Origin: Polynucleobacter sp. UB-Tiil-W10
GTDB taxonomy: Bacteria; Pseudomonadota; Gammaproteobacteria; Burkholderiales; Burkholderiaceae
DNA: 64,000 nt
NCBI RefSeq assembly: GCF_018881605.1
Contig: NZ_JACVPZ010000001.1
Coordinates: 1 to 64,000, forward strand
Direction: 5' to 3'
Part shown: positions 1 to 64,000 of the stretch, piece after piece
How positions within the stretch are numbered: position 1 is the first letter of the stretch
Layout: every line of letters begins with the position of its first letter
The notes under the pieces: generated by a model
Seen by the model: only the letters and a program-made list of their open reading frames with translations
Databases searched by the model: none
What the model was told of the DNA's origin: nothing
Position numbers and translations under genes: made by a program

Positions 1-390
1 TATGACCGTAGTCGTCTTTACCATCGCGGCCATAAGATTCTCTATCTTTGCCATCATGGTTGTAGCCTTCGTGGTCATAGCCATTTACATAGCCATCGCC
101 TGCTTTATAGTCATCGCGAGTATGACCGTAGTCGTCTTTACCATCGCGGCCATAAGATTCTCTATCTTTGCCATCATGGTTGTAGCCTTCGTGGTCATAG
201 CCATTTACATAGCCATCGCCTGCTCTATAGTCATCGCGAGTATGACCGTAGTCGTCTTTACCATCGCGGCCATAAGATTCTCTATCTTTGCCATCATGGT
301 TGTAGCCTTCGTGGTCATAGCCATTTACATAGCCATCGCCTGCTTTATAGTCATCGCGAGTATGACCATAGTCGTCTTTACCATCGCGAT
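1..390 (-). repeat. 120-bp tandem repeat inside the adhesin gene
   Basis: Three full 120-bp copies lie at 1-120, 121-240 and 241-360, followed by a diverging partial copy from 361. The full copies differ at one base only (C at 225 where the others have T), which changes Lys to Arg. Each unit encodes 40 residues that divide into eight pentads such as GYDHE, GYNHD, GKDRE, SYGRD and GKDDY. The array continues beyond the left edge, so the total copy number is unknown. Confidence 0.95.
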
Positions 391-2224
391 CGTAACCATC
401 CTTGTCTAGACCTGTTTTTTCGTCATAGCCACCATCAACCGATATTGAAAGCTTATTGCCAGAATTATTAGTCACTATCAAATCAGAAACATTAGCATTT
501 GTATCTGGGTTAGCAGTATTTATATAAGCGGTAATATTAGAATTATTATTTCCAGCACCCTCAATATCACTTACTTTAATAGAGCCTGTCTTTGCAATTA
601 CCTGCCCATCAACTTTATTAAATGTTACCTTGTAACTATTATTGTTAACGGTAACATCAAGGGATTTACCCTCTAGCTCGGCAACATCTCCACCAGTAGC
701 ATGTACTGTAAACACTAGGGAGCCTTTCGCATCGGCTTTATTATCGGTTGCATCGCTAGACAAAGTTAGGGTAGTACGATCATCGACTACATGGACCGAT
801 TGCAAGCTATCAGAGGCAGTCACTGAAGAGACCTTGTAGTCGCTTTCAGCAGCTTCTAATGGAGAGGTAAAGCCATCTGTTGTGCCTGCCCCTACTGCAA
901 CCACCTTAACGCTGTAGTTGCTACCGTGTTGCTCGGCGCCAATCTCAAAAGATTGATCTAACTGATTTAAAGGAATGTACTTGGTGATAACAGCAGTGCC
1001 ACTGCCATCGGTAGTGTTGTGCAGCTCTACTTTAGCAACTAGACCTGATAGGTCTGAGTTAGAAACATCTACCCCGTGCTCCACATTCAGGTGATAAGTA
1101 ATCGTGCCGGTTTCTTCGTTAACTGTTACGCCTTGACCGTTACCAGAAGCTAGACTCACAGTGACATGGTCATCTTGAACAGTGAATGTATCAGTCGTAT
1201 TTACATGCGTCAGATTCGGATAGTTGCTAGCAGTAAAGTTATTAGGGTTTGAATAATCAGTAGCTCCAGCATTGAGTTTATAGAGATGAGAATCATCAAC
1301 AGTTACTGTAAATGTATGGCCATGAAGCTCGCTAGTATCTATCTGAAACAACTCAGTGCTTGAAGACTTGACAGGCACGAAATATGGGGATTCGCTAACT
1401 TTATTGCCGTTAGCGTCAAACTCAACAAGCATAACCTTTGCGTAATACCCGGTGGTGATATTTCCCGATGTAGCCGTAATATCTAATTGGTAAGTGAATT
1501 TGGAATCGTCAGCAACGCTAGCACCTCTATCAGTGGTGAGATTCAGGGAAATATGATTTACATCTGCTGTACCGGAAGTGTGATATTCAGTATTAGAAGC
1601 AGATGGGTCAGGATTAGTAACTGCATCAGGGCCAGTTGCATTCTTATGGTTATCGCTGCTAGGAGAATTGGAAGATGTCGAGCTAGCTTGTGTAGGCGAA
1701 GATGCGCCCTCTGCATTGCTTTGGGGGCCTTGAGATCCCTCTCCACCTTGTCCGCCTGTTTGACTGCCCGCAGGTCCTCCAGGCACTTTTGTGACACCTG
1801 CTGGACTAGTGCTCTCGCCACCCCTACTACCACCTCGAGATGAATTAACTGCATCAGCCGCTTGCTGCGTTGCAGTCTCTGCACCTCCACCTGTACCAAC
1901 GCTAGAGCTTCCATCATTTCTAATAGTTGCGTTGATTTTTGAGGTTGATCCAGGCCCGTTACCATCAACCCCCGCGCCATCTAAACCAGAGTTATTGCCA
2001 GCACTGTTGTAATCGGGGCGATTATCGTTAGGGCTGGTTCCCTTATTTAAGAGACTGGGTCCATCTGGCGAGGATACATTGTTAGGTTTTACGTCACCTT
2101 GTGAACCGGCAGTTTCCGGGCCAACACCCTCAGATCCCGTAGTCGGCTGCTGCAAGGAAGTCACATTATCTAAATGCTCTGCATCTTGAGCTTGTTGAAC
2201 TACATTTGGGTTTGCGTCAGCCAT
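1..2224 (-). CDS. Giant repetitive surface adhesin, N-terminal part (cut by window edge)
   Basis: The frame opens at ATG 2224 after an AAAGAGAGA purine run and stays open to base 2, giving 741 residues with no stop; the C-terminus lies outside the window. Residues 1-200 are low-complexity, rich in Gly, Ser, Asn, Thr and Gln, with no cleavable signal peptide, as expected for a type I secretion substrate. Residues about 200-595 look like several Ig- or cadherin-like beta-sandwich domains rich in Asp, Asn, Thr and Val. From residue 605 to the edge the sequence is a pentad pattern of the form G-[YK]-[DN]-x-[DE], organised into near-identical 40-residue repeats. The Asp/Gly-rich composition suggests calcium binding. 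It is the last visible gene of the minus-strand secretion operon and is probably the exported cargo. The adhesin role is inferred from architecture and context; RTX nonapeptides and a secretion signal would lie at the unseen C-terminus. Confidence 0.8.
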   Translation of the reverse strand, partial: MADANPNVVQQAQDAEHLDNVTSLQQPTTGSEGVGPETAGSQGDVKPNNVSSPDGPSLLNKGTSPNDNRPDYNSAGNNSGLDGAGVDGNGPGSTSKINATIRNDGSSSVGTGGGAETATQQAADAVNSSRGGSRGGESTSPAGVTKVPGGPAGSQTGGQGGEGSQGPQSNAEGASSPTQASSTSSNSPSSDNHKNATGPDAVTNPDPSASNTEYHTSGTADVNHISLNLTTDRGASVADDSKFTYQLDITATSGNITTGYYAKVMLVEFDANGNKVSESPYFVPVKSSSTELFQIDTSELHGHTFTVTVDDSHLYKLNAGATDYSNPNNFTASNYPNLTHVNTTDTFTVQDDHVTVSLASGNGQGVTVNEETGTITYHLNVEHGVDVSNSDLSGLVAKVELHNTTDGSGTAVITKYIPLNQLDQSFEIGAEQHGSNYSVKVVAVGAGTTDGFTSPLEAAESDYKVSSVTASDSLQSVHVVDDRTTLTLSSDATDNKADAKGSLVFTVHATGGDVAELEGKSLDVTVNNNSYKVTFNKVDGQVIAKTGSIKVSDIEGAGNNNSNITAYINTANPDTNANVSDLIVTNNSGNKLSISVDGGYDEKTGLDKDGYDRDGKDDYGHTRDDYKAGDGYVNGYDHEGYNHDGKDRESYGRDGKDDYGHTRDDYRAGDGYVNGYDHEGYNHDGKDRESYGRDGKDDYGHTRDDYKAGDGYVNGYDHEGYNHDGKDRESYGRDGKDDYGH

Positions 2225-2251
2225 GGCGGTCTCTCTTTTTAATCAAGAATG

Positions 2252-2338
2252 GGGCATAAAACCCCTGTTTACGCCACTACTCTATGCCCTAGCAAGGCTA
2301 GCTACAATTGGAAAATTGGTTATATAACTAAAGTTATA
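2252..2338. promoter_or_regulatory. Structured leader ahead of the adhesin gene
   Basis: The 131-bp gap between the FecR-domain gene and the adhesin start contains three inverted repeats. GGGCATA at 2252-2258 pairs with TATGCCC at 2283-2289. CTAGC and GCTAG arms lie near 2290-2302. A perfect 7-2-7 repeat, TATAACT-AA-AGTTATA, lies at 2323-2338. No run of T that would mark a clear terminator follows on the minus strand. It may act as an operator, an mRNA-stability element or a partial terminator that sets the adhesin level. The function is inferred. Confidence 0.4.
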
Positions 2339-2355
2339 AATATAACTATATTAGC

Positions 2356-4176
2356 TCAACGTTTAAATACCGCTACACCTTGAACAACGTTGCTTCCTGT
2401 AGAGAAATTATATGAAAGTCCAGCTGCCTGAGCTGGGTTTCCAGGGGCATTCCCATAAAAAACTACATTTCCAGAACCATTACATGCTGCAGTACATATG
2501 GAATTTGATCCGCTAGTTTTCACCACAGAAGTAGAAACAGTATTACTGTCAGCTGCTGCACTAAGGGAACCAGCAATATTCATATTCAAAAATGCATAAC
2601 CCGTTGGTTGGTTGGTATAAAGAGCTAAATTGCCAGTTAACTGACTGCTAGCAAAATTAGCTGTGAGATTGCCGCCAGTAACAGCCCATTGAGAACCTGC
2701 AACAGTATTAACATAGGTTGGGGTTGTAGCACCAACCAAAGAAAAGTTGAGAGTGGTTGGTCCTGTATTGAGGTACTGTTGGAGACTGGTTGGATTGGTA
2801 CGATCCCCTACTATGAAATGGAAACCATTGCCAGCCGGCATAGCCAACAGATTGCCGTTGTTATAGTCCGCGATGATCACATTACCATTAGCCCAGCGCC
2901 CCCAAGAAACTACGCCAGCAAGATTACCGCCCTCCATTTGTTGTGCAGTTCCAATAGCAAATGTCATAGGTATAGATGGGTTACCTTGCGCAAAATACGT
3001 AGGGTACTCAAGACCAATGTAGGTAATGTAAGTATTCAGACCGCTTCCAGCGGTAGTAATCGCATTAAGGCCAGTCTGGGGTAGCGCGGGAGCAGAGGTA
3101 GTGCTTGGCCAGCCAGGCCAATTGGAGTCAGGCAATATATTGTGCTGAGGCAAACCATCTGGTTGAATAGATCCTCCACTAGCAAGAGGCCATACCTCCG
3201 CCTTCTGCAAATAATAAGAATAGCTTGCTGGAGTTGGAGCAATCCCATCGCCCTCAGGCTTGTTGTAAAGCTGAGATGCATAAGGTGCAAATGGTGAGAT
3301 GCCTGTTGCTAAATATGGGGAGGGATTGACTACTATCCCCATCATCATGGGTAGCGGCGAGCTTGGTATGGCTACTTGCTCATCTGCGCCTTTTGCTGGC
3401 GGAGTTACGGCAACCGCCAATGAAGGTATATCGGTCGTGTTTCCCCTGCCCTTCGGTTTGGCAGACTTTTGTCCGGCAAGTGGATCAGGTAAGAAATTGG
3501 GTGGTTGCGATAAACGTTTTGCTTGTGAATTGTCATCAGCAACATAGGCATATTGATCGACACCTAAAGCTTCAGTTCCTGCCTTATTCTTAATCGTAAT
3601 TTGCCCCTCAAACACGCCTGCATATAAGCCATCTTTTACAGGGGTCTTATCAGTATTCAGGCAGTTACCTTCGCAATAGTTCAGGTTATAACCTGTACCG
3701 CGAATACCTACAGTAGCTACAACGGCATTTACTTGCAGGTTATCTTTGTTCTCACGACCAATCGACCCCGTCACTGCGCGAACACCGCCCTTGACTAGGC
3801 TAAGGTTTGCTTTTTCTGATCCATCAGATTTGCCGTTGAACTTGTATTCATTAATCTTAAATTCGGTTTGCGCACGCAAAGCAATCACAGCAGCATCACT
3901 CATCCGAATTTGGGCATTACTTGCAATGCCTGTAATAACAGTATCGCCCGATTGAATAGCAGTGTTTTTAGGTGCAGGAATAGTCTGGCCATTACGATTA
4001 ATTTTGACATCGCCAATCGACATCAAGACACGACCAGCTTCTGCAGTGGATTGTGCGTGGGCGACTGGAGCTATTAGAGACGATATCAAGATAGTCACTA
4101 CCGCAACGCTCTTTGCGGCTTTAGCCAATCGCGAGAAGAATGGGTGCATAAATGATTGACCCTGTAGATGACTCAT
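2356..4176 (-). CDS. FecR-domain exported protein with C-terminal barrel-like domain
   Basis: The start at ATG 4176 overlaps the TGA of the preceding gene (TGATG) with GGAG nine bases upstream; a longer reading from 4221 is less likely. This gives 606 residues. A signal peptide ends near residue 41 (PVAHA-Q). A FecR domain follows at about residues 47-190, with the typical GDV...SGD core and the ATVGIRGTGY motif. Residues about 190-360 are a Pro-rich linker. The last 240 residues have alternating Gly and aromatic strands, a WGRW motif and the ending GVAVFKR, which recalls the small beta-barrel of TbpB-like Slam substrates. In this family FecR domains occur on surface or periplasmic proteins and are not always linked to iron sensing. 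Being coupled to a TPR-barrel protein and next to the adhesin, it may anchor or accompany the adhesin. No lipobox is evident. Confidence 0.75.
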   Translation of the reverse strand: MSHLQGQSFMHPFFSRLAKAAKSVAVVTILISSLIAPVAHAQSTAEAGRVLMSIGDVKINRNGQTIPAPKNTAIQSGDTVITGIASNAQIRMSDAAVIALRAQTEFKINEYKFNGKSDGSEKANLSLVKGGVRAVTGSIGRENKDNLQVNAVVATVGIRGTGYNLNYCEGNCLNTDKTPVKDGLYAGVFEGQITIKNKAGTEALGVDQYAYVADDNSQAKRLSQPPNFLPDPLAGQKSAKPKGRGNTTDIPSLAVAVTPPAKGADEQVAIPSSPLPMMMGIVVNPSPYLATGISPFAPYASQLYNKPEGDGIAPTPASYSYYLQKAEVWPLASGGSIQPDGLPQHNILPDSNWPGWPSTTSAPALPQTGLNAITTAGSGLNTYITYIGLEYPTYFAQGNPSIPMTFAIGTAQQMEGGNLAGVVSWGRWANGNVIIADYNNGNLLAMPAGNGFHFIVGDRTNPTSLQQYLNTGPTTLNFSLVGATTPTYVNTVAGSQWAVTGGNLTANFASSQLTGNLALYTNQPTGYAFLNMNIAGSLSAAADSNTVSTSVVKTSGSNSICTAACNGSGNVVFYGNAPGNPAQAAGLSYNFSTGSNVVQGVAVFKR

Positions 4177-5495
4177 CAGTTTGAACTCCAATCGTAGCGC
4201 AGTTTTAATGCGCCTGTCCATTGCTGATAGGAATACAGAGGTAAATTAGAGGTGTTGTTGTAGTAAGTCGCCTCTAAGCGTGCACTCAGTTCTTTGGTTA
4301 ACTTATATTGCAGCACGGCATTACCAGAAAGTAAATTATCACCGCGACCTGTTTGATAAACAATATCGGATGCCTGATAGTTACTGCGCGCATAACCTGC
4401 GCCGAGGGTCAGACCCCACTTATCAGTTGGCACCACACTCAATTGCACAGTACCGCCACCAATATGACGTGCTAAATCCGGTCTATTAGAAGTATTAATT
4501 TGACTGGCGTAATTAGCCCCTATGTCAACAACGGGCTTCCATCGTGTTGTTGGAAATGCCTTACGGTAACCTACGGTCCCTACGTTTAACGTAGAGTCAT
4601 AAGCACTATATTGTGTGGAGTAATTCATCCGTGTACTACCACCACCCACCATAACGGACTGGGTTTCTGTTAGTTGGCGTACATATTCAGCGCCACCACC
4701 ACCTGTATTTGGAACGGGGATTTGATCGAGTCTTGCCAAACTACCAAAAGCAACCACCTTATACAAGTTAGGGCCGTCTGCATATTTGACACCAGTAGTT
4801 GCATTGCTGACGTCTAAGTTATATCCACTAATCTGGGAATAGCGTTGCTGACTGGTGTTGACGCTGACAAAGCCACTGACATTAGTGGCAAGCGGAACAA
4901 CTGCATTCACACCAACACTGTCATAAGAAAAAACGGAGGGTTGCGGTAGCGACGTGGGAGACAAAAATACGGGCCCCCAATACGGCAAGACAATATTGTT
5001 AATAGCGGCAGCAGTATTCACATTGCTGTTGTAACCCATGCCGAGTTCGATGTAAGCACCATAGACTGGCTTGTAACGCCCTTCTTTTTCTTTAATCGCA
5101 TCTAAGTAAGTATTGACAGTTGCCACTACACCGGCTGGTGGCTGACGTTTTTTGACTTCTTCAAACTCTTCTTTTGCCCGTTGATACTCCCCTAAGGCAA
5201 AGTAGGCGCGGCCCAATTCCAGTCTAACTAAATCATTATTAGGATCAGCTAAAAGCACACGCTCTAGAGATAGCACGCCTAAAGAAATTCGACCTGAATC
5301 AACGGCAGCAACACCGTAGTAGTAATCAAATAAGGTATCGCCCATGAGCTCAGGATGCTGATTGCCTAATTCATATGCTTCCTTTGCTTTCCCTTTTTCA
5401 ATTAATACCTTCATCTCATCAGGTACAGCTGCAAAGGAAACCGCAGCACTGGCGCTGAGCAAAACAAAGCAGAGCATCTGCAATAGATTTCGCAT
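4176..5495 (-). CDS. TPR plus outer-membrane beta-barrel protein, Slam-like
   Basis: ATG 5495 is chosen because it places a clean signal peptide (cleavage near SFA-A, about residue 23) at the N-terminus; an upstream GTG at 5543 adds 16 unlikely residues. The protein has 439 residues. Residues about 25-130 form TPR-type helical repeats (LGRAYFALGEYQRAKEEFEE). Residues about 150-439 are a predicted beta-barrel starting at GMGYNSNVN and ending with the aromatic strand LRYDWSSN, suited to BAM insertion. TPR followed by a barrel is the layout of Slam/DUF560 proteins (type XI secretion), although this one is shorter than the roughly 490-580 residues of neisserial Slams. Its stop overlaps the start of the FecR-domain gene, so the two are probably made in fixed ratio. 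Function as an exporter is inferred. Confidence 0.7.
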   Translation of the reverse strand: MRNLLQMLCFVLLSASAAVSFAAVPDEMKVLIEKGKAKEAYELGNQHPELMGDTLFDYYYGVAAVDSGRISLGVLSLERVLLADPNNDLVRLELGRAYFALGEYQRAKEEFEEVKKRQPPAGVVATVNTYLDAIKEKEGRYKPVYGAYIELGMGYNSNVNTAAAINNIVLPYWGPVFLSPTSLPQPSVFSYDSVGVNAVVPLATNVSGFVSVNTSQQRYSQISGYNLDVSNATTGVKYADGPNLYKVVAFGSLARLDQIPVPNTGGGGAEYVRQLTETQSVMVGGGSTRMNYSTQYSAYDSTLNVGTVGYRKAFPTTRWKPVVDIGANYASQINTSNRPDLARHIGGGTVQLSVVPTDKWGLTLGAGYARSNYQASDIVYQTGRGDNLLSGNAVLQYKLTKELSARLEATYYNNTSNLPLYSYQQWTGALKLRYDWSSN

Positions 5496-5558
5496 CTCTC
5501 GACCATACGGTCTTATTGGAGAAAAGTTGATAAAGTTCAGCACGCTATAAATGAATAA

Positions 5559-6488
5559 TTAATTTAAATAAGGATCTTTAAGTACTTTTTTATAGCACTG
5601 AATAAAGGCAGTATGTTGTTGATCGAACTCTGCGCAACGTGATGCCACTTTTAAAGTGCGTCGATGCAATTCGTCTTTGTCCATATGATAAGGACCTTTT
5701 ATTTCTTCAAAAAGTTGCGCACGACGAGCTAAATAATTCGATTCAAAACCGCTCAAACCATAAAAGACGATTTCTTGGCTACTGAGGCGATATACACCTT
5801 TATATTGGTGCGATTGCATAGCCTGGAATAAATCTGGTGGCATACCCATCTCAGAAAAATAGGATGAGAGTGAACTCTCAAAGTTTTCTAACAGGCGTTT
5901 AGCGGCTGGATTGGAATTTATATCCACTTCCTTTAGGATTTTGGCATTGTTGTCGCTGACAGTAATGCGACCCCGATGAATTCCAATGGAATAAGCAGGT
6001 GCTGCTCGTACTACCCCACTAGCCAATACCAAGATGCAAGCGCTAGCGCACTGCCCAGTAACAAAGGTATGGGCATTTGCTTTACGCAACAAACGTCCCA
6101 TTTCCATGGCAGCCATACCATCCCCGCCTGCAGAATCCAACAACACGATCAATCCAGCTGGAATCGGGTCACCCTTCACTTTAGGCAAGGCCTGCTTGAG
6201 GGAGATCAGGGTATTTTTTGATATAGGACCTTGAATACCAATCACAACTGCCCGATCCCCGTTTTCATCAACAAGAGGGGTAGACTGATTTGTAGACCCC
6301 TCTCTTACAGAGCTATTAATAGACTTGCTCACTTCGTCATCTAGGGAAACAACATAAAGAGAGGCATTGACTACCGGCAAAGAAACGTGACTTGCGCTGA
6401 CAGCAGTACTCATAAATAGAGCGAGGAATGCACTTGCCCCTAATTGGCATGCTTTCTGTAAAGTGGAAGCAATCATTGGAGTATTCAT
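5559..6488 (-). CDS. Exported ClpP/crotonase-fold serine protease-like protein
   Basis: This 309-residue protein has an N-terminal hydrophobic signal segment (residues 10-32). The core resembles the ClpP/SppA-type fold: LDSAGGDG is the oxyanion-hole loop, GQCASACILVLAS holds a Ser at the nucleophile position of ClpP GQAAS, and SIGIHRGR holds a candidate catalytic His. The third catalytic residue is not obvious by eye. Cytoplasmic ClpP has no signal peptide, so this protein is expected to act in the periplasm. The start ATG overlaps the TGA of the LuxR-type gene (ATGA), showing translational coupling. In the adhesin secretion operon it could process or release the adhesin, or clear failed secretion products; this is inference. 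Several Cys residues in the C-terminal part may form disulfides, which fits an exported location. Confidence 0.65.
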   Translation of the reverse strand: MNTPMIASTLQKACQLGASAFLALFMSTAVSASHVSLPVVNASLYVVSLDDEVSKSINSSVREGSTNQSTPLVDENGDRAVVIGIQGPISKNTLISLKQALPKVKGDPIPAGLIVLLDSAGGDGMAAMEMGRLLRKANAHTFVTGQCASACILVLASGVVRAAPAYSIGIHRGRITVSDNNAKILKEVDINSNPAAKRLLENFESSLSSYFSEMGMPPDLFQAMQSHQYKGVYRLSSQEIVFYGLSGFESNYLARRAQLFEEIKGPYHMDKDELHRRTLKVASRCAEFDQQHTAFIQCYKKVLKDPYLN

Positions 6489-8197
6489 GATTTAGCCGCA
6501 CTCACAGGCATCGCCCCTAAATGGCGAATAGCTTCAGTGGTATTGATATCCCTAAAATCAAATCCACCTTCAATGCCAGGAACAATCAAACCAAAACTCG
6601 TTAATTCATGAATTGCGGCTTGCGCTTTGTGATGAGAGTCACACTCTTGCTCTATTGCCGCAGTAAGAGAGACCTCTGGATTATTCGCGGCATTATTCAA
6701 AATCGTGCGCGCTGTATCAGAAAGATTATCTAGGATGACTTGGTAATCCACCTGGATACCCTCTGGGAATACCGCACCCTCAGGCTGTGTCATCGTAAAT
6801 GTACGTGAAAAAGGTTGTTCATTTGGCCGCGACCCCAGTAGGCGCGCACATGTTTGACGATTTCCAGTTTGCGGTAAATTTGCAGCCACAATAATGATCG
6901 GTCGAGCAGCCAGCAAATCGATGCCCGACTCTCCAAGCAGCATCTTGAACGAATCTAAAGTTTTAAGCCCATAAAGCTCAACCATCAAGGGGGTTGACTG
7001 AGCAATCTGACCAAGCAATCCAGCAATGCGCTCGCCAGCAGTGTTATAGATTTTTTTCTCTTCTAAACCAAGCGACTCAAAGAAGACTTCAATTTGCTTG
7101 GAGTAGCTCGCCAGCAAACGATCACGGCGATTATTGTTTGGAGCCCTTAAGCGCAATAACAAAATACCTCTTGCATGAGCAAAGTTACCCATCGCATCCA
7201 TGAGAGAACTCGCAGCCAAAGGAGGCCAGGACTCTACAGAGAGCCATTGCGCAATACCTTCTTGTACGTTGTCGCAAACCCTACTCATGAAAGGCAAACC
7301 ACCCCACTGCAAACTGCTATCCACCAGAGGTGCAGAACTTGGTCCAATAGCGCAAATCTCACCAACATTCCGTAGCTCAATCGCCTTACCGCCATCACGC
7401 GTACGGATATCCAACCAAGGTAGCGAATGAGGTGATAATTTTTTGGTTAAAAAATCAGATAAGGGGCGACGTAAAATTTTAGAATGCTGTGCTAGCAAGG
7501 TCGCTTTACGATAAGCATCGGCAGCATAAAGACTCTCTATACCCTCTTCTACCAACTCAGGGTGAGATGCCACTCCAATTCCCAGGTCATGCTTACCTGC
7601 CAGCATAGCCAAATGCTGAGTGGCATAGAGCTTCATCCATTCAGCCATATATTGAGCGAAATAAGCAGCCCTATCACTATCATCTAAATGGGCTTTAGGA
7701 TGGCCAAACCAAGCCACCAAACTACCATCAGGAGAAATAGTGAGACGTCCATCCAAACTATCAAGTAAGGACTCTGCTTGTTTTTGCAAATCCACTAAAA
7801 AGTGATTTCTGATGGTGATTGACTCAAAGCTACTAGCAGACGCTACAAAGTCCGGTAACGCTAAGCTCACCGCTGAAATTAAGCGCCACTGATAACGCTC
7901 AGCCTTTTTATGAGCAGCAGTTCCTTTTGAGGAGCTGCTTTTAAGGGGGCCGTGTTCAGACTGACGACTACTGTTTGATTTGAGCAATTGCTCGGCAACC
8001 ACTGCTGCCTTGGCGCGGCTAACTACGCCTAATTTTTTAAACAGCACAAATAAGTGCTGTTTAACGGTGCCCTGCTCAATCGCCAAATCCGTAGCAATCT
8101 CTTTGTTGCTCTTACCTTCCGCCAACAGCCCAAGAATTTGCTGTTGGCGTTCGGATAGGGACAGGCTTTTATCAGGGCTATTTTTTAAGGTGGCCAT
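6485..8197 (-). CDS. LuxR-type regulator with N-terminal HTH and cyclase-like region
   Basis: Residues about 12-75 are a LuxR/GerE helix-turn-helix (LSERQQQILGLLAEGKSNKEIA followed by a GTVKQHLFVLFKKLGV recognition helix). Most LuxR proteins carry this domain at the C-terminus, so its N-terminal position is unusual. Residues about 100-260 weakly resemble a class III nucleotide cyclase: a DGSLVAWFGHP segment followed by DDSDRAA, and an IGVASHP segment followed by DAYRKATLLAQ. The metal-binding Asp pair is not convincingly present, so any such domain is probably a sensor, not an enzyme. The remaining 300 residues are alpha/beta and not recognised. The 570-residue protein has no membrane segment. 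It sits mid-operon between hlyD and the ClpP-like gene and is a candidate local regulator of the adhesin system. DNA target and ligand are unknown. Confidence 0.65.
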   Translation of the reverse strand: MATLKNSPDKSLSLSERQQQILGLLAEGKSNKEIATDLAIEQGTVKQHLFVLFKKLGVVSRAKAAVVAEQLLKSNSSRQSEHGPLKSSSSKGTAAHKKAERYQWRLISAVSLALPDFVASASSFESITIRNHFLVDLQKQAESLLDSLDGRLTISPDGSLVAWFGHPKAHLDDSDRAAYFAQYMAEWMKLYATQHLAMLAGKHDLGIGVASHPELVEEGIESLYAADAYRKATLLAQHSKILRRPLSDFLTKKLSPHSLPWLDIRTRDGGKAIELRNVGEICAIGPSSAPLVDSSLQWGGLPFMSRVCDNVQEGIAQWLSVESWPPLAASSLMDAMGNFAHARGILLLRLRAPNNNRRDRLLASYSKQIEVFFESLGLEEKKIYNTAGERIAGLLGQIAQSTPLMVELYGLKTLDSFKMLLGESGIDLLAARPIIIVAANLPQTGNRQTCARLLGSRPNEQPFSRTFTMTQPEGAVFPEGIQVDYQVILDNLSDTARTILNNAANNPEVSLTAAIEQECDSHHKAQAAIHELTSFGLIVPGIEGGFDFRDINTTEAIRHLGAMPVSAAKS

Positions 8198-8250
8198 GAT
8201 CTTTTTTCAGCGCAGTCATCAAGTATTGAGATGAATACATCCGTCAAGTT

Positions 8251-9456
8251 CTAGCGCTCGCGCATACCCTGTTTAAAGGCAACAAAGATAGGACGCAATA
8301 AGTACCTTAAAACAGACTGATGGTCGGTCACAATATCGGCCTGCACTGTCATGCCTGGATCAATTGTCTTGTCCTCGCTATTGCCAACAAAAGTCTGTGG
8401 CAAGCTAACAATGACTTTGAAATAAGGCTGCTGCTTTTCATCCAAGGTACTGTATGAAGAGACCATGGAGACGGTGCCATTGATCGTGCCATAGCGCATG
8501 AAATCAAACGTACCAATCTTTAAGCGAGCTGCTTGGCCTTTTTTCACAAATCCAATATCAGTTGGCGCAATACGCACTTCAGCATGCATCTTGCCATCCA
8601 AAGGAACGACGTTCATTAAAGTAGCGCCTGGAGGAACTACTCCGCCAACAGTACGGAACTTTAAATCTTGAACTACGCCATCAACTGGGGATAGTACGTC
8701 TACGCGATCTAAACGATCACGCAATTTATTAAGCTGCTCTTCTGTTTGAGCTAATTCAGATGAGGAGTTATTTAAGTCATCCATATTGGTACGGCGGTAA
8801 CGCAATAACTCTGCTTGTGCCTGACTCAAGCTACGCTGGGCATCCAAAGCCGCTACACGTGTTGCCAACTTCTCTTTAGCCAAGTCGCTACGAATGGCGC
8901 TCACTTCACCCAAAATCTTAATTTCGTTTTGCAACTGACTGATCTGATCTTTAGATGTTTTTAAGGTGAATTCCTGCTCTTTCACCATATCGCCATACTC
9001 TTCTGGAATCTTTGAAAAATCTGCAGGGCGATCACTCAAGAGAGCACGCAAGCGCTCGACCCTGGCATATAGGCTCCAGTATTTAGCTGCCAAGGTTTGG
9101 TATTCAGCGCCAGCTTCCGTAGAATTCAAGCGCATTAAGACCTGACCTTCGGTTACTGTCTGACCATCCACCACATCAATGGTTGCGATTCTGCCGCCAT
9201 CTACGTGCTGAATAATCTTCACGGCCTGAATCGGCATAATTTGACCCGGTGCCACAGCAACGACATCCAAGGTTGCAAATAGTGACCATAAAAAGAAGAT
9301 GCCAATAGCGTAGCAAATCAACTTTACAGTTGTACGCATATATGCAGGTGGCGAAGCCTCTTCAAGCAATATTGCTTTCGCAACATAGTTATCAGTGCGC
9401 CCGCCCAAAGTTAACTTTGTTTTTTCTTCAGGATTCGTATCTGGTTGCGTACTCAT
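8251..9456 (-). CDS. Type I secretion membrane fusion protein, HlyD family
   Basis: The protein has 401 residues, with a cytoplasmic N-terminus, one membrane helix at about residues 42-62 (LICYAIGIFFLWSLFATL) and a periplasmic body. The typical HlyD start of the lipoyl half-domain is visible (APGQIMP followed by VDGGRIATIDVVDGQTVTEGQ in two short segments). A long coiled coil spans about residues 125-230, and the second lipoyl half follows (VLSPVDGVVQDL). The C-terminal beta-barrel ends with DPGMTVQADIVT. Family knowledge places it as the periplasmic adaptor joining the ABC transporter to the outer-membrane channel. It lies 47 bp after the ABC transporter gene and 53 bp before the LuxR-type gene, in the same direction. 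Confidence 0.93.
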   Translation of the reverse strand: MSTQPDTNPEEKTKLTLGGRTDNYVAKAILLEEASPPAYMRTTVKLICYAIGIFFLWSLFATLDVVAVAPGQIMPIQAVKIIQHVDGGRIATIDVVDGQTVTEGQVLMRLNSTEAGAEYQTLAAKYWSLYARVERLRALLSDRPADFSKIPEEYGDMVKEQEFTLKTSKDQISQLQNEIKILGEVSAIRSDLAKEKLATRVAALDAQRSLSQAQAELLRYRRTNMDDLNNSSSELAQTEEQLNKLRDRLDRVDVLSPVDGVVQDLKFRTVGGVVPPGATLMNVVPLDGKMHAEVRIAPTDIGFVKKGQAARLKIGTFDFMRYGTINGTVSMVSSYSTLDEKQQPYFKVIVSLPQTFVGNSEDKTIDPGMTVQADIVTDHQSVLRYLLRPIFVAFKQGMRER

Positions 9457-9503
9457 AAGGTCAACTCGTTTTGTGAATAATTAATTAAATTGCATTAACT
9501 GCA

Positions 9504-12500
9504 TTAAGCAGCGGTTGGCTGTTTCAACAGTACATCGGGAGGACCCGCCGCCCTGAGGTAGCCTTTATCTAAAACTAACAAGGTATCGGCCATGCGAATA
9601 TGGCTTGGACGATGGCTAATAAACAGAACGGTTGCCTTACCCTTCAGAGCTTGCAACGCTTCCATAAACTTCTGATCGCCATAGTCATCTAGTCCAGCGC
9701 CAGGCTCATCAAACAACATGATGGGTGCACGGGTCAGATAAGCACGCGCCAAGGAAAGTTTTTGCTTCAAGCTCGATGGGAGCTCATTCGTGTTATCGCC
9801 AACACGGTAATCAATGCCCTTAGGCAAAGCCAAGATTTGATCTAAGGCACCCGCCATCTCTAGGGCTTGATAAACCTCATCATCCGTTGCGTCTGGCCTT
9901 GCTAAACGCAGGTTCTGAGCAATCGTCGCACGGAACAATTGGGTATCTTGGGGAGCATACCCAACAATACGTCGAAGCTCTAAAGGATCGAGCTGGCGGA
10001 TATCGACGTTATCGATCAAGATCGAACCCGCTTGCGGCTGGTACATACCCAAGATCAATTTAAGCAGCGTTGATTTACCACCGCCATTAGGACCGCTAAT
10101 GGCTACTAAATCACCTGGATTAATGCGGAACTCCACACCAATGAGAGCAGGATCAACGTTCATGGAATACCGGAATGAGACGCGGGCAAAATCAATGCGC
10201 CCTTCAAGTCCACGAGAAACCAAGGAAGTATTGGTTTCTTGACGCTCACCTTGAATCTTCATCAAACTATCGATTTGACGTGTCGCATTACGCACACGCT
10301 CAATACGAGTCATATTGGTGAAAATCGTTTGAATAGGATTAAGCACTCTCCACATTAAAAGCATTGAAGCAATCAGTGCTCCAGAAGAAACGACTTGCAT
10401 GATGACTGCCGGAACTGTCGCAGAAATAATCAACAGCGCAGATGCCATCATCACGAAATACGAAATCGCGACCAAAAGTGAAGAGAGTTGCTCGGCTTTG
10501 TAAGAAGCCATAGTGGCATTAGCTGAAATCTCACGGAAGCGCTCCAACCATAATCCCTGGGCGCCGCACTCATGAATAATGCGCATCTTGCCAACCATCT
10601 CGACTAGGAATTCATTACGCTTCGTAATTGAGCGACCCACCGATGCAACACGATCATGAGTTTGGCCAGCAAAAATCCAATACAAGAGTGCATACACCAC
10701 CAACATCACGGCAAAAATAATTAATGAAATTGGATTGATGATGGATAGCGCAATTAAAAGCACCAAGGTTGCTGGTGACTCTAGAATCGTTGAGGCCAAG
10801 GGTCCCGTAAACATATCGCGAATTGCTTCAAAGCTTTGTAAGCGAGCGGTTTGTGAACCAACTGAAGCACGTTCGGTATAAGCAGGTGACATCTTTAAAA
10901 CCTGCTGCAAAATCGTAGCGCCAAACAGATACTCAATACGTCCTGCGATATACGCCAGGATATTAGCGCGATGCTTCATGAAGTGATAACCAGCACCTAA
11001 AGCGATCCCTGCGCCAATGGCGAGATAAACCAAAGTATCTTTTGCACCCGCTGGGATAACGTGGGTGTAAACAATCGAGAGGAATATTGGGCCGGACATC
11101 ATCACCAAGCCAGATACCAAGGCGGAGATAGTTGCCTGTCCAATAAGTGGCATAAAACGTCTTAAGACACGCCCTACCCACGAGCGCTGATCTGCAAGAT
11201 TGACTTCTGCTAAGTCATAGAAATAGGCCTTACCGCGCATATCGAGTCTTGGCTCTAAACGACCTTCACTACTCTCGGTATCGCCCACGCGCATTTGATT
11301 GCCGATTTTTCCCATCACCACAAAAGCAGGAATACTCTCATCGGGTACAAATAAACATGGCAGTGAACGTGGCTCTAAAGAACCTAAGTCACATTCCACT
11401 TCATTGGTGACGTAACCCAGTTGAGATAAAGCATTATGAAAACCGGTCAAATCAAGACTGTCCGCATAATAAGGGAGTGCTTCCGCTACTTCGCGTGAGG
11501 TGCCACGCGCATTCATTAATCTCAACAGTAAAGATAGGCAACCGGATAAATCTGTTTGCACTTTGAAGTTACCGGCAACGGTTTCGTTTGTTTTTTTCCA
11601 ACGCTCTTTGTCAAGATAGCTAGTTTTATAGGGCGATGAAAAGTACTCTGCTTTAGATACAGGATGGTAATTAGCGGGCAACCCTTGCGAAGAAGTCATT
11701 CCTGAAACTGCTGCCGGAGCATTAGAAGCTTCCCGAATTGAACTTACCTTGCCTGGATCCACATCTAATAGCTGACCCTCATTAAGGAACATGGTTCGGT
11801 TAGCCAAACGCAAGAATGATGGTCTCTGGGAAACGATCACCAAAGTTACCTTGCCACGAACTGCCTCTAAGAACTTCAAGAAGACCGCGTCCCCTTCTGA
11901 ATCCATTACAGAAGTCGCATCGTCAAACAAAATAATATTGGGTTGATTAGAGAGTGCTCTGACAATCGCAATACGCTGGCGGTAACCTGGTGGCAATGAA
12001 TCCGCGGCCATATCACCCACAATCGAATCCCAACCACGTGGCATCTTCGATACAAAGTCGCCCAAGCCTAAGGTTTTAGCAGTGCTTAATGCACGATCAA
12101 CCCTGGCAGGATCAAAGACACTGACGTTATCTAATAAGGAGCCTTCAAACATCACTGCCTTTTGCGGCAGATAGGCTACTTTTTCTGTAATGCGATTGAC
12201 ATCAATATCCAAGATAGATTGGGCATCGATAGAAACTATGCCGGAGCTTGGCGTCAATATGCCAGCCATCAACTGCAATAAAGTGCTTCGACCAGATCCA
12301 CTGCCGCCCTTAACAGCCAAACATTCGCCAGGAGCAATCTCAAACGATAGGTTGGTAAATAAATCCGTTTTTAGACCAGGGAAGCGATAAGAAACGTTTT
12401 CAAATTTTAGGCCAGCGGGATGCAGTGGGCGATCAACCACGGTTGGCACCAGATCAAAAGAGCGTGGCTCCACAACCAAACCTGGTTGCTTGAGGATATC

Positions 12501-13808
12501 GGCCAAATTGTCTCTTAACACTTCATCTTGCTGATACTTTGCCCACATGCCACCCAATCTTTGCAGTGGAGCTAAGGAGCGCATACCTAACAAAATACAA
12601 GCTGCTAATTCACCATTCGTTAAATGCCCTGTAATGACCAACCAAGCACCAAGCGCTACCACCATCATATTCATGAGGGGTGAAAAAATATTACCAATAC
12701 CAGAAGACATGTCTAAGGCATAAGTCACCTTTGACATAATCCGCGCGCATCCTTCTTGAAGACGCTCGTATCTGCGCAGCATCAACGACTCCATCGTCAT
12801 TGACTTCAGCGTATGAACATTGCCTAGGGTTTCATTTAAGAAATTGGCGCGACGCAAGTCAGCTTGCTTTTGCTCTTTAATTAACTCTGGATCCTGACGA
12901 CCATTTCTCCAGGTGATGAAAATAAATATGCTGTATCCAAACAGCAGCAAAAGGCCTACCCATGGACTCAGGATGAAAACAATAAACACATATAACAAGG
13001 TAAACGGCAAATCCATCAATTGCTGAAAGGTTTGTCCAGAGTAGTGATACTTCAACGTAGAGACAGACTTGAAACCATCCATCACCGTACCGGTACCCTT
13101 ACGCTCAAATTCATTTAAAGGTTCAGCCAAGGTTCTCTCAGCGACAGACATTAATGCGCGGTGCTCAAAACGCGCAGAAATCCATGCAGTAGTGAAGGAT
13201 CGAAGTGCGCGCACAATCGATTCAAGCGCCACGGCTAGAGCAACCGCCACTGCAACAATGCCCAATGTATCGAGTGATTGATGGGGCAAAATGCGGTCGT
13301 ACAACTGCAGCATCAGCAATGGAAATGCTAAAGCTAATAAATTAATCACAATGCTGGAGGCAATGATCGTAGTGCGCTCACCATCAAAAGGAGAAAGCAA
13401 ACCAACGGCACGCTGTGCCTCAGTAGGATTGCGAATCTGTTTTAAACGGATGACAAGATTGCGCATGTCCTCAGCAAATGCACTCCACTCTTTTTCAGAT
13501 AGGCTTTTAAATTGCTTATAGTGCGCAACAAAAAGCGGCACCCAGTATTGGGGCTTGAGTCTTGCTAACCAGATTTTGGATTGCTCTTTGGCAATACCAA
13601 CAGCATCGGTGGAGTGGCCTTTGATTTCAGCCCTTGAACCCCAAATTTTGCGTTGTACTGTCAATACATCATTCTTGACTACCTGAAAGATTGCATTGCC
13701 TGCACGCAGTAGTAACTCATATATATAACCTAATGCATACAAACAGTAGCCAAAAAGCTGCACTAGCTTTTGGTACGCATCTTTTAGGGATTGAATGAAT
13801 TTATTCAT
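9504..13808 (-). CDS. Tandem fused type I secretion ABC transporter
   Basis: This 1434-residue protein contains two complete half-transporters, where type I secretion ABC proteins usually have about 700 residues and dimerise. The first half has a long N-terminal extension, a membrane domain at about 140-440 and NBD1 at about 470-690. The second half starts with a C39-peptidase-like domain (about 740-880) lacking a clear catalytic Cys-His pair, then a membrane domain at about 890-1180 and NBD2 at about 1200-1420. NBD1 looks degenerate: Walker A reads GGSGSGRST with Arg507 in place of Lys, the residue after Walker B is Asp630 where Glu is usual, the signature is LPPGYRQ, and the H-loop has Gln661. 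NBD2 keeps Lys1245, LFDEP and the ISHRP His, though its signature is LPSSLKQ. Hydrolysis is therefore probably asymmetric. It is 27 bp downstream of the efflux lipoprotein gene. Confidence 0.9.
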   Translation of the reverse strand: MNKFIQSLKDAYQKLVQLFGYCLYALGYIYELLLRAGNAIFQVVKNDVLTVQRKIWGSRAEIKGHSTDAVGIAKEQSKIWLARLKPQYWVPLFVAHYKQFKSLSEKEWSAFAEDMRNLVIRLKQIRNPTEAQRAVGLLSPFDGERTTIIASSIVINLLALAFPLLMLQLYDRILPHQSLDTLGIVAVAVALAVALESIVRALRSFTTAWISARFEHRALMSVAERTLAEPLNEFERKGTGTVMDGFKSVSTLKYHYSGQTFQQLMDLPFTLLYVFIVFILSPWVGLLLLFGYSIFIFITWRNGRQDPELIKEQKQADLRRANFLNETLGNVHTLKSMTMESLMLRRYERLQEGCARIMSKVTYALDMSSGIGNIFSPLMNMMVVALGAWLVITGHLTNGELAACILLGMRSLAPLQRLGGMWAKYQQDEVLRDNLADILKQPGLVVEPRSFDLVPTVVDRPLHPAGLKFENVSYRFPGLKTDLFTNLSFEIAPGECLAVKGGSGSGRSTLLQLMAGILTPSSGIVSIDAQSILDIDVNRITEKVAYLPQKAVMFEGSLLDNVSVFDPARVDRALSTAKTLGLGDFVSKMPRGWDSIVGDMAADSLPPGYRQRIAIVRALSNQPNIILFDDATSVMDSEGDAVFLKFLEAVRGKVTLVIVSQRPSFLRLANRTMFLNEGQLLDVDPGKVSSIREASNAPAAVSGMTSSQGLPANYHPVSKAEYFSSPYKTSYLDKERWKKTNETVAGNFKVQTDLSGCLSLLLRLMNARGTSREVAEALPYYADSLDLTGFHNALSQLGYVTNEVECDLGSLEPRSLPCLFVPDESIPAFVVMGKIGNQMRVGDTESSEGRLEPRLDMRGKAYFYDLAEVNLADQRSWVGRVLRRFMPLIGQATISALVSGLVMMSGPIFLSIVYTHVIPAGAKDTLVYLAIGAGIALGAGYHFMKHRANILAYIAGRIEYLFGATILQQVLKMSPAYTERASVGSQTARLQSFEAIRDMFTGPLASTILESPATLVLLIALSIINPISLIIFAVMLVVYALLYWIFAGQTHDRVASVGRSITKRNEFLVEMVGKMRIIHECGAQGLWLERFREISANATMASYKAEQLSSLLVAISYFVMMASALLIISATVPAVIMQVVSSGALIASMLLMWRVLNPIQTIFTNMTRIERVRNATRQIDSLMKIQGERQETNTSLVSRGLEGRIDFARVSFRYSMNVDPALIGVEFRINPGDLVAISGPNGGGKSTLLKLILGMYQPQAGSILIDNVDIRQLDPLELRRIVGYAPQDTQLFRATIAQNLRLARPDATDDEVYQALEMAGALDQILALPKGIDYRVGDNTNELPSSLKQKLSLARAYLTRAPIMLFDEPGAGLDDYGDQKFMEALQALKGKATVLFISHRPSHIRMADTLLVLDKGYLRAAGPPDVLLKQPTAA

Positions 13809-13835
13809 AACTCAAGAAACCTTTTCAATTCCGCT

Positions 13836-15599
13836 CTAGGGTTTTTGTTGCACGATTGGCAAAGGCATTGGCTGCGGGTTATTTGGCGCTGTATCGCCAG
13901 AATTTGCCGCAGGCGCCTTAGGAAGTGGGCGTAGATCAAAATCAACTTCTGGAGACTGCAATGGATTTTGATTAAGAGATGGGCCAACACCACCTTTGCC
14001 ATTATTTTTCTCGTAGCCAGGTTGTCCAGCGGCATTCACACCAACAGCTGTTTTCTTCGCAAATGCGGAATCTGTCTTCTCTTGCACTTCAACCCAACGT
14101 GCATCTGCCTTTGGAAGACGTCCACCACCAAGGCAGGGATCGTTATCCAAGGATGTACCACCGCCAATGGACTTGAAAAGATCTACTGAAGCACGTAACT
14201 GATCATTACGAGCACCAATGGCAGAATCTTCGGCAGCCAAAACAGTACGCTGAATTTCATAAAGTTGAACGTAGTCCATGCCGCCTCTTTCAACCACTTT
14301 TGCGCTCATTTCAGCAAGGCGTTGGGCACGTACACGAGAATCGTTCAAAGACTCATATTGCTTAGCGGTTAAGTTCACGCCCGACAAACTATCTTCCACG
14401 TCACGCAATGAAGAGAGCACTGCGTTTGCATAGGCCTCAAGCAATTCGACATTCTTTGCACTAGCAACTTGAATTTCAGCGCGCCTTCTACCACCATCAA
14501 ATACGTTCTGAACAAGGTTAGTAGTAATGTTGTAGAACAAACTTTGCGGCATTGTCAATTGAGACAACAAGAAACTGCCGTAACCTGCACCACCTGTCAA
14601 AGCAAAGGTAGGCAACAAATTGGCTCGTGCAGCATAAAGGTCTGCCTTAGCCGCTTCTAGCGCTGCTTCCGCCCTTCTTACGTCAGGACGACGGCATAGT
14701 AAGTCCGACGGTAAGCCAGGAGAAATAACGGGAATCTTAATTTTCTCAATCGATCGAGACTGCAACTTCAGTGTCGAAGGTGTTCTGCCAACAAGCGCTG
14801 CTAGTCGATTAAATGCACGCTCTCGCTGCAATTTTAAGGCGGTCACTGAAGCATCTGTATTGGTTTGCAAAATGAGCTGCTGTGACAAATCAATAATCGT
14901 GGCATCACCGCGATCAACACGGCGCTGCAATCCTCTGCCGACGGTGCGGATGGCCTCTAAGTTGCGCTCTCCAACCGCAATACGCTCATCCAAAGAAACT
15001 ACCAAGAAATACGTAGTTGCGGTATCCCCTACCAAGCTCAGAGCAACGGCTTGTCGGTTGTACTCACTTGCCAAAGCTTGAGAGAAAGCGGATTGGGTAT
15101 TAAAGCCTTTTTTACCCCAAAGATCGACCTCGTAGTTGGCCAAGAAACCAGCTTGCCATAAAGGCTGACTTCCCCACTGTGAAGTGCTAGATGCATATCC
15201 AGGCCCAAGTCCAGGGGCTTGGTTACGATAAGAAGCGCCAAAATCAATGGTTGGAGATTCGTTGGCCTTAACCACATCAGCCTGAGCTCTTGTCTGGGCA
15301 ACACGTGCAACGGCAACGCGAAGATCATAGTTATTGGTCAATGCGGTATCGATAAGACCATTAAGCTCTTCACTCTCAAAATCCTGCCACCAGAGTTCTT
15401 TGGGGCGTGGAAGTTGTTGCTCCACAGGAGCGCGGAATGCATCTGGCATCCAGCGGATGTATTCAGGGCCATCAGGCGCATCACCCTCTTTGGTTATAGG
15501 GGTAGTGCATCCGGTGAAGACCAATGCAGCGCAAGCTAATGCGAGAGGTAGACGCGCAAAACGCAATCGAGGTACAACACGGCGGCTAGGTCTAGTCAC
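13836..15599 (-). CDS. TolC/OprM-type outer-membrane channel lipoprotein
   Basis: The chosen start is GTG 15599, which gives 587 residues and a lipoprotein signal with lipobox VFTGC near residue 30. A TTG about ten codons later is an alternative. The body is an outer-membrane efflux protein of the NodT/OprM group: two homologous halves with long helices (NYDLRVAVARVAQTRAQADV; DVRRAEAALEAAKADLYAARA) and the usual end at LFKSIGGG. Beyond this point there is an extra tail of about 106 residues rich in Pro, Asn and Gly, which standard OprM proteins lack. It is first in the operon and presumably the outer-membrane duct for the adhesin secretion system. Lipoprotein OMFs are more typical of RND pumps than of type I secretion, but the adjacent ABC and HlyD genes argue for the secretion role. 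Confidence 0.88.
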   Translation of the reverse strand: MTRPSRRVVPRLRFARLPLALACAALVFTGCTTPITKEGDAPDGPEYIRWMPDAFRAPVEQQLPRPKELWWQDFESEELNGLIDTALTNNYDLRVAVARVAQTRAQADVVKANESPTIDFGASYRNQAPGLGPGYASSTSQWGSQPLWQAGFLANYEVDLWGKKGFNTQSAFSQALASEYNRQAVALSLVGDTATTYFLVVSLDERIAVGERNLEAIRTVGRGLQRRVDRGDATIIDLSQQLILQTNTDASVTALKLQRERAFNRLAALVGRTPSTLKLQSRSIEKIKIPVISPGLPSDLLCRRPDVRRAEAALEAAKADLYAARANLLPTFALTGGAGYGSFLLSQLTMPQSLFYNITTNLVQNVFDGGRRRAEIQVASAKNVELLEAYANAVLSSLRDVEDSLSGVNLTAKQYESLNDSRVRAQRLAEMSAKVVERGGMDYVQLYEIQRTVLAAEDSAIGARNDQLRASVDLFKSIGGGTSLDNDPCLGGGRLPKADARWVEVQEKTDSAFAKKTAVGVNAAGQPGYEKNNGKGGVGPSLNQNPLQSPEVDFDLRPLPKAPAANSGDTAPNNPQPMPLPIVQQKP

Positions 15600-15928
15600 A
15601 GCGTAACTTTGGTTATATGTAAAAAGTGGAAAAAATGAGCTTAAATTTTGTAAATAAAATCAATATGCATTATGAATCAACACCATAGCCAAATCACCTT
15701 GGGAGACTCTAAATTCCTTTCATATTATGAAATATGTTGCTTTTACACACAATTCTTGGGCATTTACCCTTAGGTTATTAGCGAAAAAGTAGGTTTACCA
15801 AGGCAGATGAAAGTGAACAAAATTTGAACATTTGTTCATAATGGGCAAGAAGTCGAAATAAGAATGCTTTTGTAATCTTAATGCTCAATAATTCGACCAT
15901 ACAAAGTGATACAAATTAATTGAAGACC
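15600..15928. promoter_or_regulatory. Divergent intergenic region with palindrome
   Basis: This AT-rich 329-bp gap separates the start of the secretion operon (leftward) from the GAF/HD-GYP gene (rightward), so it must hold both promoters. No coding frame is credible. The clearest feature is a perfect 6-2-6 palindrome at 15825-15838, TGAACA-TT-TGTTCA, with a further GTGAACA half-site at 15813-15819. It is a reasonable operator candidate for a dimeric regulator. Exact -35/-10 elements could not be assigned with confidence. Confidence 0.45.
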
Positions 15929-17554
15929 ATGACTGAACATATTGACAAAAAACTGATGTCCCAACTGCTGCAAGTTGGAGCTTCTCTTAGCAGCGAAAAA
16001 GATATTGATCAACTTTTGGAAAATATTTTGCAATCAGCAATGAATATTACTCATGCTGATGGCGGTTCGGTTTATCGACTCACCGAAGAAAATACGCTTC
16101 GATTTGAAATTCTGCACACCAAAAGCAAAGGTGCTCATTTGGGTGGCAAAAGCGCCATTCCCGCTAACCTTCCCCCAATCTCGCTTTTTAAAGAGGATGG
16201 CAGCCCTGAGTTATCACGCGTTGTTTGCTGTGCGGTTCATAAAGATCAAACGATTAATATCGCCGATGCATACGATTCAACAGAGTTTGATTTTTCTGGC
16301 ACCCGAAAGTTTGACAGTGCAAACCAATATCGTTCACAGTCATTTTTGACTATTCCGATGAAGAATCATGAGTCAGAAATTATTGGCGTAATGCAGTTAA
16401 TTAATGCTAGCGATCCCGATACCGGCAAGATCATTCCCTTTTCTGAAACTAACCAAGAAATCGTGGAGGCGCTAGCTTCGCAGGCTGCAGTGGCATTGAC
16501 TAACCGCCTGCTAATGAATCGCCTAGAAGAATTGTTCGAGTCTTTCATTAGCTTGATTAATCACGCGATCGACGATAAATCACCCTACACCAGTGGACAT
16601 TGCAACCGCGTTCCAGAATTAACGTTAATGCTTGCAGATGCGGTGAACCGTTGTAAAGCAGGCCCCCTTGCTGAATTTAATATGACTGAAGCGGATCGCA
16701 AAGAATTAAAAATTGCTGGTCTACTGCATGACTGCGGAAAAATTACTACTCCCGTTCACGTTGTCGATAAATCAACCAAGCTTGAGAAAATTTTTGATCG
16801 CATTGCGCTCGTAAAAACCAGAGCCGCACAGGTTTTACAAAACTTTGATCTCGAAGCCGCTAAGGGAAATCTTTCTGCTGAACAAGCTACCGAACGAAAA
16901 GCGCAATTGGTTGAAGACTACGCTTTTATAGAACGCTGCAATGTCGGTGGCGAATTCATGAAAGATGCTGATATTGAACGTGTGAAAAATATTGCCGCCC
17001 TTTACCAGTGGCGTGATTTAGAGGGTAATGTCGTACCCTTCTTAAATGAAGAAGAGATTAAAAATCTCACGATTCGTGCAGGCACCTTAAATGATGAAGA
17101 ACGACAAATCATTAATCACCACATTGATTTAACCATCAGCATGCTAGAGCAGTTACCTTGGCCGAAACATCTGAAGAATGTGACCGAGTATGCAGGCGGC
17201 CACCATGAAAAAATGGATGGTAAAGGCTATCCAAAAGGTCTCACCAGAGAACAGATGTCGGTACCCGCAAGATGTATGGGTATAGCGGATATTTTTGAGG
17301 CACTCACTGCTCACGACCGCCCTTACAAAAAAGGCAAGACACTCAGCGAATCCTTAGAGATTTTGGGGAAAATGAAATTAGGCGCCCACGTGGATCCGGA
17401 TTTATTTGATGTCTTTATCTGGGAAAGGGTCTACGAGGAATACGCCCATAAATTCTTAGATCCAAAGCAGGTCGATGATGTAGATGTCACCAAGATTCCG
17501 GGCTACAACCCTCCGCCTGAGAACTACCAACAGGTCAAAGGTCTGAATTCTTAA
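15929..17554 (+). CDS. GAF/HD-GYP cyclic-di-GMP phosphodiesterase
   Basis: ATG 15929 gives 541 residues; an in-frame TTG at 15920 is possible. Residues about 20-190 form a GAF domain. The C-terminal half is an HD-GYP domain: the metal ligands HDCGK (in LLHDCGKITTPVHV) and HHEKMDGKGYPKGL contain the diagnostic His-Asp and GYP motifs. A helical insertion of about 100 residues lies between the first HD and the later His motif. HD-GYP proteins hydrolyse c-di-GMP to pGpG or GMP, and the GAF domain is the likely sensor. It has no membrane segment. It is divergent from the adhesin secretion operon and shares its upstream region, which fits c-di-GMP control of attachment. Confidence 0.88.
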   Translation: MTEHIDKKLMSQLLQVGASLSSEKDIDQLLENILQSAMNITHADGGSVYRLTEENTLRFEILHTKSKGAHLGGKSAIPANLPPISLFKEDGSPELSRVVCCAVHKDQTINIADAYDSTEFDFSGTRKFDSANQYRSQSFLTIPMKNHESEIIGVMQLINASDPDTGKIIPFSETNQEIVEALASQAAVALTNRLLMNRLEELFESFISLINHAIDDKSPYTSGHCNRVPELTLMLADAVNRCKAGPLAEFNMTEADRKELKIAGLLHDCGKITTPVHVVDKSTKLEKIFDRIALVKTRAAQVLQNFDLEAAKGNLSAEQATERKAQLVEDYAFIERCNVGGEFMKDADIERVKNIAALYQWRDLEGNVVPFLNEEEIKNLTIRAGTLNDEERQIINHHIDLTISMLEQLPWPKHLKNVTEYAGGHHEKMDGKGYPKGLTREQMSVPARCMGIADIFEALTAHDRPYKKGKTLSESLEILGKMKLGAHVDPDLFDVFIWERVYEEYAHKFLDPKQVDDVDVTKIPGYNPPPENYQQVKGLNS

Positions 17555-17636
17555 TTCTTAATTGAATTTTTGTTGCGCTTGAGTAAGGCTGTATAACTTG
17601 GGCTGCTTCCCTGTGATCCGGCCTTAGGATCCCGCT

Positions 17637-19229
17637 TTAGTACTGTCTACTCGCTGTCACTCTGCGAATTTCAGCAACGGCTAATTGTGCGATATCGCGC
17701 AATTTGTCGTGTCTGCCATCCTTGAGGTCAATCAAGGATTCAATTTGAGCGTAAGACGAGTTCACAAAGCGATCGCCGTTTTCTGCGCTACGATGCATCA
17801 CTCCAAACTCAATGCGGCTGCGTTCATCGCTCGTTAAGCGTGAAACTAAATTTTTGGTTGCCCAAATGCTACCGTGACGCGCAAAATCACTCAATCTAGC
17901 GGCGCGATTGATAGTGTCACCTAGCACGGCAAATTCAACATGGTTAGCGGATTGAAAGCTACCCAACCACTCCTGGCCCTCATGCAAGCCAATATTGAGC
18001 TGCAATTCAGTTAACCAGTTTTTACGCAATTGCCAATCAGCGCTAATTTTTCGCATCGCATTGCGAAGTTCATCGGCGCAGGCTATTGCATTAAATAGAT
18101 AATTCGTTTCTGGTTGAGGGAAGAAGTAGTAAACCACCCCATCGCCAGCATGCTTGCCATGAGTACCCGTGTACTTACGCAAGATCGGACTCATAGTCGA
18201 CCAAATTTGATTGATTAACTCAAAATATTCATCGGGAGGCAGTTCAGAACATATCCGAACCGAATTTTGCAGGTCTGCCACCAGAACCGCTAGCGGCGTC
18301 ATCACCGGCAAACGCTTGCTCAGCAAACCTTGAATTACTTGGTCGCGCTTGCCCAAGAAAGCTAACAGGTCATCTTCACGATCATTTGATGCCGTGTGAA
18401 TAACGAGTATTCCCTCGCGGAAATAGACTGCGTACACCCTATACAGCACGGGCAACCCAGCCGGTCCAGTTCGAATCAAATCCAATTCCGTAATGGCAGA
18501 AGAAGGATGCTGCTCTTGAGATTTCGTTTGAAACTTCAAATCAACAAATAAATCCAACAAATCAGGGTCAGCAGCCATCACCACTTTGGTTAAAGACTCC
18601 TTGCCCATTCTTGCGCTCGCCAAATGCAAATGTAAGTTTGCTAAAGCGCGTTGGTCATTCAGGCTCAGTTTTGACTCTGGACGTGAAAACAGTTCAAAGA
18701 GATTTCTCTCTGAACTTTGTGCCGGCGGAGTAGTGAAGCAAAACAATTCGGTGCGCGCAGCCTCATTGAGCCAGGTGAGCTCAAGGTTGTAATTGAGCAT
18801 ATAGGCAGGCTGATCTAATCCATCTAAGGAAAGCATCATGCCTTGACTAGACTGCATTGATTGGTTTTTTGGTGATACCGCAGGCGCTTTACGTACATTA
18901 GAGCTCTTGAGTGCCGCAACCTGTACAGGTTCATGGACATACTCCGCCTCCAAATCGGATCCAGGGTCACCCACACCCAACAGCGTATCGGTAGACGCCA
19001 ACTCTTGGGCAATTAAATTCATGGATAGGCCTTTGGCCTTTAATGCTTGAACAGTCTGAATGCGCTCAACTGCATCGTTCGGGAAATAACCCAATAAACG
19101 AGCTGCCCCTGCTGTATCGCCAGCATGGGACTGAACATTCGGCTTAGGCAATATGCCTAGCTGTATGTAGTTATTGAGAGTCGCTCTAGAGATGCCGGTT
19201 TGTTCCAGCAACTCCTTACTAGAAATCAT
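17637..19229 (-). CDS. MerR-HTH / PAS-like / class III nucleotide cyclase fusion
   Basis: The 530-residue protein starts with a MerR-type helix-turn-helix (SSKELLEQTGISRATLNNYI, residues 2-80, with the coiled wing ALKAKGLSMNLIAQEL). A PAS-like domain follows at about 130-300. The C-terminal 200 residues are a class III adenylate/guanylate cyclase domain: VADLQNSV supplies the first metal Asp, HAGDGVVYYF the second, and VLGDTINRAARL the Asn-Arg pair of the transition state, so catalysis is plausible. A DNA-binding domain joined directly to a cyclase is uncommon. The gene is convergent with the HD-GYP gene. Its upstream region has inverted repeats and TTRGACA-like motifs that may be its own operators. 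Product (cAMP or cGMP) cannot be told from sequence by eye. Confidence 0.82.
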   Translation of the reverse strand: MISSKELLEQTGISRATLNNYIQLGILPKPNVQSHAGDTAGAARLLGYFPNDAVERIQTVQALKAKGLSMNLIAQELASTDTLLGVGDPGSDLEAEYVHEPVQVAALKSSNVRKAPAVSPKNQSMQSSQGMMLSLDGLDQPAYMLNYNLELTWLNEAARTELFCFTTPPAQSSERNLFELFSRPESKLSLNDQRALANLHLHLASARMGKESLTKVVMAADPDLLDLFVDLKFQTKSQEQHPSSAITELDLIRTGPAGLPVLYRVYAVYFREGILVIHTASNDREDDLLAFLGKRDQVIQGLLSKRLPVMTPLAVLVADLQNSVRICSELPPDEYFELINQIWSTMSPILRKYTGTHGKHAGDGVVYYFFPQPETNYLFNAIACADELRNAMRKISADWQLRKNWLTELQLNIGLHEGQEWLGSFQSANHVEFAVLGDTINRAARLSDFARHGSIWATKNLVSRLTSDERSRIEFGVMHRSAENGDRFVNSSYAQIESLIDLKDGRHDKLRDIAQLAVAEIRRVTASRQY

Positions 19230-19383
19230 TTAGTCAGGTGTCCAATCATTTTTCAATTCCCAGACCCAAAATCAGGTGCCGGGGGATCATTTATACAGCC
19301 ATACAAATGAATTAGACACGTAAATTTACTAAAAACTCATAAATTGTTGCAATTGGACAACAATTTAGACAGTTGTATAGGAC
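19230..19383. promoter_or_regulatory. Upstream region of the MerR-cyclase gene with inverted repeat
   Basis: A perfect 9-bp inverted repeat, AAATTGTTG and CAACAATTT, lies at 19341-19349 and 19358-19366. Related motifs of the form TTAGACA or TTGGACA occur near 19313, 19353, 19365 and, inverted, near 19239. Their spacing near the start of a gene encoding a MerR-type HTH suggests autoregulation. This is inference from pattern only. Confidence 0.35.
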
Positions 19384-22362
19384 TTAGATACTAGAACTCT
19401 CTAGCAATTTAATGAAGTCTTCTTCAGGCACAGGACGGCTAAACAAATACCCCTGCCCCAGTGTGCAGCCCACATTCAACAACGCTTGACGCTGCTCCTC
19501 AGTCTCAACACCCTCTGCAATCGTATGCAAACTCAGGCCAGCGCCCATCGTCACCATGGCGCGCACCAATGCTTCGTCAGACTTGCTATGGGTTATCTGA
19601 CGGGTAAAGGAGAAATCGATCTTGAGATAGTTAAAATTGAAGTTTCTGAGAGCTGAAAGCGAAGAATAGCCCGTTCCAAAATCATCAATCGCGAACTTAA
19701 AGCCCGCTTTATGCAGTAAGGCAATTTTTTGTGCAACTCGAGCGTTCTGATTCATCATCGTATGCTCGGTCACCTCAAGAATAATCTGGCTACTCGATAA
19801 GCCGCGCTCTTGTAAATAGTCAATCCAATCTAATGCCGAATGCTTATTCGAATTGAACTGACTGGCTGAGACGTTAATGCCAATACTGATGTCTTTATTA
19901 ATAACCGCTAAGTCTTGTAAGAATTGGCATACCTGCTTAAAAACCCAGTCCCCTATCTCAATAATCAAGCCAGAATCTTCTGCGACTTCAATGAAGTTCA
20001 CAGGCAGGCTCAACTGACCATTTTCTTTTCTCCAACGCAAGAGCGCTTCGGCATGGAGAATCTTTCCAGATGCAAGGTCTACGATTGGTTGGTAGTGCAA
20101 GTAGAACTGATTATTTTGCAGCGCCGTCCTGAGTTCTGAAATCACCCTCATCTTCTGGTCAGCCACTTCTTGCAAAGACTGAGTAAAGTAATGGTAGCCA
20201 TTTCTACCCTGAGACTTCACGGCATACATTGCCTGGTCAGCCTTCATTAATAAGCCTTTAGTACTAGTGGCATCTTGGGGGTAAAAGGCAATACCTAATG
20301 AGGCAGAAATATGAAAGACCTTATTTTCTATTTCAATAGGCTCAGCTAGACGATCTGTTATTCCAAGAAGCACTTTGTCCAAATTCTTAGGATGCTCGAG
20401 ATCATTCAAGATAATGGTGAACTCATCACCACCAATACGCGCAACTGTATCCGTCTCTCGTATCTCAGCCTTGAAGCGCTCAGAGACTATTCGCAAGAGC
20501 TCGTCACCCACATCATGACCCGAGGTATCGTTAATATCTTTAAAGCGATCCAAATCAACAAACAACAAAGCAAAGTTATTTTTGCTACGATCTGCCCGCT
20601 TAATTGCTTCGTCTACGCGATCTAAAAATAAGCGGCGATTAGGCAAGCCTGTTAGAGCATCGTAATTGGCCTGACGCGTAATAATTTCACGATATTTCTT
20701 TTGATCCGAGACTTGTGAAATCAGTCCCACCCGTTGACGAACGTTGCCTTTGTCATCCAAGGCTGAAAATAGCGATAAGAAACCTAAGTAATTGGTGCCA
20801 TCACTACATTTAATCCAGACCTGACCTTCCCAATGCCCTACAGAATCTAAGGCAGGCAGCAAATCAGCATATTCACTGGCGCCCTCTGCTTTCACCAATA
20901 AGGAGTGCAAGCTAAGGCCTACAATTTGATTCTTTCCATATCCCGTGATGCCGGTAAATACATCATTCACTAAGATAAATTCATTTTTAGGGTTGGTGAT
21001 GAATACCGCCTCACCGATGGCCTGATACACAGAAGAGGTAATTTTTAAAAGATCTTCATTCTTCTTTCTTTCGGTCAGATCAATTCCATAGATAGCAAAT
21101 TTATCTCCAGCGCTGACAGAACCCCAGCTGATGTACTTTTTCTCACCATTCTTACAAACGATCCAGGATTCAACTGGCACCATTGGTGTATGGTCATGCC
21201 TTGCCTCGTGTACCCGCTCATCCCATAGTTGCTCAATTTCTTGACGGTAAGCTGCATTCGGATAAGCCAAGTTCCACCAGTCATCACTTACTCCAAAATC
21301 ACTGGCGGTGTACCCAGTCAAGTTTGTATAAGCATCATTCACCAAATTCATGGCGCGTTTATCAATATCCAAAATGGCCATGGAAACCGGAATACGCTCC
21401 ACAATTTCTTTGAATCGCCCTTCCGCTTTTACTAGGTCGATGTTTTTAGCCTGATTATTTTCAATCAGCAAACTAATCAGCAAACTCACTAAACCGATCA
21501 AGCTGAGGAATATCCAAATACTGATCGGCGCTGGGTCATTCATCATGCTGTGATTAAAAAAGCCATGACCGTCATAAGCGCCCAGTAGCGACTGAACCAC
21601 CGTCATTGCCAGTACTAGCATTGCTCCATGACGGCCGTATCTCAGGGCAGCAATCAACAAGATGGGCAAAATCAAATAGCCCTGATTTACAAAGCTCGCC
21701 TCATCAAATTGAGTATTGAGCCAACCAAAGAGAACACCCTGTCCAAACAGAAATACCAAACCAAAAAATGTTAAAACCTCATATAACTTAGGTGTCTTCA
21801 GCCAGTCCTTTGGAAATCTTCTCCACACCAAGAGAACAGGTGTAAAAAATGCAGCACCAAAAAAGTCTCCAATAAACCAGGTATAAAACACTGCCTGAAA
21901 TTGTTCAGTCCCTGCTAAGCCAGATCGATAAATGATGGTGGCATCAATTAAGCCACTGCATAGACCCAAAATAGTTGAAACCAACACCAGCGAGGCAACA
22001 TCTACTAGAGTAGATAAATTCCGATTAAACGGAAAAACCTTGGATAAAAGGTAGGCCGAGAGAATGCAACTGAGGGTGCTGCCAATAGCCAACAAAAAAG
22101 AGATGAAGATGCTAAAACCTCCCAGCATTTCTCCGGCCACTGCAGCGACAAAAAGATAAGGCCAATAGGAAATTCCAAAATTGAGCAGTAGTGCAAGACC
22201 AATGCCAGCAGGAACCCAAATCAGACTAGCAACCGAATCTCCAGCAAAATTTTGCAGAATATAGCCAGCAATGTAGGCATATAACAAAGACCAAACCAAG
22301 ACTTGGTATGTTCTTAAAGATTTAAAATCGGGGGATTGGAAGAGTGTTTTAAGAAAGTTCAT
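19384..22362 (-). CDS. MASE1-PAS-PAS-GGDEF-EAL c-di-GMP turnover protein
   Basis: This 992-residue protein has an N-terminal MASE1 membrane sensor of about eight helices (residues 20-310, with LIWVPAGIGLALLLNFG), two PAS domains (about 320-440 and 440-570), a GGDEF domain at about 575-735 and an EAL domain at about 745-990. GGDEF keeps ARIGGDEF, with an RETD inhibitory site five residues upstream. EAL keeps AEALLRW, LEVTEH, DDFGTGYSSL and AEGVETEEQ. Both catalytic modules look intact, so it may be bifunctional or switched by its sensors. MASE1 ligands are not well defined. It stands alone, transcribed leftward toward the MerR-cyclase gene. Confidence 0.92.
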   Translation of the reverse strand: MNFLKTLFQSPDFKSLRTYQVLVWSLLYAYIAGYILQNFAGDSVASLIWVPAGIGLALLLNFGISYWPYLFVAAVAGEMLGGFSIFISFLLAIGSTLSCILSAYLLSKVFPFNRNLSTLVDVASLVLVSTILGLCSGLIDATIIYRSGLAGTEQFQAVFYTWFIGDFFGAAFFTPVLLVWRRFPKDWLKTPKLYEVLTFFGLVFLFGQGVLFGWLNTQFDEASFVNQGYLILPILLIAALRYGRHGAMLVLAMTVVQSLLGAYDGHGFFNHSMMNDPAPISIWIFLSLIGLVSLLISLLIENNQAKNIDLVKAEGRFKEIVERIPVSMAILDIDKRAMNLVNDAYTNLTGYTASDFGVSDDWWNLAYPNAAYRQEIEQLWDERVHEARHDHTPMVPVESWIVCKNGEKKYISWGSVSAGDKFAIYGIDLTERKKNEDLLKITSSVYQAIGEAVFITNPKNEFILVNDVFTGITGYGKNQIVGLSLHSLLVKAEGASEYADLLPALDSVGHWEGQVWIKCSDGTNYLGFLSLFSALDDKGNVRQRVGLISQVSDQKKYREIITRQANYDALTGLPNRRLFLDRVDEAIKRADRSKNNFALLFVDLDRFKDINDTSGHDVGDELLRIVSERFKAEIRETDTVARIGGDEFTIILNDLEHPKNLDKVLLGITDRLAEPIEIENKVFHISASLGIAFYPQDATSTKGLLMKADQAMYAVKSQGRNGYHYFTQSLQEVADQKMRVISELRTALQNNQFYLHYQPIVDLASGKILHAEALLRWRKENGQLSLPVNFIEVAEDSGLIIEIGDWVFKQVCQFLQDLAVINKDISIGINVSASQFNSNKHSALDWIDYLQERGLSSSQIILEVTEHTMMNQNARVAQKIALLHKAGFKFAIDDFGTGYSSLSALRNFNFNYLKIDFSFTRQITHSKSDEALVRAMVTMGAGLSLHTIAEGVETEEQRQALLNVGCTLGQGYLFSRPVPEEDFIKLLESSSI

Positions 22363-22461
22363 CTGTCACTTAATTCTGGGTTCCGGGTCTGAGCTTACAA
22401 TACTCTAACACCCCCTTTAGGCCTTCACTAGAATGCCCCACTTTGCATCGACACACATAAA

Positions 22462-22490
22462 ACAAGCCTTAAAACCTCAGTCCGGCTTGT
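22462..22490 (+). promoter_or_regulatory. Inverted repeat in the nadA leader
   Basis: ACAAGCC at 22462-22468 pairs with GGCTTGT at 22484-22490, ending 16 bases before the nadA ATG. It could be an operator or a hairpin that limits access to the ribosome binding site. It does not resemble the NAD+-I riboswitch as far as can be judged by eye. Confidence 0.3.
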
Positions 22491-22506
22491 CAAGGTAAGA
22501 TTTAGC

Positions 22507-23634
22507 ATGATTCAAACTCTCTCTACCCCTATTCAATTTGATTATCCCCAGCAGGACTCGGCTGGACTTACCTGTACAGCTCAAGCTTGGGCCAAAGTCC
22601 CCTCTCCGTTAACGGCTCGAGAAAAATCGCAAGTACTTGAAAAAATCAAAGTGCTTTTGCGTGAAAAAGATGCTGTTTTAGTTGCTCACTATTATGTAGA
22701 TGCCGATATTCAGGACTTGGCCTTAGAAACTGGGGGATATGTTGCTGATTCCCTAGAAATGGCCCGCTTTGGGAAGAATCATCAGGCGAAAAACTTGATT
22801 GTTGCTGGCGTCCGCTTCATGGGCGAAACCGCAAAAATACTGAGCCCAGAAAAGCGTGTATTTATGCCAGATTTAGAGGCAACGTGTTCTCTAGATTTAG
22901 GCTGCAATGCAACAGACTTTGCCACCTTCAGAGCGATGCATCCTGACCGGGTTGTAGTTGTCTACGCCAATACAAGCGCAGCCGTTAAAGCCCAAGCAGA
23001 TTGGATGGTGACCAGCTCTTGCGCCCTAGCCATCGTTCACCAACTCAAGGTTGAGGGTAAAAAAATCTTGTGGGCCCCTGATCGTCATTTGGGACGCTAT
23101 ATACAGGACCAAACCGGTGCAGATATGCTGCTTTGGAATGGCGCCTGCATCGTGCATGATGAATTCAAGGCTGTAGAGCTAGAACTCCTAAAAGCCAAAT
23201 ATCCCAATGCAAAAGTGCTGGTTCACCCAGAGTCCCCACAAGCCGTTGTCGACTTAGCTGATGTCGTAGGCTCGACCTCTGCCATGATTAAGGCCGTAGT
23301 TGAAGGTACTGCAAGCGAATATATTGTGGCAACAGACAATGGCATCTTGCATCGGATGCGTCAACTGGCTCCTCATAAAACCTTAATTGAAGCACCGACT
23401 GCGGGTAATAGCGCAACCTGCAAAAGCTGTGCACACTGCCCTTGGATGGCCATGAACGGTCTGGCAGGGATTCTAGATTGCTTAGAAAATCATTCTGGGG
23501 AAGTTTTTGTAGATGAACCCATACGCTTACAAGCACTGGGCTGTATAGACCGCATGCTGGACTTTACAAAAAATCACCCAGATCTGCTTGCCAAAGCGCA
23601 GCATGGTTTTATTAAAAATATTGGCGCCGCCTAA
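22507..23634 (+). CDS. nadA: Quinolinate synthase
   Basis: NadA condenses iminoaspartate with dihydroxyacetone phosphate to quinolinate, using a 4Fe-4S cluster. The 375-residue length is normal for the long proteobacterial type. Three conserved cysteine regions for the cluster are visible: [11 protein letters not shown], the [10 protein letters not shown] segment, and [13 protein letters not shown] near the C-terminus. Other family motifs are [28 protein letters not shown] and [10 protein letters not shown]. It is followed after 29 bp by nadC in the same direction, and nadB is convergent just beyond, so the complete aspartate route to nicotinate mononucleotide is here. Confidence 0.96.
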
Positions 23635-23663
23635 TCTATTAAAAAGCAGATAAGAAATAATCT

Positions 23664-24521
23664 ATGTTTGATTTCAATGAGACTTTAGAGCAAGCGCGCC
23701 AACGCAATATTCATGATGCACTTTTAGAGGATATTGGCACCGGCGATTGGACTGCGAAGTTAGTTCCCAGCAAAATTGTTCTGGCCCAACTGATCATTCG
23801 CCAAGAAGCCGTCCTTTGTGGCGTTGATTGGTTTGAAGGCACATTAAAAAAACTAGACCCACAAGCTAAGGTGACATGGCATTACATCGAGGGTGATTTG
23901 ATGAAGCCTAACACTACAGTTTGCGATATTGAAGCAGACTCTCAAGCCCTTCTCTCGGCAGAACGTACTTGTATTAATTTTTTACAAACGCTCTCTTGGA
24001 CAGCTACCATCACTCGCCAACATGTGGAGGCTATTGCAGGCGCAAGCCCCAACCCCAATGGCTGTGCAGTGCTAGATACTCGCAAGACCCTTCCTGGTTT
24101 ACGTCAAGCTCAAAAATACGCAGTTCGAGTAGGACGCGGTCAAAATCAACGTTTAGCTTTATGGCATGGAATACTCATTAAAGAAAATCATATTGCAGCT
24201 GCTGGTAGCGTCACTGCTGCCCTGAAGAATGCACAAGCCTTGAATGCGGGCGTTGAGATTCAGATTGAAGTGGAAAATTTTTCTGAACTGGAAGAAGCGC
24301 TCGCGGCAGGAGCAAAAAATATCCTGATTGATAACTTCAATATCGAGCAAATGAAGCAGGCTGTTGGCATCTCTCATGGTCGCGCCCTACTCGAGGCTTC
24401 TGGCGGTATCAATCTTGATCAAATGCGGGCGATTGCCGCTACTGGGGTCGATCGAATTTCTCTAGGTAAATTGACTAAAGATGTTATCGCTGTAGATTTC
24501 TCAATGAGAATTCTCGGGTAA
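23664..24521 (+). CDS. nadC: Nicotinate-nucleotide pyrophosphorylase (carboxylating)
   Basis: NadC converts quinolinate and phosphoribosyl pyrophosphate to nicotinate mononucleotide with loss of CO2. The 285-residue protein has the standard quinolinate phosphoribosyltransferase layout: an N-terminal sandwich domain with LSAERTCINFLQTLS, then the barrel with DTRKTLPGLRQAQKYAV, the loop HGILIKENHI, IEVENFSELEEAL and EASGGINLDQM followed by GVDRISLG. All active-site basic residues expected in these motifs are present. It is the second gene after nadA and ends 21 bp from the convergent nadB stop. Confidence 0.96.
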   Translation: MFDFNETLEQARQRNIHDALLEDIGTGDWTAKLVPSKIVLAQLIIRQEAVLCGVDWFEGTLKKLDPQAKVTWHYIEGDLMKPNTTVCDIEADSQALLSAERTCINFLQTLSWTATITRQHVEAIAGASPNPNGCAVLDTRKTLPGLRQAQKYAVRVGRGQNQRLALWHGILIKENHIAAAGSVTAALKNAQALNAGVEIQIEVENFSELEEALAAGAKNILIDNFNIEQMKQAVGISHGRALLEASGGINLDQMRAIAATGVDRISLGKLTKDVIAVDFSMRILG

Positions 24522-24542
24522 CACTAATATATTTTCGTGCTA

Positions 24543-26198
24543 CTAAGCGTCTTGAGGGGTTTCACCACCCTCGGCTTGAGGGGTCAAAATCGTTGGGTAA
24601 GAAACAGCCCAGGTGCCTGGATAGTCTCGGCTGTAATGCAGCCCCCTACTCTCTCTACGCATTAAGGCCGAGCGCACAATCAGTTCAGCGCATTCCAATA
24701 GATTACGTAGCTCAATCAGATCTCGCGTTACTTTAAAGTTTGCGTAGTACTCTTGCACTTCATAGCGTAGCAATTTGATGCGGTGTAGTGCGCGCTCTAA
24801 TCTACGGTTTGTTCTCACAATACCGACATAGTTCCACATTAGCGATCGCAACTCATCCCAGTTATGGGCAATCACCACTTGCTCATCAGCATCTTCCACC
24901 TGACTCTCATCCCACAAAGGCAGAGGTGGTATGGCTGGTGTCTTGAGTGACGAGATATCTTCCGCAGCCGCTTTACCAATCACCACACACTCTAAAAGTG
25001 AGTTGCTGGCCAAGCGATTAGCTCCATGCAAGCCGGTATAGGTCGCTTCACCCACTGCATAAAGACCCGGTAAATCTGTGCGCCCTTTAAGGTCCGTTAC
25101 AACACCTCCGCAGGTGTAATGTGCAGCAGGAACAACGGGAATAGGTTCCTTGGTGATATCCAAGCCAAGACTTAAGCAACGCGCATAAATCATGGGAAAG
25201 TGCTCTTTGATAAATGCCTCACCCAAGTGGGTGGCATCTAAATGCACATAATCCAAGCCATGCTTCTTCATTTCAAAGTCAATGGCACGGGCCACAATAT
25301 CACGAGGAGCCAATTCCTTGCGCTCATCATGCTCAGGCATAAAGCGCGTACCATCTGGCAACTTTAATAGGCCACCCTCACCCCTCATTGCTTCAGTGAT
25401 GAGGAAGGTTCGATCGCTCGGGTGATACAAACAAGTGGGATGAAACTGAATAAATTCCATATTGCCAACTCGGCATCCAGCGCGCCAAGCCATCGCAATA
25501 CCATCCCCAGTTGCGGTATCGGGGTTGCTTGTGTAGCGATAGACCTTACCAACCCCGCCTGTTGCCAGCACTACTGACTTTGCTTGAATGGTTTCAACCC
25601 GATTATTTTTGATATCTAAGGCATATACCCCATAACAACGATTGGGCTTGCCGCGTAGCGTCTTTGTATCTAATTGACGATTGGTGATGAGATCAAGAGC
25701 AATCCAGTGTTCTAAGATTTGAATATTTTTATGTGCTCTAGCCTTATCCAGCAATACCTCATGGATAGCTTTGCCAGTAGCATCTGCAGCATGCGCAATG
25801 CGGCGATGGCTATGGCCACCTTCACGCGTGAGGTGCAATCCCATTGGGCCAGTCTCATCCTCAGTAAAAGGCACGCCTTGCTCGACTAACCAACGAATCG
25901 CTTCAGCGCTTTCCTCTGCTATGTAGCGTGCAGTAGATTCAACTACAAGCCCTGCGCCAGCATCCAAAGTATCAGCAACATGGGAGTCGATACTGTCATG
26001 CTCCTTATCGACTACACCGACAATGCCGCCTTGGGCCCAAGCCGTAGCAGCCTCACCCAGTCCGCGCTTAGCCATCAGGATTACTGGCTGGGTTTCTGCG
26101 GTGTGCAATGCCACCGTTAAGCCAGCTAAGCCAGCACCAATAATGAGGACGGGTAAATCCGCTTTTGCTTGGGAGGGAGAAGGTGTTGAGCTAGCCAT
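24543..26198 (-). CDS. nadB: L-aspartate oxidase
   Basis: NadB oxidises L-aspartate to iminoaspartate, the substrate of NadA. The 551-residue flavoprotein shows the FAD dinucleotide fold at the N-terminus ([17 protein letters not shown]), the succinate dehydrogenase/fumarate reductase-type motifs EGGHSHRRI and [12 protein letters not shown], the second FAD segment [20 protein letters not shown] with SLLECVVIG, and the helical C-terminal domain ([18 protein letters not shown]). A GC-rich hairpin terminator at 26242-26272 separates it from fdsA upstream, so it most likely has its own promoter in the short gap. Confidence 0.96.
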
Positions 26199-26241
26199 GT
26201 ATGAGCCATTCTAAAGGGCAATTCAAAATGATGAGGTCTAT

Positions 26242-26272
26242 GTAAAAAGGCTCCTTTTGGGAGCCTTTTTAC
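26242..26272. terminator. Rho-independent terminator after fdsA
   Basis: GTAAAAAGGCTCC at 26242-26254 pairs perfectly with GGAGCCTTTTTAC at 26260-26272, giving a 13-bp stem with a 5-base loop. The A tract and T tract at the two stem bases make it usable in either direction. It lies 16 bp past the fdsA stop on the minus strand. Confidence 0.85.
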
Positions 26273-26288
26273 CGATTGCCGAAAATGC

Positions 26289-29183
26289 TTAAATATTAGC
26301 AGTCAGACTAGGACCATTAGGAGCGTTGGTACCGTAGCCCATGATTTGTGCAGCCCGCCCACCTTTAGCTAACTTCACTGCACAGTACTTAAACTCTGGA
26401 ATTTTTCCAAATGGATCTAAGGCCGAGTTCGTAATCAGATTAGCGGCAGCCTCATAGTAAGCAAAAGGAATAAAAATGACGCCTCGTGGAGTGCCATCGT
26501 CCCTACGCACATGAATGCCAACCTCACCACGACGTGATTGAACGGTAATCACATCGCCAGCGGATACGCCCAACTGCGTCATATCCTCGCCATGCATAGA
26601 AACAGTGGCCATTGACTCAATGGCATCCAGTACCGTTGCTCTTCGAGTCATGCTGCCTGTATGCCAATGCTCAAGCTGTCGTCCAGTGATCAATACAAAC
26701 GGGTACTCAGAATCTGGGCGCTCGTTTGCAGGAATGATATCGGCAGGAACCAGCTTTACCTTTCCATCCGGAGTTGCAAACTGATCATCAAAGACAATCG
26801 GGCGACCTGGATCTTCTAACGATAAGCATGGATAAGTCACGCTAGATTCTTTTTCTAAGCGCTCCCAAGTAATTCCATTAATTGCGCCATGCATCGCTTG
26901 ACGCATCTCGTCATAAACTTTTGCAACCCCTGCATCAGGTCCTTCGTAATTCCAGTTCAGACCCATGCGCTTAGCAATTTCTTGGATGATCCACAAATCG
27001 GGCTTAGCATCACCCGGAGGTTCAACTGCCTTTTTGCCCATCTGTACCATACGGTCGGTATTACTAGCCGTACCCGCCTTCTCAGGCCATGCACTGGCAG
27101 GCAAAACGACGTCAGCAAGTAGTGCCGTTTCAGTCATAAAGATATCCTGAACCACTAAGTGCTCCAAGGATGCTAGGGCATGACGGGCATGATTCAAATC
27201 AGGATCGCTCATTGCGGGATTTTCACCCTCAACATACATGCCGCGGATCTTATCGGGATCGCTATCAGGCGCAGTGATCTTATGCATGATTTCAACAACG
27301 GTATACCCAGGCTTTTTATCTAGCGGCGTATCCCAGAACTTTTCAAACCAAGCATGAGCCTCAGGGTTATCAACGCGTTGGTAATTCGGGAACATCATCG
27401 GAATCAAACCTGCATCACTTGCACCTTGCACATTGTTCTGACCACGCAGAGGATGCAATCCAGAACCAGGCTTACCAATTTGGCCTGTAATGCTGACTAA
27501 AGAGATTAAGCAACGGGCATTATCAGTACCATGCACGTGTTGACTAACACCCATCCCCCACAAGATCATTGCTGATTTAGTGGTGGCAAATTCTCTAGCG
27601 ACTTCGCGCAACGTTTCTGCAGGAATACCGCAAAGAGGAGCCATTGCTTCTGGGCTGTACCCCTTGATATTTTCTTTCAGGGCTTCGAAATTATTGGCAC
27701 GATTCTGAATAAAATCTTTGTCCGCTAATCCCTCTTCGATAATGGTATAGATCATGGCATTGAGCATCGCCACATCGGTATCGGGCTTAAATTGCATCGT
27801 GCGCCATGCATGCTTGCTAATTTCCGTCATACGAGGATCACACAGCACAATCTTTGCACCACGCTTAGCGGCATTCTTAAACCAGGTTGCTGCAACAGGA
27901 TGGTTTGCTGTGGGGTTTGACCCAATCAACAGAATCAAACTGGAGTGCTCTACATCATTTACTTGATTACTAACAGCACCAGAACCTACACCCTCTAACA
28001 AAGCGGCGACGGATGACGCATGGCAAAGACGCGTGCAATGGTCGACGTTATTACTGCCAAAACCTGTGCGCACCAATTTTTGAAATAAGTAAGCTTCTTC
28101 GTTGCTGCCTTTTGCTGAACCAAAGCCTGCCAATACTTTTAAGCCGTGCTGATCCTTCAGCTTTTTCAGGCCACCACCAGCAAAATCTAAGGCCTCTTCC
28201 CAGCTCGCCTCTCGGAAAATATGGGACCAGTCTTGCTTGCCTTCAAGCATAGACTCATCCTTAGGTACTCCAGGCTTGCGAATCAATGGTTTCGTTAAGC
28301 GCTGTGGATTGTGGATGTAATCCATTCCGAAGCGCCCTTTGACACACAGGCGATTGTGATTGGCCGGTCCATCGCGACCCTCAACGCTCACAATTTTTTC
28401 ATCTTTAACGTTATAAGTAATCTGACAGCCCACGCCGCAGAATGGGCAGACTGAATCCACCTTGCGATCAACGATCTGAGAACCAATTAAGCCCTTAGGC
28501 ATCAATGCGCCTGTTGGACAGGCTTGCACACATTCGCCACAGGCCACACAAGTGCTATCGCCCATGGGATCATTTAGATCAAATACGATTTCGCTATGAG
28601 CACCGCGCATGGCGTAACCAATCACATCATTCACCTGCTCCTCACGGCAGGCGCGCACGCAACGATTGCACTGAATACAAGCATCAAGATTGACTGCCAT
28701 TGCCGGATGAGACACATCGCTGGTCACTTTTTCGCGGCGCAAGGCTTTGAGTTCAGGGCGAACCGTAACATCCATACGAGCCGCCCAAGTGCTGAGCTCA
28801 CCATGTTGGTTTTTTTGCTCCTCTTCCGCGCTATCACCAACCCATTTAAAACCTTCATCAGGCATATCTGAGAGCAACATCTCGAGCACTAGCTTCTGAC
28901 TCTTCACAGCGCGTTCGCTGTTAGCTTTGACTTCCATACCAGGTGTAGCACTTCTACAGCAGCTCGGAGCTAGCGTACGTTCACCATTAATTTCAACTAC
29001 GCAAGCGCGGCAATTGCCATCAGGACGATAGCCATCTTTAAAGCAGAGATGCGGAATATCAATGCCATGTCTCTTGGCGGCTTTGAGAATTGTTTCACCT
29101 TCGTAAGAGATGATGGTTTGACCATCTAACTTGAATTCAACGGTTTGCAGCTCAAGTTCTTTTGGATTGGTTGGGGCGTTCAT
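26289..29183 (-). CDS. fdsA: NAD-linked formate dehydrogenase, molybdenum catalytic subunit
   Basis: The start is set at ATG 29183, 31 bp after the fdsGB stop; a TTG at 29222 would overlap that gene. The 964-residue protein has a NuoG-like N-terminus with a 2Fe-2S site (HLCFKDGYRPDGNCRACVVE in two segments) and 4Fe-4S ferredoxin motifs (CIQCNRCVRAC; CVACGECVQACPTGAL). It continues with the molybdopterin oxidoreductase body: CPFCGVGCQ and NRLCVKGRFG bind the 4Fe-4S cluster, and TRLCHASSV holds the likely Mo-ligating Cys. The molydopterin dinucleotide-binding domain is C-terminal (LITGRQLEHWHTGSMTRR). It oxidises formate to CO2 and passes electrons to NAD+ through FdsGB. The chaperone fdsC and small subunit fdsD, often found downstream, are absent here. 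Confidence 0.93.
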   Translation of the reverse strand: MNAPTNPKELELQTVEFKLDGQTIISYEGETILKAAKRHGIDIPHLCFKDGYRPDGNCRACVVEINGERTLAPSCCRSATPGMEVKANSERAVKSQKLVLEMLLSDMPDEGFKWVGDSAEEEQKNQHGELSTWAARMDVTVRPELKALRREKVTSDVSHPAMAVNLDACIQCNRCVRACREEQVNDVIGYAMRGAHSEIVFDLNDPMGDSTCVACGECVQACPTGALMPKGLIGSQIVDRKVDSVCPFCGVGCQITYNVKDEKIVSVEGRDGPANHNRLCVKGRFGMDYIHNPQRLTKPLIRKPGVPKDESMLEGKQDWSHIFREASWEEALDFAGGGLKKLKDQHGLKVLAGFGSAKGSNEEAYLFQKLVRTGFGSNNVDHCTRLCHASSVAALLEGVGSGAVSNQVNDVEHSSLILLIGSNPTANHPVAATWFKNAAKRGAKIVLCDPRMTEISKHAWRTMQFKPDTDVAMLNAMIYTIIEEGLADKDFIQNRANNFEALKENIKGYSPEAMAPLCGIPAETLREVAREFATTKSAMILWGMGVSQHVHGTDNARCLISLVSITGQIGKPGSGLHPLRGQNNVQGASDAGLIPMMFPNYQRVDNPEAHAWFEKFWDTPLDKKPGYTVVEIMHKITAPDSDPDKIRGMYVEGENPAMSDPDLNHARHALASLEHLVVQDIFMTETALLADVVLPASAWPEKAGTASNTDRMVQMGKKAVEPPGDAKPDLWIIQEIAKRMGLNWNYEGPDAGVAKVYDEMRQAMHGAINGITWERLEKESSVTYPCLSLEDPGRPIVFDDQFATPDGKVKLVPADIIPANERPDSEYPFVLITGRQLEHWHTGSMTRRATVLDAIESMATVSMHGEDMTQLGVSAGDVITVQSRRGEVGIHVRRDDGTPRGVIFIPFAYYEAAANLITNSALDPFGKIPEFKYCAVKLAKGGRAAQIMGYGTNAPNGPSLTANI

Positions 29184-29214
29184 ATTTGTCTCGTTCTTCC
29201 CTGTTCTCTTTTTA

Positions 29215-31017
29215 TTAGGCAACTTCTTGTGGGAAATATTTATGAATACAGCGAATCGGGTTTGGTGCCGCTTGACCTAAGCCGCAAATAGAAGCATCCA
29301 CCATGACCGTTGCTAAGTCCTCAAGGGTATCTTGGTCCCAGGATTTCGCTTGCATTAAGGTAGCGGCTTTACCAGTACCAACTCGACATGGAGTGCATTG
29401 ACCACAACTTTCATGCTCGAAAAAATGCATCACATTTAAAGCCATATCGCGGGCTTTATCTTTGTTGCTGAAGACCATAACCGCTGCAGAGCCAATGAAG
29501 CAACCATAGGGCTGCAAGGTATCAAAGTCGAGCGGAATATCATTCATTGTGGCTGGTAAGATGCCGCCGGAAGCACCGCCTGGTAGATAGCCATAGAACT
29601 GATGGCCATCTTGCATGCCACCACAGTACTCATCAATCAACTCTTGAATCGTGATGCCTGCAGGCGCCAATTTCACACCAGGATTTTTCACGCGCCCGCT
29701 GACGCTATAGCTTCGTAATCCTTTGCGATCATGACGACCATAAGAACTAAACCATTCTGGCCCACGTTGAACGATGTCACGCACCCAGTAGAGGGTTTCA
29801 AAGTTGTGCTCTAAGGTTGGTCTACCAAATAAACCCACTTGCGCAATATAGGGCGGACGCATACGCGGTTCGCCACGCTTACCTTCGATACTTTCAATCA
29901 TGGCGGATTCTTCACCACAAATATAAGCACCCGCACCACGACGCAATTCAATCAGCGGAATTGGAAATGGTGGATTTGCTTGAAGCTTTGCTAACTCCTT
30001 TTCAAGCAACGCACGACACCCATGATATTCATCACGAAGGTAAATATAGCAAGCATCAATACCAACTACATTGGCTGCTATCAGAAGCCCCTCTAAAAAA
30101 CGGTGTGGATCACGCTCTAGATAAGTACGATCTTTAAATGTACCTGGCTCGCCTTCGTCAATATTGACAGCCATGAGCTTGGGTGCAGTCTGATCTTTAA
30201 CAATACGCCACTTTCGTCCTGCAGGGAAACCAGCGCCGCCCAATCCACGCAGGCCAGAATTTTCCATCGACTTAATGATGCTTTCTGCATCGCGCTTGCC
30301 ATCAACAATCTCTTTTGCCAAGGTATAGCCACCCTTTGCACGGTAGGCTTCGTAACCAACATAGTCAGGCGAGATTGCTTGACGTTGGCCTTGTGGGGAG
30401 ATGCCTTGTTCCGCTAGTTCTGCGGGCTCAAAACTTCCATTATCTTGTGCATCTGGTTGAGCAGTTAAATTGTTGTTAACAGCGGCCTGTACTTTGTCAG
30501 TAGTCGCAAAAAGAACTGGATACTGATGAACGACTGCAACTGGAGCCTGCTCGCAACGACCTACACACGGCGCAGCGATTACTTTGATATTGGGATTGCC
30601 TAAGATGGTTGGTAATCTGGTTAAAAGACTTTGTGCGCCAGCAAGTTCGCAAGCAATACCATCACACACTCTTACCGTGATATCAGCAACCGGATCATTT
30701 GCACGAACCACTTCGAAGTGATGGTAAAAAGTCGCTACTTCATAGACTTCTGCCATTGGCAAATTCATTTCTTTTGCCAAAGCCACTAAATGGTGATCAT
30801 GTAATGCGCGATATTCATCGTTTAGTTTATGAAGATGTTCAATTAATAAATCGCGGCGATGCGGTGCGCTACCAATCAATTCTCGAACTTGCGCAATCGA
30901 TGCATCGTCTGCCTGACGACCCTTCAATTTACTTTTACGACGAATAGTCTCCCTGAGATCATCTGCAGTAGCAACGGCAACTGCCTTGACTTCTCCGGAA
31001 GGTTTTGGGTGATTCAT
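29215..31017 (-). CDS. Formate dehydrogenase diaphorase subunit, FdsG-FdsB fusion
   Basis: In most fds operons gamma (FdsG, NuoE-like) and beta (FdsB, NuoF-like) are separate; here one 600-residue frame contains both. Residues about 35-190 are NuoE-like with thioredoxin-fold 2Fe-2S ligands CDGIAC and CVGRC. After a linker at about 190-215, the NuoF-like part begins: GLGGAGFPAGRKW and NIDEGEPGTFKDR bind NADH and FMN, GAGAYICGEESAMIES follows, and ESCGQCTPCRVGTGKA with the distal Cys near ICGLGQ ligates the 4Fe-4S cluster. It takes electrons from FdsA and reduces NAD+. It is the promoter-proximal gene of a two-gene operon with fdsA. Confidence 0.9.
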   Translation of the reverse strand: MNHPKPSGEVKAVAVATADDLRETIRRKSKLKGRQADDASIAQVRELIGSAPHRRDLLIEHLHKLNDEYRALHDHHLVALAKEMNLPMAEVYEVATFYHHFEVVRANDPVADITVRVCDGIACELAGAQSLLTRLPTILGNPNIKVIAAPCVGRCEQAPVAVVHQYPVLFATTDKVQAAVNNNLTAQPDAQDNGSFEPAELAEQGISPQGQRQAISPDYVGYEAYRAKGGYTLAKEIVDGKRDAESIIKSMENSGLRGLGGAGFPAGRKWRIVKDQTAPKLMAVNIDEGEPGTFKDRTYLERDPHRFLEGLLIAANVVGIDACYIYLRDEYHGCRALLEKELAKLQANPPFPIPLIELRRGAGAYICGEESAMIESIEGKRGEPRMRPPYIAQVGLFGRPTLEHNFETLYWVRDIVQRGPEWFSSYGRHDRKGLRSYSVSGRVKNPGVKLAPAGITIQELIDEYCGGMQDGHQFYGYLPGGASGGILPATMNDIPLDFDTLQPYGCFIGSAAVMVFSNKDKARDMALNVMHFFEHESCGQCTPCRVGTGKAATLMQAKSWDQDTLEDLATVMVDASICGLGQAAPNPIRCIHKYFPQEVA

Positions 31018-31108
31018 AGTCTCTAGTCTCTAATTTTTGTTGTTTTTAATACCCGTAGCAGCGCAATCCCAATAAAGGAGGCGCACATAAACAAGCTTGA
31101 TTTTGGGT

Positions 31109-31168
31109 TATTTCAATCCCTAAGTCCTTGACGGCGCTCAAGGGATTAAAACTAGGGTAAACCCTAGT
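31109..31168 (-). terminator. Hairpins downstream of the small lipoprotein gene
   Basis: An 18-bp palindrome, ACTAGGGT-AA-ACCCTAGT at 31151-31168, touches the lipoprotein stop codon. On the minus strand it is followed by TTTTAAT, consistent with a short rho-independent terminator. A second hairpin lies just beyond it (CCTTGA and TCAAGG arms, enclosed by AATCCC and GGGATT). The remaining bases up to the fdsGB start must contain the fds promoter, which I could not define. Confidence 0.5.
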
Positions 31169-31393
31169 CTATATCAAAGATGGGGAAGGCTTATCGCCAG
31201 GCGGGAGTGAGTAATCCAGCTTGCGCTCATAAAGACGTGCTTTATAGCAGTCTTGATAGCCCTTGCTACCAATTTGCCAGCCAATAGAAGTGCAGTCGTC
31301 TTGTGCGGCTGATTCAATGGATCCACAGGCCGATAGGCCGGCAGCTAGGGTCAAAGTAGAAAAAAGTGCGAAAGGTAATTTTGTTAACTTCAT
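31169..31393 (-). CDS. Small lipoprotein
   Basis: This 74-residue protein has a lipoprotein signal with lipobox LSAC at residues 20-23, after a MKLTKLPFALF n-region and h-region. The mature part of about 50 residues has two Cys (DDCTSIGW; YQDCYKAR) that could form a disulfide, and ends Pro/Ser-rich. No family is recognised. It starts 9 bp after the DUF748 gene stop and is probably co-transcribed with it. A hairpin follows immediately. Confidence 0.75.
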   Translation of the reverse strand: MKLTKLPFALFSTLTLAAGLSACGSIESAAQDDCTSIGWQIGSKGYQDCYKARLYERKLDYSLPPGDKPSPSLI

Positions 31394-31402
31394 AACCGCA
31401 GT

Positions 31403-33850
31403 CTACTTGATTTTGATTTCAACATCGAGGGGAACACCCTCCTTGCCGGCGTCTACAGTTTTTACGTCGCCTAACAAAATACGCGCCTTCAGACCAGGAT
31501 CATCTTTGACCATGGCGTCGTAGGCTACCCTAGCGCGATTTTTGGCCAACTCCTTTAGTTCAGCATCGCTGACCTCAATTGCAGCAATTAATTCATTATG
31601 CAATTGCTCATTACGAGCATCACCTTCGGGAAGCATCAGCAAGCGTTGTCCCAATTGAATTCTGCCAACATATTGCGCATAGGCAGCCCTCAGACCAGAC
31701 TGCACTCTGGGATCAGCAAAACTAGGGGCTGGAACGGGCTCTCCCGGCTTTAACTTGAAACCTGCATCATTCAAGATTGCAGTATCCGCTCTGACACGCG
31801 CAAGCTCTTGCTTATCCTTAACGGGATCGTAAGTTCCAATTATTTCAAGATTCGCATTGGGGCGCTTGACAAGGTACTGACCAAACTTTTCTAAATTGTC
31901 TTGATCTACGGGCAAGAAGACAGCCTCCCCCAGAACTGCATTGACACCTTCATTCGCGCTAATGCCAATTAGTGCAGCCAAGGCTCTAAATGGTGCGGTA
32001 GCGATATTCGTTAATACATTCCCAATAGCTTGCCAAACTAAGCCACTAGCACTGAACTCAGGAGAATCCACATTGCCAGCAATTTGGATGGTGACATCAA
32101 TCGTATCGTCAGAGTCTTCTAATAAAGCAATAGCCAAACCTAGGGGTAATTTTTTGCCCTTGAAATCCGGAACCTCATTACCCAACTTGACTTGCTTAAT
32201 AATGATTTGATTGCTGCCATTCAGGTCGCCATCTTTAGATCGATAAATTAAATTCAGACTTAAGCGACCGCCCACGATTTCATAACCGGCAAAGGTCATT
32301 ACTGCAGGATTAAATGCAGTAAGAGGAAGGTTGCGGAAATTCACTGCGATGTCGTGATTACGCCGAGGATCATCAAAGGAGGCGCGGCCTTTAGCCTTAA
32401 GACTACCTACACCTGCAACCACTCCATCCGCAGCCACTACAGCCGATCGACCAGGCGTATTACTGACCCCAAGCAAAGTGGCATTGAATTTTTTAATATC
32501 CACTTTGAAGTTTGGCTTCATTGAGAGATCACTAAAAAATACTTCGCCATTTTTTAGATTAATAGAACGAATGTCCAAGGCAAATGGAGCTTTTTGCTTG
32601 ATCTGATTAATCTCACCAACCTGACTAACCTGCTCTGATGAAGCCACTGCATTCGCATTGGCTGGAGGAGAAAATAATCTTCTAAAGTTTGAGAAACCTT
32701 CTTCATTAATTTCAAATTGCAGGCTGGGTTGATCAATTACGCATTCACCTAAAGTTAAGCTACCACCTCTAGACGCATCTGCTTTGGCTATCTGATATTC
32801 AAACTGACGGAAATCCGCTAGCTTCCAAGCGAGGAAAGGCGTCTTCTTGCCGCTCTCGGTAATCAGCAAATCAGTCCATTGCGCACTTCCTGAAATGATG
32901 TTGCTATCACCCCCCACCTTTACCAATACATTGGCATCAATAAATCCACTGACCCCCACCAACTCTTTATTTGCAGGCAGTAAGGGAATAAAGGGAGCAG
33001 TTGCGAGTTTCTGAATTTCTAACTTGCCCTCCAATAATTTAGAGGCGGTATTCAGGGTCCAATGCGAATGAAGATCCCCCTCATCCAGCTTTAAATTAAT
33101 CTGCGCACCCAATAGGTTTGGCTCAGGATTGTCTAAGCTACCCGATACCGCAACATGCTGAAATGAAACTGTTTTTTTCAGTCCCGGGATGAGTGCCTGA
33201 AGGCTCCCTAAATTAAAATCATATTGACCGCGCACGCCAGTAACGATGCCTTTTTTATCGTAATTTGCGACATCCATGAGCTCGATAGAAAAGGGTTTAA
33301 GTTCCTCCTGAATTTGATTGCCGGGATCTAGCAAATGCGCGGTTGCGGCATGGACCTTGAGCTCATCAATAGAAATCTTTAAAGGTGTTTTAGATACCTG
33401 AGGATCATTAGGCGGAAGATTATTTTTGACGGCACCGATAAACTCTTCCCAGTTCCAAAGCGGCTCACGTCCAGCATTTACTCTAGGAGAAATCTTTTCT
33501 AAGGTCATTTTTGGGACTTCAAGCAGGATCTCATCAAAACCTAATTCACCTACCGCAAGCTTGGTCCATTTCAAAACAAGGACTAACTTATCAAAACTCA
33601 ATAAGTCTTTACCGCCCTTTTTGGACAAATGCATGCCATCGACTTCAACACTTAAGCGCAGTGGCGAAACACTCAATTTTCGGTAATTAATTTCATAACC
33701 AATTTTGTCGCCATAGCTAGAAATCGTCTTTTGTACATACTGAGGTAAAAAAAGGTGGCATGCACCCCAAAATAGGGCAATAAGCACTAGACCTAAAGCT
33801 AGCGCGCGCAATAGGTAAGTTTTTAATCTCGTAAAGTCCATGAACAACAT
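31403..33850 (-). CDS. DUF748 / AsmA-like envelope protein
   Basis: The 815-residue protein (start ATG 33850; ATG 33841 is equally possible) has one N-terminal membrane helix at about residues 10-32 and a long beta-rich periplasmic body with the pattern of AsmA/TamB relatives (INYRKLSVSPLRLSVEVDGM near residue 50; VLVLKWTKLAVGELGFDEI). The centre carries the DUF748 pattern (DIRSINLKNGEVFFSDLSMK). Near residue 640 a segment resembling OmpA-type turns appears (GQYLVKRPNANLEIIGTYDP). AsmA-like proteins are thought to bridge the membranes and move phospholipid; this protein's own role is not known. It is upstream of a small lipoprotein gene. Confidence 0.75.
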   Translation of the reverse strand: MLFMDFTRLKTYLLRALALGLVLIALFWGACHLFLPQYVQKTISSYGDKIGYEINYRKLSVSPLRLSVEVDGMHLSKKGGKDLLSFDKLVLVLKWTKLAVGELGFDEILLEVPKMTLEKISPRVNAGREPLWNWEEFIGAVKNNLPPNDPQVSKTPLKISIDELKVHAATAHLLDPGNQIQEELKPFSIELMDVANYDKKGIVTGVRGQYDFNLGSLQALIPGLKKTVSFQHVAVSGSLDNPEPNLLGAQINLKLDEGDLHSHWTLNTASKLLEGKLEIQKLATAPFIPLLPANKELVGVSGFIDANVLVKVGGDSNIISGSAQWTDLLITESGKKTPFLAWKLADFRQFEYQIAKADASRGGSLTLGECVIDQPSLQFEINEEGFSNFRRLFSPPANANAVASSEQVSQVGEINQIKQKAPFALDIRSINLKNGEVFFSDLSMKPNFKVDIKKFNATLLGVSNTPGRSAVVAADGVVAGVGSLKAKGRASFDDPRRNHDIAVNFRNLPLTAFNPAVMTFAGYEIVGGRLSLNLIYRSKDGDLNGSNQIIIKQVKLGNEVPDFKGKKLPLGLAIALLEDSDDTIDVTIQIAGNVDSPEFSASGLVWQAIGNVLTNIATAPFRALAALIGISANEGVNAVLGEAVFLPVDQDNLEKFGQYLVKRPNANLEIIGTYDPVKDKQELARVRADTAILNDAGFKLKPGEPVPAPSFADPRVQSGLRAAYAQYVGRIQLGQRLLMLPEGDARNEQLHNELIAAIEVSDAELKELAKNRARVAYDAMVKDDPGLKARILLGDVKTVDAGKEGVPLDVEIKIK

Positions 33851-33972
33851 CTTCTAACCTAGATTGATTGAGTGGATACCAATAGAAACTATCATAATTC
33901 AAGCAATTTTGGCCACTCTATTAGGTGTATTTAGCGCTAAAATAGGCGACTAGTTACCGAGCAGGGGGTTAT

Positions 33973-34221
33973 ATGAAGAAAGTCTATATTCATTGCCTGA
34001 TTTCAGGGGTCATCTTATTGGGGTCTTCACTTTCGGTTGCTCATGCAGGTCAATGTAAGCAAGTGAAGTTAATGAATTCATCCACCGCCATCAATAAGCC
34101 CGTTGTTTACCGATATGCGCGCCCCTTGAGAGTTCACTCCGCCTATTACTGCCCTGATAATGGCATGTACTATCCTCAGACCCTTGGATGCATGGGTCCT
34201 TGGGTACAGGTACAACGTTGA
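33973..34221 (+). CDS. Small exported Cys-containing protein
   Basis: ATG 33973 follows a strong GGGGG ribosome-binding run. The 82-residue product has a clear signal peptide (cleavage near AHA-G, residue 26) and a mature part of about 56 residues with three Cys (GQCKQV, YYCPDN, LGCMGP) and many Tyr and Pro. No family is recognised. It lies 22 bp before the M23 peptidase gene, in the same direction, and may be co-expressed. Confidence 0.7.
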   Translation: MKKVYIHCLISGVILLGSSLSVAHAGQCKQVKLMNSSTAINKPVVYRYARPLRVHSAYYCPDNGMYYPQTLGCMGPWVQVQR

Positions 34222-34243
34222 TTTTTATATAAGCCATTTTTAG

Positions 34244-34984
34244 ATGTTCGTGAACAGCAAGCTCAATTACAAATTACTAGCCATTTTTAGCGGATGCCTT
34301 GGTGCGATGCTTTCTCAAAATGTTTGGGCCATTGAAGCAAGTCCGCAACAGAATGTGGCATCTGCCAACAAGCCTGTAGCAACTACAGGCTCTCTAAAAG
34401 ACATTGCCTTCCCTCTCCCTCAAAAATCAAGCATCTCCAGTGGGTTTGGAATGCGCGCTGATCCATTTACTGGGCAGTATCAAAATCATGCCGGTATTGA
34501 TTTGCCGGCCCACTTTGGAAGCGCCATATTGGCTGCTAGCAATGGACGAGTGAAATTTACTGGGTACCTGCCTCGCTATGGCAATTTAGTTGAGATTGAT
34601 CATGGCCAAGGCTATATCACCCGCTATGGGCATGCCGATCGAATCTTGGTAAATGTAGGTGATGCAGTGATGGCATCACAAATGATCGCAACGGTTGGAA
34701 CAACTGGCCGTACAACAGGTCCCCATCTGCATTTTGAAGTGAGTCACAATCAAAACTCGATGGATCCGCGGGCGTTTTTAAGTGGCGAAGGAGTGGGCTT
34801 CTTAAATCTGCCAACCCTCACCCCTGTAGCATCCATCAATCGACCGATGCGCTATCAAATACCCCAGCACTCAACGTATCGGGCGCCTACGCTGAATGCT
34901 GCCGCTACAACTTATGCTAATAAAAAATTGGCTGCAGCTTCCGATGAAATAAAACCCCGCATCATCTATGTCACCGGAAGATAA
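34244..34984 (+). CDS. M23 (LytM) peptidoglycan endopeptidase
   Basis: The 246-residue protein has a signal peptide (cleavage near VWA-I, residue 29). The M23 domain at about residues 60-175 keeps all zinc and catalytic residues: HAGIDLPA (first His and Asp), YGHADR and HLHFEV. It begins with the typical SGFGMRADPFTG motif. It therefore looks catalytically active and should cut peptide cross-links in the cell wall. The C-terminal 60 residues are a basic, low-complexity tail. No LysM or coiled-coil region is present. Confidence 0.92.
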   Translation: MFVNSKLNYKLLAIFSGCLGAMLSQNVWAIEASPQQNVASANKPVATTGSLKDIAFPLPQKSSISSGFGMRADPFTGQYQNHAGIDLPAHFGSAILAASNGRVKFTGYLPRYGNLVEIDHGQGYITRYGHADRILVNVGDAVMASQMIATVGTTGRTTGPHLHFEVSHNQNSMDPRAFLSGEGVGFLNLPTLTPVASINRPMRYQIPQHSTYRAPTLNAAATTYANKKLAAASDEIKPRIIYVTGR

Positions 34985-35022
34985 GTTGTACTGATTTCTT
35001 ATTTTGTTACTCAGTTACTTTG

Positions 35023-36573
35023 CTACTTTGTTAACAGCAAAATACACTTACCAAATTCTTCAGTACCACTCTTAAATCCAATATCGCGACAACGTTTGCG
35101 ATAGTCCTCATAATTTAATGTGAGGTCATCAGGAGGTGGCTTGCTAGCTGTCACAGGCGGCAATCTAGAATCTTTAATTGGCAATGGCATGCCGTTATCC
35201 CAGAACGCATCTCTTACTTTGCCATCCGCATAGGTATAGACGCCACGCCCGTTGCGCTTACTGCCACGCCATTCCCCAGAGTATTTATCTCCATTGGCAT
35301 AGTTCATGGTGCCTTGGCCGCTAAAAAAATCATTTTTCAAGCTGCCTTCATATTGGTTGCCATTGGCGGACACATAACTTCCCTGCCCATTGCGCTTGCC
35401 ATCAACCCAATCACCCAAGTAACGATCGCCATTGGCATAGTTCATGGTGCCTCGACCATTTTGCTTGCCATCCTTAAACTCTCCGGTATAGCGATCGCCG
35501 TTTGTCAGGGTCATGCTTCCGATTCCATTGAGCTTGTCATCACGCCAATCACCTTCATAGATGTTGCCGTTAGCAGTGCGATAGGTACCTTTCCCATCAC
35601 GCTTGTCATCGCTAAATTGACCTTGATACTGATCACCTTTGAAAGCATTTTTAGCTAAGTAGTAGAAAGTACCCTGGCCATTGCGCTTACCGTTGCGCCA
35701 CTCGCCCACATATTTATCGCCGTTAGGGTAAGTCATTGTTCCTTGGCCATTGAAAGCATCATCCTTGAGTGAACCTTCATAACGATGCCCACTTGGCATG
35801 ATGACTACAGCAATGCCGTTCAAAGTCTCGTCTGTCCAATTACCTTCATAACGAATTCCGGAAGCGCCGGTATAGGAACCAGGGCCATTGCGTTTGCCAG
35901 CTTTCCATTCGCCAGAGTATTTATCGCCATTCGGAAATAACATTACGCCCTGGCCATTAAATACATCATCTAGCCAATCGCCATCATATTTAGATCCGGC
36001 ATGAGAGAAGTAGGTCCCGCGTCCAGAACGTTTGCCCTGTCTGTACTCGCCGTCGTATTTATCGCCCTTGGCAGAATTATTGGCGAGGTATAAATACACT
36101 CCAAAGCCATGACGCGCTCCTGAGCGCCACTCTCCCTCATACTTATCACCATTGGCAAAAATCATGGTGCCGCGACCGTCAAATAGGTCGTCTTTAAAAT
36201 CGCCTTCGTATTTAACGCCGTTTGCTCCAATAAATGAGCCTTTGCCATTGCGCATGCCATCACGCCAATCGCCTATATATTTATCGCCATTAGAAAAGAA
36301 AAAACTGCCTTTGCCATTTTGGCGGCCATTTTTAAACTTCCCCACATATCTATCGCCATTTACAAAAGTAAAGGTTCCGTAACCATCGAATTTGCCATCA
36401 AGAAATTCGCCGTCATATTTATTGCCGCTTGCTAGTGTTTGTGTTGCGGTACATGCGGTCCAAGTCCCGATATCAGTGCCCAAACAAGATGGTAAATTTG
36501 CAGCATAGCAAACCGATGAGATTGGCCAAATAAAGACCAAAAAGAATCTCAACTCCATTAACTTTCTGTACAT
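35023..36573 (-). CDS. Exported MORN-repeat protein (17 repeats)
   Basis: The 516-residue protein has an N-terminal signal peptide (residues 1-24, ending near CYA-A). I count 17 consecutive MORN repeats of about 23 residues from residue about 50 to 460, with the core YxGxWxxGxxNGxGxxxxxNGD; two repeats carry five-residue insertions (LANNSAKGD; LAKNAFKGD). The last 40 residues (after VRDAFWDNGMP) contain two Cys and no repeats. Bacterial MORN proteins occur in envelope or scaffold roles; no enzymatic domain is present. The DNA is itself a degenerate 69-bp tandem repeat. It is convergent with the M23 gene. Confidence 0.88.
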   Translation of the reverse strand: MYRKLMELRFFLVFIWPISSVCYAANLPSCLGTDIGTWTACTATQTLASGNKYDGEFLDGKFDGYGTFTFVNGDRYVGKFKNGRQNGKGSFFFSNGDKYIGDWRDGMRNGKGSFIGANGVKYEGDFKDDLFDGRGTMIFANGDKYEGEWRSGARHGFGVYLYLANNSAKGDKYDGEYRQGKRSGRGTYFSHAGSKYDGDWLDDVFNGQGVMLFPNGDKYSGEWKAGKRNGPGSYTGASGIRYEGNWTDETLNGIAVVIMPSGHRYEGSLKDDAFNGQGTMTYPNGDKYVGEWRNGKRNGQGTFYYLAKNAFKGDQYQGQFSDDKRDGKGTYRTANGNIYEGDWRDDKLNGIGSMTLTNGDRYTGEFKDGKQNGRGTMNYANGDRYLGDWVDGKRNGQGSYVSANGNQYEGSLKNDFFSGQGTMNYANGDKYSGEWRGSKRNGRGVYTYADGKVRDAFWDNGMPLPIKDSRLPPVTASKPPPDDLTLNYEDYRKRCRDIGFKSGTEEFGKCILLLTK

Positions 36574-36842
36574 GCAAAACCCTTAGCCAAGCATTATTAA
36601 AATACGAATCATTCAAACAAGATAATAGAGGAAGTAATTACCCATTTTTGCAGTAAATATCAGCATTTATGCAATTATTCCCAATACAGATAGCAAATTG
36701 ATTAGGGAACCTCATATTAGCAATCAATATCGCCCTAATTGTATAGGCTTGGGGCCAGACTGGGATTACCTCCCCCTCTCATTCGACCCTTGCGACCCCG
36801 TATATTGACTGGCAAAATAGCCAATACCCCTAAACTTCCCCA
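36574..36842. other. Divergent intergenic region, no gene seen
   Basis: This 269-bp AT-rich gap lies between the MORN-repeat gene (leftward) and the GtrB-like gene (rightward) and presumably holds both promoters. I see no RNA gene, strong palindrome or credible short coding frame in it. Confidence 0.6.
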
Positions 36843-37787
36843 ATGACCAATAAATCCACCCTCTCCCTGGTAGTCCCTGTTTTTAACGAGGCCGACTCAA
36901 TCACACCGTTTATCAACAAGGTAAAAAGTGTATTTTCCAGCCAACCCGATATCGGTCTTGAGATTATTTTCATTAATGACGGTAGCTCTGACCAAACTCT
37001 TGAAAACCTCATTGAAGAACAGACCCTGCTTCCCATTATCAAAATCATCGATCTGAGCAGAAATTTTGGCAAGGAGGCGGCCATTACCGCCGGACTTGAA
37101 CAATCCAAAGGGGATGCCGTAGTGGTCATTGATGTGGATCTTCAAGATCCACCTGAGCTCATATTGCCGATGCTTGAAAAATGGCAAGAAGGCTTTGAAG
37201 TCGTTCTCGCCTGCCGCAGCAATCGTGAGTCTGACAGCTGGCTTAAAAGAGCTTCAGCCAATGGTTTTTATTGGGTTCATAACCTCTTATCTAATCCTAA
37301 AATTCCGGCCAATGTTGGAGATTTCCGCCTAATGGATCGCGTGGTTGTAGAGGCTTTAAAGCAGTTGCCCGAAACCCATCGCTTTATGAAGGGCTTGTTT
37401 TCATGGGTGGGATTTAATAGCACTGTAATTCATTATTCACGCCCAAAAAGAGAATTTGGCGTTTCCAAATTTAATGGCTGGAAATTATGGAATTTTGCCC
37501 TGGAGGGCTTAACCAGCTTTAGTACTGATCCGCTGCGGATATGGACCTATATCGGTCTATTCGTATCTCTTTCTTCTTTTTTGTTTGCCGTGTTTATTGC
37601 CATTCGGGTGGTAGTTTCCGGGGTAGATGTGCCTGGTTATGCCTCAATCATGGTCGCCGTAACATTCTTGGGCGGTCTACAGCTAATTGGCATTGGTGTC
37701 CTCGGTGAATATATGGGGCGTACTTACATCGAAAGTAAACGACGACCGAACTACATTATTCGCAAAATTTTCGACGTAAAAAATTAA
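36843..37787 (+). CDS. GtrB/DPM1-like membrane glycosyltransferase (GT2)
   Basis: The 314-residue protein has an N-terminal GT-A catalytic domain: VVPVFNEADSI, then INDGSSDQTLE, and VIDVDLQDPPELI with the DxD-type motif. The DFRLMDR motif is typical of dolichol/undecaprenyl-phosphate sugar transferases. Two membrane helices close the protein (about 230-255 and 265-290). Family members move glucose or a similar sugar onto undecaprenyl phosphate for later use in envelope glycans. It is followed after 2 bp by a methyltransferase gene, so the two are coupled. Confidence 0.88.
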   Translation: MTNKSTLSLVVPVFNEADSITPFINKVKSVFSSQPDIGLEIIFINDGSSDQTLENLIEEQTLLPIIKIIDLSRNFGKEAAITAGLEQSKGDAVVVIDVDLQDPPELILPMLEKWQEGFEVVLACRSNRESDSWLKRASANGFYWVHNLLSNPKIPANVGDFRLMDRVVVEALKQLPETHRFMKGLFSWVGFNSTVIHYSRPKREFGVSKFNGWKLWNFALEGLTSFSTDPLRIWTYIGLFVSLSSFLFAVFIAIRVVVSGVDVPGYASIMVAVTFLGGLQLIGIGVLGEYMGRTYIESKRRPNYIIRKIFDVKN

Positions 37788-37789
37788 GT

Positions 37790-38503
37790 ATGGACTTAAA
37801 AGAAACCGAAATATTAGGTGATGGTATTGCAGATCACTGGTACTACAGTTCAAAAGCAAAAATGCTTGAACAAGTGATTGGCCCAATCTCAAAAAACAAA
37901 ATTCTCGACATTGGTGCAGGCTCTGCCTTCTTCTCGAAGCACCTTCTCAAAAATACCTCAGCACAGGAATGTATGTGCCTGGATATTAGCTATCCCGAAA
38001 ATACCGAAGGAACAGCGTACGGCAAACCCATCCATTTCTACCGGGATACTGTGCCCTATAGCGCAGATCTTGTTTTGCTCATGGACGTACTAGAGCATAT
38101 TCCAGATGATGTTGCTTTTTTAAAATCGCATGTCGACCCACTGCCATCGGGCACCCATTTTTTAATTACTGTTCCAGCATTTCAATTTCTCTGGAGTAGT
38201 CATGATGTATTTCTTGAGCACCAGCGCCGCTACACCCTGAAAAGACTTGAAAAAGTGGTTCTAGAATGTGGGCTTATCCCTCAGAAGCAATTCTATTTCT
38301 ATGGCCTCGTCTTTCCGCTAGCTCTGATTACTAGGTTAGCCGATAAATTTAGCAGTCAAGACCAAGTACCTCGATCCAAACTGGTCAAGCATCACCCCAT
38401 CATCAACTGGCTTCTCAAAAAAATCTGTTCTTTGGAGTTGCACTTGATGGGTATGAATCAAGTTGCGGGACTGAGCGTTGTGTGTCTTGCTAAGAAACCC
38501 TAA
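37790..38503 (+). CDS. Class I SAM-dependent methyltransferase
   Basis: The 237-residue protein has the Rossmann methyltransferase core: ILDIGAGSAFFSKHLL is motif I (SAM binding), MCLDISYP motif II, and LVLLMDVLEHIPDD the motif IV region, followed by LITVPAF. These DVLEHI-type enzymes often act in lipid or glycan methylation. It is the second gene of a pair with the GtrB-like transferase, so the substrate may be a lipid-linked sugar. Substrate is not determined. Confidence 0.85.
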   Translation: MDLKETEILGDGIADHWYYSSKAKMLEQVIGPISKNKILDIGAGSAFFSKHLLKNTSAQECMCLDISYPENTEGTAYGKPIHFYRDTVPYSADLVLLMDVLEHIPDDVAFLKSHVDPLPSGTHFLITVPAFQFLWSSHDVFLEHQRRYTLKRLEKVVLECGLIPQKQFYFYGLVFPLALITRLADKFSSQDQVPRSKLVKHHPIINWLLKKICSLELHLMGMNQVAGLSVVCLAKKP

Positions 38504-38513
38504 GGGATCACTA

Positions 38514-38876
38514 TTGAAGCCCTTATTTAGAATATTGAACTTATTCAATTTTTATGGTCGTGCAGATAGAGCGGAATTCTGGAAAATCAATTTGATTGTG
38601 CTTTTGATTGGCCTACTACTCCAACTGCTTGCGCTAAGCCCGATGGGAAATGCCGCCGGCCAAATCCAAACCTATATTGATGGAACCTCATCTTGCTTTA
38701 CTGCGCTGACTTCATTGATCCTATTGGCCCTTGGCTCACGCAGGCTGCATGACATAGGCAAATGTGGGTGGTGGCAGTTAATCATGCTTACGGGGATTGG
38801 GATTATTCCCCTAACCATTTGGTTCTTGAGGCATGGTGATAGCAAAGCAAATTGCTATGGCTTACCCACCCAATAA
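38514..38876 (+). CDS. DUF805 family membrane protein
   Basis: TTG 38514 is preferred as start because AAGGGA lies about seven bases upstream and the reading starts just after the methyltransferase stop; the next upstream start (38478) overlaps that gene. The product has 120 residues, begins with the DUF805 hallmark FNFYGRADRAEFW, and has about three membrane helices, with LGSRRLHDIGKCGWW in the middle and LRHGDSKANCYG at the end. DUF805 proteins are of unknown function. It probably belongs to the same transcript as the two genes before it. Confidence 0.78.
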   Translation: MKPLFRILNLFNFYGRADRAEFWKINLIVLLIGLLLQLLALSPMGNAAGQIQTYIDGTSSCFTALTSLILLALGSRRLHDIGKCGWWQLIMLTGIGIIPLTIWFLRHGDSKANCYGLPTQ

Positions 38877-38900
38877 ATACAGAAATACTTATAGATGGAA

Positions 38901-39266
38901 TTAAGCTATTGGAGTTAAGGTAGCTTTGACAATCGCATCGGAGAGATTCGCATAGAACGTCAAGGCCAATCTCGTTGGCACTAAATGTTTTTTGCGTGAA
39001 TCCTCATCATCAGCAACGATATCGATATACCCCTTAGCGATCAGGCTTTTGATTCTGGAGTGCAGGGTAGCCTGTGAAGCAATCATCTTCAGGGCGATTA
39101 AGTCGCCCATTAAAGGGAATTGACCGTTGTAATAAGCCGAGATTAATTTATCTAAAAGCTCTTTTTCCACGTGATCCAATTTTGAAGTCAGATTCATGCG
39201 GTCGAAAGATTCGGCTAATTGCATAAAACGCAAATATGCAGGCAGAGTTTTAGTAGATAATGGCAT
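38901..39266 (-). CDS. Winged-helix (MarR-like) DNA-binding protein
   Basis: ATG 39266 gives 121 residues; a GTG two codons earlier is possible. The central part reads as a winged helix-turn-helix (LMGDLIALKMIASQATLHSRIKSLIAKGYIDI) with a wing containing DDEDSRKKHLVPT, as in MarR proteins. The first 45 residues are helical. Residue composition fits a cytoplasmic dimeric regulator. It is divergent from the membrane-protein gene starting about 24 bp away and may control it. Confidence 0.7.
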   Translation of the reverse strand: MPLSTKTLPAYLRFMQLAESFDRMNLTSKLDHVEKELLDKLISAYYNGQFPLMGDLIALKMIASQATLHSRIKSLIAKGYIDIVADDEDSRKKHLVPTRLALTFYANLSDAIVKATLTPIA

Positions 39267-39289
39267 GTACACATAATCGATTAAAAGCC

Positions 39290-39886
39290 ATGCCTTCTCA
39301 AGGTAGAAAACTACTATATTTAAGGGGACTAAAAGACCATTTTGAGGTCTTTTTCTATGAAATTTTACTTTCAGGGGCTACCTTTGGCCTTTTCTACATA
39401 CTAAATCTGTCAATGACATCCTCCATTACCCCTATATATGGGGCTCATTGGATATTTCTCCCTGCCGGTGCAAGGCTCTTGCTGACTCTCGTATTTCCAA
39501 TTAGTGGACCAATTGGCATCGGTATTTCCGCCTTTCTAATTGCTTATTTCTTTCGCCTGCCAGGGCAACTGATTACCGCATTAGGCATTGGAATAACAGT
39601 AGGAGTTTCTCCCTTTATTTCTAGGCTCATCGTCGTTCGGCAATTTAAAATTCTGCCCGATCTTAGCAATATTAGTATTACAAAAATCTTCTACTGCACC
39701 CTCGTCTTCTCAGCCGTTAGTGCTGTGTTACATCACTCTTGGTATGTTTATCGAGATCTTCGGTTGCCTGGGTTCAATGGCTTTGGGATAGAATTTGTCG
39801 GCAATGCCATTGGGACCTTTTTGGTATTGTCATTCTTCAAAATCCTTGCCGAAAAGTTTATCCCGGCAAATAAATCCGTAGATTAA
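39290..39886 (+). CDS. Integral membrane protein, MASE1-like without output domain
   Basis: The start at ATG 39290 is a guess; ATG 39260 is in frame and would overlap the divergent regulator start. The product of about 199 residues has five to six membrane helices. The segment HWIFLPAGARLLLTLVFPISG resembles the IWVPAG region of MASE1 sensor domains, but no GGDEF, EAL or kinase domain follows. It could be a stand-alone sensor or transporter-like protein. Its short divergent spacing to a winged-helix gene suggests a regulator-target pair. Confidence 0.6.
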   Translation: MPSQGRKLLYLRGLKDHFEVFFYEILLSGATFGLFYILNLSMTSSITPIYGAHWIFLPAGARLLLTLVFPISGPIGIGISAFLIAYFFRLPGQLITALGIGITVGVSPFISRLIVVRQFKILPDLSNISITKIFYCTLVFSAVSAVLHHSWYVYRDLRLPGFNGFGIEFVGNAIGTFLVLSFFKILAEKFIPANKSVD

Positions 39887-39895
39887 GACTTGTAT

Positions 39896-40198
39896 TTATG
39901 CAGGTGGAAATCCTGCTTTTTGTGGCCACATATTATTGAAGACATGAATGATGGGTTTTTCATAAACACCCGCAATCGTGAAAGGCTCTTCCTTTAACCA
40001 AGCCTCGACTGCCTGACGATCTGCAAACTCCATCACCAAGAGACTGCCTAAAGTTGTTTGCCCGTCATCAGATGTCAGGGGCCCTGCAAATGCCATGCGT
40101 TCGGAATGCTTTGCCAAATAAGCGCGATGCTCTGGGCGAATCTGCACACGCAAATCCGCAGTTCCGGGTTTATCCATTAAGAAAATTGTGAAGATCAT
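39896..40198 (-). CDS. YciI-like protein
   Basis: ATG 40198 has AGGGG upstream and gives 100 residues. The sequence fits the YciI/dimeric alpha-beta barrel family: start MIFTIFLMDKPG, the R...H pair in RPEHRAYLAKH, GPLTSDDGQTTLGSLLVME, and the closing KEEPFTIAGVYEKPIIHVFN. Proteins of this fold bind small molecules, and some act as enzymes; the reaction here is not known. Its neighbours give no clear clue. Confidence 0.85.
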   Translation of the reverse strand: MIFTIFLMDKPGTADLRVQIRPEHRAYLAKHSERMAFAGPLTSDDGQTTLGSLLVMEFADRQAVEAWLKEEPFTIAGVYEKPIIHVFNNMWPQKAGFPPA

Positions 40199-40239
40199 AC
40201 GCGCCCCTTTTAAAACATTAATATAGTACAAAATTAAAT

Positions 40240-41070
40240 TCAGATGAAATGGCCTGAACAGTAAGTTTGATTTCTGCCAGCGTTTTTGGCGTGATACATC
40301 GCCTTGTCACAGGCGGCATAATATTTTTTCACAATGGCTGCAGAATCATCCTCCTCATCATTGTTTGGATTGTAAATAGCCGCGCCAATACTAATCGTAA
40401 TAGAAATTTCTGTGCCCGTTGTGGTGCGAAATGAGGTATTTTCAATTGAAGCCCTCAATCTCTCCGCTATCGCGATAGCCCCTTCCCTCTCAGTTTCAGG
40501 CAGGACGATCAAAAACTCCTCTCCGCCTACTCGCCCAAAGATATCTATTTCACGCAATTCTTCAAGACATGTTTTTACAAGTTCAATGAGTACTAGATCT
40601 CCTGTGGGATGACCGTAGGTGTCATTCACTAACTTAAAATGGTCAATGTCCAGCATTAAAAAAGATACTGATTTTTTATTTCTGAATGCTTTTTTGATCT
40701 CAAGATTAGCTCGCGCAAAGCTCTCTACGCGACTCATCGCCGCAGTCAATGAGTCTGTTTTTGATGACAGGTCTAAGACAAAGTTTTTCTCCTCAAGATC
40801 AATTAATAACTTTTTAAATTGAATCATGCCCAGCAGCAGAAAAAAGGAGATGGGCACAGCTAGAAATGCATCTATTAAATTAGGACGGATTCCACTTAGC
40901 GCATAAATAATGGGTGAGAGCCGGCGGCCAATCATTAGCACTAACCCAAACAATAAAAACCCAGAAGCCAAGCGATAGGATTTTGATCGGAGGAAAAGAT
41001 TTAGCGCATATAAGGCGGCTGTAACTTGAGCTAAAAGCGCAATGACATACAAGAGAATGCCTAGATCCAT
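40240..41070 (-). CDS. Membrane diguanylate cyclase (GGDEF)
   Basis: The 276-residue protein has three membrane helices in the first 95 residues and a C-terminal GGDEF domain at about 105-270. The active site reads GRVGGEEF, with the REID inhibitory site five residues upstream, and LDIDHFKLVNDTYGHPTGD binds metal and nucleotide. It should make c-di-GMP. The start lies 3 bp after the stop of the GAF/HD-GYP gene, so synthesis and breakdown enzymes are encoded in one operon. Confidence 0.92.
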   Translation of the reverse strand: MDLGILLYVIALLAQVTAALYALNLFLRSKSYRLASGFLLFGLVLMIGRRLSPIIYALSGIRPNLIDAFLAVPISFFLLLGMIQFKKLLIDLEEKNFVLDLSSKTDSLTAAMSRVESFARANLEIKKAFRNKKSVSFLMLDIDHFKLVNDTYGHPTGDLVLIELVKTCLEELREIDIFGRVGGEEFLIVLPETEREGAIAIAERLRASIENTSFRTTTGTEISITISIGAAIYNPNNDEEDDSAAIVKKYYAACDKAMYHAKNAGRNQTYCSGHFI

Positions 41071-41073
41071 GAC

Positions 41074-42390
41074 TTATTGAGTCTCGATGATTGCCTGAAG
41101 CGTGTTACCTTCATTGAGCAACTCAAAGGCCGCATCCACTATCTTTGCATCCAGCTTAGTGCCCGCTTCTGCACGAATTTCTTCCATCGCTACATTTAAG
41201 CCCCGTGCTGGCCGATAGGGCCTGTGAGTTGCCATCGCCTCAATCGTGTCGGCAACCGCAAGAATGCGTGCCTCCATGCAAATCTGATCCCCTTTTAATC
41301 CCTTGGGATAGCCGCTACCATCCAAGCGCTCATGATGCTGATGAACCATCTCAGCAATTGGCCAAGGGAAGGGAATGTCTTTCAAGATCTGATAGCCCGT
41401 CTCCGCGTGCTCTTGAACCATTCTCATTTCTAGATCAGTCAAATGGGTTGGCTTAGTCAAGATTTCTGAGGGAACCGCAACCTTGCCAATGTCATGGACC
41501 ATGCCCGCCATATACAAAGCTTGAGTAGCTTCATCCGACCAACCTAATTTTTTCGCAATGGAAGTGGCTATAAACGCCACCCGCTTTTGATGTCCAGCGG
41601 TATACGGATCGCGCCATTCCATAGTTTTAGCCATTGCCTCAATGGTCGAACGTAATGCGGCGGAAAGACGCTCTTGAATTTTTACCTTCTCAAGAATTTG
41701 ATCATCCAGCTTATGTTGACGATCAATCGCCCTTAATCCAAAGCCGATTTCTTTTGCTAGGCTTTCAAACAAAAGGACTTCTTCTGGACCAAATGCATTT
41801 GGTTCCTGGGAATAAATCAAAAGAGTGCCAAAAGGTAATTTACCGTCCTGTATGGGACAGCCAACGGCCGAACGAATTCCGAATGTGCGAGCTAATTCTT
41901 TCCAAGATGCAAAGCCGACATCAACTTCGGTATCCGCAATCACGCATGGCTTTCCCGAACGAATAGAGACACCCGCCGGACCCATACCACTGACATTTTG
42001 CTCGGACCAACTCACAGCAATATTCTTGACATATGCAATCGCTGAACCCGCCCCACCGACAACGCTCACGGTCTTATTGTCATCATTCTCCGCTTTACCA
42101 ACCCAGGCCAAAACATAGCGCCCTTGGGACGCAATGGCACCACAGACCTCTTGTACGAGCAAATCCTGAGACTCTGCTCGCGCCAATGCAGCGGCGGCCT
42201 CTGACAAAGCAGATAATGCCCAGCTACGTTTTTCAATAGCAAGCTGCGCTGCGGCTTCTGCTGCATCGAGTGTCATCTTTAATTTTGTAGACATATTGTC
42301 ATTATTGATCGAATCAAGGTCATGTGGTGATGTATATATATTTTCTCCAAAATGAGGCTTTTTTAGCAAGCGAGATGTGTTCCCTTGCAT
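41074..42390 (-). CDS. GAF/HD-GYP c-di-GMP phosphodiesterase
   Basis: ATG 42390 gives 438 residues; ATG 42294 (MSTKLKM) is a good alternative. An Ala-rich helix at about residues 40-75 (LDAAEAAAQLAIEKRSWALS) precedes a GAF domain (about 75-225). The HD-GYP domain follows, with MVHDIGKVAVP and HHERLDGSGYPKGL, so metal and GYP motifs are intact. It is the first gene of an operon with a GGDEF protein, and is divergent from an Ala-rich coiled-coil gene whose sequence resembles its own N-terminal helix. Confidence 0.88.
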   Translation of the reverse strand: MQGNTSRLLKKPHFGENIYTSPHDLDSINNDNMSTKLKMTLDAAEAAAQLAIEKRSWALSALSEAAAALARAESQDLLVQEVCGAIASQGRYVLAWVGKAENDDNKTVSVVGGAGSAIAYVKNIAVSWSEQNVSGMGPAGVSIRSGKPCVIADTEVDVGFASWKELARTFGIRSAVGCPIQDGKLPFGTLLIYSQEPNAFGPEEVLLFESLAKEIGFGLRAIDRQHKLDDQILEKVKIQERLSAALRSTIEAMAKTMEWRDPYTAGHQKRVAFIATSIAKKLGWSDEATQALYMAGMVHDIGKVAVPSEILTKPTHLTDLEMRMVQEHAETGYQILKDIPFPWPIAEMVHQHHERLDGSGYPKGLKGDQICMEARILAVADTIEAMATHRPYRPARGLNVAMEEIRAEAGTKLDAKIVDAAFELLNEGNTLQAIIETQ

Positions 42391-42441
42391 TAATAACTCA
42401 ATAGGTAGATGATCAGATGATGTAGATACCCTGGAACTTGC

Positions 42442-42933
42442 ATGAAAGAAGACATCGACAAAATTTATGAGAAGTTGATAGCCCTTGAAACAGAGGTGCT
42501 GAACTTACGCCAGGGCTATGTCATTATTAGCGAGCGCTATACGGTGGCTATTTCTAGCCTAAAGTCTCTTACCGCAAGCGCATTAGAGGCGGCAAAGCGC
42601 GCCGCAGTAGCAGCAGAAAAATCTCTTCTAGCAGCTCAAAATTCTGCTAAAGCGGCTAAGCTTGCCGCCTCTGAATCTGTGATTGATGCTGCAGAAGCTG
42701 CAGCGGATTCAGCAGCCGCCTCTGCGGAAGCATCAATTGAAGCAGCAGCGGCGGCCTCAGCTGCTGCTGCGGCGGCTGCAGCAGCAGTCGCTCATCAGGC
42801 CGAAGAGTCGTCCTTGAAGGCATCAGCGGAAGCAGCAGAAGCAACAAAGCGCGCTACTGAAGCTGCGGCTGAAGCAGTCAGAATGTCCAATTTTGCTGCT
42901 GAGTCTGCGCGTAATGCCAGAAAAAAACAGTAG
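42442..42933 (+). CDS. Alanine-rich coiled-coil protein
   Basis: The 163-residue protein begins with a short Leu-heptad segment (residues 1-40, IYEKLIALETEVLNLRQGY). It then becomes extremely Ala-rich (about residues 45-160), with runs of alternating Ala, Glu, Lys and Ser that should form a long helix. There is no signal peptide. It is not simply a shadow frame: no competing gene lies opposite it, and a GGA motif precedes the ATG. Similar Ala-rich proteins can be coiled-coil linkers or DNA-compacting H1-like proteins, but here the acidic and basic residues are balanced. Its stop codon abuts that of the convergent barrel gene. Confidence 0.65.
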   Translation: MKEDIDKIYEKLIALETEVLNLRQGYVIISERYTVAISSLKSLTASALEAAKRAAVAAEKSLLAAQNSAKAAKLAASESVIDAAEAAADSAAASAEASIEAAAAASAAAAAAAAAVAHQAEESSLKASAEAAEATKRATEAAAEAVRMSNFAAESARNARKKQ

Positions 42934-43881
42934 CTAAAACGGAAAAATAATTTCTTCCATTACATAGCGGTAAAAGTAGTTTGGCCCTTGAAATCCTGCT
43001 GACTTCCCATATCCAGCACGCGTTTTAAAATAGTAATCATTGGATGCAACGGGACTGGTGGCCGCTAATTCATATAGTTGAGTTGTGGTACTAGGATCTT
43101 GGCTGACTTTTTGCCTACCCACGCCAGCAGTTCCACTGAGCATCCATCCTGAAATTCGCTTTCTTGCGCCAAAGGCCACCATTGTCTCGGTGTAATGATC
43201 TGGATTGAAGTAATTATTGGGGACGGCAGTATTGGTATCTCTGAACTGCCGAAACCGAAGTTGTGCCGTTAAGCCGTACTCAGGAATTAAGTCATAAATC
43301 AGCTTTGCACGAACAATCGGTCTTGTATTGGTATCCGAAAAATACATATTGCCCAGCATAGCAATTGCTGTGAGACGTTCAAGTACTTGCTGTTCCACAC
43401 TAGCTGCACCTAGCGTGTAGTAAATACCATTATTCAAAGAATTCTGCGTCTCTACTCGATCACGATTGAGTATTACTTCAGCCTTAGTAGTATCTGTTAT
43501 TCGAAAGCCGTAGTTACTGTCGGTAGTAATGAGCTTGTGGCCATTCTCTAGGTTGTAGCCGACATTCAAGTTATATCCCAATCCCGTTCTTGGATTAATG
43601 GACTTGGTTAATAGCGTATATACCTCCGCAGAAGAGTCCCATCCTGACTGTGTAAAGTAATTATGTTGATAGCTAATGCCGGTATATTTTTCGCCATGCT
43701 CATAAAGAGGGAGATACCCGGCATTGTATTTATAGGTAGAAAAGCCTTCACTATCGGAGGCAATGTACACATTCGGAATCGATACTGCTTGCTTTGAAGC
43801 CTGCTCCTCTTCAGCCTTGACATTTGATGCAAGCACTAACAAAAAAAAGTATAGCCATAAAATTTTAGGCAGATTGCTCAC
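42934..43881 (-). CDS. Outer-membrane beta-barrel protein next to a polysaccharide synthase
   Basis: The 315-residue protein has a signal peptide (residues 1-23, ending near VKA-E) and a body of alternating strands rich in Tyr, Asn, Gly and Thr, closing with the aromatic strand MEEIIFPF typical of outer-membrane barrels. It recalls the C-terminal barrel of PgaA/HmsH-type polysaccharide exporters but lacks their long TPR region. Its ATG overlaps the stop of the PgaC-like synthase gene (ATGA), so the two products are translationally coupled. Export or anchoring of the polysaccharide is the likely role, by inference. Confidence 0.65.
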   Translation of the reverse strand: MSNLPKILWLYFFLLVLASNVKAEEEQASKQAVSIPNVYIASDSEGFSTYKYNAGYLPLYEHGEKYTGISYQHNYFTQSGWDSSAEVYTLLTKSINPRTGLGYNLNVGYNLENGHKLITTDSNYGFRITDTTKAEVILNRDRVETQNSLNNGIYYTLGAASVEQQVLERLTAIAMLGNMYFSDTNTRPIVRAKLIYDLIPEYGLTAQLRFRQFRDTNTAVPNNYFNPDHYTETMVAFGARKRISGWMLSGTAGVGRQKVSQDPSTTTQLYELAATSPVASNDYYFKTRAGYGKSAGFQGPNYFYRYVMEEIIFPF

Positions 43882-45185
43882 TTGGTACCCCAGTTTTTTT
43901 TAAGATTAAAGAACTCAGAGAAGTAACCATAAACACAGGCTGGCTGCAATATCAACCCATAAGCAAAGACATAGAAGAAAAATCCAAATACATTAGCCCG
44001 CACTTTGAGATGCTCTTTTTCAAACATCTTGCGGCTTTTAGAGAACATATATAAGTTGAGAGCTAGTGCCATAGGCAAAACGGAAAGAGTCATGGGACCT
44101 ACAATCCAAAAAATTCCAAAACAAGCAAGCACTAAACCAGGAATAAATCCAAGGGCATAAGCAATATCCATCAAGGGGAATAACGTATTCCACCAAATAT
44201 AGATGGTAGATAAACGGGGTTTTAGGAGAATCATTGGGTTCACTTTAAAAGCCTCAATGAGCCCTCGAGACCAACGTTGTCTTTGCTTAATGAAAGCATT
44301 TAGTGTTTGTGGACAATTAGTAAATGCAATGGCATCTTCTGCATGACCGACCCGATAACCAGCAAGCAGGAGCTTCCAAGTGAGCACGATGTCTTCACCC
44401 ACCATCTCTGGCCAACCCCCTATCTCATTCAATGCCTTCCTGTCGTACAAGGAAAACGCTCCTTGAGCAACTAATGTGCCCTGAAATAAAGACTGAATGC
44501 GTTTGATACTAGCGATACCCAAAAAATAATCCCACTCTTGGGCTTTGGTGATCCAATTTACTCTTGAGTTTCTAATGAGAATTTCACCTGCTACTGCTCG
44601 GGTATTGGCTGGATCAGACATATAGCGACCCACCAAATTCTTGATGGCGTCAACATGCAGATAGCTATCGGCATCCACAGAAATAATAATATCAGTGATA
44701 GACATTTTTAAACCATGGTTTAACGCTGCAGCTTTCCCGCCATTTTTAACTAAGCTAACGAGTTCTATGTTGGAATATATATCTTGATTTGACTTAATGG
44801 CATCCACCGTCCCATCGGAAGAACCATCATCTATAACGATTACACGAACTGAGCCATGGTAATTTTGTCGAGCGATTCCTTCCAATGTGGAGCCTATAAA
44901 GCCCTCCTCATTAAAAGCTGCAATCAAAATCGTAATGTCTGGATTCTTTTGATCCTCAATAACTGACGGTCTTTTATCCAATAGCAAAGATACGAATACA
45001 AAGGCGTTCATACACCCAGGAATAATAGCAATGAAGGTTATTAAGAAGAATGCTAAGAACGGGCCCACGTGGACCGAAAGGTCTTGGTACCAAGGTTGAG
45101 AGTACCAAACAGAAAAACATCCCCAAGCCAGTCCAATAATTGAGGCGATTACGAATTTGCTACGGACTGGTAGGTATATTGCCAT
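43878..45185 (-). CDS. PgaC-like processive glycosyltransferase (GT2)
   Basis: ATG 45185 (or GTG 45191) gives 435 residues. Two membrane helices lie at the N-terminus (residues 10-75). The GT2 catalytic domain shows ILIAAFNEEGFIG, VIVIDDGSSDGTVD, ISVDADSYL (DxD) and the processive signature with GEDIVLTWKLLLAG and QRQRWSRG (Q-x-x-R-W). Three or four helices follow. This layout matches poly-N-acetylglucosamine, hyaluronan or similar synthases. No PgaB deacetylase or PgaD is nearby; only a barrel protein is coupled downstream. The chemical product is not decided by sequence. Confidence 0.85.
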   Translation of the reverse strand: MAIYLPVRSKFVIASIIGLAWGCFSVWYSQPWYQDLSVHVGPFLAFFLITFIAIIPGCMNAFVFVSLLLDKRPSVIEDQKNPDITILIAAFNEEGFIGSTLEGIARQNYHGSVRVIVIDDGSSDGTVDAIKSNQDIYSNIELVSLVKNGGKAAALNHGLKMSITDIIISVDADSYLHVDAIKNLVGRYMSDPANTRAVAGEILIRNSRVNWITKAQEWDYFLGIASIKRIQSLFQGTLVAQGAFSLYDRKALNEIGGWPEMVGEDIVLTWKLLLAGYRVGHAEDAIAFTNCPQTLNAFIKQRQRWSRGLIEAFKVNPMILLKPRLSTIYIWWNTLFPLMDIAYALGFIPGLVLACFGIFWIVGPMTLSVLPMALALNLYMFSKSRKMFEKEHLKVRANVFGFFFYVFAYGLILQPACVYGYFSEFFNLKKNWGTK

Positions 45186-45270
45186 ACACACTTTATTGAT
45201 CTGTGAAAATTAGTATAGCGCCGCCCAAATGACCGCTGACTGTTATTCACTGACAGCAGACTGTTGAGGG

Positions 45271-45296
45271 TAAAGAAAAACCACCCGAAGGTGGTT
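45271..45296 (-). terminator. Rho-independent terminator of tRNA-Ser
   Basis: On the minus strand AACCACC-TTCG-GGTGGTT is followed by TTTCTTT, a 7-bp stem with a stable UUCG loop and a U-rich tail. It lies 11 bases beyond the CCA end of the tRNA. Confidence 0.9.
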
Positions 45297-45307
45297 CTGG
45301 TATTGCT

Positions 45308-45398
45308 TGGCGGAAGGGGCGGGATTCGAACCCGCGGTAGGCTATTAACCTACGCACGCTTTCCAGGCGTGTGACTTAAACCGCTCATCCACCCTTCC
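45308..45398 (-). tRNA. tRNA-Ser (anticodon GGA)
   Basis: The minus strand reads GGAAGGG at the 5' end, pairing with CCCTTCC before the discriminator G and an encoded CCA (45308-45310). The anticodon arm is ACGC-CTGGAAA-GCGT, giving anticodon GGA. A long variable arm (GTAGG-TTAATAG-CCTAC) and the TpsiC arm GGGTTCGAATCCC complete a class II serine tRNA. It reads UCC and UCU codons. Confidence 0.97.
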
Positions 45399-45456
45399 GG
45401 AAACCATGATTATACGTTTGCCGAAAGGGTTTGCTCCAAAAGCTGCTGTGTACTGC

Positions 45457-47430
45457 TTACAGCGACTCTTTGAGCTGGTCCAGGATATGGGGATTTTCGA
45501 GGGTGGAGGTGTCTTGAGTCACCTCTTCGCCTTTAGCAATCACACGCAAGAGACGGCGCATGATCTTGCCAGAGCGGGTCTTCGGCAAGTTATCGCCAAA
45601 ACGCACATCCTTAGGTTTGGCAATTGGGCCAATCTCTTTACCTACCCAATTGCGCAGCTCAGTCGCAAGCTTCTTAGCCTCATCACCTGTTGGGCGACCG
45701 CCTTTAAGCACCACGAATACGCAAATTGCTTCGCCAGTCAACTCATCCGGACGACCAACTACTGCGGCCTCAGCAACCAATGGATTAGCTACCAAGCAAG
45801 ATTCAATCTCCATGGTTCCCATGCGGTGACCGGAAACGTTCAAGACGTCATCGATACGACCGGTAATAGTGAAGTAACCAGTATCTTTATTGCGGATTGC
45901 GCCATCACCTGCAAGATACAAAGTGCCACCCAATTCTTCTGGGAAATAAGATTTCACAAAACGGTCTGCATCATTCCAGATCGTGCGAATCATGGAAGGC
46001 CATGGACGTTTTACTACCAAGATACCGCCTTGGCCATTAGGAACGTCTGCACCAGCCTCATCCACAATCGCCGCCTGAATACCCGGCAATGGTAGCGTGC
46101 ATGAGCCTGGAATCATTGGTGTTGCGCCTGGCAATGGTGAAATCATGTGACCACCAGTTTCGGTTTGCCAGAAAGTGTCTGCGATTGGGCAGTTGGAATT
46201 ACCAACATGTTCGTAGTACCACATCCATGCTTCTGGATTGATTGGCTCACCAACAGAACCTAAGAGACGTAATGATGACAAATCGTAGCTCTTTGGGTGC
46301 ACTGCTTCATCATTACTTGATGCTTTGATCAATGAACGAATGGCGGTTGGTGCCGTATAGAAGATTGATGCTTTGTGTTTTTGGATCATGTCCCAGAAAC
46401 GGCCAGCATTTGGATAGGTTGGAACACCTTCAAATACGATCTCAGTAGCGCCAACTGCAAGTGGGCCATAAGTAATATAGGAGTGACCTGTTACCCAACC
46501 AATGTCGGCAGTACACCAGAACACATCGTTTGGCTTGATATCAAAGGTCCACTTCATTGTGAGAATAGCCCACAAGAGATAGCCGCCAGTAGAGTGCTGC
46601 ACACCCTTTGGCTTACCAGTTGAACCGGATGTGTAAAGAATAAATAAAGGATGCTCTGCGCTTACCCACTCTGGCTCGCAAGTCGTTGCTTCATTCACTA
46701 CGATCTCTTGCATCCAAACGTCGCGACCAGCCTGCATAGTGACATCAGTACCAGTACGCTTGCTAACGATGACATGCTTCACCTTAGGGCACTCGCCAGT
46801 AGATAGGGCTTCATCACAAATCGCTTTTAATGGCAATGCTTTGCCGCCACGGAATTGGCCATCAGCAGTAATCACTGCTACTGCGCCCACGTCCATGATG
46901 CGATCACGCAATGCTTGGGCAGAGAACCCACCAAACACAACAGAGTGAATTGCACCGATACGGGCACATGCCTGCATGGCAACAATGCCTTCGATGGTCA
47001 TTGCCATATAAATAATGACGCTGTCGCCGGACTTAACGCCCATCTTGCGCAGTGCATTTGCCATTTTGCAAACGCGCTCAAGCATCTCTTGATACGTTAC
47101 TTTGGTAACAGTACCGTCATCCGCTTCAAAAATGATGGCAGTCTTATCGCCTAAGCCAGCTTCAACTTGACGATCTAAACAGTTGTATGAAGCATTGGTT
47201 GTGCCATCTTCAAACCATTTATAGAAAGGCGCTTTAGATTCGTCCAAAACCTTGGTAAAGGGCTTTTTCCAATAGATATTCTCTTTAGCAAGACGACCCC
47301 AGAAACCGTCGTAATCTTTTTCAGCCTCAGCACAAAGCTTGTTATAGGCTTCCATGCCTGGAATTGCCGCATTCTTTACAAAGTCAGCAGGTGGGTTAAA
47401 AACGCGGTTTTCTTGCTTTAATGGTTCCAT
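45457..47430 (-). CDS. acs: Acetyl-CoA synthetase
   Basis: The 657-residue protein matches the usual Acs length. It shows the adenylation motifs [19 protein letters not shown] (P-loop), [11 protein letters not shown] (A5), [16 protein letters not shown] and [17 protein letters not shown] (A7/A8), and the regulatory acetylation site [14 protein letters not shown] at the C-terminus. It converts acetate, ATP and CoA to acetyl-CoA, allowing growth on acetate. It is divergent from the fumarase gene; the shared 187-bp gap holds a small inverted repeat, AAGTG-AAAA-CACTT, at 47533-47546. Confidence 0.97.
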
Positions 47431-47617
47431 GCTTCAAAGCCCTCTATCTAATAATCAATAATCTAAAATCAACTACAAATGCGAGAAAATGTCGCAAAAT
47501 GACAGTTTTACACCCTCAAGACCTTAGAAGATAAGTGAAAACACTTGGGATTTGCTCTATGGCAAACCCTTAAAATAGGGCAAACCTTACTAATAATGTG
47601 GAAATAAGCCTAAAACC

Positions 47618-49141
47618 ATGACCAATATCAAACAAAACGACCTCATTCAAAGCGTTGCAGACGCATTTCAGTTCATCTCCTACTACCATCCTAAGGACTT
47701 TATTACTGCCATGGGCAAGGCGTATGAGCTGGAACAGGGTCACGGCGCAAAAGATGCGATTGCTCAAATTTTGACCAACAGCCGGATGTGTGCCGAAGGC
47801 CATCGACCAATGTGCCAAGACACTGGCATCGCAGTGGTGTTCCTGAAGATTGGTATGAATGTGCAATGGCCTGACGCAACGATGAGCGTCAGTGACATGG
47901 TGAACGAAGGTGTGCGTCGCGCTTACCTCAATCCCGAAAACATGTTGCGCGCTTCTGTATTGGCAGATCCAGCAGGCAAGCGTAAAAACACCGGTGACAA
48001 CACTCCGGCAGTCATCCATTACGAAATCGTTCCTGGCGATGATGTAGAAGTGATTTGTGCAGCCAAAGGCGGCGGCTCAGAAAACAAGGCCAAGATGGTC
48101 ATGCTCAACCCTTCCGATTCGATTGTTGATTGGGTTCTCAAAACCGTTCCCACTATGGGCGCAGGCTGGTGCCCTCCTGGCATCCTAGGCATTGGTATTG
48201 GCGGTACACCAGAAAAAGCCATGCTCATGGCAAAAGAATCTTTAATGGGTCCAGTCGACATTCAGGAACTGATTGCTCGCGGAGCTAAGACTCGCGCTGA
48301 AGAACTACGCTTAGAACTCTATGAAAAAGTAAACAAACTGGGCATTGGCGCTCAAGGCCTAGGTGGCTTGGCTACTGTTCTTGACATCAAGATCATGGAA
48401 TACCCAACCCATGCCGCTTCCCTGCCCGTTGCCATGATTCCGAACTGTGCAGCAACTCGTCACGTACATTTCCATTTGCATGGCGATGGTCCAGCAAAAC
48501 TAGAGACCCCTTCCCTCTCCGATTGGCCTGATGTCACTTGGACACCAGATGTTCAAAAATCCAAACGCGTGAATTTAGATACCCTCACTGCCGAAGAAGT
48601 GGCGAGCTGGAAACCAGGACAGACCTTACTACTCAACGGCAAAATCTTGACAGGTCGTGACGCTGCACATAAACGTATTCAAGACATGCTTGCTAAGGGC
48701 GAAGAATTACCAGTGAGCTTTAAGAACCGCGTGATTTATTACGTTGGTCCAGTTGATCCAGTACGCGACGAAGCGGTTGGTCCAGCAGGCCCAACTACTG
48801 CAACTCGCATGGATAAGTTCACCGAGATGATGCTTGCTAAAACTGGCTTGATTTCCATGATTGGTAAAGCAGAGCGTGGACCTGAAGCGATTGAGGCCAT
48901 TAAGAAACATAAGTCGGCCTACTTAATGGCTGTTGGTGGTGCCGCTTACTTAGTATCTAAAGCCATTCAAACTTCTAAGGTAGTTGGTTTTGCCGACTTA
49001 GGCATGGAAGCCATTTATGAGTTTGATGTGAAAGATATGCCAGTGACTGTCGCAGTGAACTCAGAGGGCATTTCTATGCACAATGAAGGTCCGCGCGAAT
49101 GGCAGGCCAAGATTGCTGGTATTCCAGTGAAGATTGCTTAA
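47618..49141 (+). CDS. Fumarate hydratase, class I (4Fe-4S)
   Basis: The 507-residue protein has the class I layout with the alpha domain first (CQDTGIAVVFLKIG and GGGSENKAKM, and CPPGILGIGIGGTPEKAM with a cluster Cys) and the beta domain later (GRDAAHKRIQDML, YYVGPVDP, GPAGPTTATRMDKF, ISMIGKAERG). It interconverts fumarate and malate in the TCA cycle. Class II FumC lacks these Cys motifs. Whether it is called fumA or fumB by similarity cannot be decided here. No other TCA gene is adjacent. Confidence 0.95.
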   Translation: MTNIKQNDLIQSVADAFQFISYYHPKDFITAMGKAYELEQGHGAKDAIAQILTNSRMCAEGHRPMCQDTGIAVVFLKIGMNVQWPDATMSVSDMVNEGVRRAYLNPENMLRASVLADPAGKRKNTGDNTPAVIHYEIVPGDDVEVICAAKGGGSENKAKMVMLNPSDSIVDWVLKTVPTMGAGWCPPGILGIGIGGTPEKAMLMAKESLMGPVDIQELIARGAKTRAEELRLELYEKVNKLGIGAQGLGGLATVLDIKIMEYPTHAASLPVAMIPNCAATRHVHFHLHGDGPAKLETPSLSDWPDVTWTPDVQKSKRVNLDTLTAEEVASWKPGQTLLLNGKILTGRDAAHKRIQDMLAKGEELPVSFKNRVIYYVGPVDPVRDEAVGPAGPTTATRMDKFTEMMLAKTGLISMIGKAERGPEAIEAIKKHKSAYLMAVGGAAYLVSKAIQTSKVVGFADLGMEAIYEFDVKDMPVTVAVNSEGISMHNEGPREWQAKIAGIPVKIA

Positions 49142-49178
49142 TTTCATTACTTCTTAATCAGCGACTACTGAGCAAATA

Positions 49179-49985
49179 TTGGCACTTATTGGGGTTTTCG
49201 ATTCTGGCGTTGGGGGTTTATCCATTTTGGATGAGGCTCTGCGTCAGCTACCCCAACATCACTATATTTATCTCGCTGATTCTGCCAATGCTCCTTATGG
49301 TGAAAAGACCAGTGAATGGATCGCAGATCGCAGCTTAAATCTTTGCAGATATCTAGCTAGCAAGGGATGTGACGCCATTGTGATTGCTTGCAATACTGCA
49401 ACGGCTGAAGCTATCAAACAAATTCGGGAGGCGATTGCTATTCCAATTATTGGGGTTGAGCCAGGCATTAAGCCAGCCGCCATGCAATCGCAGAATAATA
49501 TTGTGGGCGTTCTCGCTACAGAAGCAACCCTTAAAAGTGACAAGTTCATTGCTTTACTCAATACGCTGCCAAATGATTGTCAGTTCATCAAACAAGCTGG
49601 TGCAGGATTGGTTCAGTTAATAGAGTCCGGCCAAGCCGATAGCGTAGATACGCTTGAGCTATTAGCCAAACATCTTGAGCCTATTCAGGATGCGGGGGCT
49701 GACACCTTGGTACTAGGATGCACGCACTATCCCTTTTTGAGAAAGTCCATCCGAAAACTGCTTGGTGAATCCATCACACTGATAGATACCAGTGATGCCG
49801 TTGTCAGACAACTGAAGAGACAGATTGATTTGCTTAAAACAGAAAGTGGAAATAAAGAATTTGGTTCGGTACTATTTCTGAGTAGCAAGAATGAAGCGTC
49901 GTTACTGTCAATGGCACAAGATTTAATGTCTGCAGATTTAACTTCACATGCCGTTGAAGCTCGCATCCTAGGTGAAGTGAGATGA
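49179..49985 (+). CDS. murI: Glutamate racemase
   Basis: MurI makes D-glutamate for peptidoglycan. The 268-residue frame begins at TTG 49179, because the conserved start GVFDSGVGGLSIL requires it and no ATG is available. The two catalytic Cys are present (VIACNTATAEA near residue 70 and LGCTHYPFL near residue 180), as are ADSANAPYGEK and GVEPGIKPA. Its TGA overlaps the tonB-like ATG (ATGA), so it heads a four-gene operon with tonB, exbB and exbD, an uncommon combination. Confidence 0.95.
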   Translation: MALIGVFDSGVGGLSILDEALRQLPQHHYIYLADSANAPYGEKTSEWIADRSLNLCRYLASKGCDAIVIACNTATAEAIKQIREAIAIPIIGVEPGIKPAAMQSQNNIVGVLATEATLKSDKFIALLNTLPNDCQFIKQAGAGLVQLIESGQADSVDTLELLAKHLEPIQDAGADTLVLGCTHYPFLRKSIRKLLGESITLIDTSDAVVRQLKRQIDLLKTESGNKEFGSVLFLSSKNEASLLSMAQDLMSADLTSHAVEARILGEVR

Positions 49986-50680
49986 GCGCTTTTCTGAAAA
50001 AATTGGATTCCTATATTCCGTTCAACAAAACGGAACGCATCATTATTGGCATCGTCCTCCTGCTGCACGCCCTCCCTGCTCTTGAGTTTTTACACTTTAG
50101 TACGCGCTCTCCGCAAATGGATGATGCGCGCGTCATGGCAAATTTAGTGAGCCCGGAAGCTGCACAAAGCCAACAACCCCCTGCTGCTGCTCCGCCAAAA
50201 CCCAAAGAAGAAAAGAAAGTGGTTCAGGAGAAGCCAAAGGAAAAGCTGACGGAAAAGCCCAGTCCAACCCAGACCCAACCGCCAACCCCCGCAAATCAAG
50301 CTCAAAGTAAATCTGAATCTCAATCGCAATCTCAGACTCAGAATGCTGCTGTTGCCCCTGCAACCGGTGGTGGCACAAGCGGCACACCAATTCAGACTGA
50401 CATTGGTAAACTGGTAGTGGTTTACCAGCCAGATGCAGATGCTTATTACCCCTCATTTTCTAAGCGATCCGGCGAACAAGGGGCAGTGGTAGTGCGCTTA
50501 ATTATTGATGAGACTGGTAGCGTAGAAGATGTAGCATTACTGCAGTCAAGCACATTTCCTAGACTTGATCGTGCCGCTACGGATATCGGTAAACGCTATC
50601 GCTTTAAACCTTTTTTAGTAAATGGCTCACCCCAAAGAATTTCGACCAATCTTTTAATTAAATTTAATCTCAAGAATTAA
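49982..50680 (+). CDS. TonB-family energy transducer
   Basis: The 232-residue protein has one N-terminal membrane helix (about residues 18-38), a long Pro/Lys/Gln-rich spacer (about 58-125, with repeated PKP, KEK and SQSQSQ blocks) and a C-terminal TonB domain (about 140-232: YYPSFSKRSGEQGAVVVRL, then VEDVALLQSSTFPRLDRAA). It should span the periplasm and deliver energy from ExbB-ExbD to outer-membrane receptors. The receptor gene is not in the window. Confidence 0.9.
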   Translation: MSAFLKKLDSYIPFNKTERIIIGIVLLLHALPALEFLHFSTRSPQMDDARVMANLVSPEAAQSQQPPAAAPPKPKEEKKVVQEKPKEKLTEKPSPTQTQPPTPANQAQSKSESQSQSQTQNAAVAPATGGGTSGTPIQTDIGKLVVVYQPDADAYYPSFSKRSGEQGAVVVRLIIDETGSVEDVALLQSSTFPRLDRAATDIGKRYRFKPFLVNGSPQRISTNLLIKFNLKN

Positions 50681-50685
50681 TCAAT

Positions 50686-51378
50686 ATGAATACACCATTT
50701 GGCATAGCAAATCTCTGGCTTGAGGGCGATCTGATTACCCGATTTGTGGCGCTTGCCCTACTAACCTGCTCGATTGTGACTTGGGTGATCTTATTAACTC
50801 GACTATGGGATTTGCGTAACCTGCGCAAACTTAAACCTGAGCTCGAGCAATTTTGGCGCGCTACTTCTTTTGATCAAGGCTTGCAAGCCTTTAGTAATCA
50901 TGCCGTCAATCCTTATTATCAAATTGCGAAGCTGGCAACGAAGGCGTCAGCGCATCACCAAAGCCAGTCCACCAATCACCGTGAATTGCTGCAAACATTG
51001 AACTACTCTGAGTGGATGGCAAGAAGCGTGAAAAATAGTGTTGATACCATTGCCGCCGGATTGCAAAAGGGTCTGACTTTCTTGGGCTCTACTGGCGCTA
51101 TCGCACCATTTATTGGTCTATTTGGTACCGTCTGGGGAATCTATCACGCCTTGATCTCTATCAGCAGCTCTGGAAGCGCACAGATTGATCAAGTGGCTGG
51201 CCCTATTGGGGAGGCGCTCATCATGACTGCGCTTGGATTGGCCGTGGCGATCCCTGCAGTTCTAAGCTTTAATGCCATCAATCGCGCTAATAAATTATTT
51301 GTTGCCGACCTCAATCGTTTTGGCAATGACTTATTGGCTTACTTTGTTACAGGTGCCCGCGTTAATTCCGGGGAATAA
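50686..51378 (+). CDS. exbB: Proton channel subunit ExbB
   Basis: The 230-residue protein has the three-helix ExbB/TolQ layout: helix one at about residues 16-38, and a C-terminal pair in the MotA/TolQ/ExbB domain (GSTGAIAPFIGLFGTVWGIYHAL and PIGEALIMTALGLAVAIPAV, each read in short parts). Placement between tonB and exbD favours ExbB over TolQ. It forms the pentameric motor with ExbD that powers TonB. Confidence 0.93.
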   Translation: MNTPFGIANLWLEGDLITRFVALALLTCSIVTWVILLTRLWDLRNLRKLKPELEQFWRATSFDQGLQAFSNHAVNPYYQIAKLATKASAHHQSQSTNHRELLQTLNYSEWMARSVKNSVDTIAAGLQKGLTFLGSTGAIAPFIGLFGTVWGIYHALISISSSGSAQIDQVAGPIGEALIMTALGLAVAIPAVLSFNAINRANKLFVADLNRFGNDLLAYFVTGARVNSGE

Positions 51379-51380
51379 CG

Positions 51381-51794
51381 ATGTCTTTTCATATTCAAGA
51401 CGACCAAAACGACGATAGCATCATGTCGGAAATCAATATGACACCGATGGTGGATGTCATGTTGGTGCTATTGATTATTTTCATCATCACCTTACCCGTC
51501 ATTCAACAGGCAGTGAAGGTGGAATTGCCCAAGGCCAATAGCGTACGCAATGAAGTGAAGCCTGAGTCAGTGCAACTTTCAATTGATGCCGCTGGAAAAA
51601 TCTTCTGGAATAGCACGCCGATTGATTTAAAAACCTTTGATGGGTATGCAGAAAAAGCCGCTCAGAAAGATCCACAGCCAGAAATCAATTTACGTGCCGA
51701 TAAGTCTGTGAAATATGAATATGTTGCACAAGTGCTAGCAGCCTCTAGGCGAGCAGGTTTAACTAAGCTGGGCTTTGTGACGGAGCCAGATTAA
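51381..51794 (+). CDS. exbD: Proton channel subunit ExbD
   Basis: The 137-residue protein has one membrane helix (about residues 22-42) starting with the family motif EINMTPMVDVMLVLLIIF, whose Asp is the proton-carrying residue, and a periplasmic domain ending with VLAASRRAGLTKLGFVTEP. It starts 2 bp after exbB. The gene ends a few bases from the stop of a convergent hypothetical gene. Confidence 0.94.
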   Translation: MSFHIQDDQNDDSIMSEINMTPMVDVMLVLLIIFIITLPVIQQAVKVELPKANSVRNEVKPESVQLSIDAAGKIFWNSTPIDLKTFDGYAEKAAQKDPQPEINLRADKSVKYEYVAQVLAASRRAGLTKLGFVTEPD

Positions 51795-51798
51795 GGCT

Positions 51799-52251
51799 TT
51801 AACGCCCCTTAGCAGGCAAGCAGCTCTCTTCGCTAGTCCGAGTTCCGTTACCGAGATTACTGCCCAAGATTCCCCCTTGAATTGTCTCGACTTTTTTTAA
51901 CTTACCAGTCACTTGATTTAGGGTAAGCAGAGTCGTTACCGTACCTGCAGGATAGGCAATGCCTGCCAATATCTCAGGCTCAAAATGGGCATCAATCAGC
52001 ATCACAATATTGGGCGGGGTAATGTGAACATTTTTCACAAGCTGGGACCCATTCCCATCAACTTGGTCTAAGTCTCTGCCGTCAAGATAGATCTTGGCCT
52101 TGGATAACTTGGTAGCCACTACCAACTTCATTTCATACTCTTCTGTGAAGTCTTTTTCTGCTCTCTTGCAGTCAAACACGAGCGTCTCGGTGGCCATAGC
52201 CAACCGGAACGGAGCAACCATGAAGAGAAATACTAAAAGATAGAGTTTCAT
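51799..52251 (-). CDS. Exported protein of unknown function
   Basis: ATG 52251 gives 150 residues with a clear signal peptide (MKLYLLVFLFMVAPFRLAMA, cleavage near residue 20); a longer reading from 52302 would bury it. The mature part has two Cys (FDCKRAEKD and EESCLPAKG) and a beta-rich pattern (IYLDGRDLDQVDG; LLTLNQVTGKLKKVE). No family is recognised. It lies 86 bp after the start-side of the downstream strand neighbour's stop and is convergent with exbD. Confidence 0.6.
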   Translation of the reverse strand: MKLYLLVFLFMVAPFRLAMATETLVFDCKRAEKDFTEEYEMKLVVATKLSKAKIYLDGRDLDQVDGNGSQLVKNVHITPPNIVMLIDAHFEPEILAGIAYPAGTVTTLLTLNQVTGKLKKVETIQGGILGSNLGNGTRTSEESCLPAKGR

Positions 52252-52337
52252 TACTAAATATCTGTGTGTATCTTTGTATATCTGCTTGTGCCTGTGCATC
52301 ACTCCAATATTGAAGAAATACGAACAGAGAGGCCGTA

Positions 52338-54572
52338 TTACTGGAGCGAGTTAACCAATGATTGAAAGTTCTCTTCGCTTAAAGGCTTGCCATAGAGATA
52401 GCCTTGATAAAAACAGCAACCCTCTGCAAGGAGGTAATCGCGCTGCTCAATAGTTTCTACACCTTCGGCAACGACATCCAATTTTAAGGTTTGAGCTAAC
52501 GATAATATCGAGCGAATGATAGCGCGATCTCCCTCATCCCAAGCAATATCGAGAACAAAACTTTTATCAATTTTGAGCTCATCAAGTGGCAAGCGCTTCA
52601 GGTAGCTTAGCGATGAATAACCGGTGCCAAAGTCATCCATTGAAAATTTAATACCCAATTCTCTCAAGACATTCATTGTGCCGATCACTGCATCAACATC
52701 CTCCAGCAAGAGGCTTTCTGTCAGCTCCAACTTGAGTAATTTAGGATTAATTCCCGCAGCACTGACTGCGGACTTCACCATTTCAATAAAGTTTTCTTTC
52801 CTAAATTGCTTTGCACTGATATTTACTGATAAAACCAAATTCTGAGTGCCTTCATCCTGAGACCATCTCCTCAATTGCGCACAAGCGCCCTTCAGCGCCC
52901 ATTCACCAATGGAAATAATGAGCCCAGCTTCCTCTGCTATCGGAATAAATATATCCGGAGAAATCACCTCTAAATCCACTGGGCTCCAACGCAACAATGC
53001 TTCTGCACCAATGACTTTGCCTAACTGATCGACTTGAGGTTGATACATCAAACTCAATTCACCCTTATCCATTGCCCTCTTTAAGCTGGCCTCCATGGTA
53101 ATTTTTTCGGTAAATTGAATATGCATCGCATCATTAAAAAAGCGCACAGTATTTCGGCCGGCAGCTTTAGCTTGGTAAAGCGCTAAATCAGCCTCTTTTA
53201 GCAATTCATTGGTACCTTGAGTCTTATCAGAAAACAAGGTGATTCCAACGCTAGCAGTAGTAGTGTGAATAATCCCATTCAAATTGACTGGCTCTGAAAT
53301 ACTTTTATGCAACTTGTCCGCGATGAGATTGAGTGCATGCATGGCATTTTCGGCATTGGATCCCAAATCAGGGATTAAGACAATGAATTCGTCTCCTCCA
53401 AGCCTCGCAGCAGTATCCATCTCGCGCAAGTTGCTTCTTAAGCTCTGAGCTACTGCCATCAATACTTGATCGCCCATATCATGGCCTCGAGTGTCATTGA
53501 TTGACTTAAATCGATCAATGTCAATCAATAGAACCGCGCCGTATACATGGTTACGTGAAGCTGCAATACGAGCCTGATTCAAACGATCCAGCAAGAGGCG
53601 TCTATTGGGCAAGTTAGTCAGTGGGTCATAGTAAGCGAGCTCTAAAATCTTCCGCTCTGCTTCTCTTGGATCGCTAGTATTTGAGTAAATACCAATGTAG
53701 TGAGTATGAGTGCCATCCTCACCTTTCACGGCAGAAATCGATAACCATACCGGAACAGTGCGCCCCTCTTTATTTCGGTTCCAAACGCTTCCTTCCCACT
53801 TCCCTTCTGTTGAAACCGCCTCCCATAAGTTACGATAAAAAGCTTCATCGTGATATTCAACAGATTTAAAAATAGAAGTATTTTTTCCAACCAGTTCCTC
53901 GGCTAGATAGCCGGAAATTTTTTCAAAGGCCGTGTTCACTCGCAATATAGTGCCTAGATGGTCAGTCACAATCATGCCATCGCTAGATTGGAATGCAACC
54001 GAAGCAATTCGCAACTCTTCTTCCGCTTTTTTTCTGATCGTAATATCTTCGGAAAAAAAGATTAAGCCGCCAACAGCGCCATCTGAATGCATCCAAGGCC
54101 TGATCTCCCAGCGAATCCATCCACAACTACCATCAGGATAAATAATTCGATCCTCATTACAGCATGCCGATTCTCCGAGTAAGCACTTTTGATGCAGTCG
54201 CTTATTCTCTTCGGAAATATTAGGCGAAATCTCGTAATAACTTTTGCCGATAATATCAATGCCCTCTATTTTTCGATCTTCAAGCCAACGTCGACTCGCG
54301 TAGAGGTATCGCATTTGACTATCCAGCATCACGATGCCTGTCGGGGCATTTTCAATAAAAAGCTGTAATTGCTTATTAACGCCGGTCAATTCTTGTGCTG
54401 TTACTTCAACGGCATTTTCTAGCAAGCGGCGTTCGCGATCTACCTGATGGTAGGTTTCATTCACGACATTAACAAATGCTAGCCAATGCTCATCATTCAT
54501 CGCTGCAATTTCAGGGAAACTTCTAAATTGCCGCTTTAAGAGTCGGTGCTGGTTTTTTATCTCAAAGCCCAT
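52338..54572 (-). CDS. PAS-PAS-GGDEF-EAL c-di-GMP turnover protein
   Basis: The 744-residue cytoplasmic protein has a helical N-terminus (1-65), PAS domains at about 70-185 and 190-310, a GGDEF domain at about 315-480 and an EAL domain at about 490-744. GGDEF keeps ARLGGDEF with the REMD inhibitory site. EAL keeps GAEALLRW, LELTESLLL, DDFGTGYSSL and AEGVETIEQ. Both modules look active. Its start lies 14 bp after the stop of the FIST protein gene, so the FIST protein is its likely regulator. Confidence 0.93.
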   Translation of the reverse strand: MGFEIKNQHRLLKRQFRSFPEIAAMNDEHWLAFVNVVNETYHQVDRERRLLENAVEVTAQELTGVNKQLQLFIENAPTGIVMLDSQMRYLYASRRWLEDRKIEGIDIIGKSYYEISPNISEENKRLHQKCLLGESACCNEDRIIYPDGSCGWIRWEIRPWMHSDGAVGGLIFFSEDITIRKKAEEELRIASVAFQSSDGMIVTDHLGTILRVNTAFEKISGYLAEELVGKNTSIFKSVEYHDEAFYRNLWEAVSTEGKWEGSVWNRNKEGRTVPVWLSISAVKGEDGTHTHYIGIYSNTSDPREAERKILELAYYDPLTNLPNRRLLLDRLNQARIAASRNHVYGAVLLIDIDRFKSINDTRGHDMGDQVLMAVAQSLRSNLREMDTAARLGGDEFIVLIPDLGSNAENAMHALNLIADKLHKSISEPVNLNGIIHTTTASVGITLFSDKTQGTNELLKEADLALYQAKAAGRNTVRFFNDAMHIQFTEKITMEASLKRAMDKGELSLMYQPQVDQLGKVIGAEALLRWSPVDLEVISPDIFIPIAEEAGLIISIGEWALKGACAQLRRWSQDEGTQNLVLSVNISAKQFRKENFIEMVKSAVSAAGINPKLLKLELTESLLLEDVDAVIGTMNVLRELGIKFSMDDFGTGYSSLSYLKRLPLDELKIDKSFVLDIAWDEGDRAIIRSILSLAQTLKLDVVAEGVETIEQRDYLLAEGCCFYQGYLYGKPLSEENFQSLVNSLQ

Positions 54573-54586
54573 ATCAAAGAATTGCC

Positions 54587-55696
54587 TTATTCCGATAACA
54601 GCGTGAGGGTTGTGGTTTGATTATGTAGGGCGCAGGTGGCCGGCTCAAAAGGAGCAATTTCACCATAAGAATAAAAGCCAAACACTGTCGTTTTTGCACC
54701 CAATATCGACTGAATCGCCTCTATCTCTTCGCCTGCAATCTGATCCATCACCAGACGCCTGCCAACGCAGCTGACCACCAAGCATAGGGAGTCTTGTGTA
54801 CTTACTTCATGGTGTAGGTTGTTCGTCAAACTCACTGACGCGTCAATTAGCGAATCAATGTCTGTCTTCATGAGTTTGCACAAACTCCCCTGCGGCACAC
54901 CTCCCGCAAAACTTAAACTCAGCTCGTCCCAATTGACTCCCAACAAAGTGCGAACGTATGATCGCCCCATGGAAGTATCGGTTACAGAAAGAGGAAAACG
55001 TAAGCCGCTTCCAGGAAGCTCCGTGGAAAGATCACCCAAATACTTGGTATAGATTTCTAAGGCAGGTCTATGGTCTATCTCATAAACAACGCTTCCTTCA
55101 GCCCGAGTTACCCTGCGCTCAGGACCAAACTCCCGCCAACCTGTAGAGAATCCATAGGAAACGTTCAGGTCCCCATAAAAACCAATCAATGCAATCTGAT
55201 GCTGCTTTGCTGGCCCATTTACCATCACCCAAGAGGTTTTAAAGCGATCGGCATCTCCTGCCAAACCACCAGTAACAGGAACATCTAATACGTTTAGTGT
55301 TTTAGTTAGTTCAGAGCCGCTGATCGATAAACCATCTGAAAGTACGAACAAATGCTTTGGCTTAGAATCAGAAAATTCTTGAGACAAGCGACCAACTGCT
55401 GACCCAACATCTTCATTGCCTTCAATAAAAGCATTTTTAACTAATACTCGGGTTGCTGAAAATGAGATGGCTGACAAAATAATATCTCGATCAGATATTC
55501 GATCTCCGCAAATATTTCCAGAAGAAGAGCAACCTACAATTTCAGCAGATGGAAAAAAAGATTTGATCTCGTCGTAACATTGAGCCTCTTTAAAGAAAGG
55601 ATGCTCGGCATATACGATGACCAGATTGACCTCTGGGTGCAGAGATAGGTCGCCCCATCCCTGAGATTCAGTCCACCGGTAGGTATTTACTTTCAT
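54587..55696 (-). CDS. FIST-domain sensor protein
   Basis: The 369-residue protein covers the FIST N domain (residues about 25-220: EIVGCSSSGNICGD, FVLSDGLSISGSEL, TGGLAGD) and the FIST C domain (about 225-360: EIDHRPALEIYTKYLG, and FGFYSYGEIAPF near the end). There is no membrane segment. FIST proteins are sensory; some, called NosP, bind haem and nitric oxide and control partner kinases or c-di-GMP enzymes. The gene is directly upstream of a PAS-GGDEF-EAL gene, which is the arrangement expected of such a pair. Haem binding is inference. Confidence 0.85.
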   Translation of the reverse strand: MKVNTYRWTESQGWGDLSLHPEVNLVIVYAEHPFFKEAQCYDEIKSFFPSAEIVGCSSSGNICGDRISDRDIILSAISFSATRVLVKNAFIEGNEDVGSAVGRLSQEFSDSKPKHLFVLSDGLSISGSELTKTLNVLDVPVTGGLAGDADRFKTSWVMVNGPAKQHQIALIGFYGDLNVSYGFSTGWREFGPERRVTRAEGSVVYEIDHRPALEIYTKYLGDLSTELPGSGLRFPLSVTDTSMGRSYVRTLLGVNWDELSLSFAGGVPQGSLCKLMKTDIDSLIDASVSLTNNLHHEVSTQDSLCLVVSCVGRRLVMDQIAGEEIEAIQSILGAKTTVFGFYSYGEIAPFEPATCALHNQTTTLTLLSE

Positions 55697-55794
55697 TAGT
55701 TCATTTTATACAACGAAAGCTACTTTTTTTACTTAAATTCAAGGATAAAAAAGTGGATCGCGCGCTTTACCAAAGCGGAAGGAAGTAATTCTCA

Positions 55795-55883
55795 TGGTGC
55801 CCGAGGCCGGAATCGAACCGGCACGACTTTTTTGAGTCGGCAGATTTTAAATCTGCTGTGTCTACCGATTTCACCACTCGGGC
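55795..55883 (-). tRNA. tRNA-Leu (anticodon UAA)
   Basis: The minus strand reads GCCCGAG at the 5' end and CTCGGGC before discriminator A and an encoded CCA (55795-55797). The anticodon arm GCAGA-TTTAAAA-TCTGC gives UAA. A long variable arm (CCGACTC...AGTCGTG region) and the TpsiC arm GCCGGTTCGATTCCGGC fit a class II leucine tRNA. A weak hairpin with a later T run lies downstream near 55750-55780. Confidence 0.96.
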
Positions 55884-56018
55884 TCGCACTAGCAATAAAG
55901 CAGTGCTAAATAAATCAAGACAAGCGAAATTTTAGCATGCAAGCCCCTTTGTAGCCCCCTGAACTCCTTTTGGGCCCTGATCCAACGCTGAGCCCAATAA
56001 AGCATCTAAAATGTTTCC

Positions 56019-58478
56019 ATGAATTTTCCGGCAAAATCATCTGGGTTTAGCAAGCTTGTGCGGGCCAGCCTATGGCTAATAGGTCTATGTCTGACGGCGG
56101 GTTTAGCATTCACTGTCGCCTATTTATATTCTGCACAATCCCATATCTCGGGCAAGCGGACTATTAGAGGGCTAGGCGATTCCATAGCCATCACTTTTGA
56201 TGAGGCCGATATTCCCCACATTAAGGCCAAAAGTCAGGCAGACGCCTACTTTGCCTTAGGCTATTTGCATGCCAGCGAGCGCTCCTGGCAAATGGAAATG
56301 AATCGTCGCATTGCTAGTGGGCGACTTTCAGAAATCTTGGGCAATGACACGGTAAAAATTGATCGCTTTGTCCGTACCCTAGGCGTCAAGCGTGCAGCAG
56401 AGCACCAATTTGATCGCTACCCCGTTTCTGCCAAGCGACTACTTCAAGCCTATGCTGATGGCGTAAACGCTGGCAATGCTCAATTAGGATGGGCTCTCCC
56501 GCTTGAGTATCTTTTGACAGGATCAAAACCCGGACATTGGTCTCCAACAGATAGTGTTGCCTGGATGCTGATGATGGCTTATGACCTAGGGGGCAATTGG
56601 CAGAAAGAATTGCAAAGACTGGAACTTTCTCAATACCTCACAACCAAACAAGTCTGGGAGGTGCTCCCACCCTATGAGTCTAGTGAGCCAGTCAGCAATA
56701 TGGATTTTTCCAAACTGTATCGCGATCTGAGAGTCTTTAACCCAATTCCAGGCCAAACTGAAAGTAAATCTCAAAACTTACCAGCAACCGAGTTAAGTCA
56801 ATGGGATCAAATGGGTGGAAAAGATGGCATCGGATCCAATAACTGGGCTCTGAGCGGAAAATTAAGCGCCACTAGCAAGCCATTGCTGGCCAACGACCCT
56901 CACCTAGGTCTGTCTGCCCCGGCCATCTGGTATTTTGCCCATCTTGAAGCGCCAGGCCTCAATATCATTGGCGGAACTTTGCCTGGTATACCGGCCATTA
57001 TTTTGGGAAGAACGGATAAATTCGCTTGGAGCTTTACGAATACCGGTCCGGACGTTCAAGATTTATACATTGAGCAAATTGATCCGAAGAATCCTGGAAT
57101 GTATCGAGGTCCTGATGGGCCCCTTCCTTTTAAGGTGCATCAAGAGATCATTGATATCAAAGGGGCTCCGCCCCTTACCTTCCTGGTAAAAGAAACTCGG
57201 CATGGCCCCGTTATCTCCGATTCTTATGCAAGAGCTAAGCGTGCGATTGACACTGAACATTTTGCTCTCGCATTACGCTGGACTGCACTCGACAATGAAA
57301 ACCAGTCTGTTGCAGGTTTACTAGAAATGAATCGCTCTACAGACCTCGATCAATTCAAGCAAGCACTGCGAAAAAATTACGCCCCAATGCAAAACGTAGT
57401 GATGGCAGATAACGAAGGCAATATTGCTTATCAAGCAGCTGGTATTGCTCCTAAAAGAATTCTGCATCAAGGGCTATATGGTGTAGCCCCGGCACTAGGC
57501 TGGGATCGACAATACGATTGGAATGGCTATGTACCCTTTGAGCAGCTTCCCGCTAGCAATAATCCTGAGCAAGGCTGGATTGCGACAGCCAATCAAAGAA
57601 TCGTCGCTGCCAATGATCCTAACCCTCTAACGGGCGACTGGGATTTACCAACACGCTACGACCGCATTGTTGACCTCATCAAATCAAAGAATGTTCATAC
57701 CTTAGACGATATGAAAACCATGCAAGGCGACACCCTATCGCTTGCAGCTACACCACTATTGGAGTTATTTAAATCTAGTCAAGGCTCACATCCTTTGAGC
57801 GCCAAGGCAATGGAAATGGGCAGAAGCTTTGATGGCGATATGAAAGTAGATAGCGCAGCTGCCCTTCTCTTTAACGCTTGGGCTGATCAACTAACGCGTA
57901 ATCTTTTTGCTAGATTAGGTTATCTGTTTTTAGAAAACTATGGGGCACGTAACTACCGCGCCCCACTTTTGCTGCAAGTTAAAAATCCTAATAGCCCATG
58001 GTGCGATGATCCCAAAACACAGCAGATTGAATCCTGCCAAGATTCCTCCAATAATGCGCTTGATAAAGCCTTGGTCTATTTAAGTAAAGAATATGGTGAC
58101 GATCCCAAAACTTGGGCTTGGGGTAAGGCGCACATTGCCATTTCCGAACATCGCCCTCTGAGCAAGATACCGTTTCTTGGCGACCTATTTAATATTAAAA
58201 CTCCTTTCCCCGGTGACAGCTTCTCGATTAATGTGGGCAGACTAGAGTTATCGCAGTCTGAAAACCCGTATGAGACTTTACAGGCTCCTAGCTTAAGAGC
58301 AATCTATGATTTATCGGATCTTGAAAAATCCCTCTTTGTATATCAAACAGGTCAATCAGGATGGGTACAAAGCAAGCTATATCGAAATATGAACCCTCTT
58401 TGGGCAACAAATCAATATCTGCCGTTGCAGATGAAGCCTGAGAAAAGTAATCGCCAGCTTGAATTGAGTAATAAGTAG
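56019..58478 (+). CDS. Penicillin acylase family (S45) hydrolase
   Basis: The 819-residue precursor has an N-terminal membrane or signal segment (residues 15-38). The alpha chain region contains YFALGYLHASERSWQMEMNR. The autocatalytic site is GIGSNNWAL near residue 270, where Ser becomes the N-terminal nucleophile of the beta chain. Further family motifs are ANDPHLGLSAPAIWY and GRTDKFAWSFTNTGPDVQDLY. It should be a periplasmic heterodimer after self-cleavage. Family members hydrolyse amides such as penicillins, acyl-homoserine lactones or other N-acyl compounds; the substrate here is unknown. Confidence 0.92.
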   Translation: MNFPAKSSGFSKLVRASLWLIGLCLTAGLAFTVAYLYSAQSHISGKRTIRGLGDSIAITFDEADIPHIKAKSQADAYFALGYLHASERSWQMEMNRRIASGRLSEILGNDTVKIDRFVRTLGVKRAAEHQFDRYPVSAKRLLQAYADGVNAGNAQLGWALPLEYLLTGSKPGHWSPTDSVAWMLMMAYDLGGNWQKELQRLELSQYLTTKQVWEVLPPYESSEPVSNMDFSKLYRDLRVFNPIPGQTESKSQNLPATELSQWDQMGGKDGIGSNNWALSGKLSATSKPLLANDPHLGLSAPAIWYFAHLEAPGLNIIGGTLPGIPAIILGRTDKFAWSFTNTGPDVQDLYIEQIDPKNPGMYRGPDGPLPFKVHQEIIDIKGAPPLTFLVKETRHGPVISDSYARAKRAIDTEHFALALRWTALDNENQSVAGLLEMNRSTDLDQFKQALRKNYAPMQNVVMADNEGNIAYQAAGIAPKRILHQGLYGVAPALGWDRQYDWNGYVPFEQLPASNNPEQGWIATANQRIVAANDPNPLTGDWDLPTRYDRIVDLIKSKNVHTLDDMKTMQGDTLSLAATPLLELFKSSQGSHPLSAKAMEMGRSFDGDMKVDSAAALLFNAWADQLTRNLFARLGYLFLENYGARNYRAPLLLQVKNPNSPWCDDPKTQQIESCQDSSNNALDKALVYLSKEYGDDPKTWAWGKAHIAISEHRPLSKIPFLGDLFNIKTPFPGDSFSINVGRLELSQSENPYETLQAPSLRAIYDLSDLEKSLFVYQTGQSGWVQSKLYRNMNPLWATNQYLPLQMKPEKSNRQLELSNK

Positions 58479-58564
58479 ACAAGCCCCCTTATATTGGCGA
58501 TTAGTGCCATTGGCGTTTAAAATGGCTTATCAATGTCAATAGCCATTACCAAGGACTTCATCAC

Positions 58565-58969
58565 ATGAAAATTATCGCCACCCTGCTCGCAATTTGTTCC
58601 GCATTATTGGCAAGCAGTAATGCTATGGCTGCCTGGCAAGAAATTGGTAAAAATGATCAGTCAACCGTTTTCGTGGATACCGCCACTATTCAAACACAGG
58701 GAAATCTGGCTCAGATCGTGTCGATGTTGGATTTTAAAAAGCCTGGCCAAGATCCTGCGACCAAAGAGACTGTAAATTCCATTATTGGCTTGAATGAATA
58801 CGATTGCAGCACTGGAAAATATCGTCCGATTGAGTTCAAAGTATTTACTGGCAATCGCGGCAAAGGCAAAGTAGTCGTAGACCAAAAAACATCTGATAGT
58901 GTTTTTGATACCATTCCAAATGGCTCATGGGCCGCTGGAGTATTTAACGTTGCTTGCGGAAAAAAATAA
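58565..58969 (+). CDS. Small exported protein, surface-adhesin E-like
   Basis: The 134-residue protein has a signal peptide (cleavage near AMA-A, residue 22) and a mature domain beginning WQEIGKNDQSTVFVDTATI. The pattern resembles the surface-adhesin E/CNP1-like family of small Betaproteobacterial exported proteins: one strand-rich domain with YDCSTGKYRPIEFKVF and a closing NVACGKK, giving two Cys for a disulfide. Its biochemical function is unknown. A lipoprotein frame overlaps its end. Confidence 0.75.
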   Translation: MKIIATLLAICSALLASSNAMAAWQEIGKNDQSTVFVDTATIQTQGNLAQIVSMLDFKKPGQDPATKETVNSIIGLNEYDCSTGKYRPIEFKVFTGNRGKGKVVVDQKTSDSVFDTIPNGSWAAGVFNVACGKK

Positions 58970-59345
58970 GCTCTTTCCTCTTGAGATTGGGTGCTTTATC
59001 AGAATCCATAGCAGCCTATGTCTCTGTTTTCTGACTATTTTTTTTCTATCTGCCTGTGCTGCGCCGCTAGCATTCCTCAGTAGTTCGAGTTCCGCGGCAG
59101 CCAGCAGCATTGGATCAGCTGCAGTTGCTAACCCCGCCACTGCCGCGAGTTTGGCTTCCACCGCAGCAACAGGAAAATCTCCCCTGGAACACGCAGCTTC
59201 AGCAGCCACCAAAAAGGAGTGTAGCTTTTTTAACGTCATTGGCTCAAAACCAATATGTATCGAAGTGGTACTACCAACCATCACCGATAAAAGTGAGCCT
59301 CTACTGGGACCTACAGAGTCCCCAAAAAATACCGCCCAGCAATAG
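58920..59345 (+). CDS. Small putative lipoprotein, start uncertain
   Basis: The frame contains a good lipoprotein signal (CLCFLTIFFLSAC, lipobox LSAC) followed by an Ala/Ser-rich segment and a C-terminal part with two Cys (KKECSFFNV; SKPICIEVV). The start is not clear: ATG 58920 and TTG 58950 both overlap the preceding gene and leave an unusually long n-region before the hydrophobic stretch. A start nearer 58985 would fit better, but no standard start codon exists there. Function is unknown. Confidence 0.5.
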   Translation: MAHGPLEYLTLLAEKNKLFPLEIGCFIRIHSSLCLCFLTIFFLSACAAPLAFLSSSSSAAASSIGSAAVANPATAASLASTAATGKSPLEHAASAATKKECSFFNVIGSKPICIEVVLPTITDKSEPLLGPTESPKNTAQQ

Positions 59346-59422
59346 ATTGATGGTTTTCCCTAGCAAGCGATCGGGAACAGTCTAAAATTGGTCTTTTACC
59401 AGCATTACCTTAACAATTGAAC

Positions 59423-60277
59423 ATGTCTACAGAAAACTACTACCTCACACTGACTTGCCCCAACAAACCCGGCATTGTTGCTGCGGTTTCTACCTATATA
59501 TTTGAGCTGGGTGGCGATATTGAAGAGGCACAACAGTTTGATGACAAAGCATCCAAGCGTTTTTTTATGCGCGTTAGCTTTAGCTGCCCTGCAAACGTAG
59601 ATTCTCTCCGAGCTGGATTTCTGGAAATTGCTAAGCGTTTTGAGCTAACTTGGGAATTACGCGCTGTAAAAGATCTCAAACGCGTATTAATCATGGCATC
59701 AAAGCTAGACCATTGCTTAGTTGACCTACTCTACCGCTGGCGCATTGGTGAATTGCCAATGATTATTTGCGGAATCGTCTCCAATCATCCACGCGAGGTC
59801 TATGCCAGTATCGATTTTGCCGACATTCCGTTCTACCATTTACCAGTCACTCCCGATACCAAGCCTGCTCAAGAAGCCAGACTTCTTGAAATCGTTGCTG
59901 AGTCTAAGGTGGATATGGTGATTCTGGCGCGCTATATGCAAATCTTGTCCGATGACTTATCGACCAAGCTCTCTGGCCGCTGCATTAACGTGCACCATTC
60001 ATTCTTGCCAAGCTTTAAAGGCGCCAAGCCGTATCACCAGGCCCATGCTCGCGGCATCAAACTGATTGGCGCTACGGCCCATTTTGTTACCAGCGACTTA
60101 GATGAAGGTCCAATCATTGAGCAGGATGTCACTCGCGTTACGCATGGTGATACACCAGATGATTTGGTACGCAAGGGTCGTGATTTAGAGCGTGCCGTTC
60201 TTTCAAGAGCTTTGCGCTACTACCTGCATGATCGCGTCCTCATTAATGGCGCAACTTCTGTAGTTTTCTCAGACTAA
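59423..60277 (+). CDS. purU: Formyltetrahydrofolate deformylase
   Basis: ATG 59423 gives 284 residues. An ACT domain occupies the N-terminal 85 residues ([20 protein letters not shown]). The formyltransferase-like catalytic domain follows with [50 protein letters not shown] and [16 protein letters not shown]. The Asn, His and Asp catalytic residues expected in these motifs are present. PurU hydrolyses 10-formyl-THF to formate and THF, balancing one-carbon pools; formate made here could feed the Fds enzyme. Confidence 0.95.
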
Positions 60278-60295
60278 TTAAATCAACGTGATTGA

Positions 60296-61078
60296 TTAAG
60301 GTCTCACCCCTGGAGATTCCAGGGGTAGACCTCTAGCGCGCCACATCAGAAACAACTCCAGCTGAGCCATTTCTGGTGAGCCGTACTCAAACTGTTGGGC
60401 TCTCACGCCGCTCATGCAATTGCGGAGGCGACGTTGCAAAGAGCCTAAGGTTTGCCACTCCAAACGATAAATAGGATAAGCATTTGGATGTCCTTGCGGT
60501 ATTGGGCTGCCGCCTAACTTTAGACCAGCTCTATCTTCATGGCATTGTGCGCAAGATAAATTGAGTTGACCCATGCGTTCATTAAATGCCTGTCGACCTT
60601 TTTTTAAAAAAGGTGCATTGGCTTTGGTTTCGCTAACGGCGATTGGCATTCCTTTGGATTGAAAGGCAATAAAAGCTGTCAAAGCCAAAAGGTCTTTACT
60701 CTCGTAAGCCAATGCGGGAGAAGATTGCGCGCCTACTCGGCATTGATTGATCTGTCCCTCCAAGGTCTGCAACTTACCTTTAACTAACTTTGGATATTGC
60801 GTCGCTACACCCCGCATCGATTTTTTGGCATCGCCATGGCAAGTACTACAAGATTTATTCTGCGGCCCCATTTTTTGCTGCCACAAAGCTTCACCATCAC
60901 CAACCCAAAACATGGCAGGGTTTAATGAGGAATCGTCCTGCATCGCTTTGTTTTCTGCAGACATCAACTCATAACTGGATTGCTGTAGCGAAGGCGCTGC
61001 ATTTACTACCCCTATAGAAAAGAGGCTAGCAAGTATGAGATAAATACTGCTTAGAAGAAGAGATGCTTGCTTGTTCAC
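60296..61078 (-). CDS. soxA: Sulfur oxidation c-type cytochrome SoxA
   Basis: The GTG start at 61078 overlaps the soxZ TGA (GTGA). The 260-residue protein has a signal peptide (cleavage near VNA-A, residue 27). It carries two haem motifs, CSTCH and CAQCH, so it is the di-haem type, and the conserved active-site Cys region RNCMSGVR near residue 220. SoxA with SoxX attaches reduced sulfur compounds to the SoxY carrier Cys. It is the last gene of the visible sox cluster, convergent with purU. Confidence 0.94.
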   Translation of the reverse strand: MNKQASLLLSSIYLILASLFSIGVVNAAPSLQQSSYELMSAENKAMQDDSSLNPAMFWVGDGEALWQQKMGPQNKSCSTCHGDAKKSMRGVATQYPKLVKGKLQTLEGQINQCRVGAQSSPALAYESKDLLALTAFIAFQSKGMPIAVSETKANAPFLKKGRQAFNERMGQLNLSCAQCHEDRAGLKLGGSPIPQGHPNAYPIYRLEWQTLGSLQRRLRNCMSGVRAQQFEYGSPEMAQLELFLMWRARGLPLESPGVRP

Positions 61079-61404
61079 GAAACAGTAATGCGAGCCTGGT
61101 TAATTGCCTCATATCCATCATCCCCTACCCACTTAAACTCGAGGGTTCCGGACTCTACCGCGACAGTGGTAAAGATCATTAAAGGATTAGCACCAATGCC
61201 CGAGTAAAAGTCTGCTTTAAATACTTCGACGGTGTTGTAAGTGCAGGTAAAGGTGCGAATAATATCCCGAGGAATGAGTTTGCCGCCCTCGGTATAGCGA
61301 AAACCTGACTCCATATCGTGTTGTGCGATCGCGCGGATCTCAATGATGGAATCTTTTTTTGCCGTCGCCGGCATCGTGATAGATGTGCGGGAGGTTTTAC
61401 TCAT
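61075..61404 (-). CDS. soxZ: Thiosulfate oxidation carrier complex protein SoxZ
   Basis: ATG 61404 (overlapping the soxY TGA as ATGA) gives 109 residues; a start at 61419 would extend into soxY. The sequence is a single Ig-like fold typical of SoxZ, with MPATAKKDSIIEIRAIAQHD, ESGFRYTEGGKLIPRDII, TCTYNTVEVFKADFYSG and LEFKWVGDDG. SoxZ forms the heterodimer with SoxY and has no cofactor or signal peptide; it is exported with SoxY. Confidence 0.95.
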   Translation of the reverse strand: MSKTSRTSITMPATAKKDSIIEIRAIAQHDMESGFRYTEGGKLIPRDIIRTFTCTYNTVEVFKADFYSGIGANPLMIFTTVAVESGTLEFKWVGDDGYEAINQARITVS

Positions 61405-61877
61405 ACCATCTCCGTGCAAGCTGAAAGGGTTACCAAAGTTTCAGCGGAGCCCTGCCAAAAACTACCATTATTCATTTGCGCAATCGCCCAGACTCTCTGA
61501 CTATCAGCCAAACGAACGCGAGTCGTAATGTTTGCCGTGCCAGATCTTGGGCTGAGGTAAACGGTGAAGATATTGGGCAAAGGATTTCCCTCTGCAATAA
61601 CATGAATGGTCTTAACGTAATCATTGGCCGTCATGGGACTATCTACGCTCACTTTCAGTACCACTAAATTCCCATTCTCTACCAGCGGTGGTATCACCAA
61701 AGTTACCTTACCCTCCCGAATAGATGCGCCACCGGTGATTTTTTTAATGGCTTCATCCGCTTCTTCCTTCTTGGCAAAAGCAGTCATAGGGTTTAGACAA
61801 AATCCCAAGGCTAGTAAGCCAAGACCCTGGACTTGCCTAAGCCAATGTCGACGATGGTTATGAATGATTTTCTTCAT
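61401..61877 (-). CDS. soxY: Thiosulfate oxidation carrier protein SoxY
   Basis: The 158-residue protein has a Tat-like signal (RRHWL near residue 9, cleavage near TAFA, residue 35) and the SoxY Ig-like domain (KVSVDSPMTANDYVKTIHVI, then NIFTVYLSPRSGTANITTRV). SoxY carries sulfur on a Cys in a flexible C-terminal arm, usually ending GGCGG. Here the arm ends TLSACTEMV: Cys is present but the glycines are not, and four residues follow it. The frame near the end looks sound. The stop overlaps the soxZ start. Confidence 0.9.
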   Translation of the reverse strand: MKKIIHNHRRHWLRQVQGLGLLALGFCLNPMTAFAKKEEADEAIKKITGGASIREGKVTLVIPPLVENGNLVVLKVSVDSPMTANDYVKTIHVIAEGNPLPNIFTVYLSPRSGTANITTRVRLADSQRVWAIAQMNNGSFWQGSAETLVTLSACTEMV

Positions 61878-61887
61878 CTAGTTTCAG

Positions 61888-62328
61888 TTAGTTTGAATTA
61901 TTTAAGGTCATCAAGAAAGCAACAACATCCTCTATCTCTTGGCCATTCAATATCGTTTGACCAGCAAACTTCGGGGCTACACGATTCAGATTGCTAGTTT
62001 GATAATAGGCTGGCATGATGGTTTGCGGATTAAAGTAAGCCGCATTGACAATACGCGCCCTTAATTGAGGTGCATTTAAACGGGCAGCACTCGCTTTAAG
62101 CTCTGGCGCCAAGCTTCCCTGAAAACGCTCTTCTGGAAACGGCCCGCTATGACACAACAAACATAAACCCGTTTGACGACTAGCCACAATTGCCCTGCCA
62201 CGCACTGGGTCACCAGGATTAGTAGAAAGGGATTCGAAAATCGAATCCCCCGTTATTGCTTGAGCGTTTGCAGTGCTGAAATTGAGGATGCCTAGCAATA
62301 AAAACGCTAATGCGATCCCCTTTTTCAT
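61888..62328 (-). CDS. soxX: Sulfur oxidation c-type cytochrome SoxX
   Basis: ATG 62328 gives 146 residues with a signal peptide (cleavage near ANA-Q, residue 22). One haem motif, CLLCH, is present near residue 56 with GDPVRGRAIVASRQTG before it. The distal Met ligand is probably in TIMPAYY, and the end ILNGQEIEDVVAFLMTL is typical of SoxX. With SoxA it forms the SoxAX cytochrome. It lies 27 bp after the molybdenum hydroxylase stop and 10 bp before soxY. Confidence 0.92.
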   Translation of the reverse strand: MKKGIALAFLLLGILNFSTANAQAITGDSIFESLSTNPGDPVRGRAIVASRQTGLCLLCHSGPFPEERFQGSLAPELKASAARLNAPQLRARIVNAAYFNPQTIMPAYYQTSNLNRVAPKFAGQTILNGQEIEDVVAFLMTLNNSN

Positions 62329-62355
62329 CGACACAATTTCACTATGAGCGAACTC

Positions 62356-64000
62356 TTAAATCAACGTGATGCCGCTATTTTTCAACGGCACCGTACGCAG
62401 GCGTTTACCAGTTGCACGATAAATCGCATTAAGAACGGCTGGTGCAGCTACTGCAATCGTTGGCTCCCCTACTCCACCCCAGTCCTTACCGCCACCTTGA
62501 ATGATGATGGTTTCGACCTTAGGCATCTGATAGAGGCGAATCGAGTTAAAGGTATCAAAGTTCTTCTGAACCACCGCACCATTTTCGAGGGTGATTTCTT
62601 CCTCGAATAAAGCGGATAAGCCGTAAACAAATGAACCAGATACTTGACGTTCAATTTGCGCAGGGTTCACTGCATAACCTGGATCGGTTGCAGCAACAAT
62701 GCGATGAATCTTTACTTCGTTACCGTTTTTAACGGAAAGCTCACAAGCTGCGGCAACATAACTGCCAAAAGATCGCATTTGCGCAATGCCACGGTAAACA
62801 CCTGGTGCAGCGGGCTTAGTCCAACCGATTCCATCAGCTACCGCATTAAGCACTGCTAACGCGCGGGGGTACTTTTCCATATGCTTGCGACGGAACTCTA
62901 CTGCATCCATACCTGTAGCTTCAGCCATCTCATCCATGAACGTTTCAATAAAGATCGCGTTTTGATTGACGTTCACACCACGCCAGAATCCAGGTGGCAC
63001 GTGAGTATTGCGCATCGCGTAATCAATATTCAGATTTGGGAAGCTATAGGTAATACCATGCTCGCCGGTTGGGTCCACACCCTGAAATGCCAGTGGATCC
63101 TTGCCCTTATTTGCCTCTACTACCGCTGGACGTACTGCAGCCAAAATAGACTGGCCAGATAAACGCATATTGACCGCTGTGACATTCTTCTTATCATCGA
63201 TGGCAGCAGACATTTTGCACATCATTACCGGATGGTAGCGACCTTGGGTCATGTCTTCTTCACGCGTCCAAATCAACTTGATCGGAGTGCCCGGCATTTG
63301 TTTAGCAATGTTCACCGCTTGTGTGGTGTAGTCCTGGAATGCACCACGACGTCCAAAGCCACCGCCAAGATTTACTTTGTAAACATTACATTTTTCTGCA
63401 GGCAGTCCAGAAGCAGCAATCACGGCTGCTAGTGATGCTTCACCGTCTTGGGTTGGAACCCATGCTTCGCAGGAGTCAGCAGTCCACTTTGCAGTAGCTG
63501 TTTGTGGCTCTAAGGTTGCATGATTTAAGAATGGATAGAAATAGGTAGCTTCTAATTTTTTAGATGCTCCAGACATTGCCGCTTTGACATCACCATTGCT
63601 GTTGTGTTCAAAGGCATCATCTGCATTCAAGCCCTCTTCCAGCATCTTCTTAATAGAAGCACTAGAGACATTGGCATTGGATCCGTTACCCCAAACAATG
63701 TTCACTTGATCCATGGCGGTTTTAGCTTGCCAGAAAGTATCTGCAACGACTGCTACTGCTGAGTCGCCAACCTGAACAACTTTCTTGACGCCCTTCATCG
63801 ACTGAGCCTTGGTGGCATCGTAGCTTTTCACCTTGCCACCAAATACTGGAGACTCTTTAATGTTGGCTACCAACATGCCTGGCATTTTTAAGTCAATTGC
63901 ATATACCTGTCGACCAGTCACCTTGTCAGAAACGCCGTCGATACGATTGACGGGCTTGCCAATCAAGGTCCACTCTTTCGGATCTTTTAATGGCACATCT
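62356..64000 (-). CDS. Xanthine dehydrogenase family Mo-binding subunit (IorB-like), N-terminus missing
   Basis: The frame is open to the right edge, so the N-terminus is missing; 548 residues are seen. The aldehyde oxidase/xanthine dehydrogenase fold is clear: GKPVNRIDGVSDKVTGRQVY opens the a/b hammerhead domain, and FLNHATLEPQTATAKW, NLGGGFGRRGAFQDY and WTREEDMTQGRYHP bind the molybdenum cofactor. GGGKDWGGVGEPTIAVAAPA near the end carries the catalytic Glu. This is the pattern of isoquinoline 1-oxidoreductase large subunits, which pair with a small 2Fe-2S subunit and a cytochrome. Substrate is unknown. It is followed by soxXYZA in the same direction. Confidence 0.88.
   Translation of the reverse strand, partial: DVPLKDPKEWTLIGKPVNRIDGVSDKVTGRQVYAIDLKMPGMLVANIKESPVFGGKVKSYDATKAQSMKGVKKVVQVGDSAVAVVADTFWQAKTAMDQVNIVWGNGSNANVSSASIKKMLEEGLNADDAFEHNSNGDVKAAMSGASKKLEATYFYPFLNHATLEPQTATAKWTADSCEAWVPTQDGEASLAAVIAASGLPAEKCNVYKVNLGGGFGRRGAFQDYTTQAVNIAKQMPGTPIKLIWTREEDMTQGRYHPVMMCKMSAAIDDKKNVTAVNMRLSGQSILAAVRPAVVEANKGKDPLAFQGVDPTGEHGITYSFPNLNIDYAMRNTHVPPGFWRGVNVNQNAIFIETFMDEMAEATGMDAVEFRRKHMEKYPRALAVLNAVADGIGWTKPAAPGVYRGIAQMRSFGSYVAAACELSVKNGNEVKIHRIVAATDPGYAVNPAQIERQVSGSFVYGLSALFEEEITLENGAVVQKNFDTFNSIRLYQMPKVETIIIQGGGKDWGGVGEPTIAVAAPAVLNAIYRATGKRLRTVPLKNSGITLI

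Follow-up and report, generated by a model that had tools for sequence, protein, structure and literature searches.

A fused tandem ABC exporter with altered nucleotide-binding motifs in a type I secretion gene block of Polynucleobacter

Layout of the locus

The window (the whole stretch of 64 000 nucleotides analysed here), from a freshwater bacterium, carries a large ABC exporter gene among several other genes on the minus strand. The initial annotation, which named no strand, described it as two half-transporters in a single chain of 1434 residues, in a type I secretion setting. Both descriptions hold: the ORF (9504–13808) comprises 1434 codons in a frame open from end to end, and genes for a HlyD-type protein and an outer membrane channel flank it, so that the type I secretion gene set (ABC exporter, HlyD-type adaptor and outer membrane channel) is present. 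The genes and the domains of the exporter are as follows.

13836..15599, minus strand: TolC-like outer membrane efflux protein of the NodT subfamily, immediately upstream of the exporter
9504..13808, minus strand: fused ABC1-ABC2 exporter gene, 1434 aa (ORF and homologues)
13371..13808, minus strand: N-terminal extension, residues 1–146; no Pfam match, length differing among relatives
12474..13370, minus strand: TMD1, about residues 147–445 (Pfam ABC_membrane 148–407)
11739..12407, minus strand: NBD1, about residues 468–690, degenerate (Pfam and alignment)
11169..11573, minus strand: C39-like domain, about residues 746–880, separating the two half-exporters (fold comparison)
10239..11156, minus strand: TMD2, about residues 885–1190 (domain models)
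9519..10202, minus strand: NBD2, about residues 1203–1430, with canonical Walker A, Walker B and H-loop
8251..9456, minus strand: HlyD-type periplasmic adaptor, directly downstream of the exporter
6485..8197, minus strand: LuxR-type HTH protein, kept in the operon
5559..6488, minus strand: operon protein matching ClpP weakly, below the threshold
4176..5543, minus strand: operon TPR protein, weakly matching an outer membrane barrel
2356..4221, minus strand: operon FecR-domain protein
2..2224, minus strand: N-terminal part of a repeat-rich surface protein, the likely cargo, which leaves the contig within a 120-bp tandem repeat

The adaptor passes the HlyD model (304.7; cut-off 208.65) and the channel passes the NodT model (251.7; cut-off 210.05); the channel fails the type I TolC model (80; cut-off 225.15). 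Large repeat-rich ORFs also lie beside the exporter in another genome (G070), in Limnohabitans, in two Azospirillum records and at loci L062 and L152, the ORF of L152 giving no Pfam match above the cut-off. A search for a LapG-type protease (PF06035, E ≤ 0.001) was negative in the one genome searched, and the control search found the protease in Caulobacter; a LapDG-regulated adhesin system was set aside on this absence. The locus may be related to the Polynucleobacter ‘giant gene region’ described in PMC5644125.

The C39-like domain that the initial annotation placed in the second half is backed by fold comparison. Foldseek matched the domain model (pLDDT 65.6) to 3b79 (E 1.1e-4; TM 0.60 by target and 0.41 by query), 3k8u (E 5.5e-4) and HlyB 8dck (E 6.2e-4). 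Pfam does not list C39 for the whole protein at E ≤ 0.1 and gives the C39-like part alone an E of 0.014, under the cut-off, and a PDB sequence search with this part alone returned no C39 protein. The model supports a C39-like domain preceding the second TMD, as in the HlyB/LssB type. At the position that we take, from C39 motifs, to be that of the catalytic His, all 10 rows have Ala. Cys757 is conserved and, by the same presumed motifs, 11 of 14 readable LssB-type controls have Cys at its position too. A structure prediction for residues 235–1434 (10-row alignment; mean pLDDT 48.9, pTM 0.30) was too poor in quality to be used as evidence on NBD pairing.

Nucleotide-binding motifs in the exporter and its relatives

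Exporter matches at E ≤ 1e-150 have a patchy distribution, occurring in 27 of the 186 genomes of the genus, and genome G031 carries a broken copy. Fused homologues are not confined to this family: others of the phylum have them, as do three Azospirillum plasmid records. The fused form had been called unusual in type I secretion; in view of this distribution, that is true in part only. The titles and abstract openings of open-licence PMC articles, a weak test, revealed no single-chain type I secretion exporter.

From the retrieved loci, a subset of all matches, we assembled 70 systems, 42 fused and 28 two-gene. Left out were partial rows of the genus (L036, L041–L045), loci with a single half or with one half truncated or split (L047, L052, L054, L085, L088, L091, L145), L139 with its poor second-half match, shorter or repeated copies of other loci (L009–L015, L017, L046, L048–L051, L053, L055–L057, L066, L086, L087, L089, L090, L092, L093, L147–L154, L156), and other ABC genes and distant hits (L002–L008, L018, L019). 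Fused and two-gene rows are split by one branch on two trees (SH-aLRT 97 and 95), and the Polynucleobacter branch joins the other fused forms through long branches. The gene order is ABC1-ABC2-HlyD in all 26 two-gene relatives examined for HlyD; eight of these loci extend about 1 kb or less past HlyD, so a missing HTH gene there says little.

The register of NBD1 was set by alignment to solved HlyB (7sgr), and the residue numbering (R507, D630, Q661, K1245 and the NBD2 switch His, H1399) was verified. The positions concerned are listed below, those of NBD1 from the HlyB alignment and relatives and the three NBD2 residues from alignment.

12288..12290, minus strand: Arg507, at the NBD1 Walker A Lys position
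11982..11996, minus strand: NBD1 signature loop LPPGY (605–609), expected to complete the NBD2 ATP site
11919..11921, minus strand: Asp630, at the NBD1 catalytic Glu position
11826..11828, minus strand: Gln661, at the NBD1 H-loop His position
10074..10076, minus strand: Lys1245, NBD2 Walker A
9768..9782, minus strand: NBD2 signature loop LPSSL (1343–1347), non-canonical, expected to complete the NBD1 site
9705..9707, minus strand: Glu1368, NBD2 catalytic Glu
9612..9614, minus strand: His1399, NBD2 switch His

Where HlyB has GSGKST in Walker A, LSGGQ in the signature, FDEATS around the catalytic Glu and AHRLS in the H-loop, NBD1 has GSGRST, LPPGY (preceding RQRIAI), FDDATS and SQRPS, so that Arg507, Asp630 and Gln661 lie opposite the Lys, Glu and His of HlyB. 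The reported loss from NBD1 of all three residues and of a normal signature is therefore borne out, and we agree from these changes that one ATP site is degraded.

All 22 complete Polynucleobacter and Limnohabitans rows have Arg at 507 and Asp at 630; at 661, 17 have Gln and five Glu. These rows share a common ancestor and are not independent, so the changes from K to R and from E to D count as one origin. The six partial rows of the genus stand outside this count: three (L036, L041 and L044) match the window at all three positions; L043, a broken copy, has the Arg and loses its frame after it; L045 stops short of the motifs; L042 has no Walker A and carries Asn in place of Asp at 630, with Gln kept at 661. 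Against the nearest relative, dN/dS is 0.020 for NBD1 and 0.010 for NBD2, rough values since dS is about 2.0 and 1.3; by this measure NBD1 is under purifying selection. The open frame and the changes in 22/22 complete rows answer the two doubts raised at the outset, a frame error or canonical motifs in relatives, and the NBD1 changes are a real, inherited variant and no sequencing error. Decay of the gene, or a sequencing or frame error, is scarcely credible despite the broken copy in G031 and the patchy distribution, and was rejected on the conserved open homologues, the identical changes at 507 and 630 and the low dN/dS.

NBD2 retains Lys1245 and the switch His, as first described. In the 70 systems its Lys and Glu are present in 70/70 and its His in 69/70, and over the 22 rows it is the best-conserved domain (85% mean identity). 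The exporter therefore has the one-degenerate-site pattern, with K, E and H in NBD2 and not in NBD1. The signature motif of one NBD completes the ATP site of its partner (PMC7756269); the odd signature of NBD1 consequently bears on the site of NBD2, which combines intact residues with the non-canonical LPPGY. The initial annotation was right about the NBD1 signature but missed that LPSSL of NBD2 is non-canonical too and that the NBD2-side site has no LSGGQ. Judged by their motifs, both composite ATP sites depart from textbook form.

LSGGQ is found in neither NBD of any of the 70 systems (42 fused, 28 two-gene), against 28/30 LssB-type controls, which were loci among the highest-scoring LssB matches and hence biased to typical LssB. 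The NBD1 loop follows the consensus L-P-x-G-hydrophobic: its second position is Pro in 68/70 and Ala in 2/70, its fourth is Gly in 70/70, and the Gln position holds a hydrophobic residue or Ala in 70/70. As this loop would complete the site in which K and E are kept throughout, hydrolysis would have to do without three signature residues, the Ser, the first Gly and the Gln. Whether the ABC signature has been replaced across a broad clade of type I exporters, paired or fused, we consider an even question; hydrolysis at the NBD2 site would then work without these residues, and the Polynucleobacter single chain would be the most reduced end seen, its other site non-catalytic throughout.

Predicted mode of action and cargo

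The exporter is a single chain with conserved motif changes, encoded in one block with HlyD and a channel. We think it likely to act as a full-length type I secretion exporter, asymmetric and 1:1 in its halves, in which one site hydrolyses ATP and the other retains it, with the neighbouring repeat-rich surface protein as cargo. It would have arisen by fusion of two adjacent half-exporter genes, ABC1 (no C39-like domain detected) and ABC2 (with one), and the fusion would hold the unlike halves at 1:1. This reading is favoured by the conserved motif changes, the low dN/dS of both NBDs, the two-gene relatives and the single branch between fused and two-gene rows; the sub-cut-off scores of both halves and the long branches joining Polynucleobacter to the other fused forms count against it. 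Both NBDs of one chain are expected to pair in the manner of TM287/288 and other heterodimeric exporters. Site 1 (Arg507, Asp630, Gln661 and LPSSL of NBD2) probably binds ATP without splitting it, or with little hydrolysis. Site 2 (Lys1245, Glu1368, His1399 and LPPGY of NBD1) would hydrolyse with a modified signature loop; hydrolysis at this ‘live’ site is an assumption, because its loop lacks three LSGGQ residues (Ser, the first Gly and Gln). The single C39-like domain per pair may dock the cargo without cleaving it, and the surface protein would leave through HlyD and the NodT/TolC-type channel.

It is also conceivable, if unlikely, that neither site is a normal ATPase. The pump would then work very slowly or only under strict gating by cargo, and would resemble an ATP-gated channel or a holder of cargo more than a pump that cycles. 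The clade-wide absence of LSGGQ from both NBDs, set against its presence in the controls, and the large repeat-rich ORFs adjoining several loci would suit such a protein; the retention of K, E and H in NBD2, and the strong conservation of that domain, speak against it.

The exporter is probably used for the giant neighbouring surface protein, a link given by gene position alone. A different substrate would fit both this reliance on gene order and the lack of a large repeat-rich ORF at most two-gene loci, which were taken with short flanks; we hold it to be improbable, since the genes for the channel, the exporter, HlyD and the surface protein form one block in the window and at four other loci (L010, L012, L014 and L057).

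We give rather little credence to hydrolysis at both sites with Arg, Asp and Gln/Glu tolerated. NBD1 of the 28 two-gene relatives has K in 28, E in 25, H in 13 and all three in 10, which makes an ancestor with two active sites possible, and Asp is a conservative change; in the clade of the window, however, the three changes occur jointly and face a non-canonical partner loop in 22/22 rows.

Relation to known exporters

The whole protein scores 786 against the LssB model (TIGR03375; curated cut-off 693.1 bits), about the sum of its second (441.2) and first (351.5) halves, neither of which reaches the cut-off alone; the pass is therefore no true pass of a half, and a database name can rest on the sum of two sub-threshold halves. 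Against the PrtD model (TIGR01842; cut-off 510.15 bits) the first half scores 326.3 and the second 268.1, both below the cut-off.

The exporter resembles the HlyB and LssB/LapB types (TIGR01846, TIGR03375) in its TMD-NBD architecture, C39-like domain and adjoining HlyD and outer membrane channel genes. It differs in having two unlike halves per chain, one C39-like domain per pair, a degraded NBD1 and LSGGQ in neither NBD, the LssB-typical motif of the second half being replaced by LPSSL. Like its first half, the PrtD type (solved 5l22) has no C39 match, but the sub-cut-off scores, degenerate motifs and N-terminal extension of about 146 residues set the exporter apart.

Models of type I secretion are mostly based on homodimers such as HlyB. 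In a natural single chain with built-in asymmetry, each ATP site could be mutated separately without mixed dimers, and such an exporter raises the question of how many working sites the export of a very large protein needs. The clade-wide loss of LSGGQ from both halves offers a test of what the signature motif is required for.

Two ABC proteins per type I system are also described (PMC3034196) for the four-component RtxB/RtxE system of MARTX secretion, where two different ABC proteins are used and both are apparently needed; the genes there are separate. One intact and one degraded NBD are found in TM287/288, TmrAB, TAP, Pdr5 and ABCG5/G8, but here the loop completing the site of the intact NBD is non-canonical too, and a C39-like domain lies between the halves. 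PMC7756269 gives ABCG5/G8 as a precedent for Lys to Arg in Walker A and Pdr5 as a case with every motif changed; PMC8277102 already names TmrAB, a heterodimer with one degenerate site, as the type I secretion system of Thermus. The present exporter is a variant of a type already known.

Domain architecture and ATP sites of the fused exporter

Both halves of the ABC exporter are encoded by a single ORF:

9504-13808, minus strand: fused ABC exporter ORF, 1434 residues

Two ABC_membrane and two ABC_tran stretches are recognized by Pfam in the protein, and the domain order is: N-terminal extension (about 146 residues), TMD1, NBD1, linker, C39-like domain, TMD2 and NBD2. The whole protein passes the NCBIfam models LssB (TIGR03375; 786 versus a cut-off of 693.1), PrtD (TIGR01842; 585.4 versus 510.15) and even CydC (TIGR02868; 357.4 versus 329.05). 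The halves scored alone reach at most 441.2, 326.3 and 214, respectively; the whole-protein passes are sums of two sub-threshold halves, and neither half is a member by the cut-off test. A fused protein can clear whole-protein cut-offs in this way.

The C39-like part searched alone gives a sub-threshold match to Pfam Peptidase_C39 (E 0.014). Only three PDB chains match its model (pLDDT 65.6) with E <= 0.001: 3b79 (the best, 1.1e-4), the ComA peptidase 3k8u (5.5e-4) and HlyB 8dck (6.2e-4). These are C39 and C39-like domains, which supports the fold proposed in the initial annotation. Judging by the motifs of the family, the catalytic pair has likely gone.

In the alignment with HlyB 7sgr, Arg507 of NBD1 falls at the Walker A Lys, Asp630 at the catalytic Glu and Gln661 at the H-loop His, and LPPGY takes the place of LSGGQ. 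NBD2 retains K1245, E1368 and H1399, and its signature is LPSSL in place of LSGGQ. Site 1 (NBD1 motifs and NBD2 signature) is thus degraded at every element. Site 2 has canonical motifs apart from the signature LPPGY, contributed by NBD1. The earlier claim of one dead site fits site 1, which is degraded at all these motifs, but site 2 also departs from the textbook form.

Conservation of the motifs among relatives

The host genome (2.04 Mb, two contigs) is one of 27 among 186 genomes of the genus in which the gene is matched (E <= 1e-150), and the only one in a family sample of 100 (E <= 1e-120). One Limnohabitans contig also carries it. On these counts the distribution is patchy. Homologous proteins on four Polynucleobacter contigs, including that of P. 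alcilacus, are 64-76% identical over the best segment; the P. alcilacus protein (L010) and that of a genome assigned to the genus (L023) give one and the same match. One genome of the genus (G031) carries a broken copy, with the frame lost near residue 627. Matches were found in 50 of 398 genomes of a phylum sample (E <= 1e-110) and in 10 of 369 of a class sample (E <= 1e-120), the window's own being counted in both.

The comparison covers 70 paired systems with both halves complete, from fetched loci that represent part of these phylum and class matches. Of these, 22 are fused systems of Polynucleobacter (21) or Limnohabitans (one). Another 20 are fused systems from elsewhere: 18 from genomes of the phylum, and two of the three Azospirillum plasmid matches with a query coverage of 80% or more. 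The remaining 28 are two-gene systems, with ABC1 and ABC2 as adjoining ORFs. Arg507 and Asp630 recur in all 22 complete Polynucleobacter/Limnohabitans copies, so the substitutions first described are not sequencing errors. Position 507 is Lys in the 48 others, so that among the 70 systems the Walker A change is confined to the window's clade. Position 630 is Glu in all 20 other fused systems and in 25 of the 28 two-gene systems (Asp in three). Position 661 is Gln (17) or Glu (5) in Polynucleobacter/Limnohabitans. The 20 other fused systems have W, Q, E, S, L or P there and all lack His, which is present in 13 of the 28 two-gene systems; this variety of letters suggests that the H-loop His of NBD1 was lost repeatedly.

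In the NBD1 signature, position 2 is Pro (68/70; Ala in two), position 4 is Gly (70/70) and position 5 is hydrophobic or Ala (70/70). NBD2 keeps K and E in 70/70 and H in 69/70 (Gln in locus L073), and LSGGQ was found in the NBD2 of none of the 70. Among 30 LssB-type control loci, taken from the highest-scoring matches, the signature is LSGGQ in 28, VSGGQ in one and LSSGQ in one.

NBD1 is constrained, though freer than NBD2. Comparison with the nearest relative (93% identical) gives a dN/dS of 0.020 in NBD1 and 0.010 in NBD2, these ratios being rough because dS is 1.3-2.0 in the domains; for more distant pairs, several domains gave no dS estimate. Mean identity among the 22 rows is 68% for NBD1, 85% for NBD2, 78% for TMD1, 76% for TMD2 and 64% for the C39-like domain.

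Fusion history, gene order and candidate cargo

A single branch separates fused from two-gene systems in both trees (70 rows, LG+G4; 33 rows, mixture model), with SH-aLRT 97 and 95, the pattern that one fusion would give; a long-branch warning on the trees includes the join of the Polynucleobacter group with the other fused rows.

Each of the 42 loci checked, 16 with the fused form and 26 with two genes, has HlyD downstream of ABC2 and in the same orientation. Six of nine loci of the neighbouring fused clade (L148, L151, L153, L154, L155 and L156) have two HlyD-type genes flanking the exporter, perhaps giving a mixed adaptor ring that matches the asymmetric pump. In the window, HlyD is followed by genes whose products have an HTH, a weak resemblance to ClpP, TPRs and a FecR domain, and then by a repeat-rich ORF. 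The first two are:

6485-8197: LuxR-type HTH protein, C-terminal part without Pfam match
5559-6488: weakly ClpP-like protein (sub-threshold ClpP match), kept in L010, L012, L014 and L057

Next after HlyD comes a gene matching a LuxR-type HTH in 4/4 Polynucleobacter/Limnohabitans loci checked and 9/9 of the neighbouring fused clade. It is absent from three other fused loci (L094, L095, L152) and from 26 two-gene loci, although eight of the two-gene loci extend no more than about 1 kb past HlyD. The proteins of the two clades may have little in common beyond the HTH, because AAA_16 is present in three of the counterparts and absent from the window's protein.

The repeat-rich ORF runs off the contig start within a tandem repeat of 120 bp, or 40 residues (window 1-388). 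This repeat, in matching orientation, also runs off the far contig end (L158, 17990-19945), where an ORF finishes in a tail resembling that of a 2338-codon ORF in G070. The two ORFs seem to be parts of one surface-protein gene, broken by the contig break inside the repeat, whose C-terminal part seems to be the ORF at the opposite end. The block channel-exporter-HlyD-HTH-ClpP-like-TPR-FecR-surface protein is retained in L010 (P. alcilacus), L012, L014 and L057 (in G070). Large ORFs accompany the exporter elsewhere: upstream in Limnohabitans (Cadherin_4, Big_9 and RTX repeats), adjoining it in two Azospirillum records (Ig-like giant gene), and beside it in L152 (2667 codons, no Pfam match over cut-off) and L062 (> 2000 codons). 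We infer that the surface protein is exported by the fused exporter. Release of the LapDG type is unsupported, because a search of the host genome found no LapG.

Proposed mechanism and known systems

Most likely, one chain would constitute one asymmetric transporter, in which site 1 would remain closed on its ATP and opening and hydrolysis would take place at site 2; fusion would ensure that the unlike halves pair. PMC7756269 suggests, for exporters with a degenerate site, that this site is held closed on ATP while the other cycles. It describes a degenerate site with Arg for Lys in ABCG5/G8, as in NBD1 here, and Pdr5, where every motif of the degenerate site is changed. The clade-wide L-P-x-G-hydrophobic signature loop at the predicted working site goes beyond the features cited from that paper. 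RtxB/RtxE are two unlike ABC proteins within one type I system (PMC3034196), and TmrAB, termed a type I system, is a heterodimer with one degenerate site (PMC8277102); asymmetry as such is less novel because of these precedents.
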